From Chromatiales bacterium (lineage in GTDB: Bacteria; Pseudomonadota; Gammaproteobacteria; SpSt-1174), in contig JABURS010000043.1 in the NCBI GenBank assembly GCA_014762505.1, positions 310,001 through 374,000 of the forward strand: a stretch of DNA of 64,000 nucleotides, in the 5' to 3' direction. Positions 1 to 64,000 of the stretch are shown here, piece by piece. A program made the position numbers and the translations under genes. The notes below the pieces were generated by a model. That model ran no database searches. It was not told the DNA's origin and saw nothing but the letters and a program-made list of their open reading frames with translations. Positions within the stretch are counted from its first letter, which is position 1. Each line of letters starts with the position of its first letter.

Positions 1-186
1 GGTGGCGATCTCCAGGTGGTCGAGCAGCTCGCCCAGGCGGATCTCCGTGGGCTGGTTGATAACGATACCCAGCGCCCCGTCGGCGTTGTGCTCGCAGATC
101 AGCGTCACCGTGCGAAAGAAGTTCGGGTCGGCCAGCGCGGGCATGGCGATGAGGAACTGGTTGGTGAAGTAGCTGGAGGCGGACAT
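1..186 (-). CDS. yqgE: YqgE/AlgH family protein, 5' part only
   Basis: This is the N-terminal 62 residues of a minus-strand gene that runs off the left edge. The translation opens MSASSYFTNQFLIAMPAL and contains ICEHNADGALGIVINQP, the hallmark start of the UPF0301 (YqgE/AlgH) family. The family has no agreed biochemical role, although Pseudomonas AlgH was linked to alginate regulation. It lies 46 bp downstream of tonB on the same strand, the same order as in Pseudomonas (gshB-tonB-yqgE-yqgF). The start ATG at 186 fits the family N terminus. Identity is secure, function is not. Confidence 0.9.
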   Translation of the reverse strand, partial: MSASSYFTNQFLIAMPALADPNFFRTVTLICEHNADGALGIVINQPTEIRLGELLDHLEIAT

Positions 187-232
187 GCTGCAAGTATCGG
201 GTGCCGGCCGCGGGCTCGCAAGCCGGGGCCGC

Positions 233-1114
233 TCAGCGGGTGGTGAGACCGCCCACCTCGAAGCGCCAGGTGCGGGTGATGACGAGCTCGTCGTAGGCCT
301 TTTGCATCTCGCGGTCGAAGGGGGCGAAGGGCTCGGACAGGCGCACGATGCGCCTGGCGGCGTCGTCCAGCACCTGGTGACCGGAGGACTTGCCGAGCTC
401 GATGCCCAGCACCTTGCCGTCCCGGTTGACGGTGACGTGCAGGATGAGCTCGCCCTCGAGCTTGCGGCGCAGGGCCTCGTCCGGGTAGTTGAGGTTGCCG
501 ATGCGCTCGACCTTCTCCTTGAAGGCGCGGAAGTAGTCGGCCTCGATCACGCTCTTGGCACTGGAGAACGACAGGTAGTGACGGCGCGGGCGCTCGGCGT
601 AGCGCTGTTCGCGCTCGCTGATCTCGGCGGCCAGGCGTGCGATCTCCAGGCTGCGGTCCACCAGCTCACGGCCGCGGCGGTCCGGCACCGGCTGTTCCTG
701 ACGGGTCTGTTCCTCGGTGGGGACCTGGTAGTCCGAGCGGCGGGTGGTCATCGCCTGGACCTGTTCCTCTTCCGGCTGCACGGGGGACTGCGCCTGGATC
801 TGCATGGGCGCGGTGCCGTCGTGCGGGCGCGGATCGAGCGAGGTGACCGGGCTGGTGGGACGGTTCGGCTCGTCGGTGCTGCCGCTGGCCTGCTGGTTGG
901 CCTGGGCGATGAACTTCGCATCGTCCGGCGCCTCGTGGGTCTCGGTCTGCACCAGGGTGACGTCCAGCGACGGAGGGACGTAGCGCTCGGGCATGAGGTC
1001 CACGCCGAAGGCGATGCCGAGGATGACCAGGCCGTGGACGATGGCGGCGAGGAACAGGCTGATACCGAAGCGGTCGTTCGATGAAAGCTGTGGGGTCAGG
1101 CTGAACGCGGTCAT
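233..1114 (-). CDS. tonB: Energy transducer TonB
   Basis: 293 residues. One N-terminal membrane helix (about residues 17-38) carries a histidine (H27) in the position typical of TonB anchors that contact ExbB/ExbD. A long polar, Gln/Glu-rich periplasmic linker (about 45-190) replaces the classical Pro-Glu/Pro-Lys stretch. A C-terminal TonB domain (about 195-285) carries GNLNYP and an ELILHVTVNRDGKV strand. It should pass proton-motive energy from an ExbBD motor to outer-membrane receptors. No exbB/exbD or TonB-dependent receptor is in the window. The start overlaps the stop of the upstream Gx-transporter gene by 4 bp, so translation is probably coupled. The position matches tonB3 next to the pilG cluster in Pseudomonas. 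Confidence 0.9.
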   Translation of the reverse strand: MTAFSLTPQLSSNDRFGISLFLAAIVHGLVILGIAFGVDLMPERYVPPSLDVTLVQTETHEAPDDAKFIAQANQQASGSTDEPNRPTSPVTSLDPRPHDGTAPMQIQAQSPVQPEEEQVQAMTTRRSDYQVPTEEQTRQEQPVPDRRGRELVDRSLEIARLAAEISEREQRYAERPRRHYLSFSSAKSVIEADYFRAFKEKVERIGNLNYPDEALRRKLEGELILHVTVNRDGKVLGIELGKSSGHQVLDDAARRIVRLSEPFAPFDREMQKAYDELVITRTWRFEVGGLTTR

Positions 1115-1638
1115 TCGGTCGTTGTCGTGAGCTGGCGGATGATGGCCTGCGCGATTGTACCGCTAACCAGCCCGAAGATCAGGCTGGCGCTCATCAAAAT
1201 GGGATAGAGTCGCCAGATGGCATCCGTGGGGATGAACAGCCCCCAGGCGACGAGGAACTGGCCCGTCATGTGCGCCAGGGCCGCGATCACGCTCAGGCCG
1301 ATGGCGCTGAGCCGGTGCCCGGCGATGGCCCAGGCCAGGCCCAGGGCGGCCAGTGCGGCCAGTGCGCCGCTCAGGCTGAGCAGGAAGGTGGGCGAGAGGA
1401 AGGTGCCGAGGAACAGGCTGCCGGCCACGACCCGCAGCACGGCCACCGACAGGGCCGCGCGCCAGCCATAGAGCAGCAGGGCCATGATCACCACCACGTT
1501 GGCCAGGCCGGGCTTCACCCCGGGCAGCGGGGAGGGGAAGGCCGCCTCCAGCACATGGATGGCCACCGCCAGCGCCGCGAGCCAGGCGATGCGCAGGTCG
1601 TCGGCGGTGGCCGTGAGTTGCCGGGCGGTCGCGGGCAT
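1111..1638 (-). CDS. Gx transporter family membrane protein (heptaprenyl diphosphate synthase component I-like, EetB-like)
   Basis: 175 residues, almost entirely hydrophobic with five or six predicted helices. PLPGVKPGLANVVVIMALLL is typical of the family annotated Gx transporter / heptaprenyl diphosphate synthase component I. Despite the name, these proteins are multi-pass membrane proteins resembling ECF S-components rather than enzymes. The ATG at 1638 shares one base with the stop of the NusG-domain-II gene, and the stop overlaps tonB by 4 bp, so the group is read as one transcript. Pairing with a NusG-domain-II protein and ApbE recalls the EetA/EetB/FmnB group of Gram-positive flavin-based electron transfer. 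That link is inference from family knowledge. Confidence 0.8.
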   Translation of the reverse strand: MPATARQLTATADDLRIAWLAALAVAIHVLEAAFPSPLPGVKPGLANVVVIMALLLYGWRAALSVAVLRVVAGSLFLGTFLSPTFLLSLSGALAALAALGLAWAIAGHRLSAIGLSVIAALAHMTGQFLVAWGLFIPTDAIWRLYPILMSASLIFGLVSGTIAQAIIRQLTTTTE

Positions 1639-2006
1639 CAGAAGTTGATCGCGTCGAAGTCGCGGGCGGGACCGGCGAGCTGTACCACCACGCGGTTGGG
1701 CACGCAGGCGATCACTTCGCCGGCGTGATTCAGCCAGCCGTAGTGCACGCAGAACTTGTCGTGACAGGGCGAGTCGGTGAAGCGGGCGCGGCCGTCGCGT
1801 ACCTCGACGTGGCTGTTGCCGAGCGGCCCGGGGATCTCCAGGTGCCGGTGCCCGGCCAGCGGGACCTGCTGCGGCGGGGCGCCGGCGGCCTGTATCCGGG
1901 CGGAGTCGGCGGGGGCGGCGGGGGCGGCGGGCGTCCAGAAGTGGGCGTAGAGGGCGCCGACCAGCAGTGCCCCGCCGACCAGCACCAGCCAGTCGCCCGG
2001 CTTCAC
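1638..2006 (-). CDS. NusG domain II-containing membrane-anchored protein (EetA-like)
   Basis: 122 residues. An N-terminal helix (about residues 5-25) anchors the protein. The outside domain contains SPCHDKFCVHYGWLNHAGEV followed by IACVPNRVVVQL, the Cys-x4-Cys ... Cys-x-Pro-x-Arg pattern of stand-alone NusG domain II proteins. It is not a transcription factor. The start is GTG at 2006, because that codon overlaps the apbE stop by 4 bp (GTGA). Such proteins repeatedly occur with Gx transporters and ApbE flavin transferases, which suggests a role in extracytoplasmic flavin or quinone redox chemistry. The three cysteines could bind a cofactor or form a disulfide. Confidence 0.8.
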   Translation of the reverse strand: MKPGDWLVLVGGALLVGALYAHFWTPAAPAAPADSARIQAAGAPPQQVPLAGHRHLEIPGPLGNSHVEVRDGRARFTDSPCHDKFCVHYGWLNHAGEVIACVPNRVVVQLAGPARDFDAINF

Positions 2007-3046
2007 GGCAGCTCGCGCAGGGTGAATGGCGGCGGGGCGTCACCCTCCAGGCGCAGGCGGGCGGCCATGGCCGGGGTCATGGCGATGTCGCCGTTTTCAG
2101 ACACGACCATGACCCGGTCGATGCCCATGCGCGCGGCAATGCGCGGCCAGTCCTCGGGGCCGGCCACGAACAGGGCGGTGGCCGCGGCATCGGCCTCGGC
2201 GCCGTTGTCGTGCAGCACGGTGACCGAGGCCAGCCCCCGCGCGGGACGCCCCGTGCGCGGGTCGATGATGTGGTGGTAGCGTTCGCCCTCCCAGTCGAAG
2301 TAGCGCTCATAGTTGCCCGAGGTGAACACGCTCTCGTCGCCGCTGATCTGCAGCGAGGCGATCACGCCCTCGCCGCCGGGGTGACGTATGCCCACCCGCC
2401 AGTCGCGATCGTCGTGCCGGCCGATGGCGCGCAGGTCGCCGCCGGCATTGACGATGGCGTGTTCGATACCGTGCTCGCGCAGGCGCTCGATGGCGCGGTC
2501 CACCGCATAGCCCTTGGCGAAGGCGCCGAAGTCCAGACGCACGGCCGGGTTGCCGGAGCGGATGCGGATGCCGTCGATCGCAATGTCCGACATGCGCGGG
2601 GCCTGTTCCAGCAGCAGCTCGATCTGGCCCTCGTCCGGCGGCGGGCCGTCGGGCGGACTGTCGCTCTGGAACCCCCACAGCCCGACCAGCTTGCCGATGG
2701 CGGGATTGAACAGTCCCTCGCTCTGCGCCGACAGCTCGATGGATTGCCTGATCAGCGGCAGCAGCGAGGGGCCGGAGGAAAACCACTCGCCGGTGGGCAG
2801 CAGCAGATTGACCCGTCCCAGGGTATTGGGGCGCCAGGCATTCCAGTTCTCGTGCATGAACCGCAGGTCCTCGTCCACGGCATGTATCGCCGCCTGGGCC
2901 GCCTCGGGACTGTCGGCGTACACGGTGATGTCCACCAGGGTGCCGAAGGCGAGCAGGGTCTCGCTGTGCGGTTCCGGCCGGCTGCAGCCGGCGAGCAGGG
3001 CGAGACCGAGCAGGGCGGTGGCGAGGGCCAGGGCGGGACGCCTCAT
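2003..3046 (-). CDS. apbE: FAD:protein FMN transferase, lipoprotein
   Basis: 347 residues. The signal peptide ends in a lipobox (LLAGC, Cys21), so the mature enzyme is a lipoprotein of the cell envelope. Family landmarks are LDFGAFAKGYAVD, IVNAGGDLRAIG, the HHIIDPRTGRPA metal-site region and ADAAATALFVAG near the C terminus. ApbE transfers FMN from FAD to a threonine in target proteins such as RnfG/NqrC-type subunits. No FMN-acceptor protein is encoded in the window, so the target is unknown. The ATG at 3046 overlaps the gshB stop by 4 bp. The downstream NusG-domain-II and Gx genes overlap in turn, so all form one operon. Confidence 0.95.
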   Translation of the reverse strand: MRRPALALATALLGLALLAGCSRPEPHSETLLAFGTLVDITVYADSPEAAQAAIHAVDEDLRFMHENWNAWRPNTLGRVNLLLPTGEWFSSGPSLLPLIRQSIELSAQSEGLFNPAIGKLVGLWGFQSDSPPDGPPPDEGQIELLLEQAPRMSDIAIDGIRIRSGNPAVRLDFGAFAKGYAVDRAIERLREHGIEHAIVNAGGDLRAIGRHDDRDWRVGIRHPGGEGVIASLQISGDESVFTSGNYERYFDWEGERYHHIIDPRTGRPARGLASVTVLHDNGAEADAAATALFVAGPEDWPRIAARMGIDRVMVVSENGDIAMTPAMAARLRLEGDAPPPFTLRELP

Positions 3047-3996
3047 GCGGCCTCCAGTCGCCGGGCGATGGCGTCCATGAGGGTGCCGGCGATGTTGATG
3101 CCATAGATCGCGTCGAGTTCGCGGATGCAGGTGGGGCTGGTGACGTTGATCTCGGTGAGGTAGTCGCCGATCACGTCCAGGCCGACGAAGGTCAGGCCGC
3201 GTGCGCGCAGCTCGGGCCCGACCTGCTCGCAGATCCAGCGGTCGCGCGCGGTGAGCTCCTGGCCGACCCCGCTGCCGCCGGCGGCCAGGTTGGCGCGGCT
3301 CTCGCCCTCGGCCGGGATGCGGGCCAGGGCATAGGGCACCGGTTCGCCGTCGATCAGCAGGATGCGCTTGTCGCCCTGGCGGAACTCGGGCAGGAAGCGC
3401 TGGGCCATGATGGTGCGCCGGCCGTGGTCGGTGCTGGTCTCGAGGATCACGCCGAGGTTCGGGTCGTCCTGGCGCAGGCGGAAGATCATGGACCCGCCCA
3501 TGGCGTCCAGCGGCTTGAGCACGATCTCTCCCTGGCGGGCGAGGAAGTCGCGCAGGCGGCGCGGCTCGCGGGTGACCAGGGTGGGCGGGCAGCACTGCGG
3601 GAACCAGGCAGTGAACAGCTTCTCGTTGCAGTCGCGCAGGCTGGCCGGCCGGTTGATCACCAGGCAGCCCTCGGCCGCGGCCCGCTCCAGCAGGTAGGTG
3701 CTGTAGAGGAATTCCATGTCGAAGGGCGGGTCCTTGCGCATCAGTACCGTGGACAGCTCGCCCAGTGGCCGCTCCTGCGGCTCGCCGAGTTCGAACCAGC
3801 CCGCCGGGTCGTCCTGTACGCGCAGGGGGCGCATGCGGGCGAACACCCGGCCGTCCTCCAGATACAGGTCGTCCTGCTCCATATACAGGAGTGTCCAGCC
3901 GCGGCGCTGCGCCTCCAGCAGCATGGCGAAGCTGCTGTCCTTCTTGATGTTGATGCGGGCGATGGGGTCCATCACCACGCCAAGCGATACGGTCAT
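3043..3996 (-). CDS. gshB: Glutathione synthetase
   Basis: 317 residues, close to the 316 of E. coli. It joins gamma-glutamylcysteine and glycine with ATP in the cytoplasm. The start MTVSLGVVMDPIARINIKKDSSF, the glycine-rich LDAMGGSMIF loop and GLDVIGDYLTEINVTSPTC are classic ATP-grasp GshB features. I chose ATG 3996 over an in-frame start 87 bp upstream because homologues begin here. It is the first gene of the minus-strand operon gshB-apbE-NusG II-Gx-tonB and is divergent from pilG across 242 bp, as in Pseudomonas. Confidence 0.96.
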   Translation of the reverse strand: MTVSLGVVMDPIARINIKKDSSFAMLLEAQRRGWTLLYMEQDDLYLEDGRVFARMRPLRVQDDPAGWFELGEPQERPLGELSTVLMRKDPPFDMEFLYSTYLLERAAAEGCLVINRPASLRDCNEKLFTAWFPQCCPPTLVTREPRRLRDFLARQGEIVLKPLDAMGGSMIFRLRQDDPNLGVILETSTDHGRRTIMAQRFLPEFRQGDKRILLIDGEPVPYALARIPAEGESRANLAAGGSGVGQELTARDRWICEQVGPELRARGLTFVGLDVIGDYLTEINVTSPTCIRELDAIYGINIAGTLMDAIARRLEAA

Positions 3997-4238
3997 GTGC
4001 GTGCCCTGGTGGTCGGTCGGGTTGTGCGGACCCAGTCTATCCATACGCGGTTCTGGCCGCCATGTGCGGATGCACGTCGGCAAACTGTCACAAGGTGACG
4101 AATTCTGCCTAGAAGCAACATTACCTTTATGCGCTAACTGTCTTTTTTCGTTTCACTTGTTTGCTAATGGGCTTTTCATGGGTTACATTCGGGAGCAATC
4201 TATCACACGTTCAAAATAACAAACGGGCCAGGTGGACT
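3997..4238. promoter_or_regulatory. Divergent control region between gshB and pilG
   Basis: 242 bp, noticeably richer in A+T than its flanks from about 4095 to 4225. It must hold the outward promoters for the gshB operon (minus) and the pil-chp operon (plus). A short palindrome GTCAC-AAG-GTGAC begins near 4087. I could not fix convincing -35/-10 pairs. The pilG start is GTG 4239, preceded by AGGTGG as ribosome binding site. An in-frame ATG at 4161 is upstream of any homology. Confidence 0.5.
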
Positions 4239-4655
4239 GTGAGCGAAGCAAGCACGGGCGGGGCAGGTGAGGGAGATGTCTTCACCGACCTGAAGGTCAT
4301 GGTCATCGATGACAGCAAGACGATTCGACGCACGGCCGAGAACCTGCTGAAGAAGCAGGGCTGCGATGTGGTGACCGCGACCGACGGGTTCGAGGCGCTG
4401 GCCAAGATCGCCGAACACAAGCCGGACATCATCTTCGTCGACATCATGATGCCGCGTCTGGACGGTTACCAGACCTGCGCGCTCATCAAGCACAATACCG
4501 CCTTCAAGAATACCCCGGTCATCATGCTGTCGAGCAAGGACAGCATTTTCGACAAGGCGCGCGGCCGTATCGTCGGCTCCGAGCAGTACCTGACCAAGCC
4601 CTTCACGAAGGACGACCTGCTTGGCGCGATTCGTGCCTATGCAAAAAAACACTAG
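4239..4655 (+). CDS. pilG: Twitching motility response regulator PilG
   Basis: 138 residues from a GTG start, against 135 for Pseudomonas PilG. A single CheY-like receiver domain follows a short variable N terminus. The acid pocket is VIDD (D24, D25), the phosphorylation site is D68 in FVDIMMPRLDGY, and the conserved lysine lies in YLTKPF. It has no output domain. In Pseudomonas the ChpA kinase phosphorylates PilG, which promotes pilus extension through PilB and stimulates the adenylate cyclase pathway. It is the first gene of the pil-chp operon, with pilH 72 bp downstream. Confidence 0.95.
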   Translation: MSEASTGGAGEGDVFTDLKVMVIDDSKTIRRTAENLLKKQGCDVVTATDGFEALAKIAEHKPDIIFVDIMMPRLDGYQTCALIKHNTAFKNTPVIMLSSKDSIFDKARGRIVGSEQYLTKPFTKDDLLGAIRAYAKKH

Positions 4656-4727
4656 CGGGGCGGGCAGCGGCCGTGCTGTCGTCGCCTCATCTGATTTGAT
4701 TGACTGATTTACAGTGGAGAGAAACCC

Positions 4728-5090
4728 ATGGCTCACATCCTGGTCGTAGACGATTCGCCCACCGAAATTCACGTCTGCAAGACGATTCTCGAGAAGAATG
4801 GTCATCAGGTGACCACCGCCCAGAGCGGCGAGGAGGGTGTCGAGGTCGCCAAGAAGGTGCTGCCCGACCTGATCCTCATGGACGTGGTGATGCCGGGGCT
4901 GAACGGTTTCCAGGCCACCCGCCAGCTGTCCAACGAGCCGAGCACCTCGGGCATCCCGGTGGTGATCGTCACCACCAAGGACCAGGAGACGGACAAGGTC
5001 TGGGCCATGCGCCAGGGCGCCAAGGACTACATCGTCAAGCCGGTCAAGGAAAAGGACCTGCTCGACCGCGTCAAGGCCCTGGGCGGCTGA
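4728..5090 (+). CDS. pilH: Twitching motility response regulator PilH
   Basis: 120 residues forming a stand-alone CheY-like receiver. Phosphoacceptor Asp52 lies in LILMDVVMPGLNGF, the acid pair is VVDDS (D8, D9), and the conserved lysine lies in YIVKPVKEKD. Pseudomonas PilH also uses Asp52 and favours retraction or acts as a phosphate sink opposed to PilG. A good ribosome binding site (GGAGAG) precedes ATG 4728. Confidence 0.95.
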   Translation: MAHILVVDDSPTEIHVCKTILEKNGHQVTTAQSGEEGVEVAKKVLPDLILMDVVMPGLNGFQATRQLSNEPSTSGIPVVIVTTKDQETDKVWAMRQGAKDYIVKPVKEKDLLDRVKALGG

Positions 5091-5113
5091 GCCCGGAGAC
5101 CTGACGAGCGATC

Positions 5114-5662
5114 ATGGCGGCCGAGGCGAGTCATTCCCCATTCGAACTGCTCGGGGCGCTGGATCAGCGCTGTCGCACGCGGGCCGTCGGCCTGCCGCGC
5201 ATCGAGGACAGCCGGGAGGAATGGACTGGCGTACTGTTCCGTCTGCACGGGATGGAGATGCTGGCCCCCATGGACGAGGTCGCCGAAATCGTCTCCGTCA
5301 CCAGTGTGGCCCCGGTGCCGGGCGTGAAGTCCTGGGTGCTGGGCATTGCCAACATGCGCGGCAACCTGTTGCCGGTCATGGACCTGCAGGCCTTTCTGTA
5401 CGACGAGAAGCCGGTGACCGACCCGGCCTCGCGCCGGTTGCTGGTGGTCAGCCACGAGGGGGTGGTGGCCGGGCTGGTGATCGACGCGGTGATGGGCATG
5501 CGCCATTTCTGGCGTGACGAGATCGCCGAGGAGCTGCCTGCGCTGGATGAACGGATCAAACCCTTCGTCACCTATTCGTTCAATCGCCTGGGCGAGCACT
5601 ATCCGGTGTTCAGTCCCTTCCGGCTGGCCGAGAGCGAGGGGTTCATGGACGTCGCGGTCTAG
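5114..5662 (+). CDS. pilI: Twitching motility CheW-like adaptor PilI
   Basis: 182 residues forming one CheW domain. The core has VLFRLHGMEMLAPMDEVAEI, PGVKSWVLGIANMRGNLLPV and a C-terminal YSFNRLGEHYPVFSPFRL. It should couple the PilJ receptor to ChpA at the inner face of the membrane. It starts 23 bp after pilH and lies directly before pilJ, the usual order. The ribosome binding site is weak, suggesting coupling to pilH. Confidence 0.93.
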   Translation: MAAEASHSPFELLGALDQRCRTRAVGLPRIEDSREEWTGVLFRLHGMEMLAPMDEVAEIVSVTSVAPVPGVKSWVLGIANMRGNLLPVMDLQAFLYDEKPVTDPASRRLLVVSHEGVVAGLVIDAVMGMRHFWRDEIAEELPALDERIKPFVTYSFNRLGEHYPVFSPFRLAESEGFMDVAV

Positions 5663-5783
5663 GTCGCGGCGGGATGCGGGCAGGGGCCCGCGATATAACA
5701 ACAGCAATAACAGCACATTCGATTCGCGGATCAACCGCCAGGTCGTCTTCGGGCGATGGAAACAGATGGGCAGGAGATAACAA

Positions 5784-7886
5784 ATGAAAGCGCCGGCTAA
5801 AGACAGTTTCAAGTTCGGTGGTGGCAAGGGGCTGGTCGTGCTTGCCGTATTGCTGGTCGTGTTCCTGCTGGGCACGGTTGCCCTGTTTGCGACGCACACC
5901 ATCAAGAGCGGCCAGGCCAACGGCTACATCGCCACCGCTGCCGAGCAGCGATTGCTCTCCCAGCGACTTGCGACCTACTCCATCGAGGCGGCCGCCGGCA
6001 AGGAGGATGCCTTCGGTGAGCTGCTGAGGTTGCGTGACGAATTCGACGTCCTGCTGCTGCGCCTCAAGGAAGGCGACGCCGCCCTGGGTCTGCCGCCCCT
6101 GCCGGCCACCCTGAGCCCGGTGCTGGCCGACGTGGAATCCGGCTGGGCCCAGTACCGCGAGAACATCAACATCATCCTAGAGGGCCGGGAATCGATCTCC
6201 ACGGTCTCCGAGTTCGTCAACGTCATCAACGAGTTCATCCCGCAGCTGCTGGCCCTGTCCGACGAGGTGGTCAACGTGTTCGTCCGCAAGGGCGCCGCGC
6301 CGGACCAGATCTACATCGCCGCCCGCCAGCTGATGCTCACCCAGCGTATCGAGAACAACCTCAACCGCGTACTCGCCGGTGGCGAGGGGGCGGCCACCGC
6401 GGCCGACCGCTTCGGCCGCGACGCCGCGCTCTTCGGCCGCGTGCTGGAAGGCATGATCCGCGGTTATCCGGCGCTCAACATCCAGCGCGTGGATGACGAG
6501 GAGGCCCGCGCCAAGCTGCGCGAGGTGGCCATGCTCTTCAGCTCGGTGTCGGAGCACGTCGGTGCGATCCTCGAGACCTCCCCGCAGCTGTTCGAGGTCA
6601 AGGATGCGGCCGGCCAGGTGGAGCGCCAGAGCGGTGCGCTGCTGGAGGCCGCCACGCAGCTCGAGGTGCAGTCCGCGGAATACGGCGAGAGCCTGAACTG
6701 GCTGTTCCTGGCCGGTATCGGCACCGGTATCGCCTCCCTGGTGGTGCTGATGCTGCTGGCCTTCACCATCTACCAGGATACGCGTCGCCGACTGGCCGAG
6801 ACCACCGAGACCAACCGTCGTAACCAGCGCGCGATCCTGCGACTGCTCGACGAGATGACCAACCTCGCGGAAGGTGACCTCAGCGTGCACGCCACCGTTA
6901 CCGAGGACATCACCGGGGCCATCGCCGACTCGGTCAACTACGCCATCGACGCGCTGCGCAGCCTGGTTACCACCATCAACGAGACGGCGGTGCAGGTATC
7001 CACCGCGGCCGAGAAGACGCAGGGCACCGCGCTGCGACTGGCCGACGCGTCCAACCACCAGGCCCGCGAGATCGCCTCGGCCTCGGCGGCTATCACGGAC
7101 ATGGCCGATTCCATCGAGCAGGTGTCCAAGAACGCCCAGATCTCCACCGAGGTGGCGGCCAAGTCGGTGCAGATCGCCGGCAAGGGTGCCGAGACCGTGC
7201 GCCGCTCCATCGACGGCATGGACACCATCCGCGAGCAGATCCAGGAGACCTCCAAGCGAATCAAGCGCCTGGGTGAATCCTCCCAGGAGATCGGCGACAT
7301 CGTGTCGCTCATCAACGACATCGCCGACCAGACCAACATCCTCGCGCTCAACGCGGCCATCCAGGCATCGGCGGCGGGTGAGGCGGGCCGTGGCTTCGCG
7401 GTGGTTGCGGACGAAGTGCAGCGACTCGCGGAACGTTCGGCCAACGCGACCAAGCAGATCGAGGCGCTGGTGAAGACCATCCAGGCCGACACCAACGAGG
7501 CGGTCATCTCGATGGAACAGAGTACCTCCAACGTGGTGGCCGGGGCGAAGCTCGCCGAGGACGCGGGCGAGGCCCTCAACGAGATCGAGACCGTGTCCAA
7601 ACAGCTCGCCGACCTCATCCAGAGCATTTCGCAGGCCGCGCGTCAGCAGGCCCTGGTGGCGAGCAACGTGACCAACACCATGAACGTCATCCAGGAGATC
7701 ACCATGCAGACCTCGGATGGCACCAATGAAACCGCGACCTCCATCGGCAACCTCACCGAGCTGGCGACCGAGCTGCGCAAGTCGGTGGCGGGCTTCAAGC
7801 TGCCGGAGAGCGATCAGCAGCTCGACACCGTGATCCTCGACGAGACGCTCGAGAGCGGCCAGGGACGCGCGGCAAAGGCGGGTTGA
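5784..7886 (+). CDS. pilJ: Type IV pilus methyl-accepting chemoreceptor PilJ
   Basis: 700 residues. Membrane helix 1 spans about 15-38 and helix 2 about 306-331; between them is a periplasmic domain of about 265 residues with the repeated PilJ sensor motif (LLSQRLATYSIEAAAGKE and LMLTQRIENNLNRVLAGGEG). A HAMP segment follows (about 332-390), then a long cytoplasmic coiled coil with the signalling tip DIADQTNILALNAAIQAS and AGRGFAVVADEVQRLAERS. It senses pilus or surface signals and feeds ChpA through PilI. AGGAG precedes the ATG. No methyltransferase gene (pilK) follows it, unlike in Pseudomonas. Confidence 0.96.
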   Translation: MKAPAKDSFKFGGGKGLVVLAVLLVVFLLGTVALFATHTIKSGQANGYIATAAEQRLLSQRLATYSIEAAAGKEDAFGELLRLRDEFDVLLLRLKEGDAALGLPPLPATLSPVLADVESGWAQYRENINIILEGRESISTVSEFVNVINEFIPQLLALSDEVVNVFVRKGAAPDQIYIAARQLMLTQRIENNLNRVLAGGEGAATAADRFGRDAALFGRVLEGMIRGYPALNIQRVDDEEARAKLREVAMLFSSVSEHVGAILETSPQLFEVKDAAGQVERQSGALLEAATQLEVQSAEYGESLNWLFLAGIGTGIASLVVLMLLAFTIYQDTRRRLAETTETNRRNQRAILRLLDEMTNLAEGDLSVHATVTEDITGAIADSVNYAIDALRSLVTTINETAVQVSTAAEKTQGTALRLADASNHQAREIASASAAITDMADSIEQVSKNAQISTEVAAKSVQIAGKGAETVRRSIDGMDTIREQIQETSKRIKRLGESSQEIGDIVSLINDIADQTNILALNAAIQASAAGEAGRGFAVVADEVQRLAERSANATKQIEALVKTIQADTNEAVISMEQSTSNVVAGAKLAEDAGEALNEIETVSKQLADLIQSISQAARQQALVASNVTNTMNVIQEITMQTSDGTNETATSIGNLTELATELRKSVAGFKLPESDQQLDTVILDETLESGQGRAAKAG

Positions 7887-7938
7887 TCGCCTTTCCGTAC
7901 CCCGGTCGATACATGGCAACGACGCCTTCAGGTGGTCT

Positions 7939-10900
7939 ATGAAGCAAGAGGATACCGTCGAATACAACGCGCTGACCTGGGTCAAGAAGGAACTCGATGA
8001 GGTCCTGAACCAGACCCGGCTCGCGTTGGAGGGCTACCTGGAGGAGGACCCCGGCGACGAGGACCTCCTGGCCCAGGCCAAGGCGCTGCTCAAGCAGGTG
8101 CATGGCACCCTGCAGATGGTGGAGCTGTATGGCGCGGCCATGCTCGCCGAGGAGATGGAGCTGGTCGCCCAGGCCCTGATCGACGGCAAGATCAAGAACC
8201 GGGACGATGCCTTCGAGGTCCTGATGCGGGCCCTGGTCACGCTCCCGGACTATCTCGAGAACGTCCAGATGGGGCACCGCGACATCCCGCTGGTGCTCCT
8301 GCCCCTGCTCAACGACCTGCGCACCAGCCGCGACGCGCCGCTGTTGTCCGAGAGCGTGCTGTTCTTCCCCAACCTGGCCGTGGACCCCGATACGCCCGTC
8401 ACGGCCGAGGCCGGTGAATCCCAGGCCCTGGCGCGCAAGCTGCGCCACGCCTTCCAGCTGGGCCTGCTCGGCTGGTTCCGCGACAAGGACGTGCCCGCCA
8501 GTCTCGGCAAGCTGGCCGACGTTACCGACCGCCTGTTCCAGGCCTCCGTGGAGGCCCCGGCCCGCCGTTTCTGGTGGGTGGCGGGCGCCCTGGGCGAGGC
8601 GCTCAAGGAGGGCGGGCTCGAGAGTGGCGTGACCAGCAAGAGCCTGATGGGCAAGGTGGACCGTCAGATCAAGCGCCTCATCGATCAGGGCGAGAGCGGC
8701 GTCGGCGGCAGTGACGTCGAGGACCTGCTCAAGAACATGCTCTACTACGTCGCCCAGGCACCCGCCCGCGGCGATCATGTGCCGGCGGTGAAGAAGGCCT
8801 TCCGTCTCGACCAGATGGTGCCCGAGGCCGCGGTGCTCGATGCCGCCCGCCAGCGCATGTCCGGCCCCAACCTCGAGATCCTCGGCACGGTCTCCCAGGC
8901 GATTCGCGAGGACCTCACCGAGGTCAAGGACGCGCTGGATGTGTTCATGCACGCCGATCAGCGCAGGCCCGAAGACCTCGGGCCCCTGCATCCCAGGCTC
9001 ATCAAGATCGCCGAAACCCTGGGCATGCTTGGCCTGGGCGAGGCGCGCCGGCTGGTCAACAACGAGGCCGAGCTGGTCGATTCCGCCATCAAGGGCGAGC
9101 AGGCCATCGACGAAGACCTGCTGATGAAGATCGCCAGCGTGATGCTGAGCGTCGAATCCGCGATCAACGACTTCATGGCCGGGCGTTCTTCCGGCATGAG
9201 CCAGACGGAGATGAACGCTGCGCTGGAAGGGGATACCGTCGAGCGCAATGCCCTGCCGCAAAGCGAATTCCAGGGGGTGATGGCGGCCGTCATCCGCGAG
9301 ACCCTCACCGATCTCAACAAGGCCAAGGACGCGATCCTCGAGTTCGTGGCCGCCCCGCAGAACGTCGACCAGCTCACCGAGGCGCCGAACCTGCTGGACC
9401 GCGTCAAGGGCGCGATCGGCATGATGCCGGTGGGCAACGTCGGTCCGGTGCTCGATTCGCTGAAGCGCTACATCGGCGAGCGCGTACTGTCGCAGAAGCG
9501 GGTGCCGGATGCCGGCGAGCTCGATGCCCTGGCCGACGCCATCACCAGCATCGAGTTCTATCTCGAAAACGTGGCCGAAGGGCGTGGTGCACCGCCGGCT
9601 ATGCTCGAGGTCGGGGCAGCCAGCGTGGCGCGCCTCGGCTACCCCCTGGGCGGTGAGCCGGTGGCCGACTACGAGCACCTGGAGGCGACGCCCGCACCGG
9701 CCGAAGATGAGGCGTCCCTGGACCTCGACGTCGAGGCCACCCAGGAGCTGTCGCTGGCCGAGCCGATGCTGGACGTCGACGATCTCGCCGAGTCGGAGGA
9801 TGAAGACGAAGGGCTCGACCTGACCATCGAGGACATCGGTTTTGACCTCGACACCGGTGCCGAGGAGACCGCGGCCGAAGCGAGCCCCGAACCGCCAGCC
9901 GAGGCACCCGAGCCGGCCGCGGAGAAGGAACGTCCGCAGCCGCTGGTGGGCGAGGTGGACGACGAGATCCTGGAGATCTTCCTCGAGGAGGCCGAGGAGG
10001 AGATCGAGCGCATACGCGAATACTTCCCGAAGTGGGAGCAGAACGTCGGCGACGAGGAGTCGCTGGTGACCATCCGTCGCTCCTTCCATACCCTCAAGGG
10101 CAGCGGACGCCTGGTCGGCGCCCAGCTCATCGGGGAGTTCGCCTGGAACTACGAGAGCCTGCTCAACCGCATCATCGACAAGACCATCAAACCGGCGTTG
10201 TACATCTTCGAGGCCCTGAACAAGGCCCTGGACGTGCTGCCCGAGCTGGTGGCGCAGGTGCGTGGTCAGGGCGAGCCCAGTACGGATGTCTACGCCCTCA
10301 TGGACGAGGTCGAGGCCATGAGCAAGCCCGACTATGCCGAGCGGGTCATGGGCCGGCAGGAACACGAGTCGGAGGCTGACCGGAATGCCTTCAGCGAGGA
10401 GGATGAAGGAGGGCCGGCCCCGTCGGGGGAGCCTGAAGCGGAATCGGTGCAGGGGGACGAGTCGCTCCCCGGGGAGTTCTCCGCCGGTTCCGCCGACAGT
10501 GAAGAGACGCAGGAGGCCCCGACCACGAACCATGACGATACGCTGTTCGTGGTCTCCGAAGAGGACGAGGGGCCCGGTGAGACCGAGCTGACCCACGAGC
10601 TGGAGCGCCCGCAGGGGCTGGATGAGGCGACCGAGCTGTTCGACCTCTCCGACCTGTCGGGCGAGACGACACCGGGCGCCGACACCGACTACGACATCAC
10701 GCAGGAACTGCCGGCCCCGGACCTCGACATCGCGCTGGATGTGGAAGAGGCGACGGCAGAGGCCCCGGCGCCGCGGATCGACCCCGATCTGTTCGAGATC
10801 TATCGCTCCGAGGCCGAGCAGCACCTGCGCACCCTGCGTGACCAGCTGGCCGAGGCCGCCGGCAAGCCGGCTACGGTCTCTGATGAGCTGCTGCGTGCCC

Positions 10901-13665
10901 TGCATACCCTCAATGGCAGCTCCCGTACCGCCGAGGTCGACGAACTCTCCGGTGTGTTCACCGCACTGGAAAACCACGCCCGTGAATGCAAGGGGCAGGG
11001 CGCGCCGCTGTCGGTCGCGGCCCTGGACCTGATCGGGCGTGCCGTATCGCACGCCGACGGGGTGATGGAGGCCCTGGCCGAGCCCGGTGCCGAGGTCCCC
11101 TCGGGCGACGCACTCGCGGCCGAGGCACGTGGCCTGGTGATCGAGGCGGCAGCCGAACCCGTTGCCGCCCCCGCGCCGGCCCCGCAGCCGGAGGCGAGTG
11201 AGCCGCCGGACCTGCCGGGCGAACAGGACATGGAGCTGGTGGAGATCTTCCTGGAAGAGGCCATGGAGATCATGGACGCCAGCGATACCACCCTGCAGGC
11301 CTGGCAGGACAATCCCGAGGACCGCGAGGCCGTCAACGAGCTGCAGCGGCAGCTGCACACCCTCAAGGGCGGCGCCCGCATGGCGGGCTTCAAGAACATC
11401 GGCAACCTGAGCCACGCCGTCGAGTCGCTCATCATCGCGGTGGTCGAGGGGCAGGCCAGGGGGTCGGTCGAGCTCTATACCAGCCTGCGTCGTACCTTCG
11501 ACCGCCTGAGCGAGATGCTCGAACAGGCGCGCAATCAGGAGCCGATCCACGCCGCGCCGGAACTGATCCGGGAACTCGATGCCTTCCGTCGTGGCGAGAC
11601 ACCGGCAGGGCCTGACGCCACGGTCGAGGTCGCAGCCCTGGCCGAGTCAGCGGAAGCCGAGCCGGCTGCCCCGGTCGAGCCGGCTGATGAGGCGGCGCCG
11701 ACGGCCGATGAGGCCGAGATCGAGAGCCTGCAGGCGGCGCCCCCGCCAGCGGCTCCTGCCCCGGCGTCTGTGGAGGCGACCGAGGGCGAGGCGCCGCGTC
11801 GCGAGCGTCGATCCACGCCGCGTACCGGCCCGCAGGAATTGATCCGCGTGCGCTCCGACCTGCTCGACAACCTGGTCAACAACGCGGGCGAGGTGAACAT
11901 CTATCACGCCCGCCTCGAGGAGCAGATCACCAGCTTCGGTTTCAACCTCGGTGAGTTCGGCCAGACCATCACCCGCCTGCGCGAACAGCTGCGCAAGCTG
12001 GAGCTCGAGACCGACGCGCAGATCCGTTCCTCCTATGCCAAGGAGCACGGCACCGACGAGGCGTTTGACGACGACTTCGACCCGCTGGAGATGGACCAGT
12101 ACTCGACGCTGCAGCAGCTGTCGCGTTCGCTCGCCGAGTCGGTGAACGACCTGATCAGTATCCAGGACCTGCTCGCCGAGCAGGTGCGTGACACGGAGAC
12201 CCTGCTGCTGCAGCAGTCGCGCGTGAGTACCGACCTGCAGGAAGGCCTGATGCGTACGCGCATGGTGCAGTTCACCGGCACCGTGCCGCGTCTGCGCCGC
12301 ATCGTGCGCCAGACGGCGAGCGAGCTCGGCAAGCAGGTGGAGCTCGACATCGTCGGGGAGGGCAGCGAGCTCGACCGCTCGGTGCTCGACCGCATGGTTG
12401 CGCCGCTCGAACACATGCTGCGCAACGCCATCGCCCATGGTATCGAGAGCCCGCAGGAGCGCGTGGCCAAGGGCAAGCCCGAGGCCGGGCACATCCGGAT
12501 CGAGATCGGCCGTGAGGGCTCCGAGGTGGTGATCCGCGTGGCCGATGACGGCGGTGGCATCAACATCGAGGCCATCCGCGCCAAGGCCATCAAGGTGGGC
12601 ATGATCCGCGAAGGGGACCGGGTCACCGACTACGATCTCATGCAGCTGATTCTCGAGTCCGGGTTCTCCACGGCCAAGCAGGTGGACCAGATCGCCGGGC
12701 GCGGGGTGGGCATGGACGTGGTGAACAGCGAGATCAAGCAGCTCGGTGGCGTGCTGCGTATCGATTCGATGCAGGGCCAGGGCACGACCTTCACCGTCAA
12801 CCTGCCCTTCACCCTGGCCATCAACCAGGCGCTGCTGGTGCAGTCCGGCGAGGACCTGTTCGCCATCCCGCTGGCAAGTATCGAGGGTATCGTGCGTTAC
12901 CCCGCCACGGGGCTCAAGGACAAGTACCTCGAGGACGCGCCCACCATCGAGTACGCGGCCTACACCTACGAACTCAAGCACCTCGGCGGGCTGCTGGGGA
13001 TGTCTCAGCCCACGCTGGAAGACGGCGGGGCGCTGTATCCGGTACTGCTGGTGCGTTCCGGCCAGCACCGCGTGGCCCTGCAGGTCGAGGGCCTGATGGG
13101 CAACCGCGAGGTGGTGGTGAAGCCCGTGGGGCCGCAGATCAGTCAGGCCCGCGGCATCGCCGGCGCCACCATCCTCGGCGATGGCCGCGTGGTGTTGATC
13201 CTCGACGTCCCCTCGCTGGTGCGCATCGGCGCCGGCCTCAAGCTCGTCTACGAGGCGCCGGCCGAGCAGCCCGAGGAAGAGAAGCAGCTCACCGTCATGG
13301 TGGTGGACGACTCGATCACCATCCGCAAGGTCACGCAGCGCATGCTGGCACGCAACCAGTTCGGCGTGATGCTGGCCAAGGACGGGGTGGATGCCGTGGC
13401 CCAGCTGCAGGATGCCAAGCCGGACCTGATGCTGCTCGACATCGAGATGCCGCGCATGGACGGCTACGAGCTCGCCCAGCATATCCGCAACGACGAGCGG
13501 CTGCGTGACATCCCGATCATCATGATCACCTCGCGTACCGGCGAGAAGCATCGCCAGCGTGCCATGGCGATCGGCGTGAACAAGTACCTGGGCAAGCCCT
13601 ATCAGGAGTCGGACCTGCTCGAGAACATCAACGGGCTGCTCCGCGAGATGGGCAAGCTCGCCTGA
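7939..13665 (+). CDS. chpA: Hybrid CheA-type histidine kinase/response regulator ChpA (PilL)
   Basis: 1908 residues. The N-terminal about 560 residues are helical and FimL-like and lack a standard phosphotransfer histidine, although a VHGTL occurs at H55. Acidic linkers separate three HPt-type domains: H717 (FHTLKGSGR), H989 (LHTLNGSSR) and H1140 (LHTLKGGAR). Then come a dimerisation segment (about 1310-1420), an ATPase domain with N-box N1496 (LRNAIAHGIESP), G1 ADDGGGI and G2 GRGVGMDVV, a CheW-like domain (about 1640-1780) and a receiver with D1834 (LMLLDIEMPRMDGY). It controls pilus extension and retraction through PilG and PilH. Pseudomonas ChpA is about 2470 residues with more phosphotransfer domains, so this is a shortened version. 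AGGTGG precedes the ATG. Confidence 0.95.
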   Translation: MKQEDTVEYNALTWVKKELDEVLNQTRLALEGYLEEDPGDEDLLAQAKALLKQVHGTLQMVELYGAAMLAEEMELVAQALIDGKIKNRDDAFEVLMRALVTLPDYLENVQMGHRDIPLVLLPLLNDLRTSRDAPLLSESVLFFPNLAVDPDTPVTAEAGESQALARKLRHAFQLGLLGWFRDKDVPASLGKLADVTDRLFQASVEAPARRFWWVAGALGEALKEGGLESGVTSKSLMGKVDRQIKRLIDQGESGVGGSDVEDLLKNMLYYVAQAPARGDHVPAVKKAFRLDQMVPEAAVLDAARQRMSGPNLEILGTVSQAIREDLTEVKDALDVFMHADQRRPEDLGPLHPRLIKIAETLGMLGLGEARRLVNNEAELVDSAIKGEQAIDEDLLMKIASVMLSVESAINDFMAGRSSGMSQTEMNAALEGDTVERNALPQSEFQGVMAAVIRETLTDLNKAKDAILEFVAAPQNVDQLTEAPNLLDRVKGAIGMMPVGNVGPVLDSLKRYIGERVLSQKRVPDAGELDALADAITSIEFYLENVAEGRGAPPAMLEVGAASVARLGYPLGGEPVADYEHLEATPAPAEDEASLDLDVEATQELSLAEPMLDVDDLAESEDEDEGLDLTIEDIGFDLDTGAEETAAEASPEPPAEAPEPAAEKERPQPLVGEVDDEILEIFLEEAEEEIERIREYFPKWEQNVGDEESLVTIRRSFHTLKGSGRLVGAQLIGEFAWNYESLLNRIIDKTIKPALYIFEALNKALDVLPELVAQVRGQGEPSTDVYALMDEVEAMSKPDYAERVMGRQEHESEADRNAFSEEDEGGPAPSGEPEAESVQGDESLPGEFSAGSADSEETQEAPTTNHDDTLFVVSEEDEGPGETELTHELERPQGLDEATELFDLSDLSGETTPGADTDYDITQELPAPDLDIALDVEEATAEAPAPRIDPDLFEIYRSEAEQHLRTLRDQLAEAAGKPATVSDELLRALHTLNGSSRTAEVDELSGVFTALENHARECKGQGAPLSVAALDLIGRAVSHADGVMEALAEPGAEVPSGDALAAEARGLVIEAAAEPVAAPAPAPQPEASEPPDLPGEQDMELVEIFLEEAMEIMDASDTTLQAWQDNPEDREAVNELQRQLHTLKGGARMAGFKNIGNLSHAVESLIIAVVEGQARGSVELYTSLRRTFDRLSEMLEQARNQEPIHAAPELIRELDAFRRGETPAGPDATVEVAALAESAEAEPAAPVEPADEAAPTADEAEIESLQAAPPPAAPAPASVEATEGEAPRRERRSTPRTGPQELIRVRSDLLDNLVNNAGEVNIYHARLEEQITSFGFNLGEFGQTITRLREQLRKLELETDAQIRSSYAKEHGTDEAFDDDFDPLEMDQYSTLQQLSRSLAESVNDLISIQDLLAEQVRDTETLLLQQSRVSTDLQEGLMRTRMVQFTGTVPRLRRIVRQTASELGKQVELDIVGEGSELDRSVLDRMVAPLEHMLRNAIAHGIESPQERVAKGKPEAGHIRIEIGREGSEVVIRVADDGGGINIEAIRAKAIKVGMIREGDRVTDYDLMQLILESGFSTAKQVDQIAGRGVGMDVVNSEIKQLGGVLRIDSMQGQGTTFTVNLPFTLAINQALLVQSGEDLFAIPLASIEGIVRYPATGLKDKYLEDAPTIEYAAYTYELKHLGGLLGMSQPTLEDGGALYPVLLVRSGQHRVALQVEGLMGNREVVVKPVGPQISQARGIAGATILGDGRVVLILDVPSLVRIGAGLKLVYEAPAEQPEEEKQLTVMVVDDSITIRKVTQRMLARNQFGVMLAKDGVDAVAQLQDAKPDLMLLDIEMPRMDGYELAQHIRNDERLRDIPIIMITSRTGEKHRQRAMAIGVNKYLGKPYQESDLLENINGLLREMGKLA

Positions 13666-13694
13666 CCGCATGAACACGACCCATACCCTATCCC

Positions 13695-14162
13695 ATGGCT
13701 GATCCCCTGCAGACCATCAACAGCCTCGTCGTCCCGCTGAACGGACAGAACCTGCTGCTGCCGCAGTCGGCCATGGCCGAGGTGCTGTCCCGCCAGCCGC
13801 TACGCCCCTTCGAGGGGCCGGTGAAGTGGCTGCGCGGCTTCGCCGAGTGGCGTGGCCAGCAGATCCCCGTGGTCTCCCTCGAGACCATCTGCGGGCGCAG
13901 CGGCGGCGAGGTGACCGCCAACAGCCGTTTCGTCGTGCTCTACGCGGTGGAGGGGATTCCCGGCCTGCAGTTCTACGCGCTGGAGGTGAGTGGCATCCCG
14001 CATCCGGTGAAGCTGCAGGCCGGCGATCTGGTCGAGGGCGGGGTGAAGGACCAGGACTGCGAGGTGGTGGCGCGCAACGTGCTGGCCGATGGCGAGTCCT
14101 GCGTGATCCCCGACCTTCAGCGCCTGGAATACCTGATCCGCGCCCAGATGGAACGCCTCTGA
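13695..14162 (+). CDS. chpC: CheW-domain protein, ChpC-like
   Basis: 155 residues, a single CheW fold: INSLVVPLNGQNLLLPQSAMAEVLS, PVKWLRGFAEWRGQQIPVVSLE and a C-terminal CVIPDLQRLEYLIRAQME. In Pseudomonas chpC follows chpA and chpB and encodes a second CheW-like adaptor that lets extra receptors join the Chp system. Here it follows chpA by 29 bp with no chpB (methylesterase) between them. No strong ribosome binding site is visible. It ends the cluster and faces the EAL gene. The symbol is assigned by position plus fold. Confidence 0.8.
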   Translation: MADPLQTINSLVVPLNGQNLLLPQSAMAEVLSRQPLRPFEGPVKWLRGFAEWRGQQIPVVSLETICGRSGGEVTANSRFVVLYAVEGIPGLQFYALEVSGIPHPVKLQAGDLVEGGVKDQDCEVVARNVLADGESCVIPDLQRLEYLIRAQMERL

Positions 14163-14187
14163 GGTCCAGGCCGTCAGGCCGTCGGTG

Positions 14188-15504
14188 CTAGGGCGACTCC
14201 CCGGTATCCTGCCCACCACTGTCCGGTAGTCTTCCCGACCAGGTCTCGCGCCATTCCAGCAGGTGTGACAGCCTCAGCGGGCGCGCGAAGTAGTAGCCCT
14301 GCCCGATCTCGCAGCCAAGCTCGATGAGCGCCCTGGCCGAGGATTCCGTCTCCACACCTTCCGCCACCGTCTTCAGGCCGAACCGCCGCCCGAGCTCCAG
14401 GGCGATGGCAACGATGTCGCGGTTCACCTGATCGTTTGCGAGGTCGGCGATGAAGGAGCCGTCGATCTTGATCTCGCTGGCGGGGATGGTGCGGAAATTG
14501 GCCAGCGAGGAATATCCGGTACCGAAGTCGTCGATGGACAGGCCGCAACCCATCTCGTGCAGCTGTTCCAGCTGGCGGCGCGTTGTCTCGCTGCCCTCGA
14601 GCAGGGCACTTTCCGTGATCTCGAAGGTAATGGCCCTGCTGGGTACCGCCCAGATGGCGAGCTGGTGGCTCACGCGGGTCGCCAGCTCCGGGTCTTCGAG
14701 GTCCATGGCCGAGAGGTTGATGGAGATCGATGGGATGGCCATGGCCTGCAGGGCCTTCACGTCCTGCATCACCTGCCGCAGTACGCCGTCGGTGAGCCGG
14801 CTGATGAGTCCGGTCCGTTCCGCCAGGGGAATGAACAGCGAGGGCTGGATCATTCCCCGCTCCGGGTGTTCCCAGCGTATCAGGGCTTCGACCCCGTGCA
14901 GTCTGCCGTCCCGCAGCCCGACCTGGGGCTGGTAATACATGGTGAAGCTGTTGTTCTGTATGGCCTCGCGCAGTTCGCGGTCGAACTGCCAGCTGTGACT
15001 CAGCTCGTTGAACAGCCCGTGGTCAAACAGCGCCCAATGCGTATCGGCACCATCGGCCGCGACCAGCGCCAGTTCGGCGCGTGCCAGCAGCTGGGCGGGG
15101 TCCTCGGCATGGTCGGGGAACAGCGCCATGCCGAGGGTGAATTCGGTGCCGGCCTGCTGGGCATCCACGTCGTTGGCCTGCCGCAGCACGCGCTCGATCT
15201 TCTGTGCGACCAGCTCGGCATGCCCGGCGTTCATGACCCCGGGCAGCATGAGGATGATGTGATCGTCGTTGCCGTCGATGACCAGCGACGGGTCGGGGGG
15301 GATGGCCTCGAGCTGCAGGCGCACCGCCCGTCGATAGGCGGCGGCCCCCTGGTCGCCGAGCAGCCCCCGCACCTTGCGGATGTTGCGCAGGTGGATGACC
15401 GCGCAGGCGAGCCGCCCGGCCTGGGGCGGCTGGGCGGCGATGATGCGTTCCAGGACGGCGATGGTGCCCTGGCGCAGATCGGCGAGATCAGAGACGGCGG
15501 ACAT
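14188..15504 (-). CDS. Degenerate GGDEF plus EAL-domain c-di-GMP phosphodiesterase
   Basis: 438 residues with no membrane segment. Residues about 30-165 are a worn-down GGDEF fold (no GGDEF signature, so no cyclase activity expected). Residues about 175-425 are an EAL domain with catalytic parts intact: E206-A-L, N263, E295, D325-D326 (SIDDFGTG), K346 and E382 (AEGVET). It is predicted to hydrolyse c-di-GMP to pGpG in the cytoplasm. The ATG at 15504 shares one base with the HD-GYP stop codon (TGATG), indicating coupled translation. It converges on the pil-chp cluster, consistent with a link to surface behaviour. Confidence 0.92.
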   Translation of the reverse strand: MSAVSDLADLRQGTIAVLERIIAAQPPQAGRLACAVIHLRNIRKVRGLLGDQGAAAYRRAVRLQLEAIPPDPSLVIDGNDDHIILMLPGVMNAGHAELVAQKIERVLRQANDVDAQQAGTEFTLGMALFPDHAEDPAQLLARAELALVAADGADTHWALFDHGLFNELSHSWQFDRELREAIQNNSFTMYYQPQVGLRDGRLHGVEALIRWEHPERGMIQPSLFIPLAERTGLISRLTDGVLRQVMQDVKALQAMAIPSISINLSAMDLEDPELATRVSHQLAIWAVPSRAITFEITESALLEGSETTRRQLEQLHEMGCGLSIDDFGTGYSSLANFRTIPASEIKIDGSFIADLANDQVNRDIVAIALELGRRFGLKTVAEGVETESSARALIELGCEIGQGYYFARPLRLSHLLEWRETWSGRLPDSGGQDTGESP

Positions 15505-16727
15505 CAGAGATACAGTGCTGCCGGGTCGATGCCGTAGGCGCCGGGCTCCAGCGCCTCGCGGATCTCGATGCCGCGGGCGTCGGTGCGGCCGCGGTCGTGC
15601 AGGAGATCGAGTTTGTAGAATTCCCCGAGCAGCTGCTTGTCGGTATCGAGTATCACCATCACGCGGGGGCGCAGACGGCGTACGCGTGACTCGGCCATGA
15701 CCACGGCGACCTCGCCCGTGGTGAGTTCGACCAGTGTGCCGGCCGGGTAGAGGCCGATCGCCTGGATGAATTCCTCGACCAGCTCGGGTTGGAAGTCGTG
15801 CCCGCGCCACTCGTAGAGCTTCTTTACGGCCGCCGACGGGGAGATCGGCTTCTGATAGGGGCGGGCGGTGGTGATGGCGTCATAGCAGTCGACGATGGAG
15901 GCGATGCGCCCGGGCAGGGGGATCGCGGTGCCCTTGAGGCCGTTGGGGTAGCCGCTGCCATCGAAGCGCTCGTGGTGATGGGCCACCATCTCGCGCACGG
16001 TCTGGGAGATGCCGCCGTCCTTGCCGAGCAGCTCGAGACCGAAGTCGACGTGGCGGCGAATCACGTCCATCTCGTCCTCCGTGAGGCGCCCGGCCTTGGA
16101 GAGGATCTCGCCGGGGATCATCAGCTTGCCGATGTCGAACAGGCTGGCGCCCAGGGCCAGCTGGCGCAGGTCGTTGCGCTGCATGCCGAGCTGGCGCCCG
16201 AAGGAGACGGCCCAGACCGAGCAGCTCAGGGAGTGGGCATAGGTGTATTCGTCCTTCTTCTGCAGGCGTGCGAGCCAGGCAAAGGCATCCGGGTTGCGGA
16301 TGACGCTGTCGACCATGAGGTCGAGATCGCCCTGCAGGGCGCCGACGTCCAGGCGCTTCTCCCGCGTGAGGCGGGTGAAGAAGGCCTTGAGCGACTCGAG
16401 CAGGCGTTCGTGAGCCGCGCGTGCCTGGGGCAGTTCCTCCTCCAGGCCATGGGCGTCGCGGTAGCCCTGGGGTTGCGCAAGCAGGGGTTCTTCCATGTGC
16501 TTCCCCGGGGCCGGGCGGGGCAGGCCTGCGAGCAGATGGGCCGGGGTGCGATCGAGGTCGATGAAGACGTAGGTGCAGTAGCGGTGCAGGCTGTCGAGGT
16601 CTTCCTGGTCGCGGATCTCGAAGCCCTGCAGCAGGAAGGGCGTGTCCAGCCAGGGACGGTCCAGCTCGGCGACGAACATGCCGATGCGCAGGTCGCCCGT
16701 CATGACTTTCAGCGTGTGTTCGCTCAT
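15504..16727 (-). CDS. DUF3391/HD-GYP domain protein with altered HD motif
   Basis: 407 residues. An N-terminal DUF3391 domain (about 1-130, KVMTGDLRIGMFVAELDRPW) precedes an HD-GYP domain (about 140-320). The first metal histidine (YTYAHS, H165) and HHERFDGSGYP (H251-P261) are present. The HD dyad normally written LLHDIGK reads ASLFDIGK, so the key histidine is Phe197. HD-GYP enzymes hydrolyse c-di-GMP with a two- or three-iron centre, so activity here may be weakened or lost and the protein may act as a sensor. It is the first of a coupled pair with the EAL gene and lies 24 bp after rsmE. Confidence 0.9.
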   Translation of the reverse strand: MSEHTLKVMTGDLRIGMFVAELDRPWLDTPFLLQGFEIRDQEDLDSLHRYCTYVFIDLDRTPAHLLAGLPRPAPGKHMEEPLLAQPQGYRDAHGLEEELPQARAAHERLLESLKAFFTRLTREKRLDVGALQGDLDLMVDSVIRNPDAFAWLARLQKKDEYTYAHSLSCSVWAVSFGRQLGMQRNDLRQLALGASLFDIGKLMIPGEILSKAGRLTEDEMDVIRRHVDFGLELLGKDGGISQTVREMVAHHHERFDGSGYPNGLKGTAIPLPGRIASIVDCYDAITTARPYQKPISPSAAVKKLYEWRGHDFQPELVEEFIQAIGLYPAGTLVELTTGEVAVVMAESRVRRLRPRVMVILDTDKQLLGEFYKLDLLHDRGRTDARGIEIREALEPGAYGIDPAALYL

Positions 16728-16751
16728 GCGCGTGCCGGCTGGATGCCCCTG

Positions 16752-17504
16752 TTACGTGGTACCGGATGCGGGGGGCAGGTCGAGATCGCCCCATCGCAGC
16801 TGCAGGGCCGCCAGTATGGTGCTGGCGGCCGTTTCCGTCCTGAGTATCCGTGGCCCGAGCCTGATGCCATTCAAGCCCGCTGTCCGCGCCCTGTCCAGCT
16901 CCTCGTCGGTCAAGCCGCCCTCCGGCCCCACCAGCGCGCTGCTGGCGCCTGCCGGTCGAGGGCAGGCGGAGAGGTTCTGCTCGGCCCGCGGGTCGAGCAC
17001 GACCCCGTGGCCGGAAAACCCGTCCAGCCAGTCCGCCAGTGGCTGGACGGGCGAGAGCCGGGGCAGGCGGCTGCGCCCGCTCTGTTCGCAGGCGCTGATG
17101 AGAATACCCTGCCAGTGATCGTACTTTTTTTCCAGTCGCCGGTCATCCAGGCGCAGCACGCTGCGTTCGCACAGCACCGGTACCACCGCCTGCACGCCGA
17201 GTTCAACGGCCTTTTGCAGGCTGTAGTCCATGTGGTCACCCTTGGCAATGCCCTGGACGAGGGTGATCGCCAGGGGCGATTCGGCGGGATTGGGGAGGCA
17301 GTCCAGTACCCGTGCCGCGGAGTCCCGGCGTTCGGCGCGGGTCAGTTCGGCCGGGTAGTCGTTGCCATCGCCGTTGAACAGCACCAGCCGGGCCCCGGGC
17401 CGCAGGCGCAGCACCTGGACCGCATGGCGGTGACAACGCTCGTCCAGCGTCACCTCGTCGCCCGCGGCGATCGGTTGTGGCAGGTACAGGCGGGGAATGC
17501 GCAC
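16752..17504 (-). CDS. rsmE: 16S rRNA (uracil(1498)-N(3))-methyltransferase RsmE
   Basis: 250 residues, SPOUT-type SAM-dependent methyltransferase. Landmarks are the RIPRLYLP start, HRHAVQVLRLRPG, AIAKGDHMDYSLQKAVELG-type core (GIAKGDHMDYSLQKAVELGV), LVGPEGGLTDEEL and the knot segment LGPRILRTETAAS. It methylates N3 of U1498 in 16S rRNA. The start is GTG at 17504, 5 bp after the metF stop, with GGGAA upstream. It is therefore in the same transcript as metF and ahcY, which serve the SAM cycle it draws on. Confidence 0.95.
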   Translation of the reverse strand: MRIPRLYLPQPIAAGDEVTLDERCHRHAVQVLRLRPGARLVLFNGDGNDYPAELTRAERRDSAARVLDCLPNPAESPLAITLVQGIAKGDHMDYSLQKAVELGVQAVVPVLCERSVLRLDDRRLEKKYDHWQGILISACEQSGRSRLPRLSPVQPLADWLDGFSGHGVVLDPRAEQNLSACPRPAGASSALVGPEGGLTDEELDRARTAGLNGIRLGPRILRTETAASTILAALQLRWGDLDLPPASGTT

Positions 17505-17509
17505 GCAGC

Positions 17510-18352
17510 TCAGTTCCCGCCGAGATTTCTCCAGATCGCGAGCGTGGGCCCGGACTGGTTCATGGTGTAGAAGTGCAGGCCCGGCGCCCCGCCGTCGAGC
17601 AGGGTCTGGCAGAGGTCGGTGACGACCTCCTCGCCGAAGGCGCGCAGCGATGTCTTGTCCTCGCCGAAGGCCTCCAGGCGCTTGCGCATCCAGCGCGGGA
17701 TCTCGGCACCGCAGGCATCGGAGAAACGCGCCAGTTGGGTGTAGTTGGTGATGGGCATGATGCCCGGCACGATGGGGATGTCGATGCCCAGGCGCTCGCA
17801 GTCATCGAGGAAGCGGAAATAGGCGTCCGCGTTGTAGAAGTACTGCGTGATGGCGCTGTCGGCGCCGGCCTCGACCTTGCGCTGGAAGTTGTTCAGGTCG
17901 GCCGTGGCGGAGGGGGCCTGGGGGTGGAACTCGGGGTAGGCCGCGACCTCGATGTGGAAGTGGTCGCCGGTCTCCGCGCGGATGAAGGCGACCAGTTCAT
18001 TGGCGTAGCTGAAGTCGCCGGTCTCGCGCATGCCCGAGGGGATGTCGCCGCGCAGGGCGACGATGTGGTCGATGCCGTTGGCCTGGTAGTGGGCCAGCAG
18101 TTCGCGAATGGCGGCCTTCTCGCTGCCGATGCAGGAGAGGTGCGGGGCGGCGTCCACGCCGGCGGCACGGATGGAGAGTACGGTGTCGACGGTGCCCTTC
18201 TGGGTGCTGCCGCCGGCGCCGAAGGTGACGGAGAAGTAGCGCGGGGCCATCTCCATCAGCTCCTCGCGCACCTGCGCGAGCTTTTCCTGCCCCTCGTCGG
18301 TCTTGGGCGGGAAGAACTCGCAGGAGAATTCGGGGGTGTTGCCGTTGTTCAT
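17510..18352 (-). CDS. metF: Methylenetetrahydrofolate reductase
   Basis: 280 residues from ATG 18352; a TTG 30 bp further upstream would add ten residues with no homology support. The enzyme reduces 5,10-methylene-THF to 5-methyl-THF using FAD, giving the methyl group for methionine. Visible are the CEFFPPKTDEG start, YFSVTFGAGGST, GVDAAPHLSCIG and ITQYFYNADAYFRFLDDC. It is downstream of ahcY with a hairpin between them and is likely on the transcript controlled by the SAH riboswitch. Confidence 0.95.
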   Translation of the reverse strand: MNNGNTPEFSCEFFPPKTDEGQEKLAQVREELMEMAPRYFSVTFGAGGSTQKGTVDTVLSIRAAGVDAAPHLSCIGSEKAAIRELLAHYQANGIDHIVALRGDIPSGMRETGDFSYANELVAFIRAETGDHFHIEVAAYPEFHPQAPSATADLNNFQRKVEAGADSAITQYFYNADAYFRFLDDCERLGIDIPIVPGIMPITNYTQLARFSDACGAEIPRWMRKRLEAFGEDKTSLRAFGEEVVTDLCQTLLDGGAPGLHFYTMNQSGPTLAIWRNLGGN

Positions 18353-18387
18353 GAGCGGTGTCTCTTGTTCCGGTAACGACAACGGCG

Positions 18388-18410
18388 GACCCGGTGGCGT
18401 GCACCGGGTC
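18388..18410 (-). other. Intercistronic stem-loop between ahcY and metF
   Basis: GACCCGGT (18388-18395) pairs perfectly with ACCGGGTC (18403-18410) around a 7-base loop. There is no T run after it on the minus strand, so it is more likely a processing or mRNA-stability hairpin than a full terminator. This would allow metF to be expressed at a lower level than ahcY. Confidence 0.5.
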
Positions 18411-18424
18411 GCCGGGAGGCGGAA

Positions 18425-19834
18425 TCAGTAGCGGTACTGTTCCGGCTTGTAGGGGCCTTCCACGGGTACGCCCAGGTAGTCGGCCTGGACCTGGGAGAGC
18501 GTGGTCAGGTGTGCACCGATCTTCTGCAGGTGCAGCCGCGCGACCTTCTCGTCCAGGAGCTTGGGCAGCACGTAGACCTGGTTCTCGTACTTGTCGCCAT
18601 GATTGAAGAGTTCGATCTGCGCCAGCACCTGGTTGGTGAAGGAGGCGGACATGACGAAGCTCGGGTGGCCGGTGGCGCAGCCGAGGTTCACCAGGCGGCC
18701 TTCGGCCAGCAGGGTGATCTTCTTGCCGTCCGGGAAGATGATGTGGTCGACCTGCGGCTTGATGTTCTCCCACTCGTACTTGCGCAGGCTGGCGACCTCG
18801 ATCTCGGAGTCGAAGTGGCCGATGTTGCAGACGATGGCCTCGTTCTTCATCGCGGCCATGTGGTCGTGGGTGATGACCGCCTCGTTGCCGGTGGCGGTGA
18901 CGAAGATGTCGCCCATGGGGGCGGCCTCTTCCATGGTGACCACGCGGTAGCCTTCCATCGCCGCCTGCAGGGCGCAGATCGGGTCGATCTCGGTGACGAG
19001 CACGGTGGCGCCGAGGCCGCGGAAGGCCTGGGCACAACCCTTGCCGACGTCGCCGTAGCCGAGCACCACGGCGATCTTGCCGGCCACCATCACGTCGGTG
19101 GCGCGCTTGATGCCGTCCATCAGGGACTCGCGGCAGCCGTAGAGGTTGTCGAACTTGGACTTGGTGACCGAGTCGTTGACGTTCATGGCCGGGAACAGCA
19201 GCTCGCCGTTCTTCGCCATGTGGTAGAGGCGGTGCACGCCGGTGGTGGTCTCCTCGGTGACGCCGCGGATATCGGCGGCCATCCTGGTCCACTTCTGGCT
19301 GTCTTCGGCCAGGGTGCGCTTGAGCACGCCCAGCACGGCCTGCCATTCCTCGTTGTCGGAGGCCTTGGGCTCGGGCACGGCGCCGGCCTTCTCGAATTCG
19401 ACGCCCTTGTGAAGCAGGAGGGTGGCGTCGCCACCGTCGTCGAGGATCATGTTCGGGCCCTTGCCGTCCGGCCAGGCCAGGACCTGCTCAGTGCACCACC
19501 AGTACTCCTCGATGGTCTCGCCCTTCCAGGCATAGACCGGGATGCCGGCGGCGGCGATGGCCGCGGCGGCATGGTCCTGGGTGGAGAAGATGTTGCAGGA
19601 GGCCCAGCGCACCTCGGCACCCAGGTCCACCAGGGTCTCGATGAGCACGGCGGTCTGGATGGTCATGTGCAGGGAGCCGGTGATGCGGGCGCCCTTGAGG
19701 GGCTTGGCGGCGCCGTATTCCTCGCGCAGGGCCATGAGGCCCGGCATCTCGGTCTCGGCGATGGCGATTTCCTTGCGGCCCCAGTCGGCCAGGTTGATGT
19801 CGGCGACCTTGTAGTCTTTGAACTCAGCGGTCAT
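18425..19834 (-). CDS. ahcY: Adenosylhomocysteinase (SAH hydrolase)
   Basis: 469 residues. It splits S-adenosylhomocysteine into adenosine and homocysteine, with bound NAD. Visible are [31 protein letters not shown], the NAD-binding [17 protein letters not shown] and the C-terminal [10 protein letters not shown]. It includes the long insert (about residues 145-185) common in proteobacterial forms. ATG 19834 is preceded by GGAGAA at 19842-19847; a TTG five codons upstream lies inside that ribosome binding site and is rejected. The gene lies directly behind an SAH riboswitch. Confidence 0.97.
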
Positions 19835-19857
19835 TGGGTTGTTCTCCAAAGTTCCGT

Positions 19858-19932
19858 TGAGCGCCGTTCATTAGGGAAGAGCCGCCGCCCTGAGCCTGAC
19901 AGGTTGGTTCCTGCTGCAGCGCTCCTCAGGGC
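19858..19932 (-). promoter_or_regulatory. SAH riboswitch in the ahcY leader
   Basis: Read on the minus strand, the metK-ahcY gap holds the SAH riboswitch pattern. Stem P1 pairs GCCCUGAG (19925-19932) with CUCAGGGC (19887-19894). The conserved core GAGGAGCGCUGCA follows P1, and AACGGCGCUCA closes the element. GAGCGC (19919-19924) is exactly complementary to GCGCUC (19859-19864), forming the expected pseudoknot helix. It ends 11 nt before the ahcY Shine-Dalgarno (19844-19847). This class raises expression when SAH builds up, so it should switch on SAH removal. The call rests on motif and pairing, without a covariance-model score. Confidence 0.9.
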
Positions 19933-19950
19933 GGGGTCGGGGTTATCCGA

Positions 19951-21117
<1,167 letters not shown>

Positions 21118-21235
21118 GGGACTTCCTCTGACGGATACACCGGGCGCGGGCAGGCCCCGCGCGGAAAGTCTCGAATCTTACCGCAGCTTGGTGGCGAAAC
21201 GCACGTGTGACGGCGGGAAGGTGCCCGGCGGCCGC

Positions 21236-22039
21236 CTAATAGCCCCAGACGCCCTCGAGCAGCTCGGAGTAACCCCGGTATTGCTGTGGGCTTGCCGGTT
21301 CGAAGCCCGGCAGATTGACCTGGCGCAGCATGGCCTGGCCGGCCGGCGAGCCACCGGCCTCGATCAGGGCCTGGCGGATGCGGGCCTTCACCTCGGGCGG
21401 GACGTCGGGGCCCGCCGAGAGGGCCATGTGCGGGACCTGCTCGGTGGTGGTGACGGTATTGAGGCCGGGGTTGGCCTGTACCAGGGGGGTGGGGATCATT
21501 GCGGCGGCCACCTCGCCGCTGAAGACCTTCTGCACGGCGACGGTGCTGTCATCCACCTCGACGATGATCGGCTGGCGCATCGGGTTGGGAAACAGCTGGC
21601 TGAGGCGCACGGCCCCCAGGCTCGGCGAGCCCTGCGAGGCCAGTTTCCTTCCCACCAGTTCATCGGGATCGAAGACCAGTGTGTCGGGGCCGGTCACCAG
21701 GCTGAAGCTGACCACGTCCGGCAGCTTGGCCAGGGGTTCGTAGTCCATGCGTTCCATGCGAAAGGCGGTGAGGTGGGCGGCATCCAGCACCAGGTCATAC
21801 TCGCCGGCCTGCTTGCTGCGCTCCCAGTAGCCGAGGAAGTTCGGGGCGGTCACCAGCCGGATCTGCTCGCCGGTCTGGCGGGAGAGGTACTGGGCCAGCG
21901 GCGTGTAGGCCCGGATGATGTCGTCCTTGGGCAGGATGGGCTGCACGACCAGGGTGTACTCGGCGGGCCGTGCCAGCGGGCTGGCCAGCAGGGCCAGCAG
22001 GCCAAAGAGGGGGATCAGGCTCCGGGTGATCTTGCGCAT
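21236..22039 (-). CDS. PhnD-like periplasmic substrate-binding protein, orphan
   Basis: 267 residues. A Sec signal peptide (about 1-25, MRKITRSLIPLFGLLALLAS) is followed by a type 2 periplasmic-binding fold of the phosphate/phosphite/phosphonate (PhnD) family: YTPLAQYLSRQTGEQIRLV, GEYDLVLDAAHLTAFRMERM and GSPSLGAVRLSQLF. No ABC permease or ATPase gene accompanies it, so it may act as a sensor domain partner or with a distant transporter; the ligand cannot be told from sequence. ATG 22039 is preceded by GGAGGAG. It ends 118 bp before metK and is divergent from tkt across 485 bp. Confidence 0.75.
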   Translation of the reverse strand: MRKITRSLIPLFGLLALLASPLARPAEYTLVVQPILPKDDIIRAYTPLAQYLSRQTGEQIRLVTAPNFLGYWERSKQAGEYDLVLDAAHLTAFRMERMDYEPLAKLPDVVSFSLVTGPDTLVFDPDELVGRKLASQGSPSLGAVRLSQLFPNPMRQPIIVEVDDSTVAVQKVFSGEVAAAMIPTPLVQANPGLNTVTTTEQVPHMALSAGPDVPPEVKARIRQALIEAGGSPAGQAMLRQVNLPGFEPASPQQYRGYSELLEGVWGY

Positions 22040-22524
22040 GGCTTGCACTCCTCCGACTGATGGTCTTGTCGCTGGCCCGGAGTGCTGCTCGCATCCTGCG
22101 CTCCGGAGGGCGTGCCTCACGCCGTCCCATGTTTTATTAAGGAGTTTAATACAGGCTGCCATGCACGTCGTGGAGGTTCGTCGTGAGGCGTGGCACGCCC
22201 ATCGGACTGTCCTTCAGGTGTCGATGTGGCGTGACGGTTCGGGGAGGTTTTTCTTAAACAATATATTTATCAATGAGTTGCATTCGAATCCTGTGTGCGG
22301 CGCCCGGTCATCCCACCCCGTGGTATTGCCCCGCCAGACGGACTAGGGGAAAATACCCGGCTTTTACGCCCCGGGATTCTGTGCCACCCGTCACGCCTGT
22401 GCCGGCGCCAGCGCGCCGCCGAGGGGCAGTGTTTCCGCGCGATGTCCCCGCCGATGCCGGCCTCGCCGCCGGCGCGGACGTCGCCCCGACCCGATTCAGA
22501 AACCAAGCAATGGGAGATCCACCT
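22040..22524. promoter_or_regulatory. 485 bp gene-free region between the PhnD-like gene and tkt
   Basis: This is the longest gene-free stretch in the window. It must hold promoters for both flanking genes. It contains a hairpin CCGGAG/CTCCGG (22077-22082, 22101-22106), a long inverted repeat (22108-22200), an A+T palindrome (22135-22151) and an A+T-rich patch at 22252-22280 that could drive the PhnD-like gene. From about 22330 to 22524 lies the tkt leader, GC-rich with no recognisable riboswitch. Possible tkt promoter elements (TTGCCC near 22326, AAAATA near 22349) are weak. I see no convincing gene in it. Confidence 0.6.
22108..22200. repeat. Long inverted repeat enclosing a LysR-type palindrome
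   Basis: GGGCGT plus GCCTCACG (22108-22121) pairs with CGTGAGGC (22182-22189) and ACGCCC (22195-22200), with a 5-base bulge. That is 14 base pairs across a 60-base loop. Inside the loop TATTAA-GGAGT-TTAATA (22135-22151) is a perfect 6+5+6 palindrome that fits T-N11-A and TNA-N7-TNA, the LysR/CbbR operator form. The pairing is seen directly; the binding role is inference. Confidence 0.5.
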
Positions 22525-24510
22525 ATGCCTTCTCGTAGAGACCTTGCCAACGCCATTCGCGCGCTGAGCATGGACGCGGTGCAAAAGGCCAAGTCCGGTC
22601 ATCCGGGCGCCCCGATGGGCATGGCCGATATCGCCGAAGTCCTCTACAACGATTTCATGCGCCACAATCCGACCAACCCGGACTGGTGCGACCGCGACCG
22701 CTTCATCATGTCCAACGGTCACGGCTCCATGCTGCCCTACTCCGTGCTGCACCTGACCGGCTACGACCTGCCGATGGAAGAGCTGAAGAACTTCCGCCAG
22801 CTGCACTCCCGCACCCCGGGCCACCCCGAATACGGCTATGCCCCCGGCATCGAGACCACCACCGGTCCGCTGGGTCAGGGCATCAGCAACGGTGTGGGCA
22901 TGGCGATCGCCGAGAAGGCCCTGGCCGCCCGTTTCAACAAGCCCGGCCACGAGATCGTCGACCACAACACCTACGTGTTCCTGGGCGACGGCTGCATGAT
23001 GGAGGGCATCTCCCATGAGGCCTGCGCGCTGGCCGGCACCCTGGGCCTGGGCAAGCTCATCGCCCTGTACGACGACAACGGCATCTCCATCGACGGCGAG
23101 GTCGAGGGCTGGTTCACCGACGACACGCCGCAGCGCTTCGAGGCCTACGGCTGGCACGTGGTGCGCAACGTCGATGGCCACGATCCGGCGGCCATCAAGG
23201 CGGCCATCGAGGAGGCGCGCAGCGTCACCGACAAGCCGTCGATGATCCAGTGCAAGACCATCATCGGCTGGGGCTCGCCCAACAAGCAGGGCAAGGAAGA
23301 GTGTCACGGCGCGCCGCTGGGCGACGACGAGATCAAGCTGGTGCGCGAGACCATCGGCTGGAACCATGGCCCGTTCGAGATCCCGGACGAGATCTATGCC
23401 GGCTGGGATGCGAAGGAGAAGGGCGCCGCCGCCGAGGCCGCCTGGAACGAGAAGTTCGAGGCCTACCGCAAGGAATTCCCGGAACTGGCCGCCGAGTTCG
23501 AGCGCCGCGTGATGAACAAGGCGCTGGCCAGCGACTGGGAAGCCCAGGCCGACGCCTTCATCAAGGCCGTGGCCGAGAAGGGCGACACCATCGCCACCCG
23601 CAAGGCCTCGCAGAACGCCATCGAGGGCTTCGCCGGCTTCACCGACTTCATGGGCGGTTCCGCCGACCTGGCCGGCTCCAACCTGACCCTGTGGTCGGGT
23701 GCCAAGCCGATGCGCCACAACAACGCCGAGGCGAACTACATCAACTACGGCGTGCGTGAGTTCGGCATGGCCGCCATCGTCAACGGCATCTCGCTGCACG
23801 GCGGCTTCGTGCCCTATGGCGCGACCTTCCTGATGTTCTCGGAGTACGCGCGCAACGCCCTGCGCATGGCCGCGCTGATGAAGATCCGTCACATCGAGGT
23901 CTTCACCCACGACTCGATCGGCCTGGGCGAAGACGGTCCCACCCACCAGCCGGTGGAGCAGACCGCGACCCTGCGCATGATCCCGAACATGTCGGTGTGG
24001 CGTCCCTGTGACGCGGTCGAGACCGCGGTGGCCTGGAAGATGGCGGTGAAGAAGGCCGACGGCCCGACCTCGCTGATCCTCTCGCGCCAGAACCTGGCCC
24101 ACCAGGCGCGTACCGACGACCAGATCGCCGCCATCGAGCGCGGCGGCTACGTCCTGAAGGACTGCGACGGCACCCCGGACGTGATCCTCATCGCCACCGG
24201 TTCCGAAGTGGCCCTGGCGGTTGGTGCGGCCGAGGCCATGAGCGGCAAGAAGGTGCGCGTCGTGTCCATGCCGAGCGTGGACCACTTCGAGGCCCAGGAT
24301 GCCGCCTACCAGGAATCCGTGCTGCCGAAGTCCGTCACCGCCCGCGTGGTGGTGGAAGCCGGCGTGCCGGACGGCTGGTACAAGTACGCCAGCACCATCG
24401 TCGGTCTGCGCCGCTTCGGCGAGTCCGCCCCGGCAGGCGACCTCTTCAAGGAGTTCGGCTTCACCGTGGAGAACGTGGTGAAGGCCGCCGAAGAGGCCAT
24501 GGCCAAGTAA
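22525..24510 (+). CDS. tkt: Transketolase
   Basis: 661 residues. This thiamine-diphosphate enzyme moves two-carbon units in the pentose phosphate and Calvin cycles. Seen are [18 protein letters not shown], the ThDP motif [13 protein letters not shown] ... [10 protein letters not shown], and [18 protein letters not shown] in the pyrimidine domain. ATG 22525 is chosen because GGGAG lies at 22512-22516; an in-frame ATG at 22510 overlaps that site. It is the first gene of tkt-gap-pgk-pyk-fba, a set used in carbon fixation as well as sugar metabolism. Confidence 0.97.
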
Positions 24511-24521
24511 AACAATATTGA

Positions 24522-24543
24522 CCGGCGGCCTGCGGGCCGTCGG
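24522..24543 (+). other. Intercistronic hairpin after tkt
   Basis: CCGGCGGCC (24522-24530) pairs with GGCCGTCGG (24535-24543), with one G-U pair and a 4-base loop. No U run follows, so read-through into gap is expected. It may stabilise the upstream mRNA or reduce distal expression. Confidence 0.55.
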
Positions 24544-24570
24544 CACGATTTCTTCAAACTACGCGAGTAG

Positions 24571-25584
<1,014 letters not shown>

Positions 25585-25603
25585 GCCGCCTCGGCATGAA
25601 CGC

Positions 25604-25630
25604 GGGGTCGGCGGCCTGTCCGCCGGCCCC
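25604..25630 (+). other. Intercistronic hairpin between gap and pgk
   Basis: GGGGTCGGCGG (25604-25614) pairs with CCGCCGGCCCC (25620-25630), 11 base pairs including one G-U, with loop CCTGT. The following bases (GGCGTTTAAG) are not a strong U tract, so partial termination or mRNA processing is more likely than a full stop. Confidence 0.55.
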
Positions 25631-25726
25631 GGCGTTTAAGCGCTGTTTCGAGAATTGTTCGTCAAGCCGTTACCCGGGCTTCACAAACCATTCTTAATCT
25701 ATGCAAAGTCTCTATAGGAGTGTGTC

Positions 25727-26902
25727 ATGTCCGTCATCAAGATGACCGACCTGGATCTCGCCGGCAAGCGTGTCCTCATCCGTCAGGATCTCAACGTCCC
25801 GCTCAAGGACGGCAAGGTCACCAGCGACAAGCGCATCCGTGCCTCCCTGCCGACCATCGAGCACTGCATCAAGGCCGGTGCCAAGGTCATGATCATGTCC
25901 CACCTCGGCCGTCCCACCGAGGGCGAGTACGCCGAGGAATTCTCCCTGGCGCCGGTGGCGGCCCACATGGGCGGCCTGCTGGGCAAGGACGTGGGCCTGG
26001 TGAAGGACTACCTCGGTGGCGTCGAACTCAACGACGGCGACGTCGTGATCCTCGAGAACGTGCGCTTCAACGCAGGTGAGAAGAAGAACGACGACGAACT
26101 GTCCAAGAAGTACGCTGCCCTGTGCGACGTCTTCGTGATGGACGCCTTCGGCACCGCGCACCGCGCCCAGGCCTCCACCCACGGCGTGGCCAAGTACGCC
26201 CCCACCGCCTGCGCCGGCCCGCTGCTGGCGGCCGAGCTGGATGCCCTGGGCAAGGCCCTGGACAACCCGAAGCGCCCGATGGTCGCCATCGTCGGCGGCT
26301 CCAAGGTCTCCACCAAGCTCACCGTGCTGGAATCCCTGTCCAAGGTCGTCGACCAGCTGATCGTCGGTGGCGGCATCGCCAACACCTTCATCGCCGCGGC
26401 CGGCCACAACGTGGGCAAGTCGCTGTACGAGGCCGATCTCATCGACACCTGCAAGAAGCTCTCCGCCGACGCCGAGTCGCGTGGCGGCAGCATCCCGGTG
26501 CCGGTGGACGTGGTCTGCGGCAAGGAATTCTCCGAGACCGCCGCGGCCGAGCTGAAGCCGGTGGCGGACGTGCAGGACGACGACATGATCTTCGACGTCG
26601 GTCCCGAAACCTCGAAGCTGTTCGAGGAAATCCTCAAGAAGGCGGGTACCATCGTCTGGAACGGTCCGGTGGGCGTGTTCGAGTTCGACCAGTTCGGCGA
26701 GGGCACCAAGGCCCTGTCGCTGGCCATCGCCGAATCCGACGCCTTCTCGATCGCGGGCGGCGGCGACACCCTGGCCGCGGTGGACAAGTACGACATCGCC
26801 GACAAGGTCTCCTACATCTCCACCGGCGGCGGCGCCTTCCTCGAATTCCTGGAAGGCAAGAAACTGCCGGCCGTGGAAATCCTGGAACAGCGCGCGAAGT
26901 GA
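25727..26902 (+). CDS. pgk: Phosphoglycerate kinase
   Basis: 391 residues, typical of bacterial PGK (about 387-395). It transfers phosphate between 1,3-bisphosphoglycerate and ADP. Visible are [57 protein letters not shown] and the C-terminal [18 protein letters not shown] lies just before ATG 25727. It sits in the usual gap-pgk order. Confidence 0.97.
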
Positions 26903-26912
26903 TCGTGTGAGC

Positions 26913-26940
26913 AGGGGCCGCCTTTCGCGGCCCCTTTCGT
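26913..26940 (+). terminator. Stem-loop terminator-like element after pgk
   Basis: AGGGGCCGC (26913-26921) pairs perfectly with GCGGCCCCT (26927-26935) around CTTTC. The tail TTCGTT has four T in six, so termination is probably partial and pyk can still be reached. Confidence 0.6.
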
Positions 26941-26968
26941 TGCATCAACCAAGAAGGTTTAACTGCCT

Positions 26969-28411
26969 GTGAGAAGAACAAAGATCATCGCCACCATGGG
27001 TCCGGCCACCGATACTCCGGCAGTGGTGGAGCGACTGGTGAAGGCCGGGGTGGACGTGGTGCGCCTGAATTTCTCCCACGGCAGCCCCGAGGAACACCAG
27101 CGTCGGGCCGACATGGTCCGCGAGGCCTCGAAGAAGCTCGGGCGCCAGGTGGCCATACTCGGCGACCTGCAGGGCCCAAAGATCCGCATCGACCGCTTCA
27201 AGGACGGCCAGGTCAACCTGGAGGAGGGCGCGCCCTTCGTCCTGGACGCCGACCTGGACAAGAACGCGGGTGACGAGCAGGCCGTGGGCCTGACCTACAA
27301 GGCCCTGCCCAACGACGTGGTCGCGGGCGACACGCTGCTGCTGGACGACGGCCGCCTGGTCCTCAAGGTGGAAAAGGTCGAGGGGCAGAAGATCCACACC
27401 ACCGTGGTGCACGGCGGCATCCTCTCGAACAACAAGGGGATCAACCGCCTGGGCGGCGGGCTGTCGGCCGAGGCCATCACCGACAAGGACCGTGCCGACA
27501 TCCGGACCGCGGCGGCCATCGGCGTGGACTACCTCGCCATGTCCTTCCCGCGCAACGCCGAGGACGTGCGTGAATGCCGGCGCCTGATGGAGGAGGCCGG
27601 TGGCAAGGCGGGCATCGTCTCCAAGATCGAGCGGGCCGAGGCCCTGGAGTGCATCGACGAGATCATCGAGGCCTCCGATACCATCATGATCGCGCGCGGC
27701 GACCTGGGCGTGGAGATTGGCGACGCCGAGCTGCCGGCCGTGCAGAAGCTGCTGATCAAGCGCGCCCGTGAGATGAACCGCATCGCCATCACGGCCACGC
27801 AGATGATGGAGTCGATGATCGTCAATCCGATCCCGACCCGCGCCGAGGTGTTCGACGTGGCCAACGCCGTGCTCGACGGCACCGACGCCGTGATGCTCTC
27901 GGGCGAGACCGCCACCGGCAAGTACCCGGACAAGGTTGTTGCCGCCATGGGGCGCATCTGCGAGTCGGCCGAGCAGCAGCGCACCGCCAAGGTCTCGGAC
28001 CACCGCATCAACCAGACCTTCCAGCGCGTGGACGAGGCCATTGCCATGGCCAGCATGTACACGGCTAACCACCTGAATGTAAAGGCGATTGCTGCGCTGA
28101 CCGAGTCCGGCTCCACCACGTTGTGGATGTCGCGCATCAGCTCCGGCATCCCCATCTACGCGTTGACGCGTCATGAGGAGACGTGTAGAAAGGTAAGCCT
28201 TTATCGCGGCGTCTATCCCGTCCAGTTCCCCACCATCCAGACCAGTCACGCCGAGGCCAACATGCGTGTCGTGGACCTGCTCAAGAGCCAGGGTGTGGTG
28301 GCGGACGGTGATCTCGTCATCATTACCAAGGGCGATCTGATGGGGGTGCAGAACGGCACCAATGCCATGAAGATCGTCCGGGTCGGTGAGATGGTCGCGG
28401 GCGAAGCCTGA
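26969..28411 (+). CDS. pyk: Pyruvate kinase
   Basis: 480 residues from a GTG start, with AAGAAGG upstream. It converts phosphoenolpyruvate and ADP to pyruvate and ATP. Evident are [41 protein letters not shown], the catalytic [26 protein letters not shown] and [11 protein letters not shown]. The C-terminal regulatory domain is complete, as in PykA/PykF. Coupling to pgk and fba places it at the outlet of the three-carbon pool. Confidence 0.96.
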
Positions 28412-28432
28412 CCCCGTCACCACACCGGCCGA

Positions 28433-28461
28433 TAGTTGTTCCAGACATCTTGTCTTATACT
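28433..28461 (+). promoter_or_regulatory. Candidate sigma-70 promoter of fba
   Basis: TATACT (28456-28461) is a good -10 element and lies 17 bp after TAGTTG (28433-28438). It sits 37 bp before the fba start, and the surrounding DNA is locally A+T-rich. fba could then be transcribed independently of tkt-pyk. The -35 is only partial. Confidence 0.4.
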
Positions 28462-28497
28462 TTAGCGTTTTACTTGGAATTGTAGAGGAGGTCCCTT

Positions 28498-29562
28498 ATG
28501 GCCCTGATTTCGATGCGTCAGCTGCTGGATCATGCCGCCGAGCATGGCTACGGCATGCCCGCCTTCAACGTGAACAACATGGAACAGGTGCATGCCATCA
28601 TGCAGGCGGCCGACGAAGTCGATTCGCCGGTGATCATGCAGGGTTCGGCCGGTGCGCGTTCCTACGCGGGCGAGCCCTTCCTGCGTCACCTGATCCAGGC
28701 CGCTGTCGAGATGTACCCGCACATCCCGATCGTGATGCACCAGGACCACGGCTCCGAGCCGGCTGTCTGCCTGCGCTCGATCCAGTCCGGTTTTTCCTCG
28801 GTCATGATGGACGGTTCCCTCATGCCCGACATGAAGACCCCGGCCACCTATGAATACAACGTGGAAGTCACCCGCAAGGTGGTGGAAATCGCCCACGCCG
28901 GCGGTGTCTCCGTGGAAGGCGAGCTCGGCTGCCTGGGTTCGCTGGAAACCGGCATGATGGGTGAAGAGGACGGCCACGGTGCCGAGGGCAAGCTGGACAT
29001 GGACATGCTGCTCACCGATCCGGAAGAGGCCGCCGACTTCGTGAAGAAGACCGGTGTGGACGCCCTGGCCATCGCCATCGGCACCTCCCACGGCGCCTAC
29101 AAGTTCACCCAGAAACCGACCGGCAAGGTGCTGCGTATCGACCGCGTGAAGGAAATCCACCAGCGCATCCCGTCGGTGCATCTCGTCATGCACGGCTCCT
29201 CCTCGGTGCCGCAGGAATGGCTGGAAATCATCAACAACTACGGCGGCGACATGGGTACCACCTATGGTGTGCCGGTCGAGGAGATCGTCGAGGGCATCAA
29301 GAACGGCGTGCGCAAGGTCAACATCGACACCGACCTGCGCATGGCCTCCACCGGTGCCATCCGCAAGCACCTGGCGGAGAACGCGTCCAACTTCGACCCG
29401 CGCAAGTTCCTCAAGGCCTCCACCGCGGCCATGAAGGAGATCTGCAAGGCCCGTTACGAGGCCTTCGGCTGTGCCGGCATGGCTTCCAAGATCAAGCCGA
29501 TCTCGCTGGAAGACATGACTGCCCGCTACCTCAGCGGCGAGCTGGATCCGAAGGTCAACTAA
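28498..29562 (+). CDS. fba: Class II fructose-bisphosphate aldolase
   Basis: 354 residues, the CbbA/Fba long class II type. It interconverts fructose-1,6-bisphosphate (and probably sedoheptulose-1,7-bisphosphate) with triose phosphates using zinc. Seen are [14 protein letters not shown], the metal and catalytic region [39 protein letters not shown] and [13 protein letters not shown] perfect GAGGAGG ribosome binding site precedes ATG 28498. A strong terminator follows. Confidence 0.97.
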
Positions 29563-29589
29563 GACCCCGGTCACGGCCTGCAGCGCTAA

Positions 29590-29618
29590 GGGGGGCGGTT
29601 CATCCGCCCCCCTTTTTT
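29590..29618 (+). terminator. Rho-independent terminator after fba
   Basis: GGGGGGCGG (29590-29598) pairs perfectly with CCGCCCCCC (29604-29612), loop TTCAT, followed by six T. This is a textbook terminator closing the carbon-metabolism block. Confidence 0.93.
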
Positions 29619-29696
29619 ATGGCGTGACGCCCGGCGCGCTGCGAAGTCGCGGATTTGCGCCTAAGCTTTTCCCAGTAGTCCATCCCGGGAGGATTC

Positions 29697-30098
29697 ATGT
29701 TTGAAGACACCGGCCAGAAATATCCCTGCCCCTGTTGCGGCTACCTCGTGTTCACCACCCAGCCCGGCAGTTACCAGACCTGTCCCATCTGCCTGTGGCA
29801 GGACAACCTCGCCCAGCTGCGCTTCCCGCTGATGCCGGGTGCCGCCAATACCGTCTCGCTGGAGCGCGGCCAGCAGAATTTCGTCGCCTGCCAGGCGGCC
29901 GAGAAGCGCAACAGCGGGCTCACGCGGGCACCCATCGAGGCCGAGCGCCGCGATCCGCTGTGGCGGCCGTTGGACCCGTCGCAGGACAATATCGAGGAGC
30001 CGCAACGCGGCATCGATTACGCCGACTCCTACCCCATCCAGGACACCACGGTGCTCTACTACTGGCGCGATACCTACTGGCGCCGTTATTCCAGCTGA
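29697..30098 (+). CDS. CPCC-type cysteine-rich zinc-ribbon protein
   Basis: 133 residues. The N terminus reads YPCPCCGYLVF ... YQTCPICLWQD, giving two Cys pairs that should bind one zinc ion, as in the CPCC family (Pfam Cys_rich_CPCC). The C-terminal half (PLDPSQDNIEEPQRGIDY, YYWRDTYWRRY) has no recognised motif. GGGAGG precedes ATG 29697. The gene stands alone between a terminator and the TorD-like gene. The family's function is unknown; protein or nucleic acid contact is only a guess. Confidence 0.8.
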   Translation: MFEDTGQKYPCPCCGYLVFTTQPGSYQTCPICLWQDNLAQLRFPLMPGAANTVSLERGQQNFVACQAAEKRNSGLTRAPIEAERRDPLWRPLDPSQDNIEEPQRGIDYADSYPIQDTTVLYYWRDTYWRRYSS

Positions 30099-30117
30099 GT
30101 CCCTGCCCCTTGCCCCG

Positions 30118-30131
30118 TTGATCTAGGTCAG
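30118..30131 (+). promoter_or_regulatory. FNR/ANR-like half-conserved box upstream of the TorD-like gene
   Basis: TTGAT-CTAG-GTCAG matches the FNR/ANR consensus TTGAT-N4-ATCAA fully in the left half and in 3 of 5 bases in the right half. It lies 67 bp before the TorD-like start, a reasonable activator distance. The idea that it gives low-oxygen control is inference. Confidence 0.35.
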
Positions 30132-30198
30132 CATACGGGCGCGAGTCGCATGACAGAATTCGCGGGTCATGTACCAACAGCGGCGGGAGAGGACCACC

Positions 30199-30735
30199 AT
30201 GGAAACAAGCGAGCTGCAGTGTCAGCCGGGTGTCTCGCGACTGAGCGTGGACGAGCTGCACCTCCTGCGTGGTCTGCTGGCATTTCCGGGCGAACCGGTG
30301 CGCGAGCTGGTGCAGGACCTGGCCACCGTCTGGGACTGGCTGGCCGGCGCCGAGCGGCAGCTGGCGACCCTGGGGATGGATGAATGGCGGGCAGAATACC
30401 GGCGGCTGTTCTTCCGGGGGCAGCAGGCCGCCCAATGCCCGCCCTTCGCCACCGACTACGCCGGTCCGGGGGAGGAGCCCGCCTGGACGATGGTCTCGCT
30501 GCATCTGCGGGCGGGATTCCCGCTCACCAACATGCCGCCGGACTATCTCTGTGCCGAGCTGAATCTGCTGGCCGAACTGCTCGAGAGTGAGCATGACCTG
30601 GGGCCGGCGCTGCTGGGCGAGGCCTGGGATCATCTGCGAGGCTGGGTGCCGGAGTTCGCAGCCCGTCTCGAGCGCCAGGCGCAGGTCGAACTCTATCGCG
30701 GGGTTGCCCGGCGGCTGCTGGAACTATTCGTCTGA
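30199..30735 (+). CDS. TorD/DmsD-family molecular chaperone
   Basis: 178 residues, all-helical. LRGLLAFPGEPVRELVQDLA, WRAEYRRLFF and the later CPPFATDYAG align with the TorD/DmsD/NarJ-like chaperones that hold molybdenum-cofactor enzymes before Tat export. ATG 30199 is chosen for the GGGAGAGG site upstream. No molybdoenzyme gene is in the window, so the client is elsewhere. The last 12 bp overlap the end of bioD on the opposite strand. Family assignment is good, partner unknown. Confidence 0.75.
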   Translation: METSELQCQPGVSRLSVDELHLLRGLLAFPGEPVRELVQDLATVWDWLAGAERQLATLGMDEWRAEYRRLFFRGQQAAQCPPFATDYAGPGEEPAWTMVSLHLRAGFPLTNMPPDYLCAELNLLAELLESEHDLGPALLGEAWDHLRGWVPEFAARLERQAQVELYRGVARRLLELFV

Positions 30736-31410
30736 ACCCAGCAGCTGGGCGGCCAGCGCGTCCAGGCCGTCAGCGGCAGCGTAGGGCAGGCAGTAGAGGG
30801 GGCACTCGCTGTGGGCGGCGAGTTCATCCGCGTTGTCCAGGTCCGGATCGGTCTCTGCCGTCACGCGGTTGAGTACCATGGCTGCCACGTGCAGGCCATG
30901 CCGTTCGGCGGCCGCCAGCCCCATGAGGGCCTGATTGATTCCCCCCAGCCGGTCCGGCACCACCAGTACCAGTGGCAGGCCCAGGGCCGCGGCCAGGTCG
31001 GCATTGAGCCCGTCCTCGGCGATCGGCGAGCAGATCCCGCCGGCCCCTTCCACATGCAGCCAGTCCGAACCGTCCAGCCCGCTGAGTGCGGCTGCGCGTA
31101 GCGCCGCGAGCGGGAGCCGTTCGCCGGCCAGGCTGGCTGCCCGCGGCGGCGAGAGGGCATGACGGAAACGGTACGGACAGATGACCTGCAGTGCCTCGCG
31201 GTTCCCGGCCGCGGCCTGCAGGGCCAGGGCGTCGGCCGGGTGCAGCTCGCCGTCCTGCAGCGCGCAGCCGGACTCGACCGGCTTGCGTACCGCGATCCGG
31301 TGACCCTGCCGGGACAGGGCATGGACCAGCCGCGTACCCACGAAGGTCTTGCCGACACCGGTGTCGGTAGCGGTGAGAAAGACACCGCGTTTTGCGAGAG
31401 AGGGATTCAT
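30724..31410 (-). CDS. bioD: Dethiobiotin synthetase
   Basis: 228 residues. It closes the ureido ring of dethiobiotin from DAPA, CO2 and ATP. The P-loop VFLTATDTGVGKTFVGTRL, substrate segment RKPVESGC, and WLHVEGAGGICSPIAEDG are diagnostic. The start MNPSLAKRG at 31410 fits homologues. Other bio genes are not in the window. The gene is convergent with and overlaps the TorD-like gene by 12 bp. Confidence 0.94.
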   Translation of the reverse strand: MNPSLAKRGVFLTATDTGVGKTFVGTRLVHALSRQGHRIAVRKPVESGCALQDGELHPADALALQAAAGNREALQVICPYRFRHALSPPRAASLAGERLPLAALRAAALSGLDGSDWLHVEGAGGICSPIAEDGLNADLAAALGLPLVLVVPDRLGGINQALMGLAAAERHGLHVAAMVLNRVTAETDPDLDNADELAAHSECPLYCLPYAAADGLDALAAQLLGSDE

Positions 31411-31453
31411 GGGGGCTATTGTTCCACAGCCGGGGCGAGGCCGCAGCCGCCAG

Positions 31454-31915
31454 TCAGTGATTCTCGGTCGGGTCCTGCGGCGGGGCCGGGGCAGGAAAGC
31501 GGCTGGCGTATTTTGCGATCCACTCCAGGGCGGCCTGCTGGCTGTCGAGCCGGCGACCCTCACGCTGTAACACCGCCTGCCGGTACTGCTCGATGTGGCA
31601 GAGCTGCTCGATCATGCGGGCGCGGTAGGCGTCTTCTTCGCGCAGGAATTCCACGCCGATCTGGTAACCCTGTGCATTGGGCCGGCACCAGACCACCCGG
31701 GCCGGGGTCTCGACATCCTCGGCGATCAGCGGCATGCGCAGGCGCACCACTTCTCCGGGGCGGCGGGGTTCGCCTGCCTGATAGCTGAGCCCGCCGTGGC
31801 TGACGTCATGCAGCTGGGAGGCGAGCCGGTTCTTCGGGTCGCTGACGACCTCGATGGGGATGTTGGAGGGGTGGCGCATGAAGCCGCGCTGGCTGCGCCT
31901 GTCGTGTGCTGGCAT
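31454..31915 (-). CDS. PilZ-domain c-di-GMP receptor protein
   Basis: 153 residues. The N-terminal RxxxR box (RGFMR) and the DVSHGG box ((D/N)xSxxG) are the two c-di-GMP contact motifs of PilZ. A beta-barrel follows (VVRLRMPLIAEDVETPARVVWC ... GYQIGVEFL). The C-terminal about 50 residues are helical and Gln-rich. With EAL and HD-GYP genes in the same window, it is a plausible cytoplasmic effector. It is 43 bp upstream of bioD on the same strand. Confidence 0.9.
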   Translation of the reverse strand: MPAHDRRSQRGFMRHPSNIPIEVVSDPKNRLASQLHDVSHGGLSYQAGEPRRPGEVVRLRMPLIAEDVETPARVVWCRPNAQGYQIGVEFLREEDAYRARMIEQLCHIEQYRQAVLQREGRRLDSQQAALEWIAKYASRFPAPAPPQDPTENH

Positions 31916-31979
31916 GCCCCGAGTATAGGTGGGGAGACGGCTTCCCGTCTGCCCCTGCCAGGGTGTTGCCGGGCGGTGT

Positions 31980-33125
31980 TCAGCCCAGCGGCGAGGGCAG
32001 TTCGCGGGTCACCGCCTGCTTCTGCTTCGTCGCCTCGCCCATCAGGCAGACACCGAGCAGCTGGCCGTCGGGACCGACGAAGTCGGCGCGCAGGTCCGGC
32101 GCCTGGCCGCTTATGCGCCACTCGCCCTCGCTGCCCGGCGCGGGCGGGTTGACCACGGTGGCCAGCGCCGGGGTCTTTACCACCACCGGCATGGCCGGGT
32201 AGCTGACGGGAGTGGGCTCGTTGGCCAGTGTCTTCGCCAGCGCCCGGGCCGCGTGCATGATGGGCATGATGTAGGGCAGTACCACGCCATCGACCTCCGC
32301 GCAGTCGCCCAGGGCATAGACGTCCTCGGCGCTGGTCTGCAGCCGGCGATCCACCTGGATGCCGCGGCCCACGGCAAGCCCCGCGGACTCGGCCAGGACC
32401 GTGCGCGGACGCAGGCCCACGGCGGAGAGCACGGTGTCGGCATCGATGGTCTCGCCGTTGGCGAGCGTCAGGGCGATGCCGCTGGCCTCCCGCACGATGC
32501 GCTCGACCTGGGTGCCAAGGTGCAGGCGGATGCCGGCCGCGGTCAGGGCATCGCGCATGGCGATCCCGCAGGCCTCGGGCAGCAGGCGTCCCAGCGGCAG
32601 TGGGGCCAGGTCGATCACGTCCACGATGTAGCCATGGCCGGCCAGGTCATTGGCGAACTCGCAGCCGATGAGGCCGGCGCCGAGCAGCGCCACGCGCGGC
32701 CCCTGCTCCAGGGCCTCGCGAAACCGGGCATAGTCCGCCAGGTCGTTGACCGAGAGCACGCTGTCGGCCGCATCCCCGTCGAGCGGCAGGCGGATGGGAT
32801 CGGCACCCAGGGCCAGCACCAGGCGGGCATAGCCGATCGTCTCCTGCCCGGCCACCACCTGGCTGGCGTGGGTGTCGATGCCGGTGACCCGGGTCTGCGT
32901 GAGGATGCGGGCATCGAGCTGCTCGGCCATCTTCTCGGCCGGGGTGTTCACCAGTGCCGCCGCGTCCTTGCCCTGGGCGAAGGCATTGGACAGCATCGGC
33001 TTGGAATAGAAGGCGCCATCATCGGCGCTGATCAGCACCAGCGGCGTGTCGGCGTCGAGCTTGCGGAACTCGCGCGCCAGCGTGTAGCCGGCCAGGCCGG
33101 TACCGATAATGACGATGGGATTCAT
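31980..33125 (-). CDS. Rubredoxin-NAD(+) reductase-like flavoprotein
   Basis: 381 residues. Two dinucleotide folds are visible: FAD motif IVIIGTGLAGYTLAREF at the N terminus and NAD motif VALLGAGLIGCEFANDLA near residue 145, plus EDVYALGDCAEV. The C-terminal domain (about 320-381) matches rubredoxin reductases of the AlkT/RubB type. It should pass electrons from NADH to the rubredoxin encoded just upstream. AGGAG precedes ATG 33125. A terminator lies between it and the rubredoxin gene, so it may have its own promoter. Confidence 0.88.
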   Translation of the reverse strand: MNPIVIIGTGLAGYTLAREFRKLDADTPLVLISADDGAFYSKPMLSNAFAQGKDAAALVNTPAEKMAEQLDARILTQTRVTGIDTHASQVVAGQETIGYARLVLALGADPIRLPLDGDAADSVLSVNDLADYARFREALEQGPRVALLGAGLIGCEFANDLAGHGYIVDVIDLAPLPLGRLLPEACGIAMRDALTAAGIRLHLGTQVERIVREASGIALTLANGETIDADTVLSAVGLRPRTVLAESAGLAVGRGIQVDRRLQTSAEDVYALGDCAEVDGVVLPYIMPIMHAARALAKTLANEPTPVSYPAMPVVVKTPALATVVNPPAPGSEGEWRISGQAPDLRADFVGPDGQLLGVCLMGEATKQKQAVTRELPSPLG

Positions 33126-33154
33126 GGATGACTCCTGTGTCTCTTGTCCTGGGT

Positions 33155-33182
33155 AAAAAACCGCGGCCGTGACGGCCGCGGT
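33155..33182 (-). terminator. Terminator after the rubredoxin gene
   Basis: ACCGCGGCCG (33160-33169 on the plus strand) pairs perfectly with CGGCCGCGGT (33173-33182) around a 3-base loop. On the minus strand a six-U tract follows. It ends the rubrerythrin-rubredoxin transcript before the reductase gene. Confidence 0.85.
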
Positions 33183-33206
33183 GCAGGCGATTGCCCTGGT
33201 TGTGGC

Positions 33207-33377
33207 TCAGGCAGCGATCTCGATCATGTCGAAGTCGGCCTTGGCGACACCGCAGTCCGGGCATTCCCAGTCTTCCGGGATGTCTTCCCACTTGGTGCCG
33301 GCGGCGATGCCCTCTTCGGGCAGGCCCTGGGCCTCGTCGTAGATGAAGCCGCAAACCACGCATTCCCACTTTTTCAT
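33207..33377 (-). CDS. Rubredoxin
   Basis: 56 residues. Two Cys-x2-Cys-Gly motifs ([10 protein letters not shown] and [11 protein letters not shown]) bind one iron. It carries electrons between the reductase and an acceptor, here most likely the rubrerythrin. ATG 33377 has GAGGTGAT upstream. It lies 39 bp after the rubrerythrin stop, and a terminator follows. Confidence 0.95.
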
Positions 33378-33416
33378 ATCATCACCTCGTTGAATTGAAT
33401 TCGCTTCAGGCTGCAA

Positions 33417-33908
<492 letters not shown>

Positions 33909-33972
33909 CTGTGTATCCCCTCTGAAAGGTTGGGTGAATTTCAGGCTACGGGGCACAGTCTAGGGGCGGGTC

Positions 33973-34046
33973 ATCGATTGATGAAATCGAATGTTTTGAA
34001 TCGATTGATAGTTAAATACTATCGATTGAGCGAGGGAGATCGATAG
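33973..34046 (-). promoter_or_regulatory. Repeat-rich control region upstream of rubrerythrin, OxyR-like palindrome
   Basis: Three direct copies of ATCGATTGA start at 33973, 34000 and 34021, with a further ATCGAT at 34039. GATAGT-TAAAT-ACTATC (34007-34023) is a perfect inverted repeat, and its ATAG-N7-CTAT core equals the OxyR half-operator form. It lies between the oxyR stop and the rubrerythrin start, about 100 bp upstream of the latter. Control by the adjacent OxyR is the simplest reading but is inference. Confidence 0.6.
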
Positions 34047-34056
34047 CACCCGGCTA

Positions 34057-34995
34057 TCACTCCAGCGGCAGGTCCAGCATCTCCACGCAGGTCAGGGGGC
34101 TGGCCTGGATGGCCGCGTGCAGGGCGCGGATGGCCGGGGTGCGGTGGAAGGACTCGCGCCAGGCCAGGGCCACGCGGCGGGTGGGGGCCGGGTCGGCAAA
34201 GCGGCGGATGGTCACCAGCCGGCGGCTGTACTGGTCGGCCCCGGCCGCCGAGCAGGGCAGGACCGTGGACCCCATGCCGGAGGCGACCATGTGCCGAATG
34301 GTCTCCAGCGAGCTGCCCTCCAGGGTCTTCTGCATGCTGCCCTCGGTGGTGGCGCTGCGGTTGCACTCGGGACAGACCTGCAGGACCTGGTCGCGAAAGC
34401 AGTGTCCCTGGCCGAGCAGCAGCAGGTTCTGCCGGGCCAGCTCCCCGGCGCTGATCACGGTCTGTTCCTGCAGCGGGTGACTGGCCGGCAGCAGCACGAC
34501 GAAGGGCTCGTCATATACCGGCCAGGTGCGGATGCCGGGCTCGGCGAAGGGCAGGGAGATGAGGATGACGTCGAGCTGGCCGCGCTTGAGCTTTTCGGCG
34601 AGCACGGCCGTGTAGTTTTCCTCCAGCAGCAGGGGCATCTGCGGGGCACGCTGGTGCAGCTCGGGGATGAGGTGCGGCAGCAGGTAGGGGCCGATGGTGT
34701 AGATGGTGCCGAAGCGCAGCGGGCCGGCCAGCGGGTCCTTGCCGTGCTCGGCGATCTCCTTGATGCGGTCGGCCTCTTCGAGGGCGCGCTGGGCCTGGGT
34801 GACGATCTCCTCACCGGCGGCGGTGAGCTTCACCTCGTTCTTGCTGCGCTCGAAGATCTCCAGCCCCAGCTCCTCTTCCAGGCGCTTGACGCCCATGCTG
34901 AGCGTGGGCTGGGAGACGAAGCAGGCCTCGGCGGCGCGCCCGAAGTGGCGTTCCCGGGCGACGGCGACGATGTAGCGCAGCTCCGTGAGGGTCAT
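34057..34995 (-). CDS. oxyR: Hydrogen peroxide-inducible LysR regulator OxyR
   Basis: 312 residues. An N-terminal winged helix (TLTELRYIVAVARERHFGRAA, SQPTLSMGVKRLEEELG) precedes a substrate-binding-like sensor domain. The redox cysteines fall at Cys199 (GQGHCFRD) and Cys208 (LQVCPEC), the exact E. coli numbers, so a disulfide switch is expected. It starts one base after the purC stop and precedes rubrerythrin, rubredoxin and rubredoxin reductase on the same strand. It probably controls that group. Confidence 0.95.
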   Translation of the reverse strand: MTLTELRYIVAVARERHFGRAAEACFVSQPTLSMGVKRLEEELGLEIFERSKNEVKLTAAGEEIVTQAQRALEEADRIKEIAEHGKDPLAGPLRFGTIYTIGPYLLPHLIPELHQRAPQMPLLLEENYTAVLAEKLKRGQLDVILISLPFAEPGIRTWPVYDEPFVVLLPASHPLQEQTVISAGELARQNLLLLGQGHCFRDQVLQVCPECNRSATTEGSMQKTLEGSSLETIRHMVASGMGSTVLPCSAAGADQYSRRLVTIRRFADPAPTRRVALAWRESFHRTPAIRALHAAIQASPLTCVEMLDLPLE

Positions 34996-34996
34996 G

Positions 34997-35881
34997 TCAG
35001 GCGGTCAGGCGGCGCAGCGCCTCGCGGTATTTCTCGGCCGTCTTTTCCACGATCTCGGCCGGCAGTTCGGGGCCGGGTGCGGTCTTGTCCCAGTCCAGCG
35101 TCTCCAGGTAGTCGCGCACGAACTGCTTGTCGAAGGAGGGCGGGCTGATCCCCGGACGGTAGGTGTCGGCCGGCCAGAAGCGGGAGGAGTCGGGGGTCAG
35201 CGCCTCGTCGATCAGGACCAGCCGGCCGTCGTCGTCCAGGCCGAACTCGAACTTGGTATCGGCGATGATGATGCCGCGCTCGCGGGCATAGCTCGCGGCC
35301 TCCCGGTAGATGCGCAGGCTCGTGTCGCGCACCTGGGTGGCGATGTCCTGGCCGACCAGCCCGACCGTGTGCTCGAAGTCGACGTTGATGTCGTGATCGC
35401 CCACCTCGGCCTTGGTGGAGGGGGTGTAGATCGGTTCCGGCAGCTGGTCCGCGAGCTGCAGGCCCGCGGGCAGCGGGATGCCGCAGACCGCGCCGGTCTG
35501 CTGGTAGTCCTTCCAGCCGGAGCCGATGAGGTAGCCGCGCACGATGGCCTCGATCGGCAGGGGGCGGAGCTTGCGCACGATGATGGAACGGCCCTCCAGC
35601 GGCGCGCGTTCGGCCGCATCCGGGATCACGTCCTCTAGCTTCAGGTCGCTCAGGTGGTTCGGGATGATGTGCCGCATCTTCGCGAACCAGAAGCTGGAGA
35701 CCTGGGTGAGCACCTCGCCCTTGCCCGGGATGGGCGTGGGCAGGATCACGTCGAAGGCGGAGAGCCGGTCGGTGGTGACGATGAGCATGTGCGCGTCGTC
35801 GACCGCATAGATGTCGCGCACCTTGCCGCGCTGGATCAGCGGCAGGCTGGTGAGCCGGGATTCGTACAGGGGCGTGGTCAT
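34997..35881 (-). CDS. purC: Phosphoribosylaminoimidazole-succinocarboxamide synthase
   Basis: 294 residues, the longer PurC form (E. coli has 237). It condenses CAIR and aspartate with ATP in purine synthesis. Motifs include [54 protein letters not shown] and [13 protein letters not shown]. It is flanked by psiE (3 bp away) and oxyR (1 bp away), so all three may be cotranscribed, although they share no pathway. Confidence 0.96.
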
Positions 35882-35884
35882 GGG

Positions 35885-36328
35885 CTACCGCTTGGAAAAG
35901 ACGTCGTCGTGCGCGATCTCGCGCGGGGATTCATAGGGAAATCTGAGGTGGCCGTAGCGGATCACCAGCACGGCCAGCGCGATGAGCAGGATGGTTGCGC
36001 CAAAGGCCACCAGTCCCCACTCGCTGATGGACTTGATGTCGATCATCACGTGGCGGGCCAGGGCGACGATGGCGATGTACAGCGGGATGCGTACCGGCAG
36101 GGCGCCGGAGTCCAGGTACACGCCCACCATGGTCAGGACCTCGAGGTAGATGAACAGCAGCAGCAGGTCCCCGAGGGTGACCTCGCGGGTGCTGATCATC
36201 TTCCAGATCTCCTCGCCGGTGGCGTAGAGGGTGGCGAGTGCGATGACGAACAGGGCGATCGACTCGACCACCTTGATCATCTTCCTGCCCAGGCGCGCGG
36301 CCGGCAATTGTCTTGGTTTGCTGTCCAT
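35885..36328 (-). CDS. PsiE-family membrane protein
   Basis: 147 residues with four predicted membrane helices. KVVESIALFVIALATLYATGEE, LLLFIYLEVLTMVGVYLDSG and PLYIAIVALARHVMIDIKS match the phosphate-starvation-inducible PsiE family. The biochemical role is unknown. ATG 36328 is chosen from homology; translation from further upstream would run through the purE promoter. It is divergent from purE. Confidence 0.85.
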   Translation of the reverse strand: MDSKPRQLPAARLGRKMIKVVESIALFVIALATLYATGEEIWKMISTREVTLGDLLLLFIYLEVLTMVGVYLDSGALPVRIPLYIAIVALARHVMIDIKSISEWGLVAFGATILLIALAVLVIRYGHLRFPYESPREIAHDDVFSKR

Positions 36329-36398
36329 GGTGGCATCATAGCGAATCTCTATGGTGGCCACTATCCTTAAAAGGCCGCGGCCGCCACCGGCCCGGCGC

Positions 36399-36427
36399 TT
36401 GGCTTTGGCGGGGCATAAGGGTATAAA
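36399..36427 (+). promoter_or_regulatory. Sigma-70-type promoter of purE
   Basis: TTGGCT (36399-36404), a 17 bp spacer and TATAAA (36422-36427) make a near-consensus promoter. Transcription would start about 36434, 30 bp before ATG 36466. The following CACGTTTTTTCACGCG tract is A+T-rich but not a clear PurR box. Confidence 0.65.
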
Positions 36428-36465
36428 TGCACGTTTTTTCACGCGTTTTTGCGGGGGAATAGCGG

Positions 36466-36960
36466 ATGAGCAAGCCACTGGTCGGCGTCGTCATGGGCAG
36501 CAGCAGCGACTGGCCCGTCATGCAGCATGCCGTGGAGCAGCTCGCGGCCTTCGGCGTGGCCCACGAATACCGTGTCGTCTCGGCACACCGCACCCCCGAT
36601 CTGCTGTTCGAGTATGCCGCCACTGCACGCGAGCGCGGCCTCAAGGCCATCATCGCCGGGGCCGGCGGGGCCGCCCACCTGCCGGGCATGCTGGCCGCCA
36701 AGACCACCGTGCCGGTGCTGGGCGTGCCGGTCCCCTCGCGCTACCTCAAGGGGCAGGATTCACTGCTGTCCATCGTGCAGATGCCCAAGGGGGTGCCGGT
36801 GGCCACCTTCGCCATCGGCGAGGCCGGCGCGGCCAATGCCGGGCTCTTCGCCGTGGCCATGCTGGCGGGCGAGGATGCGGCGCTGGCCGCGAAGCTGGCC
36901 GAGTTCCGTGCCCGCCAGGAACAGGCCGTGTTCGACATGACCCTGCCCCCGGAGGCCTGA
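36466..36960 (+). CDS. purE: 5-(carboxyamino)imidazole ribonucleotide mutase
   Basis: 164 residues. It moves the carboxylate of N5-CAIR to give [48 protein letters not shown] and [17 protein letters not shown] are class I PurE motifs, including the catalytic SAHRTP histidine. purK follows with only one base between the two genes. Confidence 0.97.
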
Positions 36961-36961
36961 G

Positions 36962-38095
36962 GTGATACTGCCGGGTGCGACCCTGGGCATGCTGGGCGGC
37001 GGCCAGCTCGGTCGCATGTTCACCATCGCCGCGCGCACCATGGGCTACCGCGTCATCGTGCTGGACCCGGACCCGGACAGCCCGGCCGGCCGCCTGGCCG
37101 ACGAACACCTGCATGCCGCCTACAACGACGACTGGGCCCTGGAACAGCTGGGCCGTTCCTGCGCCGCCGTCACCACCGAGTTCGAGAACATCCCGGCAGA
37201 CACCCTGCGCAGGCTGGCGGCCTTCTGTCCCGTGCGCCCCGCGGCCGAGGCCCTGGAGCAGACCCAGAACCGCATCCGCGAGAAGACCTTCATCCACCAG
37301 GCGGGCCTCGCCACCGCGCAGTTTCGCGCCGTCGAGTCGCCGGCGGAGCTGGAGGCGGCCTTCGCGGCCATCGGCGGCCCCGCCATCCTCAAGCGTGCCG
37401 CCTTCGGCTACGACGGCAAGGGGCAGTACGTGGTGGACAGCCTGGCGGCCGCATGCGAGGCCTTTCAGGCCATGGACAGCGTGCCCTGCGTGCTCGAGCA
37501 GCGCGTGAACCTGGCCGTGGAGGTCTCGGTGATGGTGGCGCGCAATCCCAGCGGCCAGGTGACGACCTACCCGGTGGCCGAGAACATCCACGTGAACGGC
37601 ATCCTCGATACCACCATCGTGCCGGCGCGCATCGACGACGCCCTGGTCTCGAAGGCACGGACAGCGGCGACGCGGCTCGCCGAGGCGCTGGACTACTGCG
37701 GCGTGATGGGCGTGGAGTTCTTCGTCACCGATGCGGGCGAGCTGCTGGTGAACGAGGTCGCCCCCCGCCCGCACAACAGCGGGCACTACACCATCGACGC
37801 CTGCATCACCTCGCAGTTCGAACAGCAGGTGCGCATGGTCTGCGACCTGCCCTTCGGCGACACGCGCCTGCTCTCGCCGGTGGTGATGATCAATCTGCTG
37901 GGCGACCTCTGGGCATCGGGTAACCCGCCGTGGGAGGGGCTGCTGGCCGACCCGGCGGCCAAGCTGCACCTCTATGGCAAATCCACGGCCCGCCCCGGGC
38001 GCAAGATGGGCCACTTCTGCTGCCTGGCCGATGACGTGGACACGGCGCTGGCCCATGCGCGCCGGGCCATGTCGCAGCTCTCGGGGCGGTCATGA
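36962..38095 (+). CDS. purK: 5-(carboxyamino)imidazole ribonucleotide synthase
   Basis: 377 residues from a GTG start, one base after the purE stop. This ATP-grasp enzyme carboxylates AIR. Seen are LGMLGGGQLGRMFTIAA, VLDPDPDSPAGRLAD, TTEFENIPADTLRRLA, KRAAFGYDGKGQ and NEVAPRPHNSGHYT. The stop overlaps the following methyltransferase by 4 bp. Confidence 0.97.
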   Translation: MILPGATLGMLGGGQLGRMFTIAARTMGYRVIVLDPDPDSPAGRLADEHLHAAYNDDWALEQLGRSCAAVTTEFENIPADTLRRLAAFCPVRPAAEALEQTQNRIREKTFIHQAGLATAQFRAVESPAELEAAFAAIGGPAILKRAAFGYDGKGQYVVDSLAAACEAFQAMDSVPCVLEQRVNLAVEVSVMVARNPSGQVTTYPVAENIHVNGILDTTIVPARIDDALVSKARTAATRLAEALDYCGVMGVEFFVTDAGELLVNEVAPRPHNSGHYTIDACITSQFEQQVRMVCDLPFGDTRLLSPVVMINLLGDLWASGNPPWEGLLADPAAKLHLYGKSTARPGRKMGHFCCLADDVDTALAHARRAMSQLSGRS

Positions 38096-38700
38096 GCCCC
38101 GAGACCCTGCCGAACAGCGGCGACGCCATCGACAGGCTGCGCCAGGACATCGTCTTCACCGACACCCTGCGGGGGCAGACGCTCACCTTCCACAGCACCT
38201 GGGGCATCTTCTCGCCCAAGGGGGTCGATGAGGGGACGCGCCTGCTGCTGGACTTCATCGAGGTGAACGCGGCCGACGACTGCCTCGACCTGGGCTGCGG
38301 CTACGGGCCCATCGGGCTCACGCTCGCCCGGCTGGCGCCCGGTGGGCGCACGTTGATGGTGGACAAGGACTTCATGGCCGTGGAATACGCCAACCGCAAT
38401 GCCGCCCTCAACGGCATCGGCAACGCCGAGGCCATGCTGAGCAACGCCTTCCAGCACATCGGGGAGCGGCAGTTCGACCTGATCGCATCCAACGTGCCCG
38501 CCCAGGTGGGCAAGGAGATGCTCGGCATCATGCTGCACGACGCCCACGCCCACCTGCGTCCCGGCGGCCGGATCTACGTGGTGACCATCACCGGCCTGCG
38601 CCAGCTGTTCAAGCGCGAGCTCACCCGCGTGTTCGGCAACTACGAGAAGATCAAGCAGGGCAGGACCTACACCGTGGCCATGGCGGAGAAGGCGGCCTAG
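38092..38700 (+). CDS. RsmC-like class I SAM-dependent methyltransferase of unknown target
   Basis: 202 residues. The SAM site is CLDLGCGYGPIGLTLARL, and STWGIFSPKGVDEGTRLL precedes it, as in RsmC/RlmG (MTS domain) enzymes. The catalytic motif IV, usually NPPF/Y in N-methyltransferases, reads ASNVPAQVG. That change argues against base N-methylation as in RsmC. It starts inside the purK stop (ATGA) and its stop directly touches the next start. The substrate is unknown. Confidence 0.8.
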   Translation: MSPETLPNSGDAIDRLRQDIVFTDTLRGQTLTFHSTWGIFSPKGVDEGTRLLLDFIEVNAADDCLDLGCGYGPIGLTLARLAPGGRTLMVDKDFMAVEYANRNAALNGIGNAEAMLSNAFQHIGERQFDLIASNVPAQVGKEMLGIMLHDAHAHLRPGGRIYVVTITGLRQLFKRELTRVFGNYEKIKQGRTYTVAMAEKAA

Positions 38701-39366
38701 ATGTTCATCGCCGCCGATCAGGTGATCGCCGACCTCGGCCTGCTGGCCAACGGCGGGTATCTGCTCCTGTTGCTCTTCGCCCTGCGCCATGCCGACTGGC
38801 GGCGTCTGTGGCGTCCGGATCAGCTCAACCTCTACCTGGTGGCCTGTCTGGCGCTGATCGGCCTGTGGAGCCTGCGTGCCGGGGTGTCGCCCGGGCTCGC
38901 CCTGCACTACCTGGGCGTGACCGCCTTCACCCTGCTGTTCGGCTGGGGGCTGGCCATTGTCGGCACCTCGGCGGCGCTGGTCGGCATGCTGCTGCTGTGG
39001 GGCGGCGACTGGGGGGCGTTCGCCATCAATGCCCTGGTCGTGGGGGCGACTCCTGTGCTGGTGACCCTGGGTGTCCATCACCTGGCCCGGCGATACCTGC
39101 CGGCGCACTTCTTCATCTACCTGTATATCAACGTCTTTCTCGCCGCAGCCCTGGCCATCCTCGTCAGCGTGCTGCTGGTCGCCGCGCTGCTGACGCTGAG
39201 CGGGGCCTACAGCCTGCCGCGCATGGGCTACGAGTACCTGGCCTACCTGCCCCTGCTGGTCCTGCCCGAGGCCATTCTCAACGGCATGTTAATGACCGCC
39301 TTCGTGGTGCTCAAGCCGGATGTGGTGGCCACCTTCGACGACGATTTCTACCTGAAGAACCGTTAA
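38701..39366 (+). CDS. CbiM-like energy-coupling factor permease/S-component, orphan
   Basis: 221 residues with about seven hydrophobic helices. AINALVVGATPVLVTLGVHHLARRY and YLPLLVLPEAILNGMLMTA match the CbiM/NikM-like family (energy-coupling factor ABC transporter permease). No CbiQ, CbiO or CbiN gene is adjacent, and the metal-binding N terminus typical of CbiM (MHIxDG) is missing. It begins at the base after the methyltransferase stop, so it is in the purEK operon. The role is uncertain. Confidence 0.65.
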   Translation: MFIAADQVIADLGLLANGGYLLLLLFALRHADWRRLWRPDQLNLYLVACLALIGLWSLRAGVSPGLALHYLGVTAFTLLFGWGLAIVGTSAALVGMLLLWGGDWGAFAINALVVGATPVLVTLGVHHLARRYLPAHFFIYLYINVFLAAALAILVSVLLVAALLTLSGAYSLPRMGYEYLAYLPLLVLPEAILNGMLMTAFVVLKPDVVATFDDDFYLKNR

Positions 39367-39488
39367 CCAGCGGTTCAGCCGGGTTTGTTTACATTGCCCA
39401 CGTGCTCTGCAAAAATGCCTGCAAACAAGAAGTTGCACTGCCAGGATAGCCAGCACGCAAGTGCCTACATTCAATCGGAGGACGTGTG

Positions 39489-39809
39489 ATGAAGAAGATG
39501 ATGACCTATGCAGTGGCCGGTCTGCTGACCATGGCTTCGGCGGGCGCGATGGCCGCAGGCGACCCGGTCGCCGGCAAGGCCAAGTATTCCGGCACCTGCG
39601 TGAGCTGTCACGGTGCCAACGGCATCAGCAACGTGCCGATGTACCCGAACCTGGCAGGGCAGAAGGAGACCTACCTGGTCACCGCCCTGAAGGGCTACCA
39701 GAACGGTACCCGCACCGACGCGACCATGAAGGCCATGGCCGCCGGTCTGTCCGAGACCGACATCAACAACATCGCCGCTTACCTCGCCAGCCTGAGCTGC
39801 AGCAAGTAA
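39489..39809 (+). CDS. Periplasmic class I cytochrome c
   Basis: 106 residues. A signal peptide (about 1-23, ending AMAA) exports it. A single heme site CVSCH follows, with [22 protein letters not shown] and an axial Met in [21 protein letters not shown], typical of small c4/c5-like cytochromes. ATG 39489 is set by GGAGG seven bases upstream. It is monocistronic, closed by a strong terminator. The redox partner is not encoded nearby. Confidence 0.92.
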
Positions 39810-39820
39810 GTCGTTCGATG

Positions 39821-39857
39821 AAAAGGCCCGGCCCGCGAAAGCGGGCCGGGCCTTTTT
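39821..39857 (+). terminator. Strong terminator after the cytochrome c gene
   Basis: A 16 bp stem (39821-39836 with 39841-39856), tetraloop GAAA and a five-T tail make a very stable rho-independent terminator. The A-rich 5' side means it could also work for the minus strand, where the sigma-54 activator gene ends upstream. Confidence 0.95.
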
Positions 39858-39941
39858 GTGCCTGTGTGATGGAAAGTGCAACTCCCTTGCCACAGGCGGG
39901 GCAGGGGCGCGTCGGTGCAGGATCGCCCGGGCGATCCTGCC

Positions 39942-40901
<960 letters not shown>

Positions 40902-41043
40902 GGTCTCGGTGTCCGGAAGTCCATGTGAGGAATGCGGGCTAATATACCAGCCCGGCCGCCACCCGCCAAAGCCGGAACCTCCCCGGCTTGACCCCGGTCA
41001 GCCATAATAGGTATCTCATCCACATCTGAAGGCGGGATTGTTC

Positions 41044-43281
41044 ATGGCGGACAGCGAACACAGCTATCGCTTTTCCATCGGCGGCATGAGTTGCGCCGGC
41101 TGCGTGGCGGCGGTGGAGAACGCCATCCGCGCCGTGCCCGGCGTGCGTGAGGCCACGGTGAACCTCGGCGAGCGCACCGCCAGCGTGAGCGGTGAGGTCG
41201 CCCCCGAGGCGGTGGTCGCGGCCGTCGGCCAGGCCGGTTACGAGGCGGCGGAGCTGCGCGGCATCGCCGACGAGGCCGGGAAGGAGGCCGCGGAGATGGC
41301 CCATTACCGGCGCCTGCTGTGGAAGTTCGGCGTGGCCGCGGCAGTGGGTTTTCCGCTCATGGGCATCGACTGGCTGGGGCTGATGCCGCCGCTGGCGGGC
41401 TGGGGGCAGGCCTTCTGGATCGTCACCGGCCTGGTGACCGCCGGCGTGATGTGGTTCTCCGGCCGGCAGTTCTTCGTCGGCGCCTGGAAGGCCTTCCGCA
41501 ATCACAACGCCAACATGGACACCCTGATCGCCCTGGGTACCGGGTCGGCCTGGGCCTATTCCTGGCTCATCAGCCTGTGGCCCACGCTGGTGCCCGCACT
41601 GGCCCGCCACGTGTACTTCGAGGCCGCGCTCATCATCATCGCGCTGATAAATCTTGGCGCGGCGCTGGAGATGCGCGCGCGGGGCAAGACCTCGGAGGCC
41701 ATCAAGCGTCTCATCGGCCTGCAGCCGCGCACGGCGCGCATCATCCGCAACGGCAAGGAGATGGACGTGCCCATCGAGGAGGTGGGGCTGGACGAGACCG
41801 TGCGCGTGCGTCCGGGCGAGAAGATCCCGGTGGACGGGGTGATCATCGACGGGCATTCCAACATCGACGAGTCCATGCTCACCGGCGAGCCGCTGCCGGT
41901 GGCCCGGGGCAAGGGCGACGAGGTCATCGGCGGCACGCTCAACAAGAGCGGCAGCTTTCTCATGCAGGCCAAACGCATCGGCGCCGACACCGCCCTGGCG
42001 CGCATCATCGAGCTGGTGCGCAGCGCCCAGTCCTCCAAGCCCGCCATCGGCCGGCTGGCCGACCGCATCTCGGCCGTGTTCGTGCCGAGCGTGCTCATCA
42101 TCGCCACGCTCACCTTGCTCGCCTGGTTCAACTTCGGCCCCGAGCCGCGGGTGAGCTACATGCTCGCCGCGACCATGACCGTGCTGCTGATCGCCTGCCC
42201 CTGCGCGCTGGGGCTGGCCACGCCCATCTCCATCATGGTGGGCGTGGGCAAGGCGGCCGAGTTCGGCGCCCTGATCCGCAACGGCGAGGCCCTGCAGCGG
42301 GCCCGCAGCCTCACCACGGTGGTGCTGGACAAGACCGGCACCGTCACCGAGGGACGGCCGCGGGTGGTGGAGCTGCTGCCGGCCGAGGGGCATGACGAGG
42401 CCGGACTCCTGCGCCTGGCGGCGAGCATCGAGGCGGCCTCCGAGCACCCCCTGGCCGAGGCCGTGGTGGCGGCCGCCCGCGAGCGCGACATCGCGCCGGA
42501 GACGGTCGAGGGCTTCGAGGCCGTGTCCGGCAAGGGCGTGCGCGCCCGCTTGGCGGGCGCCGAGGTCCTGTTCGGCAACCGCCGCCTCATGGCGGAGAGC
42601 GACATCGCCGTCGACGACTGGGAAGGGCGTGCAAAGGCGCTGGCCGACGCGGGACAGACCCCCATGTACCTGGCCGTGGACGGTGCCCTGGCGGGCGTGG
42701 TGAGCGTGGCCGACCCCATCAAGGCCGATTCGGCCGAGGCCATCGCGCGCATGCACGCCCTGGGACTGAAGGTGGTGATGCTCACGGGCGACAACGCGGC
42801 CACCGCCGAGGCCGTTGCCCGGCAGGTGGGGGTGGACGAGGTCTTCGCCGAGGTGTTGCCGGAGCAGAAGGAAGAGAAGGTCGGGGCCCTGCAGGCCCGC
42901 GGCGAGGTGGTCGGCATGGTCGGCGACGGCATCAACGACGCCCCGGCGCTGGCCCGTGCCGACGTGGGCTTTGCCATTGGCACGGGCACCGACGTGGCCA
43001 TCGAGAGCGCCGACATCACCCTCATGCGCGGCTCGCTGCACGGCGTGGTGGAGGCCATCGCCATCTCCCGCGCCACGGTGCGCAACATCAAGCAGAACCT
43101 GTTCGGCGCCTTCATCTACAACGGCATCGGCATCCCGCTGGCCGCGGGCGTGTTTTATCCGCTGGGCATCCTGCTCAATCCCATGATCGCGGGCGCGGCC
43201 ATGGCCATGTCCTCCGTCACCGTGGTCACCAACGCCAACCGGCTGCGCTTCTACAAACCGAAGCGGGAGGTGCGCGCATGA
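41044..43281 (+). CDS. copA: Copper-exporting P-type ATPase
   Basis: 745 residues. One N-terminal heavy-metal domain carries GGMSCAGC (C17, C20). The translocation motif is C385-P-C387 ([12 protein letters not shown]), the phosphorylated aspartate is D429 (DKTGTVTEG), and TGEPLPV, HPLAEAV and [10 protein letters not shown] are intact. The last helix has [15 protein letters not shown], the Met-Ser-Ser pattern of Cu(I) pumps. It sends Cu(I) out of the cytoplasm. ATG 41044 is preferred to a TTG six bases upstream. The stop overlaps the cupredoxin start by 4 bp. Confidence 0.95.
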
Positions 43282-43637
43282 GCCTGCTGGTGAACCTCGC
43301 GGGGCTGGTGGTCATCGGCCTCATCGTCTGGTGGTTCTGGCTCTCCAGCCCGCGCGCCCGCACCGTCGCGACCGGCGCGCCCATCGACATCCTGGTGGAC
43401 GATGGCGTCTACACGCCGGGGGTGATCGAGGCGAAGGCGGGCGAGCCGATCGAGCTGCGCTTCCTGCGCAAGGACGCGAGCCCCTGCGCCGAGCAGGTGA
43501 TCTTCGAGGGCCTCGATATCAGCGCCGAGCTGCCGGTGGACCGGCAGAAGACGGTGACCGTCACCCCGCCCGCCCCGGGCGAGTACGCCTTTACCTGCCA
43601 GATGAAGATGTACCGGGGGAAGCTGGTGGTGAGGTGA
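43278..43637 (+). CDS. Membrane-anchored cupredoxin-like protein
   Basis: 119 residues. An N-terminal helix (about 5-24) anchors a periplasmic cupredoxin fold (about 35-119: [23 protein letters not shown]-type core). Candidate copper ligands are Cys in SPCAEQVIF and Cys/Met in [10 protein letters not shown], while the usual His pair is not obvious. Overlap with copA (ATGA) means coupled synthesis. It may receive Cu(I) from CopA and hand it on, or buffer it. The role is inferred from context. Confidence 0.8.
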
Positions 43638-43659
43638 GGGCCTCAGGCGTAAAGACGGG

Positions 43660-43729
43660 GAGCCACAGAGGTCACAGAGGACACAGAGTAAAGCCGGGCT
43701 CCCGATTACCTCTGTGCCCTCTGTGGCTC
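43660..43729. repeat. CACAGAGG-type inverted repeat between convergent genes
   Basis: The left arm (43660-43680) and right arm (43709-43729) are 21 bases each and complementary at 20 positions, with a 28-base loop. Within the left arm and just after it CACAGAG is repeated three times at a 9-base step (CCACAGAGG, TCACAGAGG, ACACAGAG). It lies between the cupredoxin and CopD-like stops, where it could stop transcription both ways. The composition differs from coding neighbours, so a dispersed repeat family is likely. Confidence 0.8.
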
Positions 43730-43767
43730 AACAACCCGGTTTAAGTATGTACTGCCCCCTCGCGCCC

Positions 43768-44229
43768 TCAGGGCACCAGATACGGCCCGGCGGCGCCGGC
43801 CACGGCGGTGAGCAGGCCGATGGCCGTGTTGATGCCCACCAGCAGGCGGATCTGCGCGAGGGCCTTGCCGCCGGTGGCCCAGTCCTCGGCGGCCACGGCG
43901 GCCTTGAGGCGGTTGTAGGGGGCGAAGAAGACGTGGAAGAAGATCAGCATCATGAGGATGCCGAGCCCGAGCATGGCGTGCACGTAGAGCGGGGCGCCCT
44001 TCATGCCGCCGAAGTGGTCGAACAGCATCCAGAAACCGGTGGCCAGCAGGGCGATGATCGCGGCCCAGACCCAGGGGAAGAAGCGGCGGAAGGTGGCGAC
44101 CCACAGCTTCAGGCGCTGCGGCGGTTCCAGCACCTCGACGGCGGCCGGGCGCTGGGCCATGTAGGCGAAGAACATGCCGCCCACCCAGACGATGGCGGCG
44201 AGGACGTGCAGACTGATGGCGAGACTCAT
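43768..44229 (-). CDS. CopD-family membrane protein
   Basis: 153 residues, four membrane helices. [35 protein letters not shown] and [18 protein letters not shown] match the CopD domain family. Conserved histidines (H8, H102 region) may bind copper or heme. AAGGAG precedes ATG 44229. Its position opposite copA and the cupredoxin suggests a copper link, although many CopD-domain proteins have no proven role. Confidence 0.8.
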
Positions 44230-44354
44230 GCGGACTCCTTGATTGGGGTGTGTTATTGGTCCTGTCGCAATGCCGCCCCATTCTGACCCAAGCCCCCGGT
44301 GGCGACAACTTCGCCCCCGGCCCCGGCCGGTCGCGCCCCGCGGCCAGCGGGAGG

Positions 44355-44383
44355 CTGAAAATTCCCGCCCAATCGGGTAAAGT
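44355..44383 (+). promoter_or_regulatory. Possible promoter of the rpe-gph-trp operon
   Basis: CTGAAA (44355-44360), 17 bp, TAAAGT (44378-44383) is a weak sigma-70-type pair about 100 bp before rpe. The rest of the 257 bp gap (44230-44486) has a small hairpin CCCG/CGGG and an A-rich stretch but no gene. Confidence 0.3.
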
Positions 44384-44486
44384 CGCCCGTTCACAAAAAT
44401 TTATGGGTGGGCGGCGGCGTGCGGGCCTTTCAGGGGTTCCCGCCGGCTGTCCCGAATTCACCCTCAAGACCCCACGAGGCTTTGCC

Positions 44487-45179
44487 ATGGCTAACGATTT
44501 TGCGATCGCACCGTCCATCCTCTCCGCCGACTTCGCCAAGCTGGGCGAAGAAGTCGACAACGTGCTGGCGTCCGGCGCCGACATCGTCCACTTCGACGTG
44601 ATGGACAACCACTACGTGCCCAACCTGACCATCGGCCCGCTGGTCTGCGACGCCCTGCGCAAGCACGGCGTGACCGCGCCCATCGACGTGCACCTGATGG
44701 TCAAGCCGGTCGATCGCATCATCCCGGACTTCGCCGCGGCGGGTGCCAGCTACATCACCTTCCACCCGGAGGCCTCCGAGCACGTCGACCGCACCCTCCA
44801 GCTGATCAAGGCCGAGGGCTGCAAGGCCGGCCTGGTGTTCAACCCCGCCACCCCGCTGGACGTGCTCGAGTACGCCCTGCCCATGTGCGACATGGTGCTG
44901 CTGATGTCGGTGAACCCGGGCTTCGGCGGCCAGGCCTTCATCCCCTACGTGCTGGACAAGGCCCGCAAGGTGCGCGCCATGATCGACGAACAGGGGCTGG
45001 ACTGCCGCCTGGAGATCGACGGCGGCATCAAGGTCGACAACATCGCGGAAGTCGCGGCGGCCGGCGTGGACACCTTCGTCTCCGGCTCCGGCATCTTCGG
45101 CAAGCGCAACGACGCCGATCCCCACAAGTACGACAGCATCGTCAAGGCCATGCGCGACGAGCTGGCCAAGGCCGGCTGA
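44487..45179 (+). CDS. rpe: Ribulose-phosphate 3-epimerase
   Basis: 230 residues. It interconverts ribulose-5-phosphate and xylulose-5-phosphate. The TIM-barrel motifs [55 protein letters not shown] and [11 protein letters not shown] are complete. ATG 44487 has CGAGGC upstream and matches the family N terminus. It leads rpe-gph-trpEGDC, a known gammaproteobacterial order. Confidence 0.97.
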
Positions 45180-45195
45180 CGGCGGGACCGGTCGC

Positions 45196-45873
45196 ATGCT
45201 GAGCAAGCCCCGGATGGTCCTGATCGACGTGGACGGCACGCTGGTCGACAGCGTGCCGGACCTCGCCTATTGCGTGGACGAGATGATGGCCCGCCTGGAC
45301 CTGCCGCGCCGCGGCGAGGCGGCGGTGCGCAACTGGGTGGGCAACGGCGTCGAGCGCCTGGTCGAGCGCGCGCTCGCCAACGACCTCGACGGCCAGCCGG
45401 ACGAGGCCCTCAAGGCCCGTGCGCTGCCGATCTTCCTTGAGCTCTATGCCGAGAACACCTCCCGGCGCAGCTGTCTGTATCCGGGGGTGGAGGAAGGCCT
45501 GGCCTATCTCCGGGATGCCGGTTTCCGCCTGGGCTGCGTGACCAACAAGGCCGAGCAGTTCACCCTGCCGCTGCTGCAGGATCTCGGTATCCGGGACTAT
45601 TTCGAGATCGTGGTCAGCGGCGATACCCTGCCGAAGAAGAAGCCCGATCCCCTGCCGCTGCTGCATGCCGCCGAGCAGCTTGGCGTGACGCCGGCCGAGT
45701 CGCTCATGATCGGCGACTCGATCAGCGACGTGAAGGCGGCGCGGGCGGCGGGCTTCCGGATCATCTGCATGAGTTATGGTTATAATCACGGCGAGGACAT
45801 CCGCGACTACGATCCGGATGCCGTGATCGATTCCATGGCGGAACTTGGCGGCTTACTCGAACAGGCAGCGTAA
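45196..45873 (+). CDS. gph: Phosphoglycolate phosphatase
   Basis: 225 residues, HAD superfamily. It removes phosphate from 2-phosphoglycolate, which forms during DNA repair and from RuBisCO oxygenation. Motif I is IDVDGTLVDS, motif II VTNKAEQFTLPLL, motif III KKKPDPLPLL, and motif IV MIGDSISDVKAARAAG. It is 16 bp after rpe. Its stop codon TAA shares its last A with the ATG of the trp leader peptide. Confidence 0.95.
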   Translation: MLSKPRMVLIDVDGTLVDSVPDLAYCVDEMMARLDLPRRGEAAVRNWVGNGVERLVERALANDLDGQPDEALKARALPIFLELYAENTSRRSCLYPGVEEGLAYLRDAGFRLGCVTNKAEQFTLPLLQDLGIRDYFEIVVSGDTLPKKKPDPLPLLHAAEQLGVTPAESLMIGDSISDVKAARAAGFRIICMSYGYNHGEDIRDYDPDAVIDSMAELGGLLEQAA

Positions 45874-45935
45874 TGGGCATGCAACGGTTTCAGTTCAACA
45901 GTGTGGGTCAGCGTGGCTGGCGATGGTGGCGGTAG
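45873..45935 (+). CDS. trpL: trp operon leader peptide
   Basis: 20 codons reading MGMQRFQFNSVGQRGWRWWR then TAG. Three Trp codons sit at positions 16, 18 and 19, the mark of a tryptophan attenuation leader. The ATG overlaps the gph stop (TAATG), so ribosomes ending gph can restart here. The frame lies just before trpE, where such leaders are known in gammaproteobacteria. A second in-frame ATG at 45879 is possible as the start. Confidence 0.8.
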   Translation: MGMQRFQFNSVGQRGWRWWR

Positions 45936-45984
45936 CACCATCGACAACCCATCCTGCGCCACTGTTTGAAATGGAACCCCGTTC
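45888..45984 (+). promoter_or_regulatory. Tryptophan attenuator region before trpE
   Basis: Two structures are visible. CGATGGTG (45921-45928) pairs perfectly with CACCATCG (45936-45943), covering the tandem Trp codons. TTCAACAGTG (45894-45903) pairs with CACTGTTTGAA (45960-45970) with one bulged base, ending just before the trpE ribosome binding site. A ribosome stalled at the Trp codons would open the first stem. No U run follows either stem, so a classic intrinsic terminator is not seen. Confidence 0.6.
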
Positions 45985-47475
45985 ATGAACCGCGAACAAT
46001 TCGACAAGCTCATCGGCGACGGCCATAACCGCGTACCCCTCGTGCGCGAAGTGCTCGCCGACCTCGACACCCCCTTGAGCACCTACCTGAAACTGGCGGC
46101 CGCGCCCTACTCCTATCTCTTCGAGTCCGTGCAGGGCGGGGAGAAATGGGGGCGTTACTCCTTCATCGGTCTGCCCTGTCGTACCGTCATCAAGGTGCGG
46201 GGGCATCGCGTCACCGTCGAAGAGGCGGGACGGCTGATCGAAGAACAGGAGGTGGCGGACCCGCTGGCCTGGATCGAGGCCTACCAGCGGCAGTACCGCG
46301 TGGCCGAGGTCGAGGGCCTGCCGCGGTTCACCGGCGGCCTGGTCGGCTATTTCGGCTACGACACCATCCGCTACATCGAGCCGCGGCTGGCGAAGGTCGA
46401 CAAGCCCGACCCCATCGGCAGCCCGGACATCCTGCTGATGGTCTCCGAGGAGGTGGTCGCCTTCGACAACCTCAGCGGCAAGCTCTATCTCGTGGTGCAT
46501 GCCCAGCCCGGTGGTTATGACGATGCGCTGGCCCGGCTCGACCGGCTGGAAGACCAGCTGCGCGACGCCACGCCGGTGTACCGTCCGGCGGCCGCCGCGC
46601 GCCACGTCACCGAGGACGACTTCGTCTCCGGCTTCACCGAGGAGGGCTTCAAGGCCGCGGTGCAGAAGGCGCGCGAGTACATCGTCGAGGGCGACATCAT
46701 GCAGGTGGTGCTGTCGCAGCGCCTGTCCATCCCCTTCAAGGCGCGGCCGCTGGACCTGTACCGCGCCCTGCGCAGCCTCAATCCCTCGCCCTACATGTTC
46801 TACCTCGACCTCGAGGATCACCACGTGGTTGGCTCCTCGCCCGAGATCCTGGTGCGTCTGGAGGATGGCATGGTCACCGTGCGGCCCATCGCCGGCACCC
46901 GCAAGCGCGGGCGCGACGAGGCGCAGGACCAGGCGCTGGAGGCGGAGCTGCTGGCCGATCCCAAGGAGCTCGCCGAGCACCTCATGCTCATCGATCTCGG
47001 GCGCAACGACGCCGGGCGCGTGAGCCAGACCGGCTCGGTCAAGGTCACGGACAAAATGGTGATCGAGCGCTATTCGCACGTCATGCACATCGTCTCCAAC
47101 GTGGTCGGCAGGCTGAAGCCGGACATGGGCGCCATGGACGTGCTGCGCGCGACCTTTCCCGCGGGCACCGTGAGCGGCGCACCCAAGATCCGCGCCATGG
47201 AGATCATCGACGAGCTGGAACCGGTGAAGCGCGGCGTGTATGCCGGTGCGGTGGGTTATCTCTCCTGGAACGGCAACATGGATACGGCGATCGCCATCCG
47301 CACCTCCGTGATCCGGGACGAGACGCTGCACATCCAGGCCGGGGCGGGCATCGTCTACGACTCCGTGCCCGATCTCGAATGGAAGGAGACCATGAACAAG
47401 GGGCGCGCGACCTTCCGCGCGGTGGCCATGGCCGAGGCCGGCCTCGACGGTGCGCAGGAGGAGGGCTCGCAATGA
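45985..47475 (+). CDS. trpE: Anthranilate synthase component I
   Basis: 496 residues. With TrpG it converts chorismate and glutamine to anthranilate. The feedback-site region [18 protein letters not shown], chorismate-site [46 protein letters not shown] and [12 protein letters not shown] are present. The stop overlaps trpG by 4 bp. Control by the leader peptide immediately upstream is likely, plus Trp feedback. Confidence 0.97.
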
Positions 47476-48074
47476 TCCTGATGATCGACAACTACGATTC
47501 CTTCACCTACAACCTCGTGCAGTACCTGGGCGAGCTGGGCGCCGAGGTGCGGGTGGAGCGCAACGACCAGATCAGCATCGACGACATCGAGGCCATGGCG
47601 CCCGAGCGCATCATGATCTCGCCCGGGCCCTGCACACCGAACGAGGCCGGCGTGTCGCTGGACGTGATCCGTCACTTTGCCGGCCGGCTGCCGATCCTCG
47701 GCGTGTGTCTCGGCCACCAGAGCATCGGCCAGGCCTTCGGCGGCAAGGTGGTGCACGCACGCGAGATCATGCACGGCAAGACCTCGCTGATCCATCATAA
47801 GGATGGCGGCGTGTTCGCCGGGCTGCCGAACCCCTTCGAGGCCACCCGCTATCACTCGCTGGTGATCGAGAAGGAGAGCCTGCCGGACTGCCTGGAGGTC
47901 ACGGCGTGGACGCAGGCCGCCGATGGCGGCATCGACGAGATCATGGGCGTGCGCCACAGGGAATATGCCATCGAGGGCGTGCAGTTCCACCCCGAATCCA
48001 TACTCACGCAGCATGGCCACGACCTGCTGAAGAACTTCCTGCAGATGCCGGCGGAAGGAGGAGCCAGTCAATGA
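47472..48074 (+). CDS. trpG: Anthranilate synthase component II (glutamine amidotransferase)
   Basis: 200 residues. It supplies ammonia from glutamine to TrpE and may also serve PabB. The class I amidotransferase triad is in [11 protein letters not shown] (Cys) and QFHPESILT (His, Glu), with [13 protein letters not shown] nearby. ATG 47472 overlaps the trpE stop (ATGA), and its own stop overlaps trpD in the same way. Confidence 0.97.
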
Positions 48075-49102
48075 ACATGCAAGAAGCGATTCGTGCCGTC
48101 ACCGAACGTCACGACCTCAGCAGCGAGCAGATGACCGCGGTGATGCAGCTCATCATGACCGGCGAGGCCACGCCGGCACAGATCGGCGGCTTCCTCGTCG
48201 GTCTGCGCATGAAGGGCGAGACCGTGGACGAGGTGGCCGCGGCCGCGGGCGTGATGCGCGAACTCTCCACGCGCGTGAGCGTGAACACCGACCACCTGGT
48301 CGATACCTGCGGTACCGGCGGCGACGCCTCCGGCACCTTCAACATCTCCACCGCCAGCGCCTTCGTCACCGCCGCCGCCGGCGCGCGCGTGGCCAAGCAC
48401 GGCAACCGTTCCGTCTCCAGCAAGAGCGGCAGCGCCGACGTGCTGGAGGCCGCCGGGGTGAACCTCGACCTGGGGCCCGAGGCGGTCGCGCGCTGCGTGA
48501 ACGAGATCGGCGTGGGCTTCCTGTTCGCACCACGGCATCACGGGGCGATGAAGTACGCCGTCGGCCCGCGCCGGGAGATGGGCGTGCGCACCATCTTCAA
48601 CGTTCTGGGTCCGCTCACCAACCCCGCCGGCGCACCCAATCAGGTGCTCGGCGTGTTCAGCCACGGCTGGCTGCGGCCGCTGGCCGAGGTGCTCAAGCGC
48701 CTGGGCAGCCGCCACGTCATGGTGGTCCATGCCCGCGACGGCCTGGACGAGATCTCCATCGGCACGCCGACCCAGGTGGCCGAGCTGCGAAATGGCGAGA
48801 TCAACGAGTACGTCATCTCGCCCGAGGACTTCGGGCTCACGACCACCGACCTCGCCGCCATCAAGGTGGGCGATGCCGGCGAGAGCCTCGCCATGCTGCG
48901 CAGTGTGCTCAACAACACCCCGGGGCCGGCCCGCGACATCGTCGCCCTCAATGCCGGGGCGGCCATTTACACGGCCGGGGTCGTCGGCGATCTCGCCGCC
49001 GGCGTGGCGCGCGCGCAGCAGGTGATCGCCTCGGGCGAGGCCGCGGAGAAGTTCCAGCAGCTCATCGACCTGAGCAACGCCCTCGGACCGCGGGCAGGGT
49101 AG
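48071..49102 (+). CDS. trpD: Anthranilate phosphoribosyltransferase
   Basis: 343 residues. It joins anthranilate to PRPP. The PRPP site [39 protein letters not shown] and [13 protein letters not shown] are typical. The start overlaps trpG by 4 bp, and trpC follows after 7 bp. Confidence 0.97.
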
Positions 49103-49109
49103 GGGCGGC

Positions 49110-49919
49110 ATGACGAACACGCCGGACATCCTGCAGAAGATCCTCCAGCGCAAACGCGAGGAGATCGCCGAGCGCTCCGCGCATACCCCGCTGGCGGCAC
49201 TGCAGGATCACGTGGATGCCGCGCCGGCGGTGCGGCCCTTCCTCGCGGCCCTGGAGGCCCGCGTCGCCCGCGGCCGGCCGGCGGTGATCGCCGAGGTGAA
49301 GAAGGCCAGCCCCAGCAAGGGGGTGATTCGCGCGGACTTCGACCCGGAGGCGATTGCCCGCAGCTACGAGGCGGGCGGGGCCGCCTGCCTCTCCGTGCTC
49401 ACCGATCACGATTTCTTCCAGGGCAGCGAGGCCTATCTGCAGGATGCGCGCGCGGCCTGTACGCTGCCGGTGCTGCGCAAGGACTTCATGCTCGATCCCT
49501 ACCAGGTCTGGGAGGCGCGGGTCATGGGGGCCGACTGCATCCTGCTCATCGTCTCCGCCCTGGACGATGCGCGCATGGCGGAGCTCACGGCGCTCGCCCA
49601 CGAGCTCGGCATGAACGTGCTGGTCGAGGTGCACGACGCCGACGAACTCGCGCGGGCCCTCCGGCTGGAGGCGCGGCTCATCGGCATCAACAACCGCAGT
49701 CTGCGTACCTTCGAGACCACGCTGGATACCACGCTCGGCCTGCTCGATCGCATCCCGGACGATCGCCTGGTGGTCACCGAGAGCGGGATCCATACGCCGG
49801 ATGACGTGCGCCTGATGCGTGAGCACGGCGTACATGCCTTCCTGGTGGGAGAGGCCTTCATGCGCGCCGACGATCCGGGTGCGCGGCTGGCCGAGCTGTT
49901 CGGGACGAACGAGGGGTAG
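49110..49919 (+). CDS. trpC: Indole-3-glycerol phosphate synthase
   Basis: 269 residues, monofunctional (no TrpF fused). It closes the indole ring. [51 protein letters not shown] and [12 protein letters not shown] hold the active-site Lys and Glu residues. It ends the trp block here; trpF, trpB and trpA must lie elsewhere. Confidence 0.97.
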
Positions 49920-49935
49920 AGAAAGCGCCGGGGGT

Positions 49936-49953
49936 TGCCGGGGATTCCCGGCA
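49936..49953. terminator. Short hairpin between convergent trpC and crp
   Basis: TGCCGGG (49936-49942) pairs with CCCGGCA (49947-49953), loop GATT. There is no T run on either side, so it may help stop both transcripts, but this is not a classic terminator. Confidence 0.4.
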
Positions 49954-49958
49954 GGGGT

Positions 49959-50609
49959 TCAGCGTGTGCCGTAGAGGACGATGGTCTTGCCGCGGGCATG
50001 CAGCAGGCCCTCGGCCTCCAGCTCCTTCAGCACGCGCCCGGCCATCTCGCGGGAGCAGCCGACCATCTTGGCCAGTTCCTGGCGGGTGATGCGGATCTGC
50101 ATGCCGTCCGGATGGGTCATGGCATCCGGCTGCTTGGCGAGGTTGAGCAGGGTGTGGGCGATACGGCCGGTGACGTCGACATAGGCCAGGTCCATCACCT
50201 TGCGGTTGGTCTCGCGCAGGCGCGCGGCCATCTGCGTGGCCAGGGCGAAGAGGATGTCCGGGTCCTCGTGGGCCACTCGGCGGAACTCGGTATAGGTCAT
50301 CTCGGCGATGGTGCATTCCTGGCGCGCCACCACCAGTGCGGCACGGCCTTCCTCTTCCTCGCTGAACAGGCCCATCTCGCCGAAGAAGTCGCCGGGGTTG
50401 AGATAGGCGAGCACGATCTCGTGATCGTCCTCGTCCTCGATCATTACGCTGACCGAACCCTCGATGATATAGTACAGGGACTCCGGCTTGTCGCCGGCAT
50501 GGATGATGATCGAGCGCGCAGGATAGTGCTTCCGGTGGCAATGCCCCAGGAAGCGTTCCAGCGCCGGGTTCGCCGGCGGTTTCTTGATTCTCAGTTGATC
50601 CATGCGCAT
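49959..50609 (-). CDS. crp: CRP/Vfr-family transcription regulator
   Basis: 216 residues. The N-terminal cyclic-nucleotide fold holds [11 protein letters not shown] and the phosphate-cassette [11 protein letters not shown]; the C-terminal helix-turn-helix [25 protein letters not shown] is very close to E. coli CRP. Relative to E. coli, Arg82 is kept but Ser83 is Ala and Ser128 is Asn, both cAMP contacts. ATG 50609 has AGGAG ten bases upstream; ATG 50603 is possible. It is divergent from an OsmC gene, as crp is from yhfA in E. coli. Confidence 0.93.
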
Positions 50610-50694
50610 GGCGAGGCGTCTCCTGTTTCGCACTCAAGTGTATGCCAAGCCTGACATTTTTGTCGAACGCCAATCTCGGGAAGTGTGACGCATT

Positions 50695-51117
50695 ATGAAA
50701 GCACGTGTGAAGTGGCTGGATTACATGAGTTTTGTCGGCGAAGCCGGCAGCGGCCATTCAGTGGTCATGGATGGCGCCCCCGAGGCGGGTGGCCGCAATC
50801 TGGGCATTCGCCCCATGGAAATGCTGCTGCTCGGCATGGGCGGCTGCACCTCCTTCGATGTGGTGATGATCCTGAAGAAGGCGCGCCAGGAGATCGTCGA
50901 CTGCGAGGTGCATCTGGAGGCCGAGCGCGCCGAGACCGAGCCCAAGGTCTTCACCCGGATCCATGCCCACTTCGTGGTGGTGGGCCGCAACCTCTCCGAG
51001 AAACACGTGCGACGGGCGGTCGAGCTCTCGGCCGAGAAGTACTGCTCCGCCTCCATCATGCTGGGCAAGACGGCCGAGATCACCCACGACTTCGAGATCC
51101 GCGAGGCCTGCGAGTAG
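50695..51117 (+). CDS. OsmC-family protein (YhfA-like)
   Basis: 140 residues. LGIRPMEMLLLGMGGCTSFDVV and AVELSAEKYCSASIML contain the two cysteines that act in peroxide reduction by OsmC/Ohr proteins. The closest context match is E. coli YhfA, which is also divergent from crp. The true substrate is unproven; organic hydroperoxide is the family default. Confidence 0.9.
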   Translation: MKARVKWLDYMSFVGEAGSGHSVVMDGAPEAGGRNLGIRPMEMLLLGMGGCTSFDVVMILKKARQEIVDCEVHLEAERAETEPKVFTRIHAHFVVVGRNLSEKHVRRAVELSAEKYCSASIMLGKTAEITHDFEIREACE

Positions 51118-51138
51118 ACCTGCCATGAGCGAGCGCGC

Positions 51139-52800
51139 ATGAGCAAGGGCGCCAACGCCGCCTTCGATGCCCTGCTGGTGGCCTATTACGAGGCGTGGTT
51201 CCGCTATCACCCCGAGCGTGCGGTGGATGTCGGTATCAACGGCTATGCCGATCGTCTGCGTCCCTTCGACGATGACGAGATCGGCGCCCTGGTCGCGCTC
51301 AACGAGAAACTGCTGGCCGAGCTGGAACTCGTCGCGGTCGACGACCTGAGCCCGGACCGGCGCATCGACCTCGATGTGCTGGAAGGGGCGGCCCATCTCG
51401 AGATCTGCGAGCTGCGCGAATCGGACTGGCGGCACCACAATCCCAATGCCTTCCTGCCGGTGGACGCCATCCACCAGCTGTTTCTCAAGCCCGTCAAGGA
51501 CTTCGCCGGCGCCCTGCGTGCACGGCTGGAACAGATCCCGGCCTATCTGCGCGGTGCCCGCGTGCACCTGCTGCAGACACCGGAGCTGGTGCCGGTGCTG
51601 TGGGCCGAGTCGGCCCACCAGACGGCGCGGGCCGGCGCGGACTACATCCGCTCCCTGGAACGGCATCCGCGGGTGCTGCAGGCCATGGGACGTGAAGGAT
51701 TGCATGGATTCATCGAGCCGGCGGCACGGGCGCTGACCGAGTTCGCCCATTTCCTGGAGGCCGATCTCGGCCCGCGCTGCGAGGGGGACTTCGCCTGCGG
51801 GCGCACCCACTTCGACCGGCTGCTGGCGCAGCGCCATTTCCTGGACGTGGATGCCGATGCCCTGCATGCCTTCGGGCGGCAGCTCTTCGACGTCACCCGC
51901 CGCAACCTGCACGACGTGACCCGGGAGCTCAGCGGTCAGGACGATCCGGCCGTGTTGCAGGCGCGAATCCAGGCCGAGCATCCGGACGCCGAGGGGCTGG
52001 TGGCGGCCTATCGCGAGGCCATGGAGCGGGCGCATGCCTTCGTCGTCGAGCGGGACCTGGTCACGGTGCCGGATGCCCAGGCCCTGCACGTCGTCGAGAC
52101 GCCCGCCTTCCTGCGCCACCAGATCCCCTTTGCCGCCTATGTGGAGCCGGCGGCCAACGACCCGGCGCAGACCGGCCATTACTACGTGACGCCGCCGGTG
52201 GACGAGGCCGGGCTGGGCGAGCACCATGCCCTGGGCATCGCCCATACCGGGGTGCACGAGGCCTGGCCCGGACACCACCTGCAGTTCGTCACCGCCCACC
52301 GGCGGCCCGAATCGCGCAGCCTGCCGCGGCTGCTCAACCCCTCGGCCACGCTCTACGAGGGCTGGGCGCTGTACTGCGAGTCGCTGATGCACGAGCAGGG
52401 TTTCCTCGATTGTCCCGAGTCGCGCTTCGTGTTGCTGCAGGACCGCCTGTGGCGTGCCCTGCGCATCCTCATCGACGTGGAGCTGCATACCCGGGGCCTG
52501 CCGCTGGACGAGGCCGCCGAGCGCATGGTCGAGGCCCTGGGCTTCGGCTATTCTCAGGCCATGGGCGAGCTCACCTGGTATAGCCAGGCGCCCACCGTGC
52601 CCATGGGCTATGCCACCGGCTGGGGGCTGGTCAACGCCGTGCGCGACCGGTTAAGGTTGTCCCCCGACTTCGCCCTCAAGGGCTTCCATGACAGGCTGCT
52701 GGCCAGCGGTTCCATCGCCCTGCCGCTGGTGATACGCCGCCAGTTCGGCGAGCAGGCCTGGCAGTCGGCCCGCAACATGATCTTCGGCGCCGGGGCCTGA
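51139..52800 (+). CDS. DUF885 family metallopeptidase-like protein
   Basis: 553 residues, mostly helical, cytoplasmic (no signal peptide). The zinc motif reads HEAWPGHHLQ near residue 374, the HEGxPGHH form of the DUF885 family, followed by ATLYEGWALYCESLM. Family members are thought to be zinc peptidases related to carboxypeptidases, but few are characterised. It follows the OsmC gene by 21 bp. Confidence 0.85.
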   Translation: MSKGANAAFDALLVAYYEAWFRYHPERAVDVGINGYADRLRPFDDDEIGALVALNEKLLAELELVAVDDLSPDRRIDLDVLEGAAHLEICELRESDWRHHNPNAFLPVDAIHQLFLKPVKDFAGALRARLEQIPAYLRGARVHLLQTPELVPVLWAESAHQTARAGADYIRSLERHPRVLQAMGREGLHGFIEPAARALTEFAHFLEADLGPRCEGDFACGRTHFDRLLAQRHFLDVDADALHAFGRQLFDVTRRNLHDVTRELSGQDDPAVLQARIQAEHPDAEGLVAAYREAMERAHAFVVERDLVTVPDAQALHVVETPAFLRHQIPFAAYVEPAANDPAQTGHYYVTPPVDEAGLGEHHALGIAHTGVHEAWPGHHLQFVTAHRRPESRSLPRLLNPSATLYEGWALYCESLMHEQGFLDCPESRFVLLQDRLWRALRILIDVELHTRGLPLDEAAERMVEALGFGYSQAMGELTWYSQAPTVPMGYATGWGLVNAVRDRLRLSPDFALKGFHDRLLASGSIALPLVIRRQFGEQAWQSARNMIFGAGA

Positions 52801-52832
52801 CCGGCCCGCGCCACAACCGACGGAGGTACGCC

Positions 52833-53243
52833 GTGTCGAATCGTCCCCCCGCCACCGGCGGCATGCGCCACGTGGCCCTGAACGTCCGGGATCTGCCTGC
52901 CTGTGAGCACTTCTACGTGGACCTGCTGGGCATGCAGGTGGAATGGCGGCCCGATCCCGACAACCTCTACCTCTGCTCGGGGTGCGACAATCTCGCGCTG
53001 CACAAGGCCGCCGGCGAGATACTCGACCACGGTCAGCGCCTGGACCACATCGGCTTCATCCTGCGCGCCGAGGCAGATGTGGACGCCTGGTACGCCTTCC
53101 TCACCGCCCATGACGTGCCGGTGGAGAAGCCGCCGCGCACCCATCGCGACGGGGCCCGCAGCTTCTACTGCCGGGACCCGGAGGGCAATGTGGTGCAGAT
53201 GATCTATCATCCCCCTATCGCCGCGGCCTGCCGGGACGCCTGA
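52833..53243 (+). CDS. VOC (glyoxalase/dioxygenase-like) protein
   Basis: 136 residues from a GTG start, set by GGAGGT six bases upstream. Two beta-alpha-beta-beta-beta units are seen: MRHVALNVRDLPACEHFYVD and LDHIGFILRAEADVDAWYAF. Metal ligands appear to be His in RHVALNV and LDHIGF, and the C-terminal GNVVQMIYHP has Gln where many members have Glu. The substrate is unknown. It is 32 bp after the DUF885 gene. Confidence 0.85.
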   Translation: MSNRPPATGGMRHVALNVRDLPACEHFYVDLLGMQVEWRPDPDNLYLCSGCDNLALHKAAGEILDHGQRLDHIGFILRAEADVDAWYAFLTAHDVPVEKPPRTHRDGARSFYCRDPEGNVVQMIYHPPIAAACRDA

Positions 53244-53368
53244 GCCGGGCCCGGGGGCGAAAAACCACTGTGATCGGGGCTGTGCTGTGGCACAATGGCG
53301 CCCCTTTTTCTTTGCCGAAGGCCTGGCCTGTCCGGGCCCGTTGATCGATATACCGGAGGACACCCTCG

Positions 53369-54178
53369 TTGGTTGAGCGCATGAACAGGAAGCTGAAGCT
53401 GCACGGGTTCAACAACCTGACCAAGACCCTCAGCTTCAACATCTACGATATCTGCTACGCGAAGGACGAGCATCATCGTCAGGAGTACATCGAGTACATC
53501 GACGAGGTGTACAACGCCGAGCGCCTGACGCAGATCCTGACGGACGTGGTGGATATCATCGGCGCGAACATCCTGGATATCTCGCGCCAGGACTATGATC
53601 CCCAGGGCGCCAGCGTGACCATGCTCATCTCCGAGGAGCCGGTGGCGGCCGAGCACCTCACCAACACGCCCGCTCCGGGCCCGCTGCCGGACACGGTCGT
53701 CGCGCACCTGGACAAGAGCCACGTCACGGTACACACGTATCCGGAAAGCCATCCGGACAACGGGATCAGCACCTTCCGCGCGGACATCGACGTCTCCACC
53801 TGCGGGCGTATCTCGCCGCTGCGCGCGCTCAACTACCTGATCCACAGCTTCGACTCGGATATCGTCACGCTGGACTATCGCGTGCGCGGCTTCACCCGCG
53901 ACATCCGCGGCAAGAAGCACTTCATCGATCACAAGATCACCTCGATCCAGAACTACCTGTCGCGCGATACCAAGCGCCGCTACGAGATGATCGACGTCAA
54001 CGTCTACCAGGAATACCTCTTCCACACGAAGATGATCCTGAAGGAATTCGACATCGACAACTATCTCTTCGGCCTGGGGCGTGGCGATTACAGCGCCAAG
54101 GAATTGCGCGAGATCGAGAAGCGCCTGCGTCGCGAGATGCAGGAGATCTTCTACGGGCAGAACATGACCGGCGTCTGA
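53369..54178 (+). CDS. speD: S-adenosylmethionine decarboxylase proenzyme
   Basis: 269 residues, the E. coli class (264 residues). It makes decarboxylated SAM for spermidine synthesis. The chain cleaves itself between K116 and S117 in [10 protein letters not shown], turning the serine into pyruvate. [17 protein letters not shown] and [17 protein letters not shown] are near-identical to E. coli. GGAGGA lies 8 bases before TTG 53369, which supports that unusual start; ATG 53381 would be 20 bases from it. A strong terminator follows. Confidence 0.95.
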
Positions 54179-54195
54179 GCCGGCAGGTTTGTCGC

Positions 54196-54233
54196 CCACG
54201 AAAAAGCCCCGGCATGCCGGGGCTTTTTCGTGG
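54196..54233. terminator. Bidirectional terminator between speD and coq7
   Basis: A perfect 38-base palindrome: CCACGAAAAAGCCCCGGC pairs with its complement around the centre at 54214/54215. A T5 run follows the GC stem on either strand, so it ends both the speD and coq7 transcripts. Confidence 0.93.
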
Positions 54234-54249
54234 TGGCGCCTGAGGCGCG

Positions 54250-54894
54250 CTACAGCCAGTAGGCCGTCTTCGTCATCACCTTCGACATCAGTGGCATCAG
54301 GAAGCGGCGCACGGGCAGGGGCAGCTTGGCGCCGCCCGCCTCCAGCGCCACCGTCGCATGGTGCGCCTCGTCCTCTTTCATCTGCTGCAGGATGGCGCGG
54401 CTCTTGTGGTCATCGGCCGGCAGTCTTTCGAGGTGTTCCTCCAGGTGGCGCACCACCTGATACTCGGTCTCGGTGACGAAGCCCAGGCTCCACTTGTCGC
54501 CGATGGCGCCGGCCACGGCGCCGATGGTGAAGGACCCCCAGTACCAGAACGGGCCGAGGTAGCTCCGGTGGCTGCCGAGCTCGCCGATGCGTTTTTCCGT
54601 CCAGGCGAGGTGATCGTTCTCCTCCATTGCCGCACGCTGCATCTGCTCGCGGATGTCCTCGCGTTTCGCCGTCAGCGCCTGGCCCTGGTACAGCCCCTGG
54701 GCCGAGACCTCGCCGGCATGGTTGATGCGCATCAGCCGCCCGGCCAGGTCGCGCTCGGCGTCGGTCATGTCCGCCTTCTCCGGCAGGTCGTCGGCGGGAT
54801 TCGGCCGCTCGGTCACCGGCGGCCGGCCATGCACGGTGCGCAGCGACTGGTCGATCTCGGCGAGGAACTGGTCGATGAGGGTCATTTTTCGCAT
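54250..54894 (-). CDS. coq7: Ubiquinone biosynthesis hydroxylase Coq7
   Basis: 214 residues. This di-iron monooxygenase hydroxylates demethoxyubiquinone. Iron ligands are visible in INHAGEVSAQ (Glu), MEENDHLAW (Glu, His), LEEHLERL (Glu) and DEAHHA (Glu, His). ATG 54894 (MRKMTLIDQF) aligns with other Coq7 N termini; ATG 54885 is possible. Presence of coq7 shows that aerobic ubiquinone synthesis occurs. Confidence 0.94.
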   Translation of the reverse strand: MRKMTLIDQFLAEIDQSLRTVHGRPPVTERPNPADDLPEKADMTDAERDLAGRLMRINHAGEVSAQGLYQGQALTAKREDIREQMQRAAMEENDHLAWTEKRIGELGSHRSYLGPFWYWGSFTIGAVAGAIGDKWSLGFVTETEYQVVRHLEEHLERLPADDHKSRAILQQMKEDEAHHATVALEAGGAKLPLPVRRFLMPLMSKVMTKTAYWL

Positions 54895-54963
54895 GCGGGA
54901 AGAGTACTGCCCGGGCCAGGGTGGGGCAAGGGGGCGTCTTCCGGCTGGACCGGAGGATGCGAT

Positions 54964-55530
54964 TCAGGCCGGCCGTTCGTCGGTCGCGTACCCGCGCAGG
55001 ACCTGCCTGTCCGGCCGGTCACCCGCCTGGCCGGCGAGCCAGACGATGGTGCGGATACGTGCCTGCAGGATGCGCGCACGTTCCGCCTCGTCCACCCCCG
55101 GTACGTGGCGCAGGCTGACGGCGTTCATGTGCAGGCCCCGCTCCCTCGCCGGGACATCGAGGTCGGCCATCAGGCGCCTGACCAGCGGCAGGGTGAGGGC
55201 ACGCGGGTCGGGGGCGGGCGTCATGTCGCCAAAGAGATGGACGAGACTGCCGCCGGGGGGCAGGTGGTCGATGACGGCGCGATGGCAGGCCACGGGGGGA
55301 TAGGCGGTATAGCCCTGGCCGGGCAGCTCCAGCAGCAGGGCGGCGTGGTTGATGAAGGCGCGGGGTGTCGTGTCGAGGCCGGCCAGCTCGTCGTTGATGG
55401 CCGCGAGATTGCCCGGGTCCGCGCGGAGCGTGACCGCTTGCAGGCCGGCCTCGGCGAGCGCCGTTTCCAGCAGGCTGGCCAGCGGTTCGCGGATGCCGCC
55501 GAGCAGCACGGTGCAGGCGTCCGGCGTCAT
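54964..55530 (-). CDS. Hypothetical protein coupled to dinB, faint SDR-like fold
   Basis: 188 residues, not recognised. It begins at ATG 55530 inside the dinB stop (ATGA), so it is coupled to dinB. The start CTVLLGGIREPLASLLETAL, AFINHAALLLELPG and RGLHMNAVSLRHVPG are placed like the nucleotide loop, NAG region and NxVxPG segment of short-chain dehydrogenases, but the glycine motif and catalytic Tyr-x3-Lys are missing. No signal peptide or membrane helix. GC content and third-base bias fit a real gene. Confidence 0.7.
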   Translation of the reverse strand: MTPDACTVLLGGIREPLASLLETALAEAGLQAVTLRADPGNLAAINDELAGLDTTPRAFINHAALLLELPGQGYTAYPPVACHRAVIDHLPPGGSLVHLFGDMTPAPDPRALTLPLVRRLMADLDVPARERGLHMNAVSLRHVPGVDEAERARILQARIRTIVWLAGQAGDRPDRQVLRGYATDERPA

Positions 55531-56603
55531 GTCCCGTAGTCCAGTCCCAGCTGTTCGGCGGTCCCCTGGGTCTGCGGCGCGAAGCGCACACCGAGTCCCA
55601 CCAGGCGCACCGGGCGGGCGCCGCGCCGCCAGGCGGCAGCAAGCATCTCGCGGTAGCGGGCAGGGTCGGGACGGGTGCCCGTGGTCTGCAGGGTGGTGCT
55701 GCGGAAGTCGTCGAACTTCAGCTTCACGAACAGGGTCTGCACGGGCGCGGCCTGGCGCTGGCGGGCGCGCTCGAGCCGGACGAGGAGTTGCCGGTAGAGG
55801 GGCTGCAGCTCGGCCTCGATGGCGGCGACGTCCGGCAGGTCCTCGACGAAGGTCTCTTCCACGCTCACCGACTTGCGCTCGCGCGTGACCTCGACGGGAC
55901 GCGCGTCGATGCCGAAGCTGAGTTCGTGCAGGCGCTGGCCGAAGCTGCCGAAGCGGCGCAGCATCTCGGCCACCGGCACCTGCTGCAGCTCGCCGCAGGT
56001 GGTCACCCCCATCGCCCGGAGGCGGCGCGCCGTGGCCGCGCCCACGCCCGGTATCCGTTTCACCGGCAGGGCGGGCATGAAGGCCGGGATGTCCTGCGGA
56101 CGGATCACGTACTGGCCGTCGGGCTTGTTCCAGTCGCTCGCCACCTTGGCCAGGAACTTGTTCGGCGCGATGCCGGCCGAGGCGGTGAGGCCGGTCTCCT
56201 CGAGGATGCGCCGGCGGATGGCCTCGGCCATGCGCGTGGCGCTGCCCCGGTGGTGGGGCAGGCCGGTGACGTCGAGGTAGGCCTCGTCCAGGGAGAGGGG
56301 TTCGATACGGTCGGTGAACTCGGCGAAGATGGCCCGGATGCGGCGCGACTCGGCGCGGTAGACCTCCATGCGCACGGGCAGCAGCACGAGGTCGGGGCAT
56401 AGCCGGAGCGCGTGGGCGGTGGCCATGGCCGAGCGCACGCCGAAGACGCGCGCCTCGTAGCTCGCGGTGGTGATCACGCCGCGCCGCTCGGCGGTCCCGC
56501 CCACGGCGATGGCCCGGCCGCGCAGCCCGGGATCATCGCGCATCTCGATGGCCGCGTAGAAGCAGTCCATGTCCACGTGGATGATCTTGCGCGGGGCGGT
56601 CAT
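55527..56603 (-). CDS. dinB: DNA polymerase IV
   Basis: 358 residues. A Y-family translesion polymerase: IIHVDMDCFYAAIEMRD, ASYEARVFGVRSAM, the catalytic SLDEAYLDVTG, and the helix-hairpin-helix PVKRIPGVGAATARRL. The little-finger domain ends with EQLGLDY, a plausible beta-clamp binding peptide. No LexA box was identified upstream. It is followed by the coupled 188-residue gene. Confidence 0.96.
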   Translation of the reverse strand: MTAPRKIIHVDMDCFYAAIEMRDDPGLRGRAIAVGGTAERRGVITTASYEARVFGVRSAMATAHALRLCPDLVLLPVRMEVYRAESRRIRAIFAEFTDRIEPLSLDEAYLDVTGLPHHRGSATRMAEAIRRRILEETGLTASAGIAPNKFLAKVASDWNKPDGQYVIRPQDIPAFMPALPVKRIPGVGAATARRLRAMGVTTCGELQQVPVAEMLRRFGSFGQRLHELSFGIDARPVEVTRERKSVSVEETFVEDLPDVAAIEAELQPLYRQLLVRLERARQRQAAPVQTLFVKLKFDDFRSTTLQTTGTRPDPARYREMLAAAWRRGARPVRLVGLGVRFAPQTQGTAEQLGLDYGT

Positions 56604-56630
56604 GACGGGCGGATGACCGGGGCGGCGGGC

Positions 56631-56879
56631 TCAGGCGTTGCCCCGGGCCTCCCACTGGGCCGGGGTGTAGGTCTTCAGCGCGAGGGCGTGGATGCTGCCG
56701 TCGGCGATGTGCGGGTTGACGATGCCGTAGACGAGCTGGTGCTGCTTGAGCATGGACAGCCCCTCGAAGGCCTCGCTGATGACCGTGGCGCTGAGGTTGC
56801 AGCCCTCGCCGCTGAGTTCCACGGTGGTGCTGCCCGGCAGGCCGTCCTCGATCATCTTCTTCACGTCGTCGATATTCAT
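56631..56879 (-). CDS. BolA/IbaG-family protein
   Basis: 82 residues. NIDDVKKMIEDGLPGSTTVELSG-type start, CNLSATVISEAFEGLSMLKQHQLVYG and a C-terminal IHALALKTYTPAQW match the YrbA/IbaG branch of BolA. These proteins bind iron-sulfur clusters with monothiol glutaredoxins; the Cys in GEGCNLS and a C-terminal His could take part. It stands 27 bp upstream of dinB. Confidence 0.92.
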   Translation of the reverse strand: MNIDDVKKMIEDGLPGSTTVELSGEGCNLSATVISEAFEGLSMLKQHQLVYGIVNPHIADGSIHALALKTYTPAQWEARGNA

Positions 56880-56974
56880 GTGGCGATGCTGTGTCGTGTG
56901 AGCGAGGGCGAAGGATAGCGCAGGGCGCGGGGACGGGTACAGATTCAGGCCCCCGCGCGGGGTTATTGCCGGGC

Positions 56975-57865
56975 TCAGGTCGGGCTGTCGTGGTCGTCGA
57001 GCTCGCGCACGATGATGCCGTCGGTGGCCCCGGGGTCGATGCCCAGGTAGCGGCTGATGGGCGGCATCTGCCGCTCCAGCACGGCCTCGATCTGGCGCGA
57101 CATTAGGTGCTGGCGATTCACGCCCTCCACCCAGCCGTAGATGGAGGTGCGCAGGTGTTCGAGGTCGTGGATGTTGACGTGGATGTCGTGCACCACGCGC
57201 CGGTACTCGGCGAGCGTGGGGTTCACGTCCAGCGCGGCGAAGATGGCTTTCAGCGCCTCGAGCATCTCGCGGGCGTTCTCGGCCAGGCCGAGTGCGGCCG
57301 GCGTGATCTCCACCGTTCCCTCCGTGCCCGAATCCACCCAGATGTTGAAGCTCATCTGCTGCAGCGAGTGATACAGCGGTTCCTCCGAGATCAGGAACAG
57401 CAGCAGGTTCTGCGGGTTGGCCTTGAGCGTCATGTCGCCATAGGACCACTGCAGGCTGCGGATGAAGTCGGCGAGGCGCAGGTGCTGCCTGAACGGGGCG
57501 AGCTGCAGCTGATCGAGGATGAGGATGCTGCGCTCGCCCTCGCTCAGGGCGCAGGCCTCGCTCATCACCCGGTCGAGCTCGTTCACCGGCGCCTCGCCGA
57601 CGTGCTCCTCTTCCTCGGGCGGGCGCGGGATGCGCACCGGCTCGGGCGCCTCCGGGCGGTCGTCGAATTCGTGATAGAGCACCTGGGCGTAGTCCAGCGC
57701 CTGGGCCAGGGCGTTGGCGAAGGCGGTCTTGCGCCGGCCGGTCTCGCCCTCCACGTTGAGACAGCGCAGGTGCTCCACGGGCGCGCCGAGCAGGCAGCGC
57801 ACCGGGTAGTCGTAGTCGGCGTTGGACAGGAAGCCGTGGTCGGCGAGGCGTCTGGCGAGAGTCAT
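56975..57865 (-). CDS. Conserved ATPase-like protein with altered Walker A
   Basis: 296 residues. CLNVEGETGRRKTAFANALAQ resembles a P-loop but has Arg where the glycine before Lys-Thr should be (GxxGxRKT). SILILDQLQLAPF looks like a Walker B strand. An acidic proline-rich linker (about 75-95) separates them. The C-terminal half is helical (LAENAREMLEALKAIFAALD). I do not recognise a named family; an AAA-like ATP binder is the best reading. It lies 40 bp after the DUF6231 gene on the same strand. Confidence 0.7.
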   Translation of the reverse strand: MTLARRLADHGFLSNADYDYPVRCLLGAPVEHLRCLNVEGETGRRKTAFANALAQALDYAQVLYHEFDDRPEAPEPVRIPRPPEEEEHVGEAPVNELDRVMSEACALSEGERSILILDQLQLAPFRQHLRLADFIRSLQWSYGDMTLKANPQNLLLFLISEEPLYHSLQQMSFNIWVDSGTEGTVEITPAALGLAENAREMLEALKAIFAALDVNPTLAEYRRVVHDIHVNIHDLEHLRTSIYGWVEGVNRQHLMSRQIEAVLERQMPPISRYLGIDPGATDGIIVRELDDHDSPT

Positions 57866-57905
57866 GCGCTGATTATTGGCAAGTCGGGCGGGGGCATCAA
57901 GCGGC

Positions 57906-58415
57906 CTACCAGCGCGCCTTGTCCCACATCTGCGGGTTGGCCCAGAAACGCGGGTTCAGCCAGTCCGGCGTGAGCTTGTAGTCGTAGAGGTCGAAGCGGT
58001 AGAGCTCCAGCGGCCGTCCGTCGTGTTCGAAGCAGGCGAGCCGGCGCAGGCCCAGCGCCACCATGTCGGTGAGCGTCCAGTACGAGCGCAGGCCGGGCCA
58101 GTCCTCGCCGATGGGCAGCAGGATCAGCAGGCGCTCGGCCACGCGATCGCGCAGCAGCGCCACCAGCTGCTCCGCCTGCGCTCGCTCCAGCCGTTCCAGG
58201 CAGTTGGCGACCAGTACCACGTCGTGCCGCTCCAGGCCATCGGCCTCGTCGGGGGCGATGTCGGCGATGTGCCGGCAGGGCGTCTGCGGGTGGGCCGCCT
58301 GCCAGGGCGCGAACGCCGCCTCGGCGTCTGCCCCGATGGCCAGCAGCGAATGCGGCGGGTGCTGGCGGAACAGGTGCTCGAGCGCAGGCTGGCAGAGGGT
58401 GCTGGGGTAGGTCAT
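57906..58415 (-). CDS. DUF6231-like protein, methyltransferase-like fold
   Basis: 169 residues. LLAIGADAEAAF, DVVLVANCLERLERAQAEQLVA and RLLILLPIGEDWP follow the strand pattern of class I methyltransferases, but the glycine-rich SAM loop is weak. The C terminus LYRFDLYDYKLTPDWLNPRFWANPQMW is strongly conserved in gammaproteobacterial proteins I recall as DUF6231. Function unknown. It is divergent from the Ycf46-like gene. Confidence 0.7.
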   Translation of the reverse strand: MTYPSTLCQPALEHLFRQHPPHSLLAIGADAEAAFAPWQAAHPQTPCRHIADIAPDEADGLERHDVVLVANCLERLERAQAEQLVALLRDRVAERLLILLPIGEDWPGLRSYWTLTDMVALGLRRLACFEHDGRPLELYRFDLYDYKLTPDWLNPRFWANPQMWDKARW

Positions 58416-58486
58416 CGTGTGTCGGTCTGGGTATCGATAGAGCCATGCTATGATGCGCCCATCCCGGGCGTCATGAAACCCGTCGC

Positions 58487-59965
58487 ATGTTCGAAACCAA
58501 CGACATCCAGATCCTGATGCGCTCGCGCATCCCGCTCATCGTGATCGAGACCCACGAGGAGCCGCGGGCGATCGAGCTGTTCAAGCGCGTGGCCGTCGGC
58601 AACGCGCTGCCGCTGTATCGCTGGAGCACCACCCAGGCCATGCAGCGCATCGACGTGGAACTCGAGCCCGTCTGGACCATGGACAAGCCCCAGGCCCTGC
58701 TCAAGCACATCCACGCCAACCCGAAGCCCGGCATCTACCTGCTGCTCGACTTCCATCCCTGGATGGACGATGCCGCCATCGTGCGGCTGGTGAAGGACAT
58801 CGCCCTGAAGCATGGCGAGACGCCCAACACCCTGGTGTTCATCAGCCACCGGTTCCCGATCCCGCCCGAGATCGAGAAGTACACGGCGCGTTTCGAGCTG
58901 AGCCTGCCGTCGTCCGAGCGCCTGGTGGACATCGTGCGGGAGGAGGCACGCGCCTGGGCGGGTGCCCACCCCGAGCTGCAGGTGCACAGCGAGGATGGCG
59001 CCGTGGAGGCCCTGGCGCGCAACCTGGCCGGCCTGAGCGTGGAGGACGCCCGGCGTCTCGCCCGCCAGGCCATTGCCGACGACGGGGCGCTCACCCACAG
59101 CGATCTAACGCCCGTGATGGAGGCCAAGTACCAGCTCCTGGCCCGCGACGGCGCGCTGAGCTTCGAATACGACACCGCGCGCTTCTCCGACGTGGGCGGG
59201 ATGGGCCGGCTCAAGACCTGGCTGGAGCAGCGCAAGCGCGTATTCCTCGCCGATACCCCGCCCCCCGGGCTGGACCCGCCCAAGGGGATCATGCTGCTGG
59301 GCGTGCAGGGTTGCGGCAAGAGCCTGTCGGCCAAGGCCATCGCCGGGGTGTGGGGCGTGCCGCTGCTGCGCCTGGACGGTGGCGCGCTGTACGACAAGTA
59401 CATCGGCCAGACCGAGAAGAACCTGCGCGAGGCGCTGAAGACGGCCGAGGTGATGGCCCCCTGCGTGCTGTGGATCGACGAGATCGAGAAGGCGCTGGCG
59501 GTGGGGGACTCCGATGGCGGCACCTCGCGGCGCGTGCTGGGCACGCTGCTCACCTGGATGGCCGAGCGCAGGGCGCCGGTGTTTCTCGCCGTCACCGCCA
59601 ACGACATCCAGCAGCTGCCGCCGGAGCTGATCCGCAAGGGCCGGCTGGACGAGATCTTCTTCGTCGACCTGCCGGATGCCGACACCCGCAAGGTGATCTT
59701 CGACATCCACCTGAGAAAGCGCGGTGCCGACGCGGCCGGATTCGATCTGGACCGCCTGGCCGCGATCAGCGAGGGCTTCTCCGGTGCCGAGATCGAGCAG
59801 GCGGTGGTGGCGGCCTTCTACGCCGCCCACGCCCGCGACCAGGGCGTGAGCCCCGCCGACCTCGCCCGCGAGATCGTTTCCACCCGCCCGCTGTCGGTGG
59901 TGATGGCGGAGAAGATCGATGCGCTGCGGGCGTGGGCGGCCTCGCGTACCGTGCCCGTCAACTGA
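58487..59965 (+). CDS. AAA+ ATPase, Ycf46-like
   Basis: 492 residues. An N-terminal domain (about 1-225: [40 protein letters not shown]) precedes one AAA+ module. Walker A is [13 protein letters not shown], Walker [13 protein letters not shown], sensor 1 [11 protein letters not shown] and the arginine-finger region [12 protein letters not shown]. This layout matches Ycf46 of cyanobacteria and plastids and its bacterial relatives. In cyanobacteria Ycf46 affects carbon use; the bacterial role is unknown. It is convergent with rnd. Confidence 0.88.
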
Positions 59966-59980
59966 CGGGCGGGCCCGCCG

Positions 59981-61129
59981 TCAGGGCTTCATCGTCAGCC
60001 GGCCGCTGTCCGCGGCCAGTGTCAGTTCCCCGTCGAGAAACGCCCGTATGGCCCGCCCGGCGAGCTTGCCGCGCCAGCCGTGCAGCAGGGCGTTGTCGGT
60101 ATCGCCCAGGATCACGGCCTCCACGTCCTTGCGCGAGGCGATCGCGCCGGGGCTGATGTCGGCGTCGAGTGCGCTCTGGCGCAGCACCGCCATGGCGGCA
60201 TCGGCCAGCGGCTCCTGCGCCGGCGGCAGCCGGTCGCGCAGGACGAGTTCGGGCCATTCGCCTTTCGGCCGGGCGCGGCCCGTCTCGATGAGCCCGAGCA
60301 GGGTCTGGCCGCGCCGCTCGATGATGCGCGGCTCCAGCGCGCGGATCTTCGCCAGGCCCTTCTCGTCCGCGGGCATGCGCCGGGCGAGGTCCATGAGCAC
60401 GTCGTCGCTGAGGATCCAGCGCCGCGGCTTGTCCTTCTCCATGGCCTGACGTTCGCGCCAGGCGGCGAGCACCTGCAGCACGGCGAGCTGCGCGCCCTTG
60501 AGAAACTGCACGCCCTTGATCTTCTTCCACATCGCGTCCGGATCGGTGACGAAACGCGACTCGGCGCTGAGCTGGGCGAAGTCCTCGTCCAGCCAGTCCA
60601 GCCGGCCGAGCTCGACCAGCGTGGCGCGCATCTGCGGGTAGATCTGCGCTAGGTAGCGCACGTCGTCGGCGGCGTAGTTGAGCTGGTCCTCGTCCAGCGG
60701 GCGCTGCGCCCAGTCGGTGCGCGCATGCGACTTGTCGAGCTCCAGCCCCAGCGCGTTCTGCACCAGCTTGCCGTAGCCGATCTGCTCGCCCTGGCCGAGC
60801 ACGGCGGCGGCGATCTGGGTGTCGAAGATCGGCGTGGGCACCTGGCCGGAGAGCTGGTGGAAGATCTCCAGGTCCTGGTGCGCGGCATGCAGCACCTTCA
60901 GCGTGGCCGGATCGTTGAGGAGGGCGAACAGCGGCGTCAGGTCCTCGATGGCCAGCGGGTCGATGCAGGCGATCACCTCGGGCGTGCCGATCTGCACCAG
61001 GCACAGGCGCGCATGGTAGGTCTTCTCGCGGATGAACTCGGTGTCCAGCGCCAGCCAGTCCACGCCGCGCAGCTCGTCGCAGAAGGCGGCGAGGGCGGCG
61101 GCATCGTCGATGTAGCGGATATCGGACAT
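59981..61129 (-). CDS. rnd: Ribonuclease D
   Basis: 382 residues (E. coli 375). A 3'-5' exoribonuclease for tRNA maturation. The DEDDy sites are in WLALDTEFIREKTY (D, E), HAAHQDLEIF (D) and LNYAADDVRYLAQIY (Y, D); an HRDC domain follows (about 210-290). ATG 61129 starts 7 bp after the DUF1244 stop, so both are in one transcript. Confidence 0.95.
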   Translation of the reverse strand: MSDIRYIDDAAALAAFCDELRGVDWLALDTEFIREKTYHARLCLVQIGTPEVIACIDPLAIEDLTPLFALLNDPATLKVLHAAHQDLEIFHQLSGQVPTPIFDTQIAAAVLGQGEQIGYGKLVQNALGLELDKSHARTDWAQRPLDEDQLNYAADDVRYLAQIYPQMRATLVELGRLDWLDEDFAQLSAESRFVTDPDAMWKKIKGVQFLKGAQLAVLQVLAAWRERQAMEKDKPRRWILSDDVLMDLARRMPADEKGLAKIRALEPRIIERRGQTLLGLIETGRARPKGEWPELVLRDRLPPAQEPLADAAMAVLRQSALDADISPGAIASRKDVEAVILGDTDNALLHGWRGKLAGRAIRAFLDGELTLAADSGRLTMKP

Positions 61130-61136
61130 CGGCGGA

Positions 61137-61433
61137 TCAGTCCTGCGGCCGGTTCTGGTCGAAGGCGGCGAGCTGCTCGGCGCTGGCCTCCTGCTGGTAC
61201 TTCGCCTTCCACTCGGCATAGGGCATGCCGTAGACGATCTCGCGGGCCTGCTCGTAATCCATCTCGATGCCGCGCTCCTCGGCGGCGGCGCGATACCACT
61301 TGGAGAGGCAGTTGCGGCAGAAGCCGGCCAGGTTCATCAGGTCGATGTTCTGCACGTCGCTGCGTTCGCGCAGGTGTTCGACCAGGCGACGGAAGGCGGC
61401 GGCCTCGAGTTCGGTACGGGTTTGCTGATCCAT
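61137..61433 (-). CDS. DUF1244 family protein
   Basis: 98 residues. AAFRRLVEHLRERSDVQNIDLM, LAGFCRNCLSKWYRAAAEERG and YEQAREIVYGMPYAEWKAKY are the full DUF1244 pattern. The two cysteines of CRNC are invariant in the family, whose function is unknown. GAGGAA precedes ATG 61433. It is linked to rnd downstream. Confidence 0.93.
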   Translation of the reverse strand: MDQQTRTELEAAAFRRLVEHLRERSDVQNIDLMNLAGFCRNCLSKWYRAAAEERGIEMDYEQAREIVYGMPYAEWKAKYQQEASAEQLAAFDQNRPQD

Positions 61434-61509
61434 GGGGTGTTTCCTCGGGGGAGCGAACGATTTTGCGGGCCTATGTTAACAGCTGGAGGCCCCGGGGTTC
61501 GCCGGGGAC

Positions 61510-61537
61510 AAAAAAATCGCACCACGGAGGGTGCGAT
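61510..61537 (-). terminator. Terminator after the Sel1 gene
   Basis: On the minus strand ATCGCACC (61530-61537) pairs with GGTGCGAT (61516-61523) and a run of U follows (61510-61515). It stops transcription from the Sel1-repeat gene before the DUF1244-rnd pair. Confidence 0.9.
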
Positions 61538-61566
61538 AAGGGAGAGGAGTGTTGCCCGGTCGGGCG

Positions 61567-61974
61567 TCAGAAGACCTCGTCCCCCTGGGCGACGAGCTGG
61601 CGCGTGGCGTCCTGACGCTGGGTATCCGATAGTTGCCGGTCGATGCGTTCCAGCCGCGACCGCGAGGAGGCGAAGCCGTTGTTGGCGGCGCGCTGGTACC
61701 AGTACCAGGCGGCGGCCAGGTCCTGGTCGACGCCGTTCCCCTTTTCATACAGGGTGCCCAGCATGTGCTGGGCGGCCGCGAAGTCGCGCTCGGCGAGGTC
61801 GCGGAAGAGTTCGACGGCGCGTTCGGGCGATTTCTCCTCGCCCTGGCTGCCGAGCAGGTGGTGCAGGGCCTTGTTGAACTGGTCGGCCGGGTCCGCGAAG
61901 GCCTGGTCTTCCGCCAGCGCCGGGGCGGCAAGCGCCACCAGGCCCGCGAGCAGGATGGGGGTCAGCATCTTCAT
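61567..61974 (-). CDS. Secreted Sel1-repeat protein
   Basis: 135 residues. A signal peptide (1-21, cleavage after PALA) sends it to the periplasm. Two to three Sel1/TPR-like helical repeats follow (SPERAVELFRDLAERDFAAAQHMLGTLYEKGNGV and DLAAAWYWYQRAANNGFASS-type units). Such proteins act as scaffolds. AGGACG precedes ATG 61974. Divergent from the ChaN gene. Confidence 0.85.
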   Translation of the reverse strand: MKMLTPILLAGLVALAAPALAEDQAFADPADQFNKALHHLLGSQGEEKSPERAVELFRDLAERDFAAAQHMLGTLYEKGNGVDQDLAAAWYWYQRAANNGFASSRSRLERIDRQLSDTQRQDATRQLVAQGDEVF

Positions 61975-62130
61975 GGGGCACGTCCTGTGGTCTGGGTGAG
62001 TGGTCTGGCCTGTTCCTGTAGCGAAGCATTGCAGAGCCCGCGTGCATTACAAGGCGAATACGGCACGACCTGCCGTTTCTTTGATAGGCTTCACGAACCC
62101 CCTGTGATGCCCTGCCCAGTCGAGGTGGAC

Positions 62131-63096
62131 ATGGTTCAAGTTTCTGTTGTGTCTGGAAAAACAGTTCTCCAATGCATCGTTGTTGCCGTGCTGCTGCTTG
62201 CGCTGGCCGGCTGCGGGGGGGCGTCGCCGTCGCCCGGGGCCGTTCCCGCCGTGCCGGACCTGATCTGGGACGTGCGTGGCGGGCGTGCGCTGAAGCCCGA
62301 TGCCCTGGAGCGGCGCCTGTCGCGCGCGCCGGTGGTGCTGATCGGCGAGGTGCATGACAACCCGCGCCACCATGCCATCGAGGCCGAACTCATCCTCGCC
62401 CTGGTACGCATGGGGCGTCATGACGCCGTGGCCCTGGAGATGCTCGATCGTGGTCAGCAGGCCGAACTCGACCACCTGTGGCGCGAGGGGGCCGGGGTGG
62501 AGGCCGTGCTCGAGGCCATGGGGTTCGACGAGCGCGGCTGGGGCGCCGACCAGTACCGGCCGGTGGTGGCGGCCATGCACGAGGCCGAGGTGATTCCGGT
62601 GGCGGCCAACCTGTCGCGTGCGGAGGCCGGGGGGGTGATGCGCGAGGGCGGCGAGGCCCTGTTCGGTGCACAGGAGCGGGCGCGGCTGGCCCTGGGTGCC
62701 GTGTGGCCGGCCGAGGCCGAGTCGCGCCTGGTCGGCGCCCTGCGCGACTCGCACTGCCACGCCCTGCCGGAAGACCTGCTGCCCGGGATGCTGGCCGCGC
62801 AGCGGGCCCGCGACGCCGTGCTGGCCGACCGCCTGCTGACGCGGCTGGCCGACGGGGTGATCCTGGTGGCCGGCGCCCAGCACGTGCGCCGCGACTACGG
62901 CGTGCCGGTCTACCTGGCGGCCCGGGAGCCGGGGCTGGAAGTGGCGGTGGTGCGGCTGGTGGAGGTGGACGGCGAGCGGCCGGTGGCCGACTACCTCGAG
63001 GGCGGGGCCTTCGACTACCTCTGGTTCACCACGCGCGCGCCGCGGCCCGACCCCTGCGAGCAGTTCCGGAGGCAAGGGGCCGCGGACACGGATTGA
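62131..63096 (+). CDS. ChaN-family lipoprotein
   Basis: 321 residues. The signal peptide ends with lipobox LALAGC (Cys28), so it is a lipoprotein. The domain shows VVLIGEVHDNPRHHAIEAELI, VALEMLDRGQQ and VILVAGAQHVRRDYGVP, as in ChaN (haem/iron-regulated, TIKI-like fold). ChaN of Campylobacter binds haem; the fold also resembles metalloproteases. ATG 62131 is set by GAGGTGG just upstream; ATG 62107 is possible. No iron genes are adjacent, although tonB is at the far left. Confidence 0.9.
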   Translation: MVQVSVVSGKTVLQCIVVAVLLLALAGCGGASPSPGAVPAVPDLIWDVRGGRALKPDALERRLSRAPVVLIGEVHDNPRHHAIEAELILALVRMGRHDAVALEMLDRGQQAELDHLWREGAGVEAVLEAMGFDERGWGADQYRPVVAAMHEAEVIPVAANLSRAEAGGVMREGGEALFGAQERARLALGAVWPAEAESRLVGALRDSHCHALPEDLLPGMLAAQRARDAVLADRLLTRLADGVILVAGAQHVRRDYGVPVYLAAREPGLEVAVVRLVEVDGERPVADYLEGGAFDYLWFTTRAPRPDPCEQFRRQGAADTD

Positions 63097-63114
63097 TGCC
63101 GCGGGTCAGCCGCT

Positions 63115-63600
63115 TCAGCGCAGGCAGCAGCGGCGGCGCAGGTCGCGCAGCAGCAGGAAGACCCAGGGCCAGAGCAGCATGCTGGTGACCAGCGGGCCCC
63201 AGTAGGCCCAGCTGGCAGCCTCGTGGCCGGTGATGCCATAGATCCACAGCACCAGCAGCAGGTGCAGGGCGATCATGGCGCCGATGGAGACGGCCTGCTG
63301 CCAGAGCGGATAGACGCGTACCCGCTGGTGCAGTTTGATGGCGAGGTAGGCGGCGACGGCCAGGCCCAGGGCATGCTGGCCGAGCACCGCACCCTTCAGC
63401 ACGTCCAGCGCCAGGCCCATCCCCCAGCCGATGCCGACACCGATGCGCCCGGGCAGGGCCATGGCCCAGTAGATCACCGTCATGGCCACCCACTCCGGCC
63501 GCAGCGGGGCCGCCCATTCGGGCATGGGCACCACGCTGAGCATCAGCGCGGCGAGGAAGGTGATCGGGATGATCCAGGGGCGCTCGCGGAACTCGCTCAT
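63115..63600 (-). CDS. mreD: Rod shape-determining protein MreD
   Basis: 161 residues, five or six membrane helices. RPWIIPITFLAALMLSVVPMP, RPEWVAMTVIYWAMALPGRIGVG and GLALDVLKGAVLGQHALGLA are MreD-like. It links MreC to the elongation machinery for lateral wall growth. It begins inside the mreC stop (ATGA, 4 bp), the usual coupling. It is convergent with the ChaN gene. Confidence 0.95.
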   Translation of the reverse strand: MSEFRERPWIIPITFLAALMLSVVPMPEWAAPLRPEWVAMTVIYWAMALPGRIGVGIGWGMGLALDVLKGAVLGQHALGLAVAAYLAIKLHQRVRVYPLWQQAVSIGAMIALHLLLVLWIYGITGHEAASWAYWGPLVTSMLLWPWVFLLLRDLRRRCCLR

Positions 63601-64000
63601 TGCGGCGCCTCCGTCGGGGCGGTGCCCGGTGCCTGCTGCGCGTCAGCGGCCGGGGCCTCGTCCAGCAGCATCTCGCCGGTCCACACCAGCAGGACCTCGC
63701 GGCTGCTGTCCAGACCGGCCAGCGGACGGGCCTCCACGCGGGCGAAGGGCTCGCCCGGGACGCGTTCCACGGCGGTGACCTCGGCCACCGGGTAGTCCGG
63801 CGGGAAGCGCTGGCCCAACCCCGAGGTGCTGACGGTATCGCCCACCTCGATGTCGGCGCTGTTCGGGATGTGGCGCAGTTCCAGCCGTTCGGGGCTGCCG
63901 GTGCCCACGGCCAGGGTGCGCAGGCCATTGCGTGCCACCTGCACGGGCAGGGCATGGCTGGGATCGGAGATGAGAATGGCGGTGGCATGCAGCGGGTTGA
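63597..64000 (-). CDS. mreC: Rod shape-determining protein MreC, 3' part only
   Basis: About 134 C-terminal residues are visible; the gene runs off the right edge. NPLHATAILISDPSHALPVQVARNGLRT, LELRHIPNSADIEVGDTVSTSG and FPPDYPVAEVTAVER match the second beta domain of MreC. It is followed by a Pro/Ala-rich tail of about 20 residues. MreC is a periplasmic scaffold for cell-wall synthesis. mreB would be expected further right. Confidence 0.95.
   Translation of the reverse strand, partial: NPLHATAILISDPSHALPVQVARNGLRTLAVGTGSPERLELRHIPNSADIEVGDTVSTSGLGQRFPPDYPVAEVTAVERVPGEPFARVEARPLAGLDSSREVLLVWTGEMLLDEAPAADAQQAPGTAPTEAPQ

Follow-up and report, generated by a model that had tools for sequence, protein, structure and literature searches.

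Upstream of trpE in a Chromatiales genome we found a short Trp leader that is likely to act as a Trp-sensing translational attenuator, in which the 5' half of the leader would serve as an anti-Shine–Dalgarno (anti-SD) strand hiding the ribosome-binding site and start codon of trpE. Trp attenuation is the standard example of a leader peptide that controls transcription, while here the same sensor appears to be read out on translation initiation. The window, by which we mean the whole stretch of 64,000 nucleotides that was analysed, carries rpe, gph, the leader, trpE, trpG, trpD and trpC in this order on its plus strand, as read from its ORFs (Table 1), and the closest TrpE relatives of the window genome are gammaproteobacteria.

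Table 1. Features of the gph–trpE region, in window coordinates
Feature	Position	Strand	Basis or remark
rpe	about 44487–45179	+	gene order read from the ORFs of the window
gph (phosphoglycolate phosphatase)	45196–45873	+	ORF; stop codon overlaps the leader start
Trp leader ORF, MGMQRFQFNSVGQRGWRWWR followed by a stop	45873–45935	+	sequence; frame conservation in relatives; alternative in-frame ATG at 45879
CGA-TGG, conserved Arg-Trp dicodon	45921–45926	+	top hexamer 5' of trpE in relatives
Arm A, leader 5' half, putative anti-SD strand	45877–45909	+	RNAduplex with the trpE initiation region
Arm B, trpE SD region and start codon	45955–45987	+	pairs with arm A
Apical hairpin	45915–45949	+	arms 45915–45928 and 45936–45949; leader stop in the loop
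trpE, anthranilate synthase component I	45985–47475	+	controlled gene; TIGR00564, 580 bits

The leader ATG (45873–45875) shares a nucleotide with the gph stop codon TAA (45871–45873) in the motif TAATG (45871–45875), and it opens a frame of 20 sense codons (MGMQRFQFNSVGQRGWRWWR) that ends in GWRWWR and is closed by a TAG at 45933–45935, leaving a gap of 49 nt to the trpE ATG at 45985. A preliminary description of the region had proposed this 20-codon Trp frame opening inside the gph TAA, and its coordinates proved exact when the sequence was read. The Trp codons of the leader start at 45918, 45924 and 45927, the first and the last of them (45918–45920 and 45927–45929) flanking the CGA-TGG dicodon. 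A further ATG in the leader frame, at 45879, lies clear of gph. Since its distance of 45 nt to the Trp codon equals the class-wide median, and since it pairs with the trpE ATG as the leader starts of relatives do, the genuine start of the leader may be this ATG rather than the one at 45873.

To place the leader among relatives, trpE loci were collected from titled genome records (80 loci), from relatives and from a genome sample of the class, which gave 206 usable upstream regions; gph lay within 500 nt 5' of trpE in 175 of them. Plasmid records yielded TrpE of under 60% identity only and were left aside. A hexamer count over 172 dissimilar gammaproteobacterial regions returned CGATGG as the commonest hexamer at positions −110 to −40 of trpE, present in 106 regions as compared with 5.7 expected from dinucleotide-preserving shuffles. 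When these 106 occurrences were read as CGA-TGG, an open ATG was found within 78 nt upstream in 101 (6 in each of the other two frames) and a stop within 21 nt downstream in 90 (6 and 23 in the other frames), and in 88 the hexamer encoded Arg-Trp within a short, ATG-opened and soon-stopping frame, as compared with 1–2 in the other frames. Because CGATGG is both enriched and framed as Arg-Trp by an ATG and a nearby stop, the comparison of sequences indicates that the Trp leader frame is a real coding sequence. Relatives with the same gene order, to which the preliminary description had looked for a loss of the Trp frame, have kept it.

An automatic search found 104 dissimilar Arg-Trp leaders, five of which were left out by judgement, three for lying inside gph (L036, L169 and L188) and two as doubtful (L167 and L189), so that the statistics below refer to 99. 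One Trp codon was present in 46 of the 104 leaders, two in 47 and three or four in 11, and the Trp beside CGA, near the leader stop, was the one residue kept while the remaining peptide diverged. The leader element was present in a cultured relative, Thiorhodococcus minor DSM 11518 (L039); it was patchier in TrpE lineages under about 65% identity, and it was missing at loci where gph abuts trpE. At the leaderless loci (L010, L036, L044, L114, L118, L151, L183 and others), gph often abutted or overlapped trpE (−4 to about +20 nt), an arrangement that looks like a deletion of the entire element. In a clade of purple sulphur bacteria (L034, L038, L040, L046 and L076), the frame following CGATGG continued past the trpE start, as far as about +44.

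In the last Arg-Trp pair, Arg was encoded by CGA in 92 of the 99 leaders; among all Arg codons, CGA accounted for 5.4% in the corresponding trpE genes and for 14.6% in the rest of the leaders. The tRNA genes of the window genome, collected region by region, came to 43, and the Arg anticodons among them were TCT, CCG, ACG and CCT; tRNA-Arg(TCG) was absent from these 43. With no TCG anticodon, the decoding of CGA should fall to the ACG (inosine) tRNA, via I-A wobble. Reading of CGA through the I-A wobble is slow. We suggest that CGA may make UGG, the codon that follows, more sensitive as a stall site, and this context may account for the many leaders that make do with a single Trp codon.

To compare the 5' part of each leader with trpE initiation regions, we ran RNAduplex on every combination of the 99 leaders. 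The cognate leader and trpE paired with a mean of −22.98 kcal/mol, as compared with −14.34 kcal/mol for non-cognate combinations, and the cognate partner ranked best of the 99 in 24–26 cases, while control regions within trpE or upstream of the leader gave no signal in the same comparison. With tighter segments, the leader 5' half against −28 to +3 of trpE, the values were −19.20 kcal/mol and, for mismatched species, −11.19 kcal/mol (z −23 by permutation, 99 leaders). Covariation was judged in this way, by cognate as against non-cognate pairing, and a nucleotide alignment of one clade set the arms out of register; relatedness counts against a signal in this comparison, since good pairing is also seen between non-cognate partners from related genomes. 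Every SD position showed all four Watson–Crick pair types, the partners being mostly leader nucleotides +8 to +15, and in partition-function folding the SD region was predominantly base-paired to the 5' half of the leader in 92 of the 99 leaders and not in the other seven. Nine more distant leaders gave a mean z of −2.17 when compared with mononucleotide-shuffled leader arms, with the arm pairing not unusual in two of the nine (L219 and L240). In the window, arms A and B paired at −27.1 kcal/mol (P=0.016, RNAduplex), and the whole leader region folded at −53.2 (z −3.01). Judged from these comparisons, the leader 5' half is complementary to the SD and start region of trpE, and the target SD is predicted to be held in a conserved RNA structure. 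The leader's own codons would thereby double as the anti-SD strand in many gammaproteobacteria that are not enterics.

As a candidate for the main element, the stem that surrounds the stop of the leader was rejected, being only weakly conserved (z −4.5 in the permutation test on the 99 leaders). A search of the same leaders for a conserved pairing that would compete with that between the leader 5' half and the trpE start found none, and the classical 1:2, 2:3 and 3:4 stems were rejected on this ground. The alternative stems suggested by the preliminary description did not hold up, since the stems of the window are nested rather than competing and relatives conserve no competing pairing; its remark that no U run is seen, and that control may be by Rho or on translation, agreed with our reading of the sequence in the first part, and of its two options the comparative evidence favours translation.

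These results bear on whether the leader works as in Escherichia coli, where ribosome stalling on Trp codons lets an antiterminator form at the expense of an intrinsic terminator preceding trpE. Both the present leader and E. coli trpL (Rfam Trp_leader, RF00513) show the classical signature, a short ORF in front of trpE with its Trp codons towards the end, and a terminator-like site was detected in 9 of the 99 leaders as compared with 3.1 in shuffles, so that a minority of leaders may use a terminator. In contrast, nothing near the window leader resembled a terminator hairpin followed by a T-rich tail, only about 49 nt separate the leader stop from trpE, and an Rfam search at the window leader up to an E-value of 1 returned nothing, including Trp_leader and any riboswitch or T-box family. 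Unlike trpL, the present leader thus lacks an intrinsic terminator, competing stems and an Rfam match, and its conserved structure covers the trpE start; we regard transcription attenuation of the E. coli type as very improbable here.

Under the translational attenuation that we prefer, a long hairpin would carry at its tip CGA-UGG, as control codons, together with the stop of the leader. Ribosomes on the leader would make arm A unavailable, so that the hairpin would be open in vivo and trpE translated. We infer that the leader is translated and that ribosomes stall at its UGG when Trp-tRNA is low; starvation would raise TrpE because ribosomes held at UGG would increase the occupancy of the leader, and it is through the leader that trpE would respond to Trp. 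With plentiful Trp, ribosomes would leave the leader and the hairpin would shut over both start codons, that of the leader and that of trpE. Closure of trpE would also silence the genes behind it, via coupling or Rho polarity.

To evaluate how a leader ribosome could free the SD, we folded the leaders with the nucleotides under a ribosome masked. The SD was unpaired at a mean of 0.29 without a ribosome and 0.33 with a single ribosome at UGG, a small change because this ribosome sits downstream of most of arm A; in the window the single ribosome had no effect (0.22 in both cases). When the UGG ribosome was also made to block the hairpin sterically, the value rose to 0.50 as compared with 0.33 without the block, and covering arm A, as a queued or an initiating ribosome would do, gave about 0.49 (0.39 in the window). 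The median distance from the leader start to the Trp codon was 45 nt and the SD partner lay near leader position +12, the two being roughly one ribosome length apart, and with this spacing a second ribosome waiting upstream of the stalled one would cover the anti-SD strand. Such a ribosome would probably be queued there during the stall at UGG. A stricter version, a two-ribosome switch in which a ribosome halted in a poor context, with CGA in its P site and UGG next, makes the second ribosome queue on the anti-SD strand, is a tentative proposal that we regard as rather doubtful. If queueing takes place, one Trp codon could suffice, leader length would be set by the size of the ribosome, and the amino-acid sensor of a biosynthetic operon would be read out through ribosome queueing.

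A leader ribosome could also act through Rho, as in the tnaC and mgtL types of attenuation, by determining if Rho ends transcription upstream of trpE or inside it, with RNA pairing in a lesser role. The absence of a U run agrees with such a mechanism, and polarity is expected once the trpE start closes, as for toiL-topAI (PMC12121999). Rho control alone, however, would have no need for the dominant conserved pairing, which covers the SD and AUG of trpE, and we consider Rho-dependent attenuation improbable as the primary mechanism.

The relation of the leader to gph was examined in the 84 leaders that lie beside this gene. The leader start overlapped the gph stop in 13, followed it by 1–25 nt in 37 and was further away in 34; in a relative of the same family (L082) the leader started 17 nt past the gph stop. 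As the overlap occurred in only 13 of 84, it is not the conserved feature, and from these positions we regard it as incidental. The SDs of the leaders were weak (−3.55, as compared with −5.76 for trpE and −2.93 for the background), which makes coupling plausible, with ribosomes finishing gph feeding the leaders that lie close by. The proposal of the preliminary description that overlap with the gph stop drives leader translation therefore overstated the overlap, while a contribution of gph ribosomes is possible given the weak leader SDs.

The weak leader SDs, the location of half of the leader starts at or within 25 nt past the gph stop and the single Trp codon of many leaders would also fit a hairpin that is a constitutive brake or a processing or stability element, which the leader opens through gph coupling and in which Trp has no regulatory part. 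Such a brake would not call for a Trp next to CGA near the stop to be kept while the peptide otherwise diverges, and the operon under control is trp itself; we find this reading quite improbable.

Compared with known systems, translational attenuation by the trpE leader resembles the ermC and cat leaders, in which a ribosome on the leader ORF frees a sequestered SD. Those leaders respond to an antibiotic, and the hairpin arm is covered directly by the ribosome that stalls. The present leader ribosome is likewise proposed to free a sequestered SD, although the arm here lies upstream of the stall site. In the Bacillus subtilis leader rtpLP, which precedes the anti-TRAP gene rtpA and on which Chen and Yanofsky are said to have reported in 2003 and 2004 (cited in PMC11255114), Trp codons reportedly control how translation of the following gene is initiated; the leader stop is said to lie close to the target SD, so that the terminating ribosome covers it. 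Here, in contrast, the stop is about 50 nt off, the leader 5' half forms the putative anti-SD strand and the gene under control is the biosynthetic one. Attenuation of trpE outside the enterics has reportedly been described in Pseudomonas putida by Olekhnovich and Gussin in 2001, a study known to us by its title. In E. coli toiL-topAI, an upstream ORF controls translation of the downstream gene and Rho termination is secondary (PMC12121999); toiL, however, senses ribosome-targeting antibiotics rather than an amino acid (PMC12121999).

The present locus combines two features of leader-peptide translational attenuators, a short ORF with a sensing codon just upstream of the gene and a target SD within a conserved structure. 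A description of this trpE leader class was not found in the open-licence papers that formed our scope. The leader offers a compact, widely sampled system in which ribosome occupancy, the CGA-before-UGG context and possibly queueing would be converted into gene control.

A profile search for TrpR (PF01371) found none in the window genome; TrpR scored over the cut-off in 31 of the 275 genomes of the class sample, and in none of the genomes of trpE loci L111–L216. The leader suggests a mode of trpE regulation in lineages without TrpR.

Besides the leader, the window contains a second frame of 21 codons (45922–45988, plus strand), whose ATG lies inside CGATGG and whose TGA overlaps the trpE ATG (ATGA), an arrangement shared by 19 of 65 loci. 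A general −1 frameshift or coupling route from CGATGG to ATGA was rejected, because the distances were mixed modulo 3 (30, 21 and 14 of the 65 loci) and the frame closed before trpE in 34. Away from the trp genes, the sole Rfam match of the window at the gathering score was an SAH riboswitch (RF01057, 59.7 bits) at 19852–19933 on the minus strand.
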